Source: Betaproteobacteria bacterium
Lineage (GTDB): Bacteria; Pseudomonadota; Gammaproteobacteria; Burkholderiales; Casimicrobiaceae
Direction: 5' to 3'
Length of the DNA stretch: 38,168 bases
NCBI GenBank assembly: GCA_018971195.1
Contig: JAGXBK010000012.1
Coordinates: 1 to 38,168 of the forward strand
Made by a program: the position numbers and the translations under genes. The stretch's first letter is position 1; each line of letters opens with the position of its first letter. Below, in pieces: positions 1 to 38,168 of the stretch. The notes beneath the pieces are model-generated. The model was not told where the DNA came from, did not search any database, and worked only from the letters and a program-made list of their open reading frames with translations.

Positions 1-339
1 GACATCGAGCGGCAGATCGCCGACTACGGCAAGCGCGCACAGGACGGCAAGCTCACCGTCGAGGAGCTGACCGGCGGCACCTACACGATCAGCAACGGCG
101 GTGTGTTCGGGTCGATGCTGTCGACGCCGATCATCAATCCGCCGCAGTCGGCGATCCTCGGCGTGCATGCGACGCGGGACCGCGCCGTCGTCGAGAGCGG
201 CCAGATCGTCGTGCGGCCGATGAACTACCTTGCGCAGTCCTACGACCACCGGATCATCGACGGCCGCGAAGCGGTGCTGTCGCTGGTGGCGATCAAGGAA
301 GCGCTCGAGGATCCCGCGCGGCTGCTGCTCGACCTGTGA
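1..339 (+). CDS. odhB: 2-oxoglutarate dehydrogenase E2 component, C-terminal end (partial)
   Basis: The frame is open at the left edge and ends with TGA at 337-339, so only the last 112 residues of the catalytic domain are visible. E2 moves the succinyl group from lipoamide to CoA in the 2-oxoglutarate dehydrogenase complex of the TCA cycle. The stretch [20 protein letters not shown] and the active-site motif DHRIIDG (His and Asp of HxxxDG) match succinyltransferase E2 closely, and fit it better than pyruvate or branched-chain E2. The ending LLLDL is typical of the family. lpdA, the E3 partner, starts 2 bases later, so the usual odhA-odhB-lpdA operon is inferred; odhA would lie left of the window. 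The lipoyl and E3-binding domains are outside the window. Confidence 0.95.
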
Positions 340-341
340 CC

Positions 342-1772
<1,431 letters not shown>

Positions 1773-1829
1773 GCTCGCGGTCTCGCGCAGCTCCGACGCC
1801 ACGCCCGAACCCCTCCCGCATACGAACCC

Positions 1830-2978
1830 TTGAGCGCGGCGGACTATCCCGGCCAGGTCACGCGGCGCCAGGGCGCGCTGATCGACTATCTCGAGCCGCT
1901 GCTCGATCGTCGCCATGCGACGCTCGACCACGCCCAGGTCGGCGCGCTGGAGCGCCTGCAGGTGCTCGCCGACGAGCTCGCGGCGTTCCGCGCTGCGCGC
2001 CAGTCGACGCTGCGGCGGCTCTTCGCCGCCCCGGCGGTCCCACGCGGCGTCTACCTCTGGGGAGGCGTGGGGCGAGGCAAGAGCCTGCTGATGGACAGCT
2101 TCTATGCGACCGTCGCAGTCCGGCGCAAGACGCGGATCCACTTTCACGCGTTCATGCGCGATGTGCATGCCGCGCTCGCGGCACTCAGGGACGAGACCGA
2201 CCCGCTCGCGACCGTCGCCGCACAGATCGCAAGGCGTCATCGGCTGGTCTGCTTCGACGAATTCCACGTTTCCGACATCGCCGATGCGATGATCCTGGGC
2301 CGGCTGTTGTCCGCGCTGTTCGAGACCGGCGTCGTGCTGGTGATGACGTCCAACGACGCGCCGGAGCGATTGTGGCCCGACGGCCTGCTGCGCGAGCGCT
2401 TTCTTCCTGCGATCCGGCTGATCGAGCAGTGGCTCGACGTCGTCGAGGTGGACGCGGGAATCGACTACCGCCTGCAGGCGCTCGAGCACCTGACGACCTG
2501 GCACGTCCCCGCAGGTCCGGTCGCGGACTCGGCGCTGCTGGCGGTGTTCGAGGGCATGCGGGCGGGGCCGGACGAGGAGCTGCGCTTCGAGGTCGACGGC
2601 CGGCCGCTGGTCGCGAGGCATCGCGCCGGAAGCATCGTCTGGTTCGACTTCGCCGCGCTGTGCGACGGCCCCCGGTCCCAGCGCGATTATCTGGAGATCG
2701 CCCGCCGATTCGCAGTCGTGTTCCTTTCGGGTGTCCCGCGGATGGGCGCCGGATCGGCGGATCAGGCGCGGCGATTCACCTGGCTTATCGACATCCTGTA
2801 CGATCACCGCGTGAAGCTCGTCGCATCTGCCGCCGTGCCGGCCGAAACGCTGTGCATCGAGGGGCCGCAGGCGAGCGAGTTTCCGAGGACCGTCAGCAGG
2901 CTGATCGAAATGCGCACGCGCGACTACATGGCGCTGCCGCACGTCGCCGACGGAGCGCCGGCCGGGTCGCCGGGGTAG
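1830..2978 (+). CDS. zapE: Cell division protein ZapE / AFG1-like ATPase
   Basis: This is an AFG1/ZapE-family P-loop ATPase of 382 residues. Family members associate with the divisome (ZapE in E. coli) or act on mitochondrial membrane protein turnover (Afg1). Walker A is GGVGRGKS (78-85), followed by the family pattern LLMDSFY. Walker B is LVCFDEF (139-145), followed by HVSDIADAMIL, which is also typical of the family. The start is TTG 1830; I saw no better start codon in frame and only a weak ribosome site, so the first residues are uncertain. The gene lies 57 bases after lpdA. This neighbourhood recurs in betaproteobacteria, so co-transcription with the TCA genes is plausible. It has no signal peptide and is predicted cytoplasmic. 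Confidence 0.93.
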   Translation: MSAADYPGQVTRRQGALIDYLEPLLDRRHATLDHAQVGALERLQVLADELAAFRAARQSTLRRLFAAPAVPRGVYLWGGVGRGKSLLMDSFYATVAVRRKTRIHFHAFMRDVHAALAALRDETDPLATVAAQIARRHRLVCFDEFHVSDIADAMILGRLLSALFETGVVLVMTSNDAPERLWPDGLLRERFLPAIRLIEQWLDVVEVDAGIDYRLQALEHLTTWHVPAGPVADSALLAVFEGMRAGPDEELRFEVDGRPLVARHRAGSIVWFDFAALCDGPRSQRDYLEIARRFAVVFLSGVPRMGAGSADQARRFTWLIDILYDHRVKLVASAAVPAETLCIEGPQASEFPRTVSRLIEMRTRDYMALPHVADGAPAGSPG

Positions 2979-3026
2979 CCGCCGCATCCCATCCAACGTC
3001 GCGCCCGCGGGCGCCAGGAGAAACCC

Positions 3027-4031
3027 GTGCAGACATTCAAGGCCTATCGCACGTTCCAGGAGGACGGCGTCGTCACCAGCCGCTTCGTCACCCTCGGCAT
3101 CGACGAGCTCGATGCGGGCGACGTCGTGATCCGCACCAAGTACTCGACGATCAACTACAAGGACGCCCTTTCGTACAACGGCGCAGGCAAGATCATGCGC
3201 AAGTTCCCGACCGTCGCCGGGATCGACATGGCCGGGACCGTCGAGTCCTCGGCGGACGCGCGCTTCAAGACCGGCGACAAGGTCATCGTCACTGGCTACG
3301 ACCTGGGCGTCGGACACGACGGAGGCTATGCCGAGTTCGTCCGCGTGCCCGCCGATTGGGTCGTGCGCAGGCCCGAGAGCATGACGGCCTTCGATGCGAT
3401 GACCATCGGCACCGCCGGGTACACCGCGGCGCTGGCGATCCACCTGATGCAGCACAACGGTCTCGAGCCGGCGAACGGCCCGGTTGCGGTCACCGGGGCG
3501 ACCGGGGGCGTTGGCTCGGTTGCGATCGAGGTCCTCGCCAAGGAGGGTTACGACGTGGTCGCCATCACCGGCAAGGGTGAGGAGGCGGGTTACCTGCGCG
3601 GCATCGGCGCCGGCGAAGTGATGCTGCGCTCGGCGCTCGACCTGTCGAAGATCCGGCCGCTGGAGAAAGCGACCTGGGCCGGTGCCGTCGATAACCTCGG
3701 TGGCGATATCCTGGCGTGGTTGCTCGCGAGCTCGAAGATCGGTGGAACCGTCGCCGCCGTCGGCCTTGCCGCGGACATGAAGCTGTCGACGACCGTCGCG
3801 CCATTCATACTGCGCGGCGTACGCCTGCTCGGGACCGACAGCGCCAACACGCCGATGGCGCTGCGCCAGCGGCTGTGGAACAAGCTGGCCGTCGAATGGC
3901 GCCCGGATCGCGTGCATGACCAGGTTCGCACCATCGATTTCGACGAGTTGCCGACGCACTTTGACGCGTATCTGAAAGGAATGATTCGCGGCCGCACCGT
4001 CGTGCGGATTGCGAGCGACCCGCATCCGTAG
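3027..4031 (+). CDS. acuI: Acryloyl-CoA reductase (NADPH), YhdH/AcuI family
   Basis: This 334-residue zinc-free medium-chain reductase belongs to the YhdH/YhfP/AcuI group, which reduces acryloyl-CoA to propionyl-CoA with NADPH. The GroES-like half has the family pattern YSTINYKDAL (39-48) and AGIDMAGTVE (64-73). The Rossmann half has VTGATGGVGSVAIEVL (155-170). The start is GTG 3027 with a clear Shine-Dalgarno AGGAG at 3016-3020, six bases upstream. The propionyl-CoA synthetase gene follows 61 bases later. That pairing supports a role in acrylate or 3-hydroxypropionate/propionate metabolism rather than generic quinone reduction. The exact substrate is inferred from family and neighbour. Confidence 0.88.
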   Translation: MQTFKAYRTFQEDGVVTSRFVTLGIDELDAGDVVIRTKYSTINYKDALSYNGAGKIMRKFPTVAGIDMAGTVESSADARFKTGDKVIVTGYDLGVGHDGGYAEFVRVPADWVVRRPESMTAFDAMTIGTAGYTAALAIHLMQHNGLEPANGPVAVTGATGGVGSVAIEVLAKEGYDVVAITGKGEEAGYLRGIGAGEVMLRSALDLSKIRPLEKATWAGAVDNLGGDILAWLLASSKIGGTVAAVGLAADMKLSTTVAPFILRGVRLLGTDSANTPMALRQRLWNKLAVEWRPDRVHDQVRTIDFDELPTHFDAYLKGMIRGRTVVRIASDPHP

Positions 4032-4074
4032 GCGGGCGTCAGGAATCGGAAATCGGGGGTCGGGAACGGCGTCG

Positions 4075-4083
4075 GGAAGGAGG
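4075..4083 (+). promoter_or_regulatory. Strong ribosome binding site deciding the prpE start
   Basis: GGAAGGAGG lies nine bases before ATG 4093. It marks that ATG as the start of prpE, although the frame is open upstream to a codon inside the acuI end. The extra upstream residues would be low-complexity and unlike the family. Confidence 0.75.
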
Positions 4084-4092
4084 GCGTACATC

Positions 4093-6030
4093 ATGGGCAT
4101 TTCGGACGACACAGGTCGCGGGCACGCGGCGATTGCCGCCTGCGCCGAGTTCCATCGCCGCTCGCTCGAGGATCGCGAGGCTTTCTGGCGCGAGGAAGCG
4201 AGGCTCGTCGACTGGCGCGAGCCATTCGCGCAGGTCCTCGACCATTCGCGGCCGCCGTTTGCGCGCTGGTTCGTCGGCGGCACGACGAACCTGTGCCACA
4301 ACGCCGTCGACCGGCATCTCGCGGAGCGTGGCGGCCAGGCGGCCCTGATCTACATCTCGACCGAGACGGGGCAGTCGCAGACGTACAGCTATGCGCAGCT
4401 GCACGACGAGGTCAACCGCTGCGCCGCGATGCTGAAGGCCCGAGGCGTGAGCCGCGGCGACCGGGTGCTGATCTACATGCCGATGATCGCCGAGGCCGTG
4501 TTCGCGATGCTCGCCTGCGTGCGCATCGGCGCGATCCATTCGGTGGTGTTCGGCGGCTTCGCGCCGGCAAGCCTCGCGACCCGCATCGACGATGCACGCC
4601 CGGCGCTGCTGTTCACCGCGGATGCGGGCATGCGCGCGGGCAGGACGATCCCCTACAAGCCGTTGGTCGACGAGGCGCTGCGGATCGCGCGCCATCCGCC
4701 GCGGCACGTGATTCTCGTCAACCGCGGGCTCGATCCTGGCCTGTCGATGCAGGCACCCCGCGACGTCGACTTCGCCGCGGCAAGGGCCGAGCACGCGGGC
4801 GCGAATGTGCCCTGCGAGTGGCTGGAGTCCTCCGAGCCGTCATACATCCTCTACACCTCCGGCACGACAGGGCAGCCCAAGGGTGTGCAGCGGGACACGG
4901 GCGGCTACACGGTCGCACTGGCGTCGTCGATGCGCCGGATCTTCGCGCTGGCACCGGGCGAGACGATGTTCACGACCAGCGACATTGGCTGGGTCGTCGG
5001 TCATTCGTACATCGTCTACGGGCCGCTGCTCAACGGCTCGCCGACGATCCTCTACGAAGGTTTGCCGATCCGGCCCGATCCGGGGATCTGGTGGAAGATC
5101 GTCGCGGAGCACAGGGCGCGGACGATGTTCACCTCGCCGACCGCGATCCGCGTGTTGAAGAAGCAGGACCCGTCGTACATGAAGCGCCACGACCTGTCGT
5201 CGCTGCGCTATCTGTTTCTCGCCGGCGAGCCCCTCGACGAGCCGACGGCGCGCTGGGCGGCCGACACGCTCGGCGTGCCGGTCGTCGACAATTACTGGCA
5301 GACCGAGACCGGCTGGCCGATCCTCTCGGCCCAGCCCGGGGTGGCGGACACGCCGCGCAAGTTCGGTTCGGCTTCGTTCCCGGTCTACGGCTACGACGTG
5401 AAGCTGGTCGACGGCGCGACCGGCGCCGACGCTGCCGCGGGTGAGAAAGGCGTGCTGACGATCGCGCCGCCGCTGCCCCCCGGGTGCATGAGCACCGTCT
5501 GGGGCAACGACGAGCGCTACGTGTCGACGTACTACGCGACGGTTCCAGGACGTCAGCTCTACTCGACGTTCGACTGGGCGACACGCGACGCCGATGGCTA
5601 TTACTTCCTGCTGGGCCGCACCGACGACGTCATCAACGTCGCCGGGCACCGGATCGGCACGCGGGAGATCGAGGAAGCCGTGCAGGGGCACGCCGGCATC
5701 GCCGAGGTGGCCGTCGTCGGCGTCCAGGACCCGATCAAGGGCCAGGTTCCCGTCGCATTCGCCGTGGTCCGGGACCCGTCGCGGATCGCGGACGCGGACG
5801 GAATCGCGGCAATGCAGCAGGAGGTGATGCAGACGGTCGATCGCGAACTCGGCGCGATCGCACGCCCGGCGTGCGTGCATTTCGTGACCCTGCTGCCCAA
5901 GACGCGCTCGGGCAAGCTGCTGCGCCGCTCGATCCAGGCGCTTGCCGAGGGCCGCGATCCCGGGGACCTGACGACCATCGAGGACCCGGGCGCCCTGGAC
6001 CAGATCCGGGCCGCGCTCGCGGGCTCGTAG
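4093..6030 (+). CDS. prpE: Propionyl-CoA synthetase (AMP-forming)
   Basis: PrpE activates propionate, and in some bacteria acrylate, to the CoA thioester with ATP, giving AMP and pyrophosphate. From ATG 4093 it has 645 residues, close to the family norm. Visible adenylate-forming motifs are YTSGTTGQPKG (254-264), DNYWQTETGWP, LLGRTDDVINVAGHRIGTREIEE, and the C-terminal SGKLLRR with acylation-sensitive Lys608. The pattern ADAGMRAGRTIPYKPLVDEAL and the ending EGRDPGDLTTIEDP are PrpE features that separate it from acetyl-CoA synthetase. It follows acuI in the same direction. Together they could convert acrylate to acryloyl-CoA and then propionyl-CoA. No methylcitrate genes (prpB/C/D) are in the window. 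Confidence 0.93.
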   Translation: MGISDDTGRGHAAIAACAEFHRRSLEDREAFWREEARLVDWREPFAQVLDHSRPPFARWFVGGTTNLCHNAVDRHLAERGGQAALIYISTETGQSQTYSYAQLHDEVNRCAAMLKARGVSRGDRVLIYMPMIAEAVFAMLACVRIGAIHSVVFGGFAPASLATRIDDARPALLFTADAGMRAGRTIPYKPLVDEALRIARHPPRHVILVNRGLDPGLSMQAPRDVDFAAARAEHAGANVPCEWLESSEPSYILYTSGTTGQPKGVQRDTGGYTVALASSMRRIFALAPGETMFTTSDIGWVVGHSYIVYGPLLNGSPTILYEGLPIRPDPGIWWKIVAEHRARTMFTSPTAIRVLKKQDPSYMKRHDLSSLRYLFLAGEPLDEPTARWAADTLGVPVVDNYWQTETGWPILSAQPGVADTPRKFGSASFPVYGYDVKLVDGATGADAAAGEKGVLTIAPPLPPGCMSTVWGNDERYVSTYYATVPGRQLYSTFDWATRDADGYYFLLGRTDDVINVAGHRIGTREIEEAVQGHAGIAEVAVVGVQDPIKGQVPVAFAVVRDPSRIADADGIAAMQQEVMQTVDRELGAIARPACVHFVTLLPKTRSGKLLRRSIQALAEGRDPGDLTTIEDPGALDQIRAALAGS

Positions 6031-6131
6031 CGCGCGCCGATGGCAGGCTGCGTTCCGGCAGACCTCGGGGTTGATCGGCGATAGGCGATAATCCCCACTT
6101 TTTTGCCATCCGACGTTGGAATTCCCCGCCC

Positions 6132-7232
6132 ATGCCCGCCGCTCCACCCACCGTTGCGCATCACGCCCCGCTGGCCGAGGTGACCCGCGGCGAGATCGTC
6201 GAGAGCCTGCACGCCGGTTCGGTGGCGGTCGTCGACATGCACGGGCGGGTCCTGCGCTGGGCCGGCAATCCGCAGCACCTGACGTTCACGCGCAGTGCGC
6301 TGAAGCCGCTGCAGGCGCTGCCGTTCGTCGCGGCGGGCGGCGTCGAGCACTTCGGTCTGTCGTCGTCGAAGGTCGCGCTGTTGTGCGCGAGTCATTCGGG
6401 CGAGCCGCGCCACGCCGAAGCCGCGGCCGACATCCTGGCGCGCGCCGGGTGCACGCCGGCCGACCTGCAGTGCGGAACGCACGCGCCGAGGTTCTACGAC
6501 ACCCGCGGCGAGGTTCCGCCGCCCCCGCCGTACTCGCCTCTGCAGCACAACTGCTCAGGCAAGCACAGCGGCATGCTCGCCTTCTGCGCCCTGTGCCAGT
6601 GGCCCAAGGCGTCCTATCTCGAGTTCGATCACCCGCTCCAGCAGGCAATCCGGCAATCGGTGTCGACATTCACCGGCGTCACGGTCGCTGCGCTGGTGCC
6701 CGGGGTCGACGGCTGCTCGGCTCCCAATTACGCGGTGCCGCTGTCGGCGCTGGCGCGCGCCTTCGCGCGGCTTGCAAGCGCGACGGACGACCCCGATTAC
6801 GGCACTGCTCCGCGAACGCTCGCCGACGCGATGCTCGCGCATCCGGAAATGGTGTCGGGCGAGGGGCGTAGCGACCTCGCCTTGATGCAGGCCGGCCGCG
6901 GCGACTGGGTCGCCAAGATCGGCGCCGAGGGCGTTCAGGCGATCGGGGTGCGCAGCCGCGGGATCGGCATCGCGGTCAAGGTGGCCGACGGGCAGGCGCG
7001 CGGCCTCCTGCCTTCGGTCGTGGCGGTCCTCGACCAGCTCGGTCTGCTGGACGAAGCGGCGCGCGCGGCGCTCGCGCCCTGGGGCCGGCGGCCGATCCGC
7101 AACTACCGCGGGACCCAGGTCGGCGCGATCCGCCCGGCCGTCCTGCTGGAGGGTCCGGCATCGGGGCCGGGGCGCGACAGCGCGCCCGAAACGGCCGGGC
7201 ATCCGGTCAACCGGGCGACCGCTGAACTATGA
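6132..7232 (+). CDS. L-asparaginase, class 3 (Rhizobium etli type, zinc-binding)
   Basis: This 366-residue protein belongs to the asparaginase_II family (R. etli ReAIV/ReAV), which is unrelated to the E. coli AnsA/AnsB fold. It hydrolyses L-asparagine to aspartate and ammonia. The ReAV residues, recalled from its structure, have counterparts: Ser55 and Lys58 in RSALKP, Ser87 in ASHSGE, the zinc ligands Cys141 and Lys144 in HNCSGKH, Cys195 in DGCSAP, and a Lys at about 262 in VAKIGAEG. No signal peptide is visible, so a cytoplasmic enzyme is inferred. The start is ATG 6132 with a weak ribosome site. It stands alone, 101 bases after prpE and 144 bases before rpoE. A GATAAT box at 6087-6092 may be a -10, but I see no matching -35. 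Confidence 0.88.
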   Translation: MPAAPPTVAHHAPLAEVTRGEIVESLHAGSVAVVDMHGRVLRWAGNPQHLTFTRSALKPLQALPFVAAGGVEHFGLSSSKVALLCASHSGEPRHAEAAADILARAGCTPADLQCGTHAPRFYDTRGEVPPPPPYSPLQHNCSGKHSGMLAFCALCQWPKASYLEFDHPLQQAIRQSVSTFTGVTVAALVPGVDGCSAPNYAVPLSALARAFARLASATDDPDYGTAPRTLADAMLAHPEMVSGEGRSDLALMQAGRGDWVAKIGAEGVQAIGVRSRGIGIAVKVADGQARGLLPSVVAVLDQLGLLDEAARAALAPWGRRPIRNYRGTQVGAIRPAVLLEGPASGPGRDSAPETAGHPVNRATAEL

Positions 7233-7325
7233 AGCCCACCGATGGTCTGTTGTTCCTAAGCGTGCGTCACGCGGTGTCGGCGGGGCCCGGTGCCTGGGGA
7301 TCGCCGAAAGCCCGTCGGCCGCAGC

Positions 7326-7343
7326 GCCCGCCGTTCGGCGGGC
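7326..7343 (+). other. GC hairpin in the rpoE leader
   Basis: A perfect 7-bp stem (GCCCGCC / GGCGGGC) with a GTTC loop lies 33 bases before the rpoE start. No T-run follows, so it is not a standard intrinsic terminator. It may be a leader structure or the end of the asparaginase transcript. The surrounding gap 7233-7376 shows no clear sigma-E type promoter. Confidence 0.35.
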
Positions 7344-7376
7344 ATAACAACGACATGAATCAGGGACTACCCGCGG

Positions 7377-7976
7377 ATGGGTGATCGCGAAGTCGATCAG
7401 CAGCTCGTTTTGCGAGCTCAACGGGGCGACAAGCGCGCATTCGAGCTGCTGGTGGCGAAATACCAGCGGAAGCTGGGGCGGCTGCTGTCCCGGCTGGTGC
7501 GCGATCCGGCCGAGGTCGAGGACGTGACGCAGGAGGCTTTCATCAAGGCGTACCGGGCACTGCCCAGCTTTCGTGGCGACAGCGCGTTCTACACGTGGCT
7601 CTATCGCATCGGCATCAACACGGCGAAGAACTACCTGGTTGCGATGGGGCGCCGGGCGCCGACGTCCACGGGGTTCAACCACGAGGACGCCGAGACTTTC
7701 GAGGATGCCGAGCAGCTGCGAGACACGGCCACACCCGAAGCCGAGTTGATCGGCAAGCAGATCGCGTCGACCGTGAACCGCGCGATGGACCAGTTGCCCG
7801 AGGACCTGCGCACGGCGATCACGCTGCGCGAGATCGAGGGCTTGAGCTACGAGGAGATCGCGGCGGTGATGAACTGCCCGATTGGCACGGTGCGCTCGCG
7901 GATCTTCCGAGCGCGCGAGTCGATTGCGGCCGAGTTGCGGCCGATGCTCGGCACCGACGATAACCGGAGATGGTAA
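7377..7976 (+). CDS. rpoE: RNA polymerase sigma factor RpoE (AlgU)
   Basis: This is an extracytoplasmic-function sigma factor of 199 residues for the envelope stress response. Region 2 contains EDVTQEAFIKAYRALPSFRG followed by FYTWLYRIGINTAKNYLVA, nearly identical to E. coli RpoE. Region 4 contains LPEDLRTAITLREIEGLSYE and the helix-turn-helix GTVRSRIFRARE. ATG 7377 has AGGGA ten bases upstream. The next genes are the anti-sigma genes rseA and rseB and the protease mucD, the classical rpoE-mucABD arrangement. Its stop codon overlaps the rseA start by one base (TAATG), so translation is probably coupled and sigma to anti-sigma stoichiometry fixed. Autoregulation is expected from the family but not visible as a promoter. 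Confidence 0.97.
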   Translation: MGDREVDQQLVLRAQRGDKRAFELLVAKYQRKLGRLLSRLVRDPAEVEDVTQEAFIKAYRALPSFRGDSAFYTWLYRIGINTAKNYLVAMGRRAPTSTGFNHEDAETFEDAEQLRDTATPEAELIGKQIASTVNRAMDQLPEDLRTAITLREIEGLSYEEIAAVMNCPIGTVRSRIFRARESIAAELRPMLGTDDNRRW

Positions 7977-8473
7977 TGAGCGAGAGCATTTCGCGCCTGA
8001 TGGATGGCGATGTCGACGTGGCGGAGCTCGATGCGGTCTGCGCGAGCCTGAAGAGCGGCGAAGCGATGGCGACTTGGACCTGCTACCACGCGATCGGCGA
8101 CGCGCTGCGCGGCGAGATCGCCGTGACGCGCGACGTCCGCGGGGCGGTCGCCAGCAGGCTCGCCGGCGATCCGACGGTGCTCGCGCCGCGCCGGAGCGTG
8201 CCGTCGACGCCCGCATCCTGGGCGTGGGCAGTCGCGGCGACGCTGGCCGCCGTCGGCGTCGTCGGCTGGACCGCGTATTCGCTGGTCGACTCGACGCCGG
8301 CGGGTCTCGCGCGGATGCGCGACGCGGGCACGATGCGGGCCGCCGAGCTGCGCCCGGCCACCGTGCCCACCGACCTGCTCTTCGCGCACCAGGAGTACGC
8401 GCCGTCGATCATGCTGCAAGGCGTCGGACCGTACCTGCGCGACGTCGCCGTGACGCGCGAAGTGCAGCCCTGA
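7976..8473 (+). CDS. rseA: Sigma-E negative regulatory protein RseA (MucA)
   Basis: This single-pass inner-membrane anti-sigma factor has 165 residues. The cytoplasmic N-terminal domain has the RseA pattern SRLMDGD, then SGEAMATWTCYHAIGDALRG (27-46). One transmembrane segment spans about residues 82-104 (WAWAVAATLAAVGVVGW), and a short periplasmic tail would be cut during stress. I chose ATG 7976, which overlaps the rpoE stop and has GGAGA at 7966-7970 in front. An in-frame ATG at 7970 would add two residues. rseB follows after 10 bases. The protein should hold RpoE inactive until regulated proteolysis; the DegS and RseP proteases are not in this window. Confidence 0.92.
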   Translation: MSESISRLMDGDVDVAELDAVCASLKSGEAMATWTCYHAIGDALRGEIAVTRDVRGAVASRLAGDPTVLAPRRSVPSTPASWAWAVAATLAAVGVVGWTAYSLVDSTPAGLARMRDAGTMRAAELRPATVPTDLLFAHQEYAPSIMLQGVGPYLRDVAVTREVQP

Positions 8474-8483
8474 TCGACGACCG

Positions 8484-9467
8484 ATGCAGCACGCGCATCC
8501 CCCGTCTTCCCGTGCGAGGCGACGGCTCGCCTCGGCGGCGTTCTTCCTCGCCTTCGTCGCCTCCACCGCACGCGCCGACGACGCGATGCAGTGGCTTACC
8601 CGTGCGGCCCAGGCCGCGCGCGAGCTCAACTACATCGGGACCATCCTCTACCAGATCGGTCCGCGCGTCGAAACCTCGCGCATCACGCACCTGAACGATG
8701 GCGGGCGCGAGTTCGAGAAGCTCGTCAATCTCGACGGGCCCGCGCGCGAGCTCATCCGCACCCAGGGCGAGGTGCGCTGCTACTACCCGGATGCCAAGCT
8801 GGTCCGCGTCGAGCCGCGTACGTTCCGGAACGTCTTTCCCTCGCTCTCGCCCCAGCAGCAGCAGTCGCTGTCGAGGTTCTACGATTTCCGCGTGATCGGC
8901 GACGACCGCGTCAGCGGCCGCCCCGTGCAGGTCGTCGTGTTCCAGCCCAGGGACGACCTGCGCTACGGCCACCGGTTCTGGTCGGATGCCGAAACCGGAT
9001 TGCTGCTCAAGGCGCGCCTCCTGAACGAGAAGGAGGAGGGCATCGAGCAGTTCGCGTTCACCGACATATCGATCAACGCTCCCATCGATCGATCGATGGT
9101 CGCGCCGTCGTGGCCCGTCACCCCGAAGGACTGGCGGGTGCTCGAAGGCGTGTCCGGCGACGTCGTCCGGCAGGCGACCGGCTGGGTCGTCACGTGGGTG
9201 CCGGCGGGTTTCGAGAAGATCATGGAGGGCTTCCGGAGGCTGCGCGGCGGCGGCGAGCGCGTCGCGCACCTCGTGTACTCGGACGGCCTGGTTTCGGTTT
9301 CGGTGTTCGTCGAGCCGCAGGATGCGCCGTCGGCGCCCATCGGTTTCGTGCACCAGGGAGGGCTCAACGTCTACAGTGTCCGGCACGACGATCACGTGAT
9401 CACGGTCATGGGCGAGACGCCCAGCGCGACGGTGCGACAGATCGCCAATTCGGTCGAACGCCGCTAG
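8484..9467 (+). CDS. rseB: Sigma-E regulatory protein RseB (MucB)
   Basis: This periplasmic protein of 327 residues binds the RseA tail and shields it from cleavage; in E. coli it senses lipoprotein or LPS signals. The N-terminus is a signal peptide: basic RARRR, hydrophobic ASAAFFLAFVAS, then a likely signal peptidase cut after ARA before DDAMQW. The MucB N-terminal domain is shown by ARELNYIGTILYQ and by the repeated Gln and Arg pattern around NVFPSLSPQQQQS. The C-terminal domain has GWVVTWVPAGFEK and LVYSDGLVSVSVFVE. It sits between rseA and mucD in the standard order. No obvious ribosome site precedes ATG 8484, and coupling to rseA is likely. Confidence 0.93.
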   Translation: MQHAHPPSSRARRRLASAAFFLAFVASTARADDAMQWLTRAAQAARELNYIGTILYQIGPRVETSRITHLNDGGREFEKLVNLDGPARELIRTQGEVRCYYPDAKLVRVEPRTFRNVFPSLSPQQQQSLSRFYDFRVIGDDRVSGRPVQVVVFQPRDDLRYGHRFWSDAETGLLLKARLLNEKEEGIEQFAFTDISINAPIDRSMVAPSWPVTPKDWRVLEGVSGDVVRQATGWVVTWVPAGFEKIMEGFRRLRGGGERVAHLVYSDGLVSVSVFVEPQDAPSAPIGFVHQGGLNVYSVRHDDHVITVMGETPSATVRQIANSVERR

Positions 9468-9513
9468 CCTGCAGGCCTGCTCCGTCGCCAATCACACCAT
9501 AACGAGGGATTCC

Positions 9514-10980
9514 ATGTTCTTTGCGCCGTCATTCGCGCCGCGCGCATTGCTGCGTGCCGCGCTCGTTGTCCTGCTCCCGTTCGCCGCAGCCGGTTCCGCC
9601 ATGGGGCAGGGGCGGACCGGGCAGTTGCCGGATTTCACCGAGTTGTACCAGCGCGAGGGCCCGGCGGTCGTGTCGATCGACGTCACCCAGAAGCCGAGCC
9701 GCCAGCGCAGCCCGGACATCTCGGAGGACGACCCGTTCTACGAGTTCTTCCGCCGCTTCGGGCAGATCCCCCGCCAGGGGCCGGGCGGGCAGGAACGCCA
9801 GTTCGAGACGCAGTCCACCGGATCCGGGTTCATCGTCTCCTCGGACGGCTACGTCGTCACCAACGCGCATGTGGTCGACGATGCGAGCGAGGTGACCGTG
9901 CATCTGTCCGACAAGCGCGAATTCGTCGCCAAGGTCATCGGCAACGACCGGCGCACCGACGTCGCACTCCTGAAGATCGCCGCGAGGGACCTGCCGCGAG
10001 TGACGATCGGCGATCCCGACAAGCTGAAGGTCGGCGAATGGGTCGTCGCGATCGGCAAGCCTTTCGGTCTCGACAATACGATGACCGCCGGCATTGTCAG
10101 TGCCAAGGGTCGCGACCTGCCCCAGGAGAACCTGGTCCCCTTCATTCAGACCGACGTCGCGATCAACCCCGGCAATTCAGGCGGGCCGCTGTTCAATATG
10201 CGCGGCGAAGTGGTCGGCATCAACTCGCTGATCTATTCGCGCACCGGCGGCTACATGGGCCTCGCGTTCGCCGTGCCGATCGACGTGGCGATGAACGCCG
10301 TCAACCAGCTCAAGGAGAAAGGCCGCGTCACCCGCGGACGGATCGGCGTGCAGATCCAGGAGGTTTCCAAGGAAACGGCTGCAGCATTCGGGCTGAAGCA
10401 GGCAGCCGGCGCGCTGATCAACGGCGTCGAGAAGAACGGGCCCGCCGCAAGAGCAGGCGTCGAGGTGGGCGACATCATCCTGAAGGTCGATGGTCGCGAC
10501 GTCGCCACGTCGAACGACCTGCCGCGGATCATCACCGCGGTGCACCCGGGAACCAAGGTGAACCTCACGCTCTGGCGCAAGGGTGCGCAGAAGGACCTCG
10601 CGGTGACGGTGGCGGAGTTGAAGGACGATGCGGCTGCGAGTCCGGGACGCGCGAAGCCGGCGCCGAAGGCGAAGGCCAAGCCCAACCGGATGGGCCTCGT
10701 GCTGTCGGATCTCACCGGCGAGCAGCGCAGCGAGCTCGATCTGAAGAGCGGGGGGGTGCTGGTCGAAGACGTCGTCGGTGTGGTGCGAGGCAACGTGCAG
10801 CCGGGCGACGTCGTCCTGTCGATCGTCCAGAACGGGCAGATGGCCGAGGCGAAGAGCGCGGCCCAGGTCAACGAATATCTGGCGCGCCTGGACCACGGCG
10901 CGTCCGTGACCCTGCAGCTGCGCCGGGGGGACAGCCAGTTCTTCGCGACCGTGAAGCTCGGCAACGGGGACGCGCAGTGA
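9514..10980 (+). CDS. mucD: Periplasmic serine protease, DegP/MucD type
   Basis: This is a 488-residue HtrA-family protease and chaperone of the periplasm that degrades misfolded envelope proteins. The signal peptide lies in about residues 1-31 (hydrophobic LLRAALVVLLPFAAAGSAMG). The trypsin-like domain has the full triad: His119 in TNAHVV, Asp149 in RTDVALLK and Ser222 in GNSGGP. Two PDZ domains follow: about 265-360 with RGRIGVQIQEV, and 390-485, separated by a Lys/Pro/Ala-rich linker at about 375-395. The upstream GAGGGA at 9504-9509 supports ATG 9514. Its place after rseB identifies it as the operon protease that is the usual fourth gene with rpoE (MucD). Confidence 0.95.
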   Translation: MFFAPSFAPRALLRAALVVLLPFAAAGSAMGQGRTGQLPDFTELYQREGPAVVSIDVTQKPSRQRSPDISEDDPFYEFFRRFGQIPRQGPGGQERQFETQSTGSGFIVSSDGYVVTNAHVVDDASEVTVHLSDKREFVAKVIGNDRRTDVALLKIAARDLPRVTIGDPDKLKVGEWVVAIGKPFGLDNTMTAGIVSAKGRDLPQENLVPFIQTDVAINPGNSGGPLFNMRGEVVGINSLIYSRTGGYMGLAFAVPIDVAMNAVNQLKEKGRVTRGRIGVQIQEVSKETAAAFGLKQAAGALINGVEKNGPAARAGVEVGDIILKVDGRDVATSNDLPRIITAVHPGTKVNLTLWRKGAQKDLAVTVAELKDDAAASPGRAKPAPKAKAKPNRMGLVLSDLTGEQRSELDLKSGGVLVEDVVGVVRGNVQPGDVVLSIVQNGQMAEAKSAAQVNEYLARLDHGASVTLQLRRGDSQFFATVKLGNGDAQ

Positions 10981-10996
10981 CGACGCCCCGGCGCGG

Positions 10997-11305
10997 ATGC
11001 GCCGCAGCCTGATCGCGACGCCCCCGGCAGGCGTGAACGCGGCCGGCCCGCGGCTGACGCTGCTCGTCCGCGCCTACTGCCACCTGTGCGACGACATGCG
11101 CGACGCACTGCTCCCGCTCGCCCGCGAGCGCGGCGCCGCCATCGCCGAGATCGACGTCGACGCCGACCCGGCGCTCGAACTGCGCTACGGCGACCGCGTC
11201 CCCGTGCTCCTGCTCGGGACGCCGGATGGGGGGCGCGAGCTGTGCCATTACGTCCTGGACGCGGCGCGGCTGACGAGCGCGCTCGAGGGCGAGGCGGGTC
11301 GATAG
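10997..11305 (+). CDS. Glutaredoxin-like thiol protein (DUF836 type)
   Basis: This small 102-residue thioredoxin-fold protein has a CxxC pair, Cys28 and Cys31, in RAYCHLCDDM. It also has the strand IAEIDVDADPALELRYGDRVPVLL containing the cis-Pro region VPV, and a final helix. The family is glutaredoxin-like and its physiological substrate is unknown. It starts 16 bases after mucD and precedes lepA, a position conserved in betaproteobacteria, which suggests a link with envelope redox or stress functions. No signal peptide is evident. The start could be ATG 10997, as used here, or GTG 11033, which would remove an atypical 12-residue extension. Confidence 0.8.
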   Translation: MRRSLIATPPAGVNAAGPRLTLLVRAYCHLCDDMRDALLPLARERGAAIAEIDVDADPALELRYGDRVPVLLLGTPDGGRELCHYVLDAARLTSALEGEAGR

Positions 11306-11429
11306 AGCCGACCGTCGCGCCGATCCGGCGCTGCGCGGCGCGAGCGGCGGCCAGGCGCCGGCGGGGGCGGGTGACGGATCCGCCGCCCCGCCGTCGGATC
11401 GCGCGGTCGCGGAGACGGGCGGATTCCGC

Positions 11430-11435
11430 TAAAAT
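11430..11435 (+). promoter_or_regulatory. Possible -10 box for lepA
   Basis: TAAAAT (5 of 6 to TATAAT) stands in an AT-richer patch, GCTAAAATTCAACG, of the 244-base gap before lepA. No convincing -35 lies 16-18 bases upstream. If used, the leader would be about 108 bases and would include the hairpin at 11459-11474. Confidence 0.35.
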
Positions 11436-11458
11436 TCAACGTTTTGCGGCGACTTTCC

Positions 11459-11474
11459 CCCCGCGACTGCGGGG
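11459..11474 (+). other. Hairpin in the lepA leader
   Basis: CCCCGC and GCGGGG form a perfect 6-bp stem around the loop GACT, just after the possible lepA promoter. There is no T-run after it. Its function is unknown and it could simply reflect base composition. Confidence 0.3.
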
Positions 11475-11549
11475 CCGCGGTGGCGGCCCACCGGGCTCGC
11501 ACAGCCCTGACCCGCCCCGGCGCCGTGCCGGCGGCCCTCCGACCCCGAC

Positions 11550-13343
11550 ATGCAGAACATCCGGAATTTCTCGATCATCGCCCATATCGACCACGGGAAG
11601 TCGACGCTGGCCGATCGCTTCATCCAGCGCTGCGGGGGCCTGTCCGACCGGGAAATGGAGGCCCAGGTCCTCGACTCGATGGATCTGGAGCGCGAGCGCG
11701 GCATCACGATCAAGGCCCAGACCGCGGCGCTCGCCTACCAGGCCCGCGACGGCCAGACCTATCACCTGAACCTGATCGACACGCCCGGGCACGTCGACTT
11801 CGCCTACGAGGTCTCGAGGTCCCTGGCCGCCTGCGAAGGTGCGCTGCTCGTCGTCGACGCGTCGCAGGGCGTGGAGGCCCAGACGGTCGCGAACTGCTAC
11901 ACGGCGATCGAGCAGGGCGTCGAGGTCGTGCCGGTGCTGAACAAGATCGACCTACCCTCGGCCGACCCCGACCGCGTCATCGAGGAGATCGAGGACATCA
12001 TCGGCATCGACGCCCAGGACGCGATCCGCGCCAGCGCCAAGACGGGGGAAGGCGTCGACGACATCCTCGAAGCGGTGATCGCCCGGATTCCCCCGCCCAA
12101 CGGGGACCCGGCGGCGCCGCTGCAGGCGCTGCTGATCGACTCGTGGTTCGATAACTACGTCGGCGTCGTCATGCTGGTGCGCGTTTTCCACGGCACGTTG
12201 AAGCCGCGCGACAAGGTCCTGCTGATGGCGGCCGGCGCGAACTACACCTGCGAGCAGGTCGGCGTGTTCACCCCGCGCTCCGCCCCGCGCGACGAGCTCG
12301 TCGCCGGCGAGGTCGGCTTCGTCGTCGCGGGGATCAAGGAACTGAAGGCGGCCAAGGTCGGCGACACGCTGACCGGCTCCGCAAGGCCGGCCGCCACGGC
12401 GCTGCCCGGCTTCAAGGAGGTGAAGCCGCAGGTGTTCGCCGGCCTCTACCCGGTCGAGTCGAACCAGTACGAGGCGCTGCGTGACGCGCTGGACAAGCTG
12501 AAGCTCAACGACGCGTCGCTGCATTACGAGCCCGAGGTGTCGCAGGCGCTGGGCTTCGGTTTCCGCTGCGGCTTCCTGGGCCTGCTGCACCTCGACATCG
12601 TGCAGGAGCGCCTCGAACGCGAGTACGACATGGACCTGATCACGACGGCCCCGACCGTCGTCTACCAGGTGCTCCTGCGCGACGGAACCATCCTGGAAAT
12701 CGAGAATCCATCGAAGCTCCCCGACCTCTCCAGGGTGGAGGAGATCCGCGAGCCGATCATCACCGCGACGATCCTCACGCCGCAGGACTACGTCGGGCCG
12801 GTGCTCACGCTGTGCACCGAAAAGCGGGGATCGCAGAAGAACATGCAGTACGTCGGGCGGCAGGTGCTGCTGACCTACGAGCTGCCGATGGCCGAGGTCG
12901 TGATGGATTTCTTCGACAAGCTGAAGTCGGTGTCGCGCGGATACGCGTCCCTCGACTACGATTTCAAGGAGTTCCGTCCCGCCGACGTGGTGAAGCTCGA
13001 CATCCTGATCAACGGCGAGCGTGTCGACGCGCTGTCGGTGATGGTGCATCGCTCGATCGCGACTCACCGCGGCCGCGAGGTCGCAGCCAAGATGCGCGCG
13101 CTGATCCCGCGGCAGATGTTCGACGTTGCCGTCCAGGCCGCGATCGGATCGCAGATCATCGCCCGCGAGACCATCAAGGCGATGCGCAAGAACGTCCTTG
13201 CCAAGTGCTACGGCGGAGACATCACCCGGAAGAAGAAGCTGCTCGAGAAGCAGAAGGCGGGGAAGAAGCGCATGAAATCCGTCGGCAGCGTCGAGATTCC
13301 CCAGGAGGCGTTCCTCGCCGTGCTGCAGGTGGGTGGCAAGTGA
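11550..13343 (+). CDS. lepA: Elongation factor 4 (back-translocating GTPase LepA)
   Basis: This ribosome-associated translational GTPase has 597 residues, the normal length. The GTP-binding motifs are AHIDHGKST (11-19), DTPGHVD and NKIDLP. The LepA-specific C-terminal domain is intact, with the conserved run from [20 protein letters not shown] to [20 protein letters not shown]. It starts with the characteristic [18 protein letters not shown]. No good Shine-Dalgarno is seen before ATG 11550. lepB follows after 157 bases, the usual order. LepA affects ribosome biogenesis and elongation under stress; the neighbourhood shows only the conserved cluster. Confidence 0.98.
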
Positions 13344-13500
13344 CGCGTCGTCCGCGCCGCCTTGGCGCGAGCGGGGAGAGGGCCGGGTTGCCGCAGGCGC
13401 GCACGAGACTGCGTGCGACAATACCGGCCGCCTGAGTTCCCGACCACTATTTTCGCCATTCCATCCGATCACGACCGATCCCCGACACGACCCGCCTCCA

Positions 13501-14325
13501 ATGGACTTCGCCCTGATCCTGTTCGTCCTGACCTCCATCACCGGCCTCGCATGGCTCGCCGACCGCGTGTTCCTCGAGGCGAAGCGCGCCCCGGGTTCCC
13601 GCGAGCCGATCTGGGTCGAGTATGCGAAGTCGTTCTTCCCGGTCCTGCTGGTGGTGTTCCTGCTCCGCTCGTTCGTGGCCGAGCCATTCAAGATCCCGTC
13701 GTCGTCGATGAGGCCGACGCTCGCCGTCGGGGATTTCATCCTGGTCAACAAGTTCACCTACGGCATCCGGATCCCGATCATCGAGCGGAAGATCATTCCG
13801 ATCCACGATCCGCAGCGGGGCGACGTCGTCGTGTTCAGGTATCCGCTCAATCCGTCCGAGGACTTCATCAAGCGCGTGATCGGCGTGGGAGGCGATGTCG
13901 TCGAATACCGCGACAAGAACCTGACGGTGAACGGCGTCCCCTGGCCGCAGGAGCACGACAATTCGTACAGCTACCTCGAAGGCCTGCGCTTCGAGACGCT
14001 GAAGCGGGCGACCGAGCTCACCGACGGGAATCCGCGGAAGGCCCACACGATCGGCATCAACGAGGCTGCGCAGCCCGTCTACGCCTCCAACGTGCGGGCA
14101 TTCCCGGGGCGCGAGAATTGCGACTACAATGAGCGCGGCTTCCGGTGCAAGGTGCCGGCGGGCGAGTACTTCATGATGGGAGACAATCGCGACAACAGCG
14201 ACGACAGCCGCTACTGGGGTTTCGTCCCGGATGCGAACATTCGCGGCAAGGCGTTCTTCATCTGGTTCAACTGGGACGACCTCGCCTCCTTCGAATTCAA
14301 GCGCATCGGCAGCATCATTCATTGA
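13501..14325 (+). CDS. lepB: Signal peptidase I
   Basis: This inner-membrane peptidase of 274 residues removes signal peptides from exported proteins. Two N-terminal transmembrane segments lie at about 2-21 and 44-62. The catalytic Ser69 is in IPSSSMRPTL and the general-base Lys124 in DFIKRVIGVGGD. The box GDNRDNSDDSRYWGFV near the C-terminus is intact. I chose ATG 13501 because it gives the family N-terminus MDFALIL. The frame runs open into lepA at 13333, but that extension is unrelated sequence. A short GC hairpin (13353-13369) lies in the 157-base gap after lepA, and no clear promoter is visible there. Confidence 0.96.
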   Translation: MDFALILFVLTSITGLAWLADRVFLEAKRAPGSREPIWVEYAKSFFPVLLVVFLLRSFVAEPFKIPSSSMRPTLAVGDFILVNKFTYGIRIPIIERKIIPIHDPQRGDVVVFRYPLNPSEDFIKRVIGVGGDVVEYRDKNLTVNGVPWPQEHDNSYSYLEGLRFETLKRATELTDGNPRKAHTIGINEAAQPVYASNVRAFPGRENCDYNERGFRCKVPAGEYFMMGDNRDNSDDSRYWGFVPDANIRGKAFFIWFNWDDLASFEFKRIGSIIH

Positions 14326-14350
14326 CCGGCTTTCGGGACTGCAACTTCGC

Positions 14351-14357
14351 GGAGGGG
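14351..14357 (+). promoter_or_regulatory. Ribosome binding site deciding the DUF4845 start
   Basis: GGAGGGG just before ATG 14360 fixes this start. The frame is also open upstream within lepB, but that part is a shadow. Confidence 0.65.
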
Positions 14358-14359
14358 AC

Positions 14360-14716
14360 ATGACGGCTGGAAGCGAGCGCGGACTGTCGATGATCGGTTT
14401 CCTGTTCACGACGGCCGTCATCATCGTCGTGGCACTGATCGCGTTCCGGGTGGGACCTTCGTATATCGAGTACTTCACCGTCCAGAAGGCCCTCGACCAG
14501 ACGATGCAGGACGTCCGGGACCCGACGGCGGCCGCGATCCACAGCTCGATGGACCGTCGCCTGTCGGCCGACTACGTCGATTCGGTGAGCGCTGCCGACG
14601 TCGTGGTGACCCGCGAGGGCAACAAGATCGTCGCCACGATGTCGTGGCAGAAGGTTCTGCACATGATCGGCAACGCGAGCATCCTCCTCGACTTCGAGGC
14701 GCGCTCGACCCGCTGA
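14360..14716 (+). CDS. DUF4845 membrane-anchored protein
   Basis: This 118-residue protein has one N-terminal hydrophobic segment, about residues 12-30 (IGFLFTTAVIIVVALIAFR), preceded by RGLSM. The rest, with VGPSYIEYFTVQKAL and a second small alpha/beta part, matches the DUF4845 family found between lepB and rnc in betaproteobacteria. The N-terminus resembles a type IV prepilin (Gly then a hydrophobic stretch) but lacks the Glu at position 5 after the glycine. Its function is unknown. It begins 34 bases after lepB and ends 12 bases before rnc, so it belongs to the lepB-rnc-era operon. Confidence 0.85.
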   Translation: MTAGSERGLSMIGFLFTTAVIIVVALIAFRVGPSYIEYFTVQKALDQTMQDVRDPTAAAIHSSMDRRLSADYVDSVSAADVVVTREGNKIVATMSWQKVLHMIGNASILLDFEARSTR

Positions 14717-14728
14717 CGGCGTCGCGCC

Positions 14729-15406
14729 TTGCGCATTGCGATCGACCACGAGTTCCGCGACCCCGATCTGCTTCGGCAGGCGCTGACGCACCGCAGCTTC
14801 GGCGTCCCGCACAACGAGCGGCTCGAGTTCGTGGGGGACGCGGTCCTCAACTGCGCGATCGCGCTCTCGCTCTACGCGCGCTTCCCCGACCTTCCCGAAG
14901 GCGACCTGTCGCGCATCCGCGCGCACCTCGTCAACCGCGATACCCTCGCACGGCTCGCACGGCAGCTCGAGCTCGGCTCGTCGATGCGCCTCGGGGAGGG
15001 GGAGCAGAAAAGCGGCGGCGCCGACCGCGGATCGATCCTGGCCGACGCTCTCGAGGCGATCTTCGGAGCGGTGGCGATCGACGCAGGATACGGCGCGGCT
15101 TCGCGCGTGATCGACGGCGTGTTCGGCGAGCTGCTGCACGACGCCGATCCGCGCCGGCTGGGCAAGGACCCGAAGACGCTCCTGCAGGAGTGGCTGCAGT
15201 CCCGGCGCCTGCCGGTGCCCGAGTACGCGATCGTCGCAACAACCGGCGAGGCGCATGCGCAGCAGTTCACCGTCGAATGCAGGATACCGGCGCTGTCGAT
15301 CGTGGCGTCGGGGACCGGATCGAGCCGCCGCGTCGCCGAGCAGGATGCCGCGGCGCAGGCACTCGCCGCAGCGACCCAGGGGCAGCGTGCCCGCAGCGAC
15401 GCCTAG
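14729..15406 (+). CDS. rnc: Ribonuclease III
   Basis: This double-strand-specific endoribonuclease processes rRNA and mRNA. The 225 residues are normal length. The RNase III signature NERLEFVGD (29-37) supplies Glu30, Glu33 and Asp37, and SILADALEA supplies Asp106 and Glu109, equal to the metal ligands of the E. coli enzyme. A double-stranded RNA-binding domain covers about 152-220 (DPKTLLQEWLQ, GTGSSRRVAEQDAAAQAL). The start is TTG 14729: an in-frame stop at 14714-14716 excludes anything longer except an ATT, and no ribosome site is seen. The end overlaps the era start by 20 bases, so the two genes are probably translationally coupled. Confidence 0.96.
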   Translation: MRIAIDHEFRDPDLLRQALTHRSFGVPHNERLEFVGDAVLNCAIALSLYARFPDLPEGDLSRIRAHLVNRDTLARLARQLELGSSMRLGEGEQKSGGADRGSILADALEAIFGAVAIDAGYGAASRVIDGVFGELLHDADPRRLGKDPKTLLQEWLQSRRLPVPEYAIVATTGEAHAQQFTVECRIPALSIVASGTGSSRRVAEQDAAAQALAAATQGQRARSDA

Positions 15407-16295
15407 TCCGCCGGCAGGACCGCATCGCTGCGGCCACGTCGCGATCGTCGGCCGCCCGTCGGTCGGCAAATCGACGCTCCTGAACGCGCTGGTGGGCGAG
15501 AAGATCAGCATCACGTCGCGAAAGCCGCAGACGACGCGCCACCGGATCACCGGGATCCTGAGCGATCCCGGTGCCCAGTACGTCTTCGTCGACACCCCCG
15601 GGTTCCAGACGCTGCACCGGTCGCGACTCAACGACCGGCTGAGCCGTGCCGTCCACGACACCCTGGCAGCGGTCGATGTCGTCGTCGTCGTGGCCGACGC
15701 CCGACGCTTCGACGACGCCGATCGCACGGTGCTGGCGCTGTGCCCCGGCGGGGTGCCGGTGATCGTGGCACTCAACAAGATCGACCTGGTCGCCGACAAG
15801 CGCGCACTGCTGCCCCGCATCGCCGAGATCGCGAAGCTGCGTGAGCTGGCGGCGATCGTCCCGATCTCCGCCGAGCGGGGCATCGATCTGGCGACGCTGA
15901 AGCAGGAGATTGCGCGTCACCTCCCCGAGTCTCCTTCCCTGTACCCGGAGGACGAGTTCACCGACCGCGATGAGCGGTTCCTCGCCGCGGAATTCATCCG
16001 CGAGAAGATCTTCAGGCAGCTCGGCGACGAGGTGCCCTATTCGACGGCGGTGACCATCGAGAGCTTCGAGCGCGACGGGGCGATGCGGCGCATACGCGCG
16101 ACGGTACTGGCCGACAAGCCGGGCCAGCGCGCGATCCTCGTCGGCGAAGGCGGGGCCCGGATGAAGGCGATCGCGTCCGCGGCGCGCGCCGACATGGAGC
16201 AGGTCTTCGGCGGCCGCGTGTTCCTCGAGGTGTGGGTGAAGGTCAGGGAGGGGTGGACGCAGAGCGACGCGATGCTGACGCGGCTCGGCTACTGA
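15387..16295 (+). CDS. era: GTPase Era
   Basis: This GTPase, needed for 16S rRNA maturation, has 302 residues. The G domain shows GRPSVGKST (G1, with Ser where Asn is usual), the effector region ITSRKPQTTRHRI, DTPGF (G3) and NKIDLV (G4). The C-terminal KH domain contains AILVGEGGARMKAIASAARAD and ends with VREGWTQS. I chose GTG 15387, with AGGGG at 15378-15382. The frame opens further upstream inside rnc, but that part is Arg/Ser-rich shadow. recO starts two bases after era ends. Confidence 0.96.
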   Translation: MPAATPSPPAGPHRCGHVAIVGRPSVGKSTLLNALVGEKISITSRKPQTTRHRITGILSDPGAQYVFVDTPGFQTLHRSRLNDRLSRAVHDTLAAVDVVVVVADARRFDDADRTVLALCPGGVPVIVALNKIDLVADKRALLPRIAEIAKLRELAAIVPISAERGIDLATLKQEIARHLPESPSLYPEDEFTDRDERFLAAEFIREKIFRQLGDEVPYSTAVTIESFERDGAMRRIRATVLADKPGQRAILVGEGGARMKAIASAARADMEQVFGGRVFLEVWVKVREGWTQSDAMLTRLGY

Positions 16296-16296
16296 C

Positions 16297-17073
16297 ATGA
16301 AGACCCCGAGGGAGCGCCGCGACGACGAGCCGGCCTACGTGCTGCACACCTACGCCTACAAGGAGACCAGCCTGATCGTCGAGGCCTTCAGCGAGCGCGC
16401 AGGGCGGGTCGCGATGGTCGCGCGCGGCGCCAAGCGCCCTCGCTCCGAGCTCCACGGCGTGCTGCAGGCGTTCCAGCCGCTGTCGCTGGGGTGGGCTGGC
16501 GCGACCGAGCTCAAGACGCTGACCAAGGCAGAGTGGTGCGGCGGCATGCCGCTGCCTGCCGGTGCGGCGCTGCTGTGCGGCTTCTACCTGAACGAGCTGC
16601 TGCTGAAGCTCCTGCCGCGCGACGATCCCCACCCCGCACTGTGGCGCGCCTACGAGTCGGCGCTGCACGCGCTGACGGGGACGTCGGCACCGGCGGCCCA
16701 GGCGGAGATCCTGCGCCGTTTCGAGCTGCGCCTGCTGGCGGAGCTGGGCTATGCGCTCGCGCTGACCCACGAAGCCGACACCGGGACGCCGGTCGAACCC
16801 GGCGAACGCTACCATTACGCGTTCGACCGCGGTCCGCAGCGCAAGATGGCGGAGCCCGGCGCCTCGCCCTCCGGCCGCTGGCCGGTCGTGCGGGGGGCGG
16901 CGCTGATCGCGCTCGCCACCGAGCGCTATCCCGATGCGGAGGTCGCGGCCGAGGCGAAGCGCCTGATGCGCAGCGTGCTCGACCACTATCTCGAGGAGCG
17001 GCGCATCTTCAGCCGCCGCATCGTGCAGGACCTGGCGGCACTGGACGACGACAAGGACAAGGACCCGAGATGA
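16297..17073 (+). CDS. recO: DNA repair protein RecO
   Basis: This 258-residue protein assists RecFOR loading of RecA onto single-stranded gaps. It has the RecO N-terminal OB-fold with [20 protein letters not shown] and [15 protein letters not shown], then the helical part with [17 protein letters not shown] and [18 protein letters not shown]. The zinc-finger cysteines found in some RecO proteins are absent, as in many proteobacterial forms. The gene begins just after the era stop. Its own stop is part of an ATGA overlap with a seven-codon mini-ORF that leads to pdxJ. Confidence 0.95.
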
Positions 17074-17093
17074 ACGAAAGGAAACCGCGGTGA
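17070..17093 (+). other. Seven-codon mini-ORF linking recO and pdxJ
   Basis: ATG at 17070 overlaps the recO stop (ATGA). The frame encodes MNERKPR and ends with TGA at 17091-17093, which overlaps the pdxJ GTG start (GTGA). The Shine-Dalgarno AAAGGAAA for pdxJ (17077-17084) lies inside it. It may be a translational relay or chance; no peptide function is claimed. Confidence 0.25.
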
Positions 17094-17836
17094 TCGAGCT
17101 CGGCGTCAACATCGACCACGTCGCCACCCTGCGCCAGGCGCGGCGCACCTACGAGCCCGATCCGGTCTGGGCCGCCGTCGAGGCGCACCTGGGCGGCGCC
17201 GACGGCATCACGGTTCACCTGCGCGAGGACCGGCGCCATATCCAGGACGAGGACGTGCGGCGCCTGCGCGACCTCGTGCACATCAAGCTCAACCTCGAGA
17301 TGGCGGCCACGCCCGAGATGATCGCGATCGCCTGCGAGTTGCGCCCCGAGATGGCGATGCTGGTGCCCGAGGGCCGGCAGGAGGTGACGACCGAAGGCGG
17401 TCTCGACGTGGCGCGGCAGGAGGCGAAGCTCAAGGATGCAGTCGCCCGTCTCGCCGATGCCGGCATCGTCACGTCGGTGTTCATCGACGCGGAGCTTCCG
17501 CAGGTCGAGGCGGCCGCGCATGTCGGCGCCCGCGTCTGCGAGCTGCATACGGGACCGTACGCGCACGCGTTCCATGCCCGGGGCCGCGACTCGGAGAGCG
17601 CAGCCGTGGTCGCCGAGCTGGACAAGCTCCGGCGCGCCGGCGACGCGGTGCGCCAGCTCGGAATGCGCTTCAACGCGGGCCACGCGCTCAACTACGTCAA
17701 CGTGCAGCCGGTCGCCGCGCTCGCGGGCGTGCGCGAGCTGCACATCGGCCATGCGATCGTCGCTCGCAGCGTCTTCGTCGGATTGCGCGAGGCCGTGCGC
17801 GAGATGAAGGCGCTGATGCGCCAGGCGGCCGGTTGA
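17090..17836 (+). CDS. pdxJ: Pyridoxine 5'-phosphate synthase
   Basis: PdxJ condenses 1-deoxyxylulose 5-phosphate with 3-amino-2-oxopropyl phosphate to pyridoxine 5'-phosphate in the DXP-dependent vitamin B6 route. The 248 residues are normal. Signatures are [20 protein letters not shown] (4-23), [37 protein letters not shown] and [11 protein letters not shown]. It starts at GTG 17090, five bases after AAAGGAAA. It follows recO as in many proteobacteria. The usual next gene, acpS, is missing and nagZ starts only 40 bases on. Confidence 0.97.
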
Positions 17837-17876
17837 GGCCGGTGCGCGACGAAGGCGAAGCGATGCAGTCGAAGCG

Positions 17877-18860
17877 ATGAACGCGCGCAGACTCGTCGCG
17901 CGCGGCCCGGTGATGCTGGGCGTCGAGGGACTGGCGCTGACGGCGGCCGATCGCGCGCGCCTCGCTGATCCGCGGGTGGGGGGCGTGATCCTGTTCGCGC
18001 GCAATTTCGAGTCGTCGAAGCAGCTCATCGCCCTCACCGCGTCGATACGCAAGATCCGCGCGGAACTGTTGATCGGCGTCGATCACGAAGGCGGGCGCGT
18101 GCAGCGGTTCCGTGGCGACCGCTTCTCCGAGCTGCCGTCGATGCGGACGCTGGGCGAGCAGTGGGACGCCGATCCGGACGCTGCGAACAAGACTGCGTTC
18201 CGCTGCGGCGCAACGATGGCGAAGGAGCTCGCAGCGCACGGCGTCGACTTCAGCTTCACGCCGGTGCTGGATCTCGACCACGGCAGGAGCGCGGTGATCG
18301 GCGACCGGGCGTTCCATGCCGATCCGGTGGTCGTCGCCGATCTCGCCGGCGCGCTGCTGCGAGGCCTCGATTCGCGGGGCGTCGCGGGCGTCGGCAAGCA
18401 TTTTCCCGGCCACGGCTGGGTCACAGCGGATTCCCACTTCGACGTGCCGGTGGACCGACGCCGGCTCGACACGATCCTCTCGACCGACGTGATTCCTTTC
18501 GCGGCGCTGATTGCGCAGGGACTCCGAGCGATCATGCCGGCGCACGTCGTCTATCCGGCCGTCGATTCGCGGCCCGCGGGGTTCTCGCCGGTCTGGATCG
18601 GCGAGATCCTGCGCGGGCGCCTGGGTTTCGATGGCCTGGTCTTTTCCGATGACCTCGAGATGGCCGCGGCGCATTCAGCGGGTGACATCGTCGCACGCGC
18701 CGAAGCCGCGATCGCGGCCGGCTGCGACGTCGTGCTGGTCTGCAACGGCTTCGACGCGATGGACGCGCTGCTCGCCCGCTGGACGCCTGCGGCGCAACCT
18801 TCGCTCGCGCGGCGCTGGGCGCCGATGGCGGTGCGTAAAGCAGCTGCGCGCAAGCCGTGA
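17877..18860 (+). CDS. nagZ: Beta-N-acetylhexosaminidase (cell-wall recycling)
   Basis: This cytoplasmic family 3 glycosidase of 327 residues removes N-acetylglucosamine from GlcNAc-anhydromuropeptides during peptidoglycan recycling. It shows GVDHEGGRVQRF, the substrate-binding KHFPGHG, the mobile-loop Asp and His in TADSHFDVPVD, and the nucleophile Asp in FSDDLEM. It starts at ATG 17877, 40 bases after pdxJ, with only a weak ribosome site. It is the last gene of the rightward housekeeping run. The convergent iclR gene ends 59 bases beyond; I see no T-tailed terminator in that gap. Confidence 0.95.
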   Translation: MNARRLVARGPVMLGVEGLALTAADRARLADPRVGGVILFARNFESSKQLIALTASIRKIRAELLIGVDHEGGRVQRFRGDRFSELPSMRTLGEQWDADPDAANKTAFRCGATMAKELAAHGVDFSFTPVLDLDHGRSAVIGDRAFHADPVVVADLAGALLRGLDSRGVAGVGKHFPGHGWVTADSHFDVPVDRRRLDTILSTDVIPFAALIAQGLRAIMPAHVVYPAVDSRPAGFSPVWIGEILRGRLGFDGLVFSDDLEMAAAHSAGDIVARAEAAIAAGCDVVLVCNGFDAMDALLARWTPAAQPSLARRWAPMAVRKAAARKP

Positions 18861-18919
18861 CGCGGCGGCCCGCCCGCGCGAGGGCAGGGGGTCCGCCGAG
18901 AAGCCGCCTGATCGGGCGC

Positions 18920-19759
18920 TCAGTGCGGATGCGGCCAGCGGCCGCCCAGCCGGTGGGTGATCTCTTCGGCGATGTGCGACACCAGCGGTCCGAGCTGCTT
19001 GATCCGGTCGTCGGGCAGCCGCGAAGTCGGACCCGCGATCGAGATCGCGCCCAGGGGCTCGGCGTGCTCGTCGTAGAACGGCGCCGCCACGCAGCGCGTT
19101 CCCGGCAGGTGCTCCTCGTCGTCGAACGACCAGCCGCGCTGGCGGATGACCCGGATGCTCGCCCACATCGTCTCGGGCGAGGTGATCGTGTGCTCGGTGA
19201 TGCGCGGCAGGCCGCGGACCTTCAGCATGGCGTCGATCTGGTCGTCGGGCAGCGATGCGAAGATCGCCTTGCCCACGCCCGACGCGTGCAGCGGAACGCG
19301 GCTTCCGAGCTTGACGATCGTGCGCATCGTCTCGCGGCACTGCACCTGGTCGATGAACACCGCCTCCGTGCCGTCGAGGATCGCGAGATTCGTCGTCTCG
19401 CCCGCCTGCTCCATCAGCCTGCGCATGTAGGCGTGGCTTTGGGCGACGAAATCGCGGTTGGACAGGAAGCTCGACCCGACGGTGAAGGCCTCGATGCCTA
19501 CGTACCAGAGGGCCAGGTCGCCCGCCTGGTAGACGTAGCCCATCTTCTCCAGCGTCGACAGCAGACGGTGCGTCGTCGACGTCGGCAACTGCACGCGCTG
19601 GGCGATGTCGGTCAGCGTGAGCCCCCCCTCGGTGCGCGCGAGGCACCGCAGGATCGACAGGCCGCGGGTCAGGCTCTGGACCTGGGCGGTCTCGCCGCCG
19701 GGATTGGCGGGCGTGCGCCCGCGGCGCGCGGGAGGGGTGACGCGATGCAGGGGAGTCAT
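18920..19759 (-). CDS. IclR-family transcriptional regulator
   Basis: This 279-residue regulator has an N-terminal winged helix-turn-helix (about 25-90: SLTRGLSILRCLARTEGGLT, AQRVQLPTSTTHRLLSTLEKMGY) and a C-terminal IclR effector domain (about 105-270, with VPLHASGVGKAIFASLPDDQ and the loop GWSFDDEEHLPGTRCVAAPF). IclR proteins control carbon-source catabolic genes by binding small acids. The start is ATG 19759; the frame opens further upstream but without family similarity, and the ribosome site is weak. It lies 40 bases downstream of the phosphate transporter gene on the same strand, the last member of the likely phosphonate operon. Its ligand is unknown. Confidence 0.88.
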   Translation of the reverse strand: MTPLHRVTPPARRGRTPANPGGETAQVQSLTRGLSILRCLARTEGGLTLTDIAQRVQLPTSTTHRLLSTLEKMGYVYQAGDLALWYVGIEAFTVGSSFLSNRDFVAQSHAYMRRLMEQAGETTNLAILDGTEAVFIDQVQCRETMRTIVKLGSRVPLHASGVGKAIFASLPDDQIDAMLKVRGLPRITEHTITSPETMWASIRVIRQRGWSFDDEEHLPGTRCVAAPFYDEHAEPLGAISIAGPTSRLPDDRIKQLGPLVSHIAEEITHRLGGRWPHPH

Positions 19760-19799
19760 GGGCACGGTCCGGGCGGCCGGGATGCGACGAAACCGTAGC

Positions 19800-21509
19800 C
19801 TACACGGTGCCCGGATTGTGCTCCTGCCAGGCGCCTTCGGCGGGCCTCGCTGCAGCCTGGGCATCGGCGTCGGCCGACTTGAGACGCGTCCGGGCGAGCA
19901 CCCCTGCCTCTTCGAGGATCGGGTAGGCGATCGAGCAGATGTGCGAGTTGATGCGGCGCAGGTCGGAGATCAGGTCGAGGTGCAGCGACGACGACTCGAT
20001 GCTCTCGATCGCATGCTCCGCGAGGCGCGCGAGGTGGGAGTTCGCATAGGCCCGCTCGAGGTCGCGGAACAATACTTTCTGGGCGAGCAACTCCTGCGCA
20101 TTCTTGAGGTCGCCACTCAGGAAGACCGAAAGTCCGAGTCGCAGGTTGTCGATCAGGCGCGAATGCAGGTCGCAGATCTCGGCCATGCCGGCCTCCGAGA
20201 AATTGCGGCCCTTGTCGATCTTCTTGTCCTCGACGTCCATCAGGATGCGCTCGATGATGTCGCCAACCTGTTCCATGTTGATTGCGAACGCGATGACATC
20301 GGCCCAGCGGCGGCTCTCCCGAGGCTCCAGCGCCTCGCGGGGAATCTGCGCCAGGTACAGCTTGACCGCGGTGTACAGGTCGTCGACGACGTCGTCCATG
20401 TTGCGCAGGCGCACGGCCAGCGTCCGGTCGTTGGTCGTCAGCACCTTCAGCGTGCCTGCGAGCATCTCTTCGACGACATCGCCGATGCGCAGCGCCTCGC
20501 GGGCTGCGCAGCCGATGGCGACGCTCGGTGTCTCGAGCGCCGACGGATCGAGGTGGCGCGGCTTGGCAGGATCCGCGGAGGCGGGGCGCGCCGGAAGCAG
20601 GCGTTCGGCCAGCCGCGCGATGCTCTCGGTCCAGAACACCAGCAGCAGGGCGAGTGCGACGTTGAAGAACAGGTGGAACAGCACCACCTCGCGCGCCGGC
20701 TCGAGGCCCAGGATCGCGATCCACCGGTCGAGGTGGGCGACCAGCGGGATCGCGAGCACGCAGCCGATCAGCTTGAACAGGAAATTGCCCAGCGTCACGC
20801 GCCGCGCCTCGGGCATCGCGCGCAGGGTCGACAGCATCCCCAGCACGCCGCTGCCGAGGTTCGCTCCGAGCACCAGCCCGAGCGCCACCGGGAGGGAGAG
20901 GACATGCAGCGATGCCAGCGACGCGAACAGCAGCACCGCGGCGAGGCTCGAATAGCAGAGGACCGTGAACAGCGCCGCGACCAGCATGTCCAGCATCACG
21001 TCGCCGGTCAGCGAGGCGAAGATCACCTGCACCCCGGCCGCCTGGACCACCGGGCGCGCGGCGACGGAGATCCACTGCAGCGCGAACATGATCAGACCGA
21101 GGCCGAGCAGGATGCGGCCGAAGCGGCCCGCGGCGGTCGCCTGGCTCGACAGGTAGAGCACGATGCCGGCGAAGATCAGTAGCGGGGCGAGCCACGACAG
21201 GTCGAAGGACAGCAGCACGGTGACAAGCGCGGTGCCGACGTCTGCGCCCAGCATGACCGCGAGGGCGGGTGCGGTTCCGATCAGGCCCTGGCCGGCGAAT
21301 GCGGCGACGATCATCGCCGTCGCCGTGCTGCTCTGGATCAGCCCGGTGACGCCCAGCCCGGCGAAGAACGCGGGAACGCGCCTCGACACGCTTCGGCGCA
21401 GGATGCGGCGCAGGTTTCCGCCGTACATGCGCAGGATCGCCGTACGCACGATGTGCGTGCCCCAGACGAGCAGCGACACTCCGGCCAGCAGGTTGAGCAG
21501 CACCTGCAT
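19800..21509 (-). CDS. Na+/phosphate cotransporter family protein (NptA/YjbB type)
   Basis: This inner-membrane protein of 569 residues has an N-terminal half with two Na/Pi-cotransport repeats and a C-terminal PhoU-like helical domain (about 345-530, with INMEQVGDIIERILMDVEDK). Repeat 1 has the canonical QSSTATAM at 59-66 and GADVGTAL. Repeat 2 is degenerate: YSSLAAV at 186-192 instead of QSSSA, and GANLGSG instead of GANIGTT. The family moves phosphate with sodium; E. coli YjbB is reported to promote phosphate export. It starts only 5 bases after the phnY stop, so it is almost certainly co-transcribed with phosphonate genes. A role in clearing phosphate released by PhnA is inferred. Direction of transport is not shown by sequence. 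Confidence 0.9.
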   Translation of the reverse strand: MQVLLNLLAGVSLLVWGTHIVRTAILRMYGGNLRRILRRSVSRRVPAFFAGLGVTGLIQSSTATAMIVAAFAGQGLIGTAPALAVMLGADVGTALVTVLLSFDLSWLAPLLIFAGIVLYLSSQATAAGRFGRILLGLGLIMFALQWISVAARPVVQAAGVQVIFASLTGDVMLDMLVAALFTVLCYSSLAAVLLFASLASLHVLSLPVALGLVLGANLGSGVLGMLSTLRAMPEARRVTLGNFLFKLIGCVLAIPLVAHLDRWIAILGLEPAREVVLFHLFFNVALALLLVFWTESIARLAERLLPARPASADPAKPRHLDPSALETPSVAIGCAAREALRIGDVVEEMLAGTLKVLTTNDRTLAVRLRNMDDVVDDLYTAVKLYLAQIPREALEPRESRRWADVIAFAINMEQVGDIIERILMDVEDKKIDKGRNFSEAGMAEICDLHSRLIDNLRLGLSVFLSGDLKNAQELLAQKVLFRDLERAYANSHLARLAEHAIESIESSSLHLDLISDLRRINSHICSIAYPILEEAGVLARTRLKSADADAQAAARPAEGAWQEHNPGTV

Positions 21510-21514
21510 TCAGC

Positions 21515-22966
21515 TCACCATGGCAGCGAGTAGGTCTTGACGTTGGTGAAGCTCTTCATCGCTTCCTGCACGCCCTCCTTGTAGCCGAGTCCGGAATCCT
21601 TGATGCCGCCGAACGGGGTCAATTCGAGGCGGTAACCGGGAACTTCGCGGATGTTGACCGTCCCGACGTTGAGCTCGGTCACGAAGCGGGTCACGTAGTC
21701 GAGGCGGTTCGTGCATACCGACGAGGACAGCCCGTAGGCGGTCGAGTTGGCGATGCGGATCGCCTCGTCGGCATCGCGGAAGCGCATGACCGGCGATACC
21801 GGTCCGAACGTCTCGGTGCGAACGACGTCCATGTCGGGCGTCACGTGATCGATGACGGTCGGCGAGTAGAGCGCGCCGTCGCGGAGGTTTCCGAACAGCA
21901 GCTTCGCGCCCTGGTCGACCGCGGCGCGGACCTTGGCTTCGAATCCGGCGGCCGCGGCCGCATCGATGACCGTACCCATGTCGAGGCTCGGGTCGGCAGG
22001 GTCGCCCCAGGTCCAGGCCCGGGTGCGCGCGAGGAGGCGCTCGACGAAGTCATCCGCGACACGCTCCTGCACCAGTATGCGCTTGACCGCCGTGCAGCGC
22101 TGGCCCGAGTTCCTGTACGACCCGGTCGCGGCGAGGGTCGCGGCTTCGTCGAGATCGGCGTCCTCCATCACGATGAGGGGGTCGTTGCCGCCGAGCTCGA
22201 GCACCTGGCGCTTGTAGACGGCCTTGGCGGCGATGTACTTCCCCACCTGGACGCCTCCGGTGAACGTGACGAGGTCGACGTCGGGATTGGTCAGCATCTC
22301 GTCGGCGATCTCGCGCGGGTCGCCGGTGACGACCGAGAACATCGGCGGCGGCAGGCCGGCCTCGTACAGGATGTCGGCGAGGACCAGCGCCGTCAGCGGC
22401 GTCTTCTCGGTGGGCTTCAGCACCATCCGGTTGTTGGTCGCGATCGACGGCGCAACCTTGTGCGCGACCTGGTTCAGGGGGTGGTTGAAGGGCGTGATCG
22501 CCGAGATGACGCCCTGCAGCGGCTCGCGCAGCGTGTATACCTTGCGCGACTTGCCCTGCGGCGTGAGGTCGCAGGAAAAGACCTGACCGTCGTCCTGCAA
22601 CGCGGCGTTGCCGGCGAACAGGAAGACATCGCAGGCACGGCCGACCTCGTAAATCGAGTCTTTCTTGCAGATGCCGCATTCGGCGGTGATCAGGTCGGAC
22701 AGCGCTTCGGCGCGTTCGCGGATCAGCGCGGCGGCGCGTTGGCAGATCGCGTAGCGCTCGTAGCGGGACAGGCGGGGGCGGTAGGCGCGGGCCTGCGCGA
22801 AGGCGTCGCGGATCTGCTCGATGCTGGCCCGGGGGACGGTGCCGACTAGGGCGCCGGTGTAGGGATCGAGGACCTCGAGCCTGCGGGTGCCGTCCACCCG
22901 TTCGCCCGCGACGCGCATCGGCTCGTGGCGGGCCGGGCCCCGGTCGGATCTGCGGATGGCGGTCAT
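21515..22966 (-). CDS. phnY: Phosphonoacetaldehyde dehydrogenase
   Basis: PhnY is an NAD-dependent aldehyde dehydrogenase that oxidises phosphonoacetaldehyde to phosphonoacetate. The 483 residues from ATG 22966 match the length of the Sinorhizobium enzyme. Catalytic Cys291 lies in [11 protein letters not shown] and the general-base Glu257 in LELGGNDP. His162 in ITPFNHPLN and Arg290 fit the phosphonate-binding positions known in PhnY. The ending [20 protein letters not shown] with [12 protein letters not shown] is typical. The frame extends upstream but only by shadow sequence. It lies between phnA (16-base gap) and nptA (5-base gap). A general succinate-semialdehyde-type dehydrogenase is the alternative, but the neighbours make PhnY far more likely. 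Confidence 0.93.
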
Positions 22967-22982
22967 CGTCGTTCCGGATGGG

Positions 22983-24999
<2,017 letters not shown>

Positions 25000-25008
<9 letters not shown>

Positions 25009-25026
25009 CAATCGTGTCAACAATCG
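25000..25026. repeat. Dyad and 12-bp tandem repeat, likely GntR operator
   Basis: GATTGTCAACAATC (25000-25013) has 6-bp arms GATTGT/ACAATC around CA. TGTCAACAATCG occurs twice head to tail (25003-25014 and 25015-25026), with a partial third copy CAATCG at 25028-25033. The TTGT..ACAA form is typical of FadR-type GntR operators. The site overlaps the -10 of phnW and the -35 of gntR. Confidence 0.65.
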
Positions 25027-25039
25027 GCAATCGGTGACC

Positions 25040-25045
25040 AAGGAG
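25040..25045 (+). promoter_or_regulatory. Ribosome binding site of phnW
   Basis: AAGGAG lies seven bases before ATG 25053 and fixes the phnW start. Confidence 0.75.
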
Positions 25046-25052
25046 CCGTTCG

Positions 25053-26177
25053 ATGAGCAATTTCAGTCGCGATCCCATCCTGCTCACGCCGGGTCCGCTG
25101 ACGACGTCGCTCGCCACCAAGATGGCGATGCTCCGGGACTGGGGTTCCTGGGATTCGGGATTCAACGCGGTCACCGGCATGGTGCGCGAGCGGCTGCTGT
25201 CGATCGCCGGGGCGGAAGGCGCGCACGTCTGCGTGCCCCTGCAGGGCAGCGGAACCTTCGCCGTCGAGGCGGCAGTCAACACCCTGGTGCCGCGCGACGG
25301 GCACCTGCTCGCACTGATCAACGGTGCCTATGGAACCCGCCTCGCGAGGCTTGCGCGGATGATGGGGCGGCGCGTGAGTACGCTCGAGACCGCCGAGGAT
25401 GTGCCCGCGGCGGTCGCGGACATCGAGAGGCTGCTGCAAGCCGATTCGTCGATCACCCACGTGGGTCTCGTCCATTGCGAGACCTCGACCGGCATCCTCA
25501 ATCCGCTGGAAGGGATCGCCGACGCCGTCGCGCGCTGCGGCAGGCACCTGATCGTCGACGCGATGAGCTCGTTCGGCGCGTTGCCGATCGATGCGCGCCG
25601 CGTGCCCTTCGACGCGCTGGTGGCGGCGTCGGGGAAGTGCATCGAGGGCCCCCCGGGCATCGGTTTCGTGCTCGCGCGCCGGAGCGTCCTCGAGCATTGC
25701 GCGGGGAACAGCACGTCGCTGTCGCTGGACCTCCACGACCAGTGGCAGTACATGGAGCGGACGACCCAGTGGCGCTTCACGCCGCCGACGCATGTCGTAG
25801 CCGCGCTTTCCGCGGCGCTCGAGGCTTTCGACGCGGAAGGCGGCCAGCCGGCGCGGCTCGCGCGCTACACCCGCAACTGCGAGGTCCTGGTCCGCGGCAT
25901 GGAGGAGCTCGGCTTCCGGCGCTTCCTCGACCCTCGTGTCCAGGCGCCGATCATCGTCACCTTCCTTGCACCGGCCGATCCGCGCTACGGCTTTCGCGAG
26001 TTCTACGATCGCGTGCGCGACAAGGGATTCATCCTCTATCCGGGCAAGCTCACGCAGGTCGAGACGTTTCGCGTGGGATGCATCGGCGCCATCGGCCCCG
26101 ACGAGATTCGTCACGCGGTCAATGCCGTGCGCGACACCCTGGCCGAGATGGGGATCGAGGGCGCGGCGCCGGGCTGA
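25053..26177 (+). CDS. phnW: 2-aminoethylphosphonate:pyruvate transaminase
   Basis: This class V PLP aminotransferase of 374 residues converts 2-aminoethylphosphonate and pyruvate to phosphonoacetaldehyde and alanine, the first step of the pathway. The N-terminus [11 protein letters not shown] is typical. The PLP-lysine is Lys195 in [12 protein letters not shown], and Asp169 in VDAMSSFG pairs with the PLP ring; both lie one residue from their positions in Salmonella PhnW. The C-terminus has [21 protein letters not shown], the substrate-Arg region. It reads divergently from gntR-phnA-phnY, so the three pathway enzymes are split between two transcripts that share one control region. Confidence 0.95.
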
Positions 26178-26214
26178 TCGCGAGCGCGGCGCGGAAGCGC
26201 GCGACGATCGCGGT

Positions 26215-26220
26215 TAGAAT
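26215..26220 (+). promoter_or_regulatory. Possible -10 box for folD
   Basis: TAGAAT (5 of 6) lies in the 69-base gap after phnW. No -35 is evident. A GAAGGG ribosome site follows at 26235-26240. Confidence 0.35.
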
Positions 26221-26246
26221 CGCGGCTTCCATCCGAAGGGTCGGGC

Positions 26247-27101
26247 ATGCCCGCGCGAATCCTGGACGGCAAGGCGCTGGCCCAAGGCGTGACCGGCGAG
26301 TTGCGCGAGCGCATCGCCGCGCGCATCGCGGCCGGCCGCGCTGCCCCCGGGCTCGCGGCGCTGCTGGTCGGCGACGATGCCGCCTCGCAGGTCTATGTGC
26401 GCAACAAGCGCAGGACGGCCGACGGCATCGGAATGCGATCGCTGGCGTTCGATCTCCCGGCGAGCGCATCGGAATCCGAGCTGCTCGCGCTGATCGGCCG
26501 CCTGAACGGCGATCCCTCGGTCAACGGCATTCTCGTCCAGCTGCCGCTGCCGGCGCAGATCTCGACGGCGCGGGTCATCGAGGCGATCGACCCGGCGAAG
26601 GACGTCGACGGCTTTCATCCGTACAACGTCGGCAGGCTGGTGCTGAGGATGCCGACGCTGCGCCCCTGCACTCCGTACGGCTGCATGCAGCTGCTCGCGA
26701 AGACCGGGGAGGATCTTGCCGGCATGCACGCCGTCGTCATCGGCCAGTCGAACATCATCGGCCGGCCGATGGCGCTCGAACTGCTGATCGCGCGCTGTAC
26801 GGTGACCATCTGCCACACGGCGACCCGTGACCTGCCCGGGCTCGTGCGGCAGGCGGACCTCGTCGTCGCCGCCGTCGGCAGGGCACAGCTGGTGCAGGGC
26901 GACTGGATCAAGGACGGCGCAATCGTCATCGACGTCGGCATCAACCGGGGGGCGGACGGACGGCTCGTCGGCGATGTCGATTTCCAGGCGGCGCGCGAGC
27001 GCGCGTCCTGGATCACCCCGGTGCCGGGAGGCGTCGGACCGATGACCATCGCGATGCTCCTCGCCAACACGCTGCGCGCAGCCGAGATGCAGGACCGCTG
27101 A
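26247..27101 (+). CDS. folD: Bifunctional methylenetetrahydrofolate dehydrogenase/cyclohydrolase
   Basis: FolD interconverts 5,10-methylene- and 10-formyl-tetrahydrofolate in one-carbon metabolism using NADP. The 284 residues are normal. The catalytic Tyr50 and Lys54 are in SQVYVRNKR. Other family signatures are [22 protein letters not shown], the NADP loop GQSNIIGRP (Gln where Arg or Ala is common) and the final [16 protein letters not shown]. It starts at ATG 26247, six bases after AAGGG. It is a housekeeping gene with no evident link to the phosphonate genes beyond adjacency. It converges on the next gene with a 16-base gap. Confidence 0.97.
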
Positions 27102-27117
27102 ACGCGCGGGTTGCCGA

Positions 27118-27921
27118 TCAGCGCCGCAGCTTGCGCGTGCGCACCGCGTCGAGAAACTCGTTGAGGATCGGCGTCCCGTCGAGATGGTCGCTGCCCATTC
27201 CGGAACCGAACATGAATTCAGGGTGCCACTGGACGCCGACGACGTAGCTCGGCCCGCGCCAGCGGATCGCTTCGACGATGCCGTCGGGAACCGATTTCGC
27301 TTCGACGATCAGGCCGCGGCCGAGCTTGTTGACCGCCTGATGATGGATGGAGTTGATCAGCGCCTCGCTGCGCTCGGGATAGAGCTTGGCGAGCCCGCTG
27401 CCGGGGACGAACGCGGCGAGGTGGTACTTGTCCTCGTACTGGCCCACGTCGCGATGGGACTGGGCGTCGGGGAGCTGGGTCGTGATGTCCTGGTACAAGG
27501 TGCCCCCGAACGCGACATTGATCATCTGGCAGCCGCGGCAGATCCCCAGCACCGGCTTGCCCTTGCCGACGAAGGCCTCGAACAACTCGATCTCGTAGCG
27601 GTCGCGGACGCGATCGCCGACCCACTCGGGGTCGCGCGCCTCCTCGCCGTAGGTCGGCGGCGCGATGTCCGCGCCGCCTTGCAGCACCAGCGCGTCCAGC
27701 GCCTCGGCGTAGTGATAGAGGCGCATTTCGCTGCGCTTGACCAGGCCCTCGGATTCGATGGCGGGGATCATGAACACCAGCACGTTCTTGGACATCACCC
27801 ACTGCGTGACCGACTGCTCGAGGTAGTGCAGCGTCTTCGTGTAGACGCCGCCCAGCGTGCGCGTCCGCTCGCTCGGATGGTGGATACGCGCGGATATGCC
27901 GATGAGGAGCGGCGCAGGCAT
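27118..27921 (-). CDS. Class I glutamine amidotransferase-like hydrolase (gamma-glutamyl-GABA hydrolase type)
   Basis: This 267-residue peptidase C26-family protein has nucleophile Cys128 in GICRGCQMINVAFGGTL and the His233/Glu235 pair in GVQWHPEF. Family members hydrolyse gamma-glutamyl amides such as gamma-glutamyl-GABA in polyamine breakdown (PuuD). No puu genes lie nearby, so the substrate is unknown. It stands alone, convergent with folD and divergent from a transporter gene. On its strand a TATGAT box lies at 28030-28025 (5 of 6), but no -35 matches. No strong ribosome site precedes ATG 27921. Confidence 0.85.
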   Translation of the reverse strand: MPAPLLIGISARIHHPSERTRTLGGVYTKTLHYLEQSVTQWVMSKNVLVFMIPAIESEGLVKRSEMRLYHYAEALDALVLQGGADIAPPTYGEEARDPEWVGDRVRDRYEIELFEAFVGKGKPVLGICRGCQMINVAFGGTLYQDITTQLPDAQSHRDVGQYEDKYHLAAFVPGSGLAKLYPERSEALINSIHHQAVNKLGRGLIVEAKSVPDGIVEAIRWRGPSYVVGVQWHPEFMFGSGMGSDHLDGTPILNEFLDAVRTRKLRR

Positions 27922-28118
27922 GACCGGCTAGGAGGTTCGGCGTCGCGCCTGCCGGGCGCGCGGGCCGCGGCCGGTGCGGGAGGAGGTGGAAACCGGGGCG
28001 TGTTTCACGTTCGCACTCCCGCCCATCATACCGCCATCGCGACTCGCCGGGACGCAGCGGCGGGCTGCGAAGCAGCCGGCTGGCACAATGGCCGTCGTCC
28101 CGCCGATCGAGGGTGCCG

Positions 28119-28958
28119 TTGAGGACCGGTTCCGCGCTGCTCGCCGTTCATGCCGCCGTCGCGCTGTTCGCGCTCGCGGCGCTGTTCGGAAAGTGGATCG
28201 CGCTCCCGGCGGTCGCGATCGTGCTCGGGCGGACCGCGTTCGCGGCGATCGCGCTGGCGCTGACGCTGCGGATCCGCAGTCGTCCCGCCGGCATGCCGAC
28301 GCCTGCGCTCGCCGCCAACGGCGCGATCCTGGCGCTGCATTGGGTGTCGTTCTTCGCCGCGGTGCAGTCGGCGAGCGTCGCGGTCGCGTTGCTGGGCTAT
28401 GCGAGCTTTCCGCTGTTCGTCCTGCTGATGGAGCGCCCCGCGCCACCGCAGGGCGTCGCCAGGCAGCGCTACGCACCCGCAGCCCTGGTGATCGCGGGTC
28501 TGCTCCTCATCGTCCCCGCGTTCTCATGGTCGAACCGCGCATCGCAGGGCCTGGTCTGGGGTCTCGTCTCGGGTGCGAGCTTTGCGTGGCTCGCCGTGCG
28601 CAACCGCGGTCTGGTCGCCGCCAACGACCCGGCGCGCATTGCGCTGTGGCAGAACGCCGTGGCGGCGGCGTGCCTGTTGCCGATCGCGACGCTCGGGGGA
28701 GCGCCGGCGTGGCCGACCGCGCGCGACCTCGCGCTGCTCGCGGTGCTGGGCATCGTTTGCACGGCGCTCGCGCATACGCTGTTCATCGCCAGCATGCGCC
28801 GCGTGTCGGCGCACGTGGCGAGCGTGGTCGCCGCGCTCGAGCCGGTGTACGGCATCGCGCTGGCCGCATGGCTGCTGAACGAGATTCCGGGGTCGCGCAC
28901 CGTCGCAGGTGCCGCGCTGATCGTCGCTGCGGCGCTCGTCGCTTCGCGCCGCGCGTGA
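28119..28958 (+). CDS. DMT-superfamily transporter (EamA family)
   Basis: This inner-membrane protein of 279 residues shows about ten hydrophobic segments in two EamA repeats. The second repeat includes ALAHTLFIASMRRVSAHVAS and the family-typical ALEPVYGIALAAWLLNEIPG. EamA proteins export or import small metabolites or amino acids; the substrate cannot be told from sequence. I prefer TTG 28119, since GAGGG at 28109-28113 is correctly spaced to it. GTG 28113 would overlap that site and add two residues. A CACAAT box preceded by TGG (28081-28089) could be an extended -10. The gap 27922-28118 otherwise shows nothing definite. Confidence 0.87.
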   Translation: MRTGSALLAVHAAVALFALAALFGKWIALPAVAIVLGRTAFAAIALALTLRIRSRPAGMPTPALAANGAILALHWVSFFAAVQSASVAVALLGYASFPLFVLLMERPAPPQGVARQRYAPAALVIAGLLLIVPAFSWSNRASQGLVWGLVSGASFAWLAVRNRGLVAANDPARIALWQNAVAAACLLPIATLGGAPAWPTARDLALLAVLGIVCTALAHTLFIASMRRVSAHVASVVAALEPVYGIALAAWLLNEIPGSRTVAGAALIVAAALVASRRA

Positions 28959-29005
28959 CGGGGCGCGACGCGCGCCCATCTCGCTGACGTGGGGCATCGC
29001 GTCGA

Positions 29006-29035
29006 TTGGCGCCCTCCGGCCCGATTGGGTAGCAT
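29006..29035 (+). promoter_or_regulatory. Candidate promoter of metC
   Basis: TTGGCG (29006-29011) and TAGCAT (29030-29035) stand 18 bases apart, each matching 4 of 6, followed by GGAG and ATG 29056. Confidence 0.35.
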
Positions 29036-29055
29036 CGCGGCTTTCGGAGCAGCAC

Positions 29056-30234
29056 ATGAGCCATCGCCCGCACGACCACTCTGCGACCCGCGTCGTCCAC
29101 GCCGGACGCGATCCGCGGCGCTTCCTGGGCGTCGTCAACACACCGGTGTTCCGTGCCTCGACGATCCTGTTCCCGACGCTGGCCGATCTGGAGCGCGCGT
29201 CGCGCGGCGAATACGACGGCCTCACCTACGGCCTGCACGGCCTGCCCACCGTCCGCGACCTGCAGGCCGCACTCGCCGAGATCGAAGGCGGCGACGCAGC
29301 GCTGATGGTGCCTTCCGGCCTCGCCGCGACCACCTTCCCGCTGCTGGCGCTGGCCAATCCCGGCGATCACGTGCTGGTCACCGATTCGGTCTATGGGCCC
29401 ACGCGGCGGTTCTGCGAGAACCATCTGCGCCGCCTCGGGATCGAGGTCGACTACTACGACCCGCTGATCGGCAGCGGCATCGAACGCGTGCTGAAGCCCA
29501 ACACGCGGATCGTCTTCACCGAGTCGCCGGGATCGCTGACTTTCGAAGTGCAGGACCTGCGCGCCATCTCCGATGCGGCGCACGCCCGCGGCGCGGTCGT
29601 CGTCCTCGACAACACGTGGGCGACGCCGCTGGGCTTTCGCTCGTTCGACCATGGCGTCGACGTTTCGGTGCACGCCGCGACCAAGTACATCGGCGGCCAC
29701 TCGGATGTGCTGCTGGGGGCGATTGTCGCCAATGCACGGACGTTCCCCGCGCTGAGCCGCCTGTGGACCGACACGGGAGTGACGCCTTCGCCCGACGACT
29801 GCTTCCTCGCGCTGCGCGGACTGCGGACGCTCGCGGTGAGGCTCGAACGCCACCAGGCGAGCGCGCTGCGCATTGCGCAGTGGCTGAAAGCCCGGCCGGA
29901 GGTCGACGAAGTGCTCTATCCTGCGCTGCCGGGCGCGCGGGGCCACGAGATCTGGAAGCGCGATTTCGCGATGGCGTCCGGGCTGTTCGGGGTGGTGCTG
30001 AAGCCGGTCGCGACGTCGCGACTCGCGGCCATGCTCGATGGCATGCGCCTGTTCGGCATGGGCTGGAGCTGGGGCGGCTTCGAGAGCCTGATGATCCCGA
30101 CCTGGCCCGAGCGCGTGCGCAGCGCCACGCGCTGGCAGAGCGCCGGGCCCTGCGTGCGGCTGCACATCGGCCTCGAGGACGCCGACGACCTGATCGCCGA
30201 TCTCGCCGATGGCTTTGCCCGGATGTCGGCCTGA
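29056..30234 (+). CDS. metC: Cystathionine beta-lyase
   Basis: This PLP-dependent Cys/Met-metabolism enzyme of 392 residues cleaves cystathionine to homocysteine, pyruvate and ammonia in methionine synthesis. The PLP-lysine is Lys210 in VHAATKYIGGHSD. Asp185 in VVLDNTWATP and the Tyr-containing YGLHGLPT (58-65) are the cofactor contacts. The ending GMGWSWGGFESLMIP is typical of the beta-lyase subgroup. GGAG six bases upstream supports ATG 29056. A 97-base gap with a candidate promoter separates it from the transporter gene. Other enzymes of the family (MetB, MetZ) are less likely because of the SWGGFES region. Confidence 0.9.
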   Translation: MSHRPHDHSATRVVHAGRDPRRFLGVVNTPVFRASTILFPTLADLERASRGEYDGLTYGLHGLPTVRDLQAALAEIEGGDAALMVPSGLAATTFPLLALANPGDHVLVTDSVYGPTRRFCENHLRRLGIEVDYYDPLIGSGIERVLKPNTRIVFTESPGSLTFEVQDLRAISDAAHARGAVVVLDNTWATPLGFRSFDHGVDVSVHAATKYIGGHSDVLLGAIVANARTFPALSRLWTDTGVTPSPDDCFLALRGLRTLAVRLERHQASALRIAQWLKARPEVDEVLYPALPGARGHEIWKRDFAMASGLFGVVLKPVATSRLAAMLDGMRLFGMGWSWGGFESLMIPTWPERVRSATRWQSAGPCVRLHIGLEDADDLIADLADGFARMSA

Positions 30235-30289
30235 GGCGCGCGCGGTTCCGATCCGCCGGCCCCGGACCCGCAGGCGCGCGAAGCGGGCG

Positions 30290-31129
30290 CTAACCGGCGC
30301 TCGCGGGCGGCAGCGCCAGCAGTCGGCGGGCCTCGAGCACCGTCGCCGGGCGCCGCCCGTATTCGCCGCAGAGCTCGACGACCTGCTCGACCAGTGCGGC
30401 ATTCGACGGTGCCAGGGTCGCCTTGTCGAGGCGCACATTGTCCTCGAGACCGGTCCTGCAGTGGCCACCGAGCTCCAGCGACCAGCGCGCGAGCGTGACC
30501 TGGTCTTTCCCGATGCCGGCGCCGGTCCAGGTGGCGTCGGGATCGAGGCGCTTCAGCGTCTTGACATAGAACTCCAGCACGTCGCGGTCGACGGGCATCG
30601 CGTTCTTCACGCCCATGACGAACTGCACGTGCAGCGGTCCGGCGATCCGGCCCGCGCGCTGCATCGCGGCAGCCTGGAAGATCATCGACAGGTCGAAGGC
30701 TTCGATCTCGGGCTTGATCCCGAAGCGCTGCATCTCGGAGGCCAGCCAGTCGACCAGGTCGGGGGCGTTGTCGTAGACGCGCGTCGGGAAATTGACCGAG
30801 CCGGTGGCGAGCGACGCCATGTCGGGACGCAGGCCGAGCATCGCTCCGCGCTCGCGCCCCGCGCCCGAGCGGCCGCCGGTGGAGATCTGGGTGATCATGC
30901 CCGGGCAGCGCGCGCGGATGCCTTCGAGCAGCCTGCCGAAGCGCTCGGGATCCGAGGTCGGCGATTCGTCGTCGTTGCGAACGTGAAGGTGCACGAGTGT
31001 CGCGCCGGCCTCGAAAGCCTCCTGCGCAGATTCGATCTGCTCGTCGACCGAAATGGGAACCGCGGGGTTGTCTTTCTTCTTCGGCACCGAGCCGGTGATG
31101 GCGACGGTGATGATGCAGGGCGTGCTCAC
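30290..31129 (-). CDS. Beta-keto acid cleavage enzyme (BKACE, DUF849)
   Basis: This 279-residue zinc TIM-barrel enzyme of the BKACE family condenses a beta-keto acid with acetyl-CoA to give acetoacetate and a new CoA ester. The founding member (Kce) acts on 3-keto-5-aminohexanoate. Zinc ligands are His47 and His49 in LVHLHVR, and the catalytic Arg225, Glu229 and Asp230 lie in ELGGHCRTGLEDN. The N-terminal loop TGSVPKKKDNPAVP lacks the Glu that Kce uses to hold the amino group (as I recall it), so a different keto acid is likely. GTG 31129 follows a strong GGAGGT at 31140-31135 and overlaps the upstream stop (GTGA). It is the last gene of the acyl-CoA operon. Confidence 0.88.
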   Translation of the reverse strand: MSTPCIITVAITGSVPKKKDNPAVPISVDEQIESAQEAFEAGATLVHLHVRNDDESPTSDPERFGRLLEGIRARCPGMITQISTGGRSGAGRERGAMLGLRPDMASLATGSVNFPTRVYDNAPDLVDWLASEMQRFGIKPEIEAFDLSMIFQAAAMQRAGRIAGPLHVQFVMGVKNAMPVDRDVLEFYVKTLKRLDPDATWTGAGIGKDQVTLARWSLELGGHCRTGLEDNVRLDKATLAPSNAALVEQVVELCGEYGRRPATVLEARRLLALPPASAG

Positions 31130-31623
31130 GACTGACCTCCGGAAAAGTTGCGCGAGGCGAATGGCGGGACCGTCCCTTGCGATGACGGCGAACGCCACCT
31201 CTCGTGCAGGGCCTTGGGGTTGGAGATCGCGGTCCAATCGGCGCTGGTCCGCCGCAGGTGGGCGACCAATGCGTCGTGCTGCGGAGGGACGTCGAAGGCT
31301 CCGGCGCGGATCGCTGCGGCGAGCGCCCGGCGCAGTGCCGCAGCGGTTGCGGAAGATCCACTGGATCCAGTCACCAGACTAGCCTGGACTGCGTCTTGCG
31401 GAGCCGCCGACCCCGTGACCGACGCCAGCAGCTCGCGCAGCCGCGAGGTCTCCTCGCGCAAGGCGTCGCCGCCGCTGCGGTGTTCACGATCGGCGATCGC
31501 GATCGCATTGGCGATCATCAATCCCGCATAGCGCCGGTCGCCGGGCAGGGCCGGAAGCAGTTCGCGCAACAGCGCGTCGCGCGCCGCGGCGAGCAGATCC
31601 GACGCGTCGGGAATGTCGCTCAT
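31126..31623 (-). CDS. DUF6285-like small protein, probable kinase partner
   Basis: This 165-residue soluble protein is rich in Ala, Arg and Leu. The helical part LLAAARDALLRELLPALPGD, then YAGLMIANAIAIADREHR, resembles the small DUF6285 proteins encoded next to phosphotransferase-family kinases. Its C-terminal 80 residues are less conserved and include a Ser/Thr-rich linker around 85-92. In the levulinate operon of Pseudomonas putida a small protein (LvaB) is needed by the kinase LvaA; this gene occupies the same position. It overlaps the kinase gene by four bases and the BKACE start by four. Function is inferred from context only. Confidence 0.7.
   Translation of the reverse strand: MSDIPDASDLLAAARDALLRELLPALPGDRRYAGLMIANAIAIADREHRSGGDALREETSRLRELLASVTGSAAPQDAVQASLVTGSSGSSATAAALRRALAAAIRAGAFDVPPQHDALVAHLRRTSADWTAISNPKALHERWRSPSSQGTVPPFASRNFSGGQS
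31135..31140 (-). promoter_or_regulatory. Ribosome binding site deciding the BKACE start
   Basis: GGAGGT on the minus strand lies five bases before GTG 31129. The frame is open further upstream but without family similarity. Confidence 0.7.
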
Positions 31624-32648
31624 CGCGCGGCGCCTTCGCTGAGGTGCAGGATTTCGTACTCGAGGTCGTGGACGATGCGGCCGGTCAACGCGAGCTCGAG
31701 CGAGGTTTCGCCGCCGACGAGATGGCGCCGAGCCTGCTGCAACGCGATCATGGCCCAGCGCAGGTGGGCCATCACCTGCCAGTAATCGAGATCGCCGCGC
31801 GTGATCACGCGCTTCGCGGTCGATTCATAGCCTTGCAGGAAGTCCGCGGCTGACGCGATTCCGCCGGCCTCGCGGTCGTTCGCGCCGAAGCGCCAGCAGC
31901 GCGCGGTGAACCAGCCAAGGTCCTCGCGCGGATCGCCCCAGCCCGCGAACTCCCAGTCGAGCACGCCGCTGAGGTGTCCTGCGTCCACCAGATAGTTTCC
32001 GGTACGGTAGTCGCGGTGGACCAGGGTGACCTCTGCGGATGCGGGGGCATGGAGCTCGCACCAGCGCAACCCCCATTCGAGGCCCGGGTGGGCATCGTCC
32101 ATCGCGTCGAGATACCCGCGGCATTGGGCGATGGTGGCACGCGCCGGATCCGCTGGCGGTGGCGGGAGCGCGTCGAGACCGGGTTGCGGCGGCTTCAGCG
32201 CGTGGATGCGGCCGAGGTTCGCTCCGAGCTCGCGGGCGAGCGCGGGCCCGTCGGGCACCAGCGCAACGTCACGGACCAGCTTGTGGCCAGCCCCCACGCC
32301 GGCGAGGCGGCGCATGACGAAGAACTGGCGGCCGATGATGGCCGGATCGCGACACAGGAACAGCGGTTCCGGCGCCAGCACGCCTGCCCGATGCGCCACG
32401 CGCAGCACGTCGAATTCCTGCGCGCGAGTCAGGCTCGCCGCCACGCCCGAAGGCGCGTCGGTGCGCAGTACCAGCGCCTGAGGGCCGGCGTACGGCCCGC
32501 CGACGACCTCGACGTCGAGCGCGAAGTTTCCCTGGATCGCGCCGCCTGAAAGGCGCTCGTAGCGGCAGATCCGGACCTCGCGGGCCTGCATCTCCCGGAC
32601 GAGCCAGGCGGCGATTCCGCGCGCCTCGGGCGTAGCGGTTCCCGGCAT
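31620..32648 (-). CDS. Aminoglycoside-phosphotransferase-like kinase (ACAD10/11, LvaA type)
   Basis: This 342-residue APH-fold kinase has the nucleotide part with LSGGAIQGNFALDV and the catalytic loop VHRDYRTGN (210-218; His211, Asp213, Asn218), followed by the metal-binding Asp231 in VLDWEFAGWGDP. Such kinases next to acyl-CoA dehydrogenases are not drug-resistance enzymes. In P. putida LvaA and in human ACAD10/11 they phosphorylate the hydroxyl group of 4-hydroxyacyl-CoA. Here the gene starts immediately after the dehydrogenase stop (TAGATG) and overlaps the DUF6285-like gene. 4-Hydroxyacyl-CoA kinase is the best inference; the chain length is unknown. Confidence 0.85.
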   Translation of the reverse strand: MPGTATPEARGIAAWLVREMQAREVRICRYERLSGGAIQGNFALDVEVVGGPYAGPQALVLRTDAPSGVAASLTRAQEFDVLRVAHRAGVLAPEPLFLCRDPAIIGRQFFVMRRLAGVGAGHKLVRDVALVPDGPALARELGANLGRIHALKPPQPGLDALPPPPADPARATIAQCRGYLDAMDDAHPGLEWGLRWCELHAPASAEVTLVHRDYRTGNYLVDAGHLSGVLDWEFAGWGDPREDLGWFTARCWRFGANDREAGGIASAADFLQGYESTAKRVITRGDLDYWQVMAHLRWAMIALQQARRHLVGGETSLELALTGRIVHDLEYEILHLSEGAAR

Positions 32649-33845
<1,197 letters not shown>

Positions 33846-33847
33846 GG

Positions 33848-35401
33848 TCAACGGAGCTGGTCGCGCAGCGCCTTCTTCTGGATCTTGCCGGTCGAGGTCT
33901 TGGGCAGGGGCCCGAAGACCACACGTCGTGGCGCCTTGAAATGCGCGACGCGGCCCCGGACGTGGTCGATCAGCTCGCGCTCCGTCGCGCTGGCACCGGC
34001 CTTGAGGGTCACGAACGCGACGGGCACCTCGCCCCATTTCTTGTCGGGGCCTGCGACCACTGCGACCTCGAGCACGGCCGGATGGCTGTCGATCGCCTGC
34101 TCGACCTCGACCGACGCGATGTTCTCGCCGCCCGAGATGATGATGTCCTTGGCGCGATCGCGCAGCTCGACGTAGCCGTCGGCGTGCATCACGCCGAGAT
34201 CCCCGGTGCGGAACCACCCGTCGGGGCAGGCCCGTTGCGTCGCGGAGTCGTCGCGGTAGTAGCCGAGCATCACGTTGTTGCCGCGGATCGCGATCTCGCC
34301 CATCGTGTTCCCGTCGGCCGGCACGTCGTTGCCCACGGCGTCGACGACGCGCAGCGGGGTCCCGATGACGTTGCATACTCCCTGGCGAGCCTTGAGCCGG
34401 GCCTGTTCGGGCATCGGGAGCGAATCCCATTCCCTGCGCCACTCGCAGATCGCCGACGGTCCGTAAGTCTCGGTCAGGCCGTACAGGTGCGTGATATCCA
34501 TGCCGAGCGCGGACAGACGCTGCAGCAGCGCCGGCGTCGGGGGCGCCCCGCCGGTCGCCACGCGCACGCTGGGTTCGAGCCGGCCCGCGTCGGGATCCCA
34601 GACCGTCATCGTCAGCAGCGTCGGCGCAGCGCAGAAATGGGTGACGCCGGAATGACGCATATGGCGCCAGATCGCCGCGGCGTCGATCCGGGGCAGGCAC
34701 AGGTGGCAGCCCCCCATCGCCGTCACCGCCCAGGGAAAGCACCAGCCGTTGCAGTGGAACATCGGCAGCGTCCACAGGTAGACCGAGTCGCTGTCGAGGC
34801 GCATGTGCATCGCCATCGCCAGCGCCTGCAGATAGGCCCCGCGATGGTGGTACATGACGCCTTTCGGCGCGCCGGTGGTGCCGCTGGTGTAGTCGATGGC
34901 GAGCAGCCCTCGCTCGTCCTCCACCGGGTGCACCAGGGGTGCCGATCGGGCGATCCGTGCCTCGATCTCGTCGCGGGCGCCGCCTGCCCGCCACAGGCGT
35001 GGGTGTGATGCCGCCCGCGCGGCAGCCTGCTCGCCCGCAGCCGCGAGGGCGTCGTCGCAGATCAGCACTGTCGCTCCGGCGTGATCGAGGATCCAGGCGA
35101 TATCGGCCGGCGTCAGTCGCGTGTTCAGCGCAACCAGCACCGCGCCCGCGAACGGGACCGCGTAGTGCGCGGCGAGCAGGACGTGGGAGTTCGGTGCCAG
35201 GACTGCGACGCGATCGCCGGGCGCGACGCCGGCAGCCCGGAGCGCGCCTGCGAGCCGCGCGCATCGATCCAGAAACCCGCTCCACGTGTAGCGCAGCTCG
35301 CCGTCGACGACACCGATGCGATCGGGAAACACCCGGGCCGCGCGCTGGAGGAACGCGGTCGGGGTCAGCGGCTCGTGATCGAAGCGGGGGGGCGTCGGCA
35401 T
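33848..35401 (-). CDS. Acyl-CoA synthetase (AMP-forming)
   Basis: This 517-residue adenylate-forming ligase activates a carboxylic acid to its CoA ester. Motifs are YTSGTTGAPKGVMYHHRG, the core HLYGLTETYGPSAICEW, WFRTGDLGVMHADGYVELRD, the hinge RAKDIIISGGENIAS and the catalytic Lys in LPKTSTGKIQK. It resembles the medium-chain/AlkK-like group; the exact substrate is unknown. It is the first gene of the leftward operon with the dehydrogenase, kinase, DUF6285-like protein and BKACE, and would load the acid that the others process, like LvaE. No ribosome site precedes ATG 35401. The 112-base divergent gap holds a GTATAC palindrome (35481-35486). Confidence 0.9.
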   Translation of the reverse strand: MPTPPRFDHEPLTPTAFLQRAARVFPDRIGVVDGELRYTWSGFLDRCARLAGALRAAGVAPGDRVAVLAPNSHVLLAAHYAVPFAGAVLVALNTRLTPADIAWILDHAGATVLICDDALAAAGEQAAARAASHPRLWRAGGARDEIEARIARSAPLVHPVEDERGLLAIDYTSGTTGAPKGVMYHHRGAYLQALAMAMHMRLDSDSVYLWTLPMFHCNGWCFPWAVTAMGGCHLCLPRIDAAAIWRHMRHSGVTHFCAAPTLLTMTVWDPDAGRLEPSVRVATGGAPPTPALLQRLSALGMDITHLYGLTETYGPSAICEWRREWDSLPMPEQARLKARQGVCNVIGTPLRVVDAVGNDVPADGNTMGEIAIRGNNVMLGYYRDDSATQRACPDGWFRTGDLGVMHADGYVELRDRAKDIIISGGENIASVEVEQAIDSHPAVLEVAVVAGPDKKWGEVPVAFVTLKAGASATERELIDHVRGRVAHFKAPRRVVFGPLPKTSTGKIQKKALRDQLR

Positions 35402-35481
35402 GGTTCGCGAGACGGGGTCGTCGGCCCCACGGCGCCCGGGTGCCGGGATGGGCGCGGGCAGGGGAGGGTCGGCCTGTTGCG

Positions 35482-35487
35482 TATACT
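35482..35487 (+). promoter_or_regulatory. Possible -10 box for the shikimate-dehydrogenase-like gene
   Basis: TATACT (5 of 6) lies 26 bases before ATG 35514 in the divergent gap. No -35 match is seen at the right distance. The overlapping palindrome GTATAC could serve both strands. Confidence 0.4.
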
Positions 35488-35513
35488 CGGCCCATCAGGT
35501 TCGGAGCGTCAAG

Positions 35514-36350
35514 ATGGTGACCGGAACGACGACGCTGATCGCGCACATCGGGTATCCGACCGAGGCGTTCAAGGCGCCGATGATCTACAACCCGTATTTC
35601 GAGCAGGCGGGCATCGACGCCGTCGTCGTGCCGATGGGGGTGAGGGCCGACGACTACGCCGAGTTCCTGCGCGGCCTGTTCAGGATGACCAACATCCGCG
35701 GCGCGCTGGTCACCATGCCGCACAAGGTGACGACTGTCGCGCTGCTCGACGAGGTGACGCCGACGGTGAAGGTTGCGGGATCCTGCAACGCGATCCTCAA
35801 GCGTCCCGACGGCACCCTGCTGGGTGACATGTTCGACGGCGCGGGCTTCGTGCGCGGCGCGCAGCGCAAGGGTTGCAGGCTCGAGGGCGCGAAGGCGCTG
35901 GTGGTCGGCGCCGGCGGCGTCGGGTCCGCGATCGCGGCGTCGCTGGCGGCGGCGGGGGTCGCTTCGATCGGGCTGTTCGATTCGGATCGGGCGGCTGCCG
36001 AGTCACTGGGCAGGCGCCTGCGTGAACACTATCCGGCGCTCGTCGTCGACACGGGATCGAACGACCCGGCCGGCCATGACGTCGTCGTCAACGCGACGCC
36101 GCTGGGGATGAAGGACGGCGATCCGCTGCCGATGGATGTCGGGCGGATCGCGGCCGGAACCTTCGTCGGCGAGGTGGTGATGAAGGAGGAATACACGCCG
36201 CTGCTGCGCGCGGCGATGGACAAGGGTTGCCCGGTGCAGGTCGGCACCGACATGCTGTTCGAGATGATTCCAGCCTACCTCGAGTTCTTCGGCTTTCCGA
36301 CCACGTCGGCCGAGAACCTGCGCGCCGTGTCGCGGATTCGCTACCGGTAG
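35514..36350 (+). CDS. Shikimate dehydrogenase-like oxidoreductase (divergent)
   Basis: This 278-residue protein has the two-domain shikimate/quinate dehydrogenase fold: N-terminal substrate domain (1-115) and NAD(P) domain with GAGGVGSA (132-139). Catalytic Lys71 in VTMPHK and Asp108 in MFDGAG are present. The substrate motif SKSPxxHN of true AroE is replaced by AFKAPMIYN (18-26), so both shikimate-binding serines are missing. AVN and NTDG become SCNA and MFDG. It is therefore probably not the AroE of aromatic synthesis but acts on another hydroxy acid. GGAG seven bases upstream supports ATG 35514. It lies divergent from the acyl-CoA operon and convergent with the ABC genes. Confidence 0.8.
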   Translation: MVTGTTTLIAHIGYPTEAFKAPMIYNPYFEQAGIDAVVVPMGVRADDYAEFLRGLFRMTNIRGALVTMPHKVTTVALLDEVTPTVKVAGSCNAILKRPDGTLLGDMFDGAGFVRGAQRKGCRLEGAKALVVGAGGVGSAIAASLAAAGVASIGLFDSDRAAAESLGRRLREHYPALVVDTGSNDPAGHDVVVNATPLGMKDGDPLPMDVGRIAAGTFVGEVVMKEEYTPLLRAAMDKGCPVQVGTDMLFEMIPAYLEFFGFPTTSAENLRAVSRIRYR

Positions 36351-36372
36351 GTGCCGGAGTGACCGTTGCGGC

Positions 36373-36387
36373 CGGTCGCAGCGACCG
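36373..36387. repeat. Inverted repeat in the convergent gap
   Basis: CGGTCGC and GCGACCG around a single A form a perfect 7-bp dyad in the 39-base gap between two converging genes. With no T-run on either side it is a weak candidate for a bidirectional terminator. Confidence 0.3.
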
Positions 36388-36389
36388 CG

Positions 36390-37145
36390 TCAGGCGGAAG
36401 GGTCCTCGCCCAGGTAGACGGCCCGCACCCGCGGATCGGCGCGGATGGCGGCGGGCGGGCCCTCGGCGATCACGGTTCCGCGGTCCAGCACGATGATGCG
36501 GTCGGCGAACTCGAACACGATGTCCATGTCGTGCTCGGTGAACAGCATGGCCGCCTCGCCCCGGCGAACCAGACCGGTCGCAAGCTGCATCAGCTCGCGG
36601 CGGGATTGCGGCGCCATCCCGGCGGTGGGCTCGTCCATCAGCAGCAGACGTGGATTGCCGGCCAGCGCCAGCGCGAGCTCGACCCGCTTGGCATCGCCGT
36701 ACGCGAGCGCCGCGCAATGCCGCTCCGCGAGCGCCGCGATCCCGACGGTTGCCAGGAGCGCATCGGCTTCGGGCGTGGCGGCCGGGAGCAGACCGGGGCC
36801 GATTCGCGCGTCGTGCCGATCGCGCGCGGCGAGGGCGAGGACCACGCTCTCGCGCACCGTCATCGACGCGAATGTCGCCGCGACCTGGAACGTCCGGCCG
36901 ATGCCGCGGTGCGCGATCGCCTGCGCCGCCAGCCCGGTGATCGAACGGGACTCGAACTGCACGTCGCCCGCGTCGGGGGCGAGCTGGCCGTCGATCAGGT
37001 TGAAGCAGGTGGTCTTGCCGGCGCCGTTGGGACCGATCAGCGCCACCACTTCGCCGCGATCGACGCCGAAGCTCAGGTCGCGCAGCGCGGCGACGCCTCC
37101 GAAGGCCTTGCGCAGCCCCCTGACGCGCAGCACAGGTGCGCTCAC
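36390..37145 (-). CDS. LIV-type ABC transporter ATP-binding protein (LivG-like)
   Basis: This 251-residue ABC ATPase of the branched-chain amino acid/organic acid uptake family has Walker A GPNGAGKTT (38-46), signature LAYGDAKRVELA, Walker B LLLMDEPTAG, and the switch His in TEHDMD. The LivG group is shown by IGRTFQVAATFASMTVRESV. GTG 37145 overlaps the permease stop by four bases (GTGA), so the two are translationally coupled. The longer open frame upstream is shadow. A LivF partner and a binding protein are not in the window. LIV-type systems often import aromatic or aliphatic acids, so a substrate for the neighbouring catabolic genes is possible but unproven. Confidence 0.93.
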   Translation of the reverse strand: MSAPVLRVRGLRKAFGGVAALRDLSFGVDRGEVVALIGPNGAGKTTCFNLIDGQLAPDAGDVQFESRSITGLAAQAIAHRGIGRTFQVAATFASMTVRESVVLALAARDRHDARIGPGLLPAATPEADALLATVGIAALAERHCAALAYGDAKRVELALALAGNPRLLLMDEPTAGMAPQSRRELMQLATGLVRRGEAAMLFTEHDMDIVFEFADRIIVLDRGTVIAEGPPAAIRADPRVRAVYLGEDPSA

Positions 37146-38168
37146 GGCGACCTTCGCAGTCGGCGCGACCAGGCACCGAGCGCGCCGCCGAGGCCGCCGG
37201 GGAAGGCCAGCACCAGCGCCAGGATGGCAACGCCGACCCACGCCCGCCAGTACTCGGTCGTGCGGGACAGCGTGTCCTGGAGCAGGGTCAGCGCGGCCGA
37301 GCCTGCGAGCGGGCCGAACCAGGCGGTCTGGCCGCCGATCAGCATCATCACCAGCGCGTCGACGGAGCGCGGGATGGCGAGGGCATCGGGGCCGATTCCG
37401 CCCTTCGAATACGCATAGAGGCCCCCCGCGAGACCGGCGAACGCGCCCGAAAGCCACAGTCCCTTGATGCGTCGGCGACCGACGTCGATGCCGATCGCAG
37501 CGGCACGCAGCGGTGAATCGCGGCCGGCGCGCAGGGCATACCCGAATGGCGTGAACGCGATGACGACCAGCGCGACCAGCGCCGGTGCGACGATCGCGAG
37601 GACCAGCAGGTAATAGCGCGAAGGATCGGCGAGGGCTGCAGGCGGCCAGACGCCGGTGATGCCGTTGGAGCCGCCGGTGACGCTGTCCCAGTCCAGCGCG
37701 ATCGACCAGGCGATCTGTGCGAAGGCGAGGGTCAGCATCGCGAAATAGATGCCCGACAGGCGCCTGCAGATCGCGCCGAAGGCCAGCGCGGCGAGCGCCG
37801 CCGCGAGAGGCGCCGCGACGAGATCCGCGACGAAAGGATAGCCGTGGGTCGCCGCGATCGCGGCGGCATAGCCACCGATGCCGAAGTACGCCGCATGGCC
37901 GAACGACGTCATCCCGCCGCGACCGGTCAGCAACTGAAGGCTGCCCGCAAACAATGCGGCGACGAGGATGTCGGTCGCGAGCACCCGTGTGTAGGTGTCG
38001 CCGGTGAGCGGCAGCAACAATCCGGCGGCGACCAACGCGATCGCGACGAACGCCTGTGGCCTTGCGGGACGCGCGACCCGGGCGCGCTCGACCGCGGTGA
38101 GCGGCGGCGCGTGGAACGCGGGCGCGGCGCCGAAGAGGCCCGTCGGGCGGACCAGCAGCACCAGCGCC
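37142..38168 (-). CDS. LIV-type ABC transporter permease, apparently fused LivH-LivM (partial)
   Basis: The frame is open at the right edge; 342 residues are visible. From about the 40th visible residue it is a LivM permease, with the typical GRGGMTSFGHAAYFGIGGYAAA and DSPLRAAAIGIDVGRRRIKGLWLSGAFAGLAGGLYA and multiple transmembrane segments. Before this, at the edge, the same frame reads ALVLLVRPTGLFG, the usual C-terminal end of LivH, joined through a short hydrophilic linker without a stop. The gene is therefore probably a LivH-LivM fusion cut by the window edge. A separate LivM starting at GTG 38161 would have an unusual N-terminus. Confidence 0.82.
   Translation of the reverse strand, partial: ALVLLVRPTGLFGAAPAFHAPPLTAVERARVARPARPQAFVAIALVAAGLLLPLTGDTYTRVLATDILVAALFAGSLQLLTGRGGMTSFGHAAYFGIGGYAAAIAATHGYPFVADLVAAPLAAALAALAFGAICRRLSGIYFAMLTLAFAQIAWSIALDWDSVTGGSNGITGVWPPAALADPSRYYLLVLAIVAPALVALVVIAFTPFGYALRAGRDSPLRAAAIGIDVGRRRIKGLWLSGAFAGLAGGLYAYSKGGIGPDALAIPRSVDALVMMLIGGQTAWFGPLAGSAALTLLQDTLSRTTEYWRAWVGVAILALVLAFPGGLGGALGAWSRRLRRSP

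Follow-up and report, generated by a model that had tools for sequence, protein, structure and literature searches.

Among the known systems closest to the operon analysed here is lvaRABCDEFG, which was described in Pseudomonas putida KT2440 and which we compared through the copy on the Pseudomonas plasmid p12939-PER. The second gene of that plasmid operon is annotated as the 4-hydroxypentanoyl-CoA kinase subunit LvaB and falls by Pfam into DUF6285, a family for which we found no solved relative by sequence and whose name did not appear in the literature searched. A kinase joined to an atypical acyl-CoA dehydrogenase (ACAD) also occurs in mammalian ACAD10 and ACAD11, with signature residues as named in PMC12440821. 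Members of the BKACE family accept many beta-keto acids (PMC4922564), and the reaction proposed for those in pca/cat clusters converts 3-oxoadipate and acetyl-CoA to succinyl-CoA and acetoacetate (PMC8963497, PMC12379598, PMC6449761). Beta-ketoadipate is also reported to decarboxylate, by acid catalysis, to levulinate, which may then be catabolised (PMC9460563).

An lva-type gene set and its neighbours

The window (the whole stretch of 38,168 nucleotides analysed) carries five genes on the minus strand, in the order of an LvaE-like AMP-binding acyl-CoA synthetase (33848-35401; PF00501/PF13193), an LvaC-like atypical dehydrogenase (32649-33845), an LvaA-like APH-fold kinase with VHRD and DWE motifs (31620-32648; PF01636), predicted to act on 4-hydroxyacyl-CoA, an LvaB-like DUF6285 protein of 165 aa (31126-31623; PF19802) and a BKACE assigned to the 3-oxoadipate:acetyl-CoA type (30290-31129; PF05853), with a GTG start and GGAGG upstream. 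The gaps, recomputed from these coordinates, are 2, 0, -4 and -4 bases as the preliminary description had given them, and the Pfam families agree with its gene list. All five proteins exceed their Pfam cut-offs, at 270.7 bits for AMP-binding, 146/66/54 for the ACAD domains, 136 for APH, 65.7 against 28.1 for DUF6285 and 314.6 against 24.8 for BKACE; their frames are open, and GC3 is coding-like, from 0.78 in the DUF6285 gene up to 0.89. The five-gene run is beyond chance, and positions 29900-36500 contain neither a sigma-70-like promoter nor a terminator-like site. The neighbours tested were MetC, a divergent AroE-like gene of the shikimate/quinate dehydrogenase family on the plus strand (35514-36350; PF08501) and, on the minus strand, LivG-type ATPase (36390-37160; PF00005, PF12399) and LivM-type permease (37142-38161; PF02653) genes of an ABC transporter, after which the contig ends at 38168. 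The AroE-like gene is an accessory copy: two others in the genome are 41 and 32% identical to it.

Compared with the p12939-PER operon, identities are 50% for LvaE, whose substrate is predicted, 70% for LvaC, 55% for LvaA and 44% for LvaB, with the LvaA-type kinase adjoining its LvaB (DUF6285) partner. The gene order in the window and its sister genomes, E-C-A-B-(D), differs from that of lvaRABCDEFG; moreover, a BKACE has been added, the LvaD reductase is missing from the window's operon, and the tested neighbours, up to the contig end, include no LvaR-type regulator, LvaFG or DUF485/ActP transporter but LivGM instead. When the class was searched with the Stutzerimonas kinase, 3 of 379 genomes matched, the window's own among them.

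The dehydrogenase shows R-x7-HCMR and the catalytic Asp when aligned to mouse ACAD11, as do the mammalian enzymes; it is, however, only 38% identical to mouse ACAD11, and kinase and dehydrogenase are two genes with a gap of 0 rather than one chain. In a tree built from the window protein, two PDB fragments and 25 called sequences that represent 20 chosen loci, it falls with lva-type plasmid operons in a 10-row clade (support 99/99), apart from ACAD11+4hr3 and from a second clade of 11 rows; five outgroup rows are long-branched, and LvaC is represented by the plasmid operons instead of KT2440's own protein. All 21 rows of the two clades retain the catalytic Asp (L162 and L163 included). The phylogeny places the dehydrogenase with the lva-type operons, though apart from ACAD11; together with the p12939-PER identities, the signature residues and the DUF6285 family, it bears out the roles LvaE, LvaC, LvaA and LvaB given to the first four genes.

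Loss of the operon reductase

An LvaA-type kinase is encoded in seven genomes of the genus, the window's included. In five of the six others, a short-chain reductase (SDR) gene directly follows the DUF6285 gene, and in the sixth (G032), where contigs are split, it stands before the BKACE; the LvaD homologue of another sister, G039, is 59% identical to that of p12939-PER. The window's DUF6285 protein carries an internal insertion as well as a ~24-residue tail, both absent in the six homologues compared, which end 0-4 residues past AxSNPxAL in the 7-sequence alignment. The DNA now read as this tail (31132-31199, minus strand) corresponds to DNA of G032, the nearest sister, from the SDR stop to the BKACE start (score 91 in a local alignment, against at most 34 in 1000 shuffles), and tblastn likewise matches the tail itself to the SDR-BKACE spacer of G032 (78% over 23 aa). 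As judged from these alignments, the absence of LvaD is a recent loss, the SDR gene having been deleted in the window, and the -4 overlap of DUF6285 and BKACE is a product of that deletion rather than ancestral, since the SDR gene precedes the BKACE in both BKACE-bearing sister operons. An assembly error at the junction is possible, although a single contig spans it and conserved sequence flanks it on both sides. In view of the sister genomes and the scar, we rejected the idea that the operon never had an SDR.

The preliminary description had reported no LvaD-like reductase, which holds for the operon but not for the genome, where one LvaD-like SDR is encoded on another contig (C243). Five sisters tested have a single match each, their operon copy. 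We doubt that the operon gene merely moved: the C243 protein is only 79% identical to the partial operon SDR of G032 (169 aa), whereas the dehydrogenases and kinases of the two genomes are 96% and 90% identical, a difference better explained by replacement with a diverged copy. The retention of the C243 gene while the operon SDR was lost likewise suggests replacement; the SDR tree does not settle where the C243 gene came from. The missing reductase had also been read as making levulinate itself an improbable substrate, a reasoning that is not supported, given that all six sister genomes have an operon SDR and the window lost its own.

A 3-oxoadipate-type BKACE and its company

The BKACE scores 487.9 bits against the NCBI 3-oxoadipate model NF053568 (cut-off 350), which assigns it to the 3-oxoadipate group, with the corresponding activity predicted. 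Its alignment to 2y7d shows HxH and GGHxRxGxEDN, which we take to be the active-site motifs of Kce. It is of the same subfamily as the enzymes of pca/cat clusters in Methylobacterium, Rhodobacterales and Cupriavidus (65-80% identity in the loci compared), and 79-80% identical to two Cupriavidus enzymes near catA and ben genes (named by eye). There, however, the BKACE adjoins ring-cleavage genes, whereas in the window it stands behind the lva operon, with pcaIJ elsewhere in the genome. Among the best-scoring 80 of 563 relatives, 41 have an intradiol dioxygenase match nearby. At one locus (L076) the BKACE directly follows an AroE-like gene 65% identical to that of the window, and at another (L075) AroE-like and QuiC-like genes come after it.

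The preliminary description would have counted a lack of co-conservation of the five genes as refuting it, and this applies in part: the lva genes are conserved together, but the BKACE accompanies them in only three of the seven kinase-bearing genus genomes (the window, G039 and G032), the other four carrying lva genes alone. The SDR-to-BKACE gap is 40 bases in G039 and ~100 in G032, on the same strand, the G032 operon being pieced together from two contigs. All three genomes with the BKACE behind the operon have a PF00775 pair (pcaHG) beside pcaI. PF00775 also occurs in one of the four kinase genomes without an operon BKACE (G062), whose 11-kb stretch holds lva genes and no BKACE. Matches to the pcaI family appear in 20 of 22 genus genomes, including the four BKACE-free kinase genomes, so pcaI does not discriminate. 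The window's genome also encodes PcaIJ and PcaF, and the BKACE is therefore not needed for 3-oxoadipate.

Neither kinase nor DUF6285 was found near the BKACE at any of the 80 loci (best 80 of 563 relatives), and among 13 kinase loci, spread over 12 further genomes of the order, none had a BKACE (tblastn on 8.7-19 kb stretches, some ended by the contig). A dehydrogenase is present at nine of these 13 loci, one of which (L168) falls in the window's clade by tree; that of L173, 51% identical, lies outside the tree sample. Recounting by tblastn left the counts unchanged, ORF calling having missed, for example, the kinase at L020, L166 and L184 and DUF6285 at L020 and L021. Plasmid records contained the kinase in 42 and BKACE in 96 cases, and of 13 lva- or kinase-type plasmid stretches chosen from the matches listed, two had a BKACE. 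A Paracoccus aestuarii plasmid holds within 15 kb a dehydrogenase of the other ACAD clade, a kinase, a small ORF, AroE-like (34%) and QuiC-like genes, pcaDCHG and a BKACE between pcaG and a lyase gene. We thus found the union of lva genes and BKACE only in three related genomes, plus this looser case. Literature searched with levulinate and BKACE terms yielded no link, 'levulin' occurring only in a reference title of PMC6365646.

What the combined operon may do

We give an even chance to the reading that this is an lva-type operon for levulinate and other 4-oxo and 4-hydroxy acids, with a 3-oxoadipate BKACE added at its 3' end and an AroE-like gene on its 5' side, linked through the decarboxylation of 3-oxoadipate to levulinate. 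LvaE would convert the acid to its CoA ester, the SDR from C243 would, acting in trans, reduce the 4-oxoacyl-CoA, LvaA with LvaB would phosphorylate the 4-hydroxyl, and LvaC would remove the phosphate from the 4-phosphoacyl-CoA to give an enoyl- or 3-hydroxyacyl-CoA for beta-oxidation. Independently, the BKACE would convert 3-oxoadipate and acetyl-CoA to succinyl-CoA and acetoacetate, so that ketoadipate and its decay product levulinate would be handled by one operon. The genes, their clades and signature residues, the SDR deletion and the pca genes of the genome are observed; the enzyme activities, the action of the SDR in trans and, above all, this last connection are inferred. The connection is drawn from the chemistry of 3-oxoadipate, which can equally be numbered as 4-oxoadipate and yields levulinate on decarboxylation, a reaction described as acid-catalysed (PMC9460563).

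The preliminary description had instead seen a single chain, in which kinase and dehydrogenase yield a 3-hydroxy or 3-keto acid, not derived from levulinate, that is then cleaved by the BKACE with acetyl-CoA rather than by thiolysis. The single run of five genes and the breadth of beta-keto acids reported for BKACE members (PMC4922564) would suit such a chain, which we nevertheless hold to be very improbable: the BKACE takes a free beta-keto acid while kinase and dehydrogenase take CoA esters, so that hydrolysis of the CoA ester would have to come first, the BKACE falls in the 3-oxoadipate group, and four of seven genomes have the lva genes without it. The BKACE thus probably does not act downstream of the LvaC-like dehydrogenase, and we rejected the LvaC product as its substrate, since that product would be in the wrong chemical state and the BKACE is of the wrong group for it.

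A weightier objection, though in our view still an unlikely one, is that BKACE and AroE-like gene came from quinate/shikimate-to-ketoadipate catabolism and inserted by chance at the two ends of an unrelated lva operon, making their co-transcription metabolically meaningless. BKACE relatives do lie beside pca/cat/aro genes, the lva kinase accompanies none of the best 80 of 563, and the pairing occurs in just three of seven genomes; against this, the genes share a strand with tight gaps in G039, G032 and the window (40, ~100 and -4 bases), the window has no terminator-like site, and the substrates are chemically adjacent. It is distinctly improbable, finally, that the window copy is decaying, with a dead levulinate branch and only the BKACE of importance. 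The missing SDR, the scar and, in LvaB, the foreign ~24-residue tail and internal insertion would be expected of decay, but none of the five frames is interrupted, their GC3 resembles that of coding sequence, and the LvaD-like SDR retained on C243 suggests replacement.

Beyond the combined operon for 4-oxo and 4-hydroxy acids, we consider tentatively, and with more doubt than belief, that it is a dedicated beta-ketoadipate/levulinate bridge: levulinate would arise naturally by decarboxylation of 3-oxoadipate in aromatic degraders, the BKACE taking the acid and LvaE-C-A-B with LvaD its decay product. Levulinate is treated mainly as an industrial chemical, and ketoadipate is a breakdown product of plant aromatics. 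Pathways of levulinate biosynthesis in microbes have been said to remain unknown (PMC10164729). With an enzyme for 3-oxoadipate and a gene of shikimate type next to it, an lva operon points to a natural levulinate source, and the bridge, if true, would provide the lva pathway with a substrate source in nature. The comparison also suggests that DUF6285 proteins are relatives of LvaB and that the kinases and dehydrogenases encoded next to them are relatives of LvaA and LvaC, and not drug-phosphorylating enzymes or ordinary dehydrogenases.

Lva-type genes of the operon

The five minus-strand genes at 30290-35401, for an LvaE-like synthetase, an LvaC-like dehydrogenase (ACAD), an LvaA-like APH-fold kinase, an LvaB-like DUF6285 protein and a BKACE, were confirmed at the positions of the preliminary description, with gaps of 2, 0, -4 and -4 bases, coding-like GC3 and each product above its own Pfam cut-off. 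We compared them with a Pseudomonas aeruginosa plasmid record ordered prpR, kinase, lvaB, acyl-CoA dehydrogenase, SDR-type gene, acyl-CoA synthetase, DUF485 protein and acetate symporter, an order matching the lvaRABCDEFG layout of P. putida in PMC6692424 and PMC10164729. The plasmid LvaB, annotated as 4-hydroxypentanoyl-CoA kinase subunit LvaB, is a DUF6285 protein by Pfam (85.3 bits), and the window proteins are 50% (E), 70% (C), 55% (A) and 44% (B) identical to their plasmid counterparts. An alignment of the window dehydrogenase to mouse ACAD11 pairs up the HCMR motif and both the catalytic Asp and the conserved Arg, residues named in PMC12440821. In a 28-row tree the window protein falls in a 10-row clade (support 99/99) with dehydrogenases from Stutzerimonas, Azotobacter and Massilia plasmid operons, separate from the ACAD11/4hr3 pair and from a second clade of 11 rows that has the same signature and ~40% identity to the window's dehydrogenase; the catalytic Asp is present in 21/21 rows of the two clades. 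Altogether, these results make the lva assignment of the four genes very probable.

Second-clade dehydrogenases (HCMR and catalytic Asp; loci L023, L024, L025, L040, L162, L163, L165, L169, L171, L172 and L174) are co-encoded with the kinase, mostly with DUF6285 and often with an SDR. Behind an lva-type operon on an Azotobacter salinestris plasmid (L045, 1-11650) come another copy of its kinase gene and a gene annotated as 3-oxoadipyl-CoA thiolase pcaF. In the spacer (35395-35513) between LvaE and the divergent AroE-like gene (35514-36350, plus strand), ~40 bases by the AroE start are near-identical in the sister genome G039 and the remainder has diverged; this spacer is possibly a control region.

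The missing reductase gene

Kinases at least 65% identical occur in 7 of 22 genus genomes: the window's (G000), G032, G039, G042, G048, G050 and G062. An SDR lies directly 3' of DUF6285 in the last five, that of G039 being 59% identical to LvaD; the G062 contig stops inside the dehydrogenase gene, leaving LvaE outside view. The G032 operon is split across two contigs, where a partial SDR precedes the BKACE. In the window, DUF6285 (31126-31623) carries an internal insertion of ~14-21 residues absent from six homologues, and its frame extends ~24 residues beyond their common end. The DNA of this tail resembles the G032 SDR-BKACE spacer (score 91 vs a maximum of 34 in 1000 shuffles; tblastn, 78% over 23 aa), a match from which we conclude that the SDR gene was deleted from the window operon and that the -4 overlap with the BKACE is a by-product.

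One SDR of LvaD type is found in G000, on contig C243, 75% identical to that of G039 (the next two, 38 and 41%), and in the five sisters other than G062, searched at E<=1e-60, the single SDR match was the operon copy. The preliminary description had taken the lack of an LvaD-like reductase to mean that the substrate is probably not levulinate; this argument falls, since sister operons keep the gene that the window appears to have deleted and one SDR of this type is present on C243. That SDR lies in a stretch (L057, 473-9472) which also encodes MeaB, a TPP enzyme, a pair of AMP-binding ligases, a large subunit of methylmalonyl-CoA-mutase type and a B12-binding subunit, possibly a cluster for branched-acid degradation.

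The BKACE and its neighbourhoods

The window BKACE scores 487.9 bits against the NCBI 3-oxoadipate:acetyl-CoA model (cut-off 350). Two enzymes from Cupriavidus plasmids share 79-80% identity with it, both encoded near genes taken by eye, from protein starts, for catechol dioxygenase and benzoate dioxygenase, in agreement with PMC6449761. Its substrate is likely to be 3-oxoadipate; such enzymes are proposed in PMC8963497 and PMC12379598 to replace the PcaIJ and PcaF steps in one. Among the best 80 of at least 563 BKACE relatives in named genomes (44/80 fetched stretches of at least 20 kb), 41 stretches held an intradiol dioxygenase match, two an ACAD match of ~30% identity and none a kinase or DUF6285 match. 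At locus L076, an AroQ-like gene (assigned by eye) and an AroE-like gene come before the BKACE, the second of them sharing 65% identity with the divergent AroE-like gene of the window; at L075, AroE-like (26%) and QuiC-like genes come after it.

Across the genus (E<=1e-60), a BKACE >90% identical occurs in G000, G032 and G039, and copies of 57-59% lie on other contigs in G042 (two) and G062 (one). G000, G032 and G039 each have, on one contig, two ring-cleavage dioxygenase (PF00775) genes adjoining a pcaI-family gene; G062 has five PF00775 genes, and no match was found in G048, G050 or G042. Dioxygenase genes thus accompany a BKACE behind the operon in 3/3 genomes vs 1/4 without one, a suggestive association from a small sample of seven genomes that are not independent. 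Matches to the pcaI family, found in 20/22 genus genomes, are alone non-discriminating. The pca cluster of G000 (contig C12) contains pcaI, J, F, H and G, with B and D assigned by position and resemblance. The AroE-like gene adjoins the operon in G000 and G039; none was found in the fetched stretches of G048, G050 and G042, and G032 and G062 are cut by contig ends.

The kinase (E<=1e-70) is present in 13 of 399 genomes of the order, including the window's, and the 13 kinase loci of the other 12 gave no BKACE match. Two of 13 plasmid stretches read contain a BKACE. On that of Paracoccus aestuarii (L040, 6093-20919), genes for an ACAD and a kinase and a small ORF are followed by those of a tripartite tricarboxylate transporter and, still within 15 kb, by an AroE-like gene (34%), a QuiC-like gene, pcaDCHG, a 3-oxoadipate-type BKACE and a lyase gene; its dehydrogenase belongs to the second clade, not the window's, and it is a separate neighbourhood of the kinase-ACAD pair with a 3-oxoadipate-type BKACE. 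The Azospirillum ramasamyi plasmid stretch (L184, 6849-14122) has a BKACE from a different group, which shares 60% identity with the copy on contig C82 of G000 and lies 2 kb before an SDR-ACAD-kinase-DUF6285-histidine phosphatase run, with a TetR gene in between. On a Cupriavidus sp. P-10 megaplasmid (L187, L041), an LvaC-like dehydrogenase 68% identical to the window's lies ~30 kb from a 3-oxoadipate-type BKACE, with no window-type kinase beside it.

A possible link between the lva genes and the BKACE

A functional link between the lva genes and the BKACE is a tentative proposal, to which we give an even chance or somewhat less. Against a link, PcaIJ is also encoded, the union of lva genes and BKACE is limited to three related genomes, and the relevance of 3-oxoadipate decarboxylation at cell pH is an assumption. 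The lva part should convert levulinate, or another 4-oxo or 4-hydroxy acid, to a beta-oxidation intermediate, as published for levulinate in PMC11342911, and the BKACE should act on 3-oxoadipate. The proposed link is that the latter, counted from the opposite end, is 4-oxoadipate, whose decarboxylation gives levulinate (PMC9460563); one operon with both exits, induced by such acids, would be a plausible arrangement.
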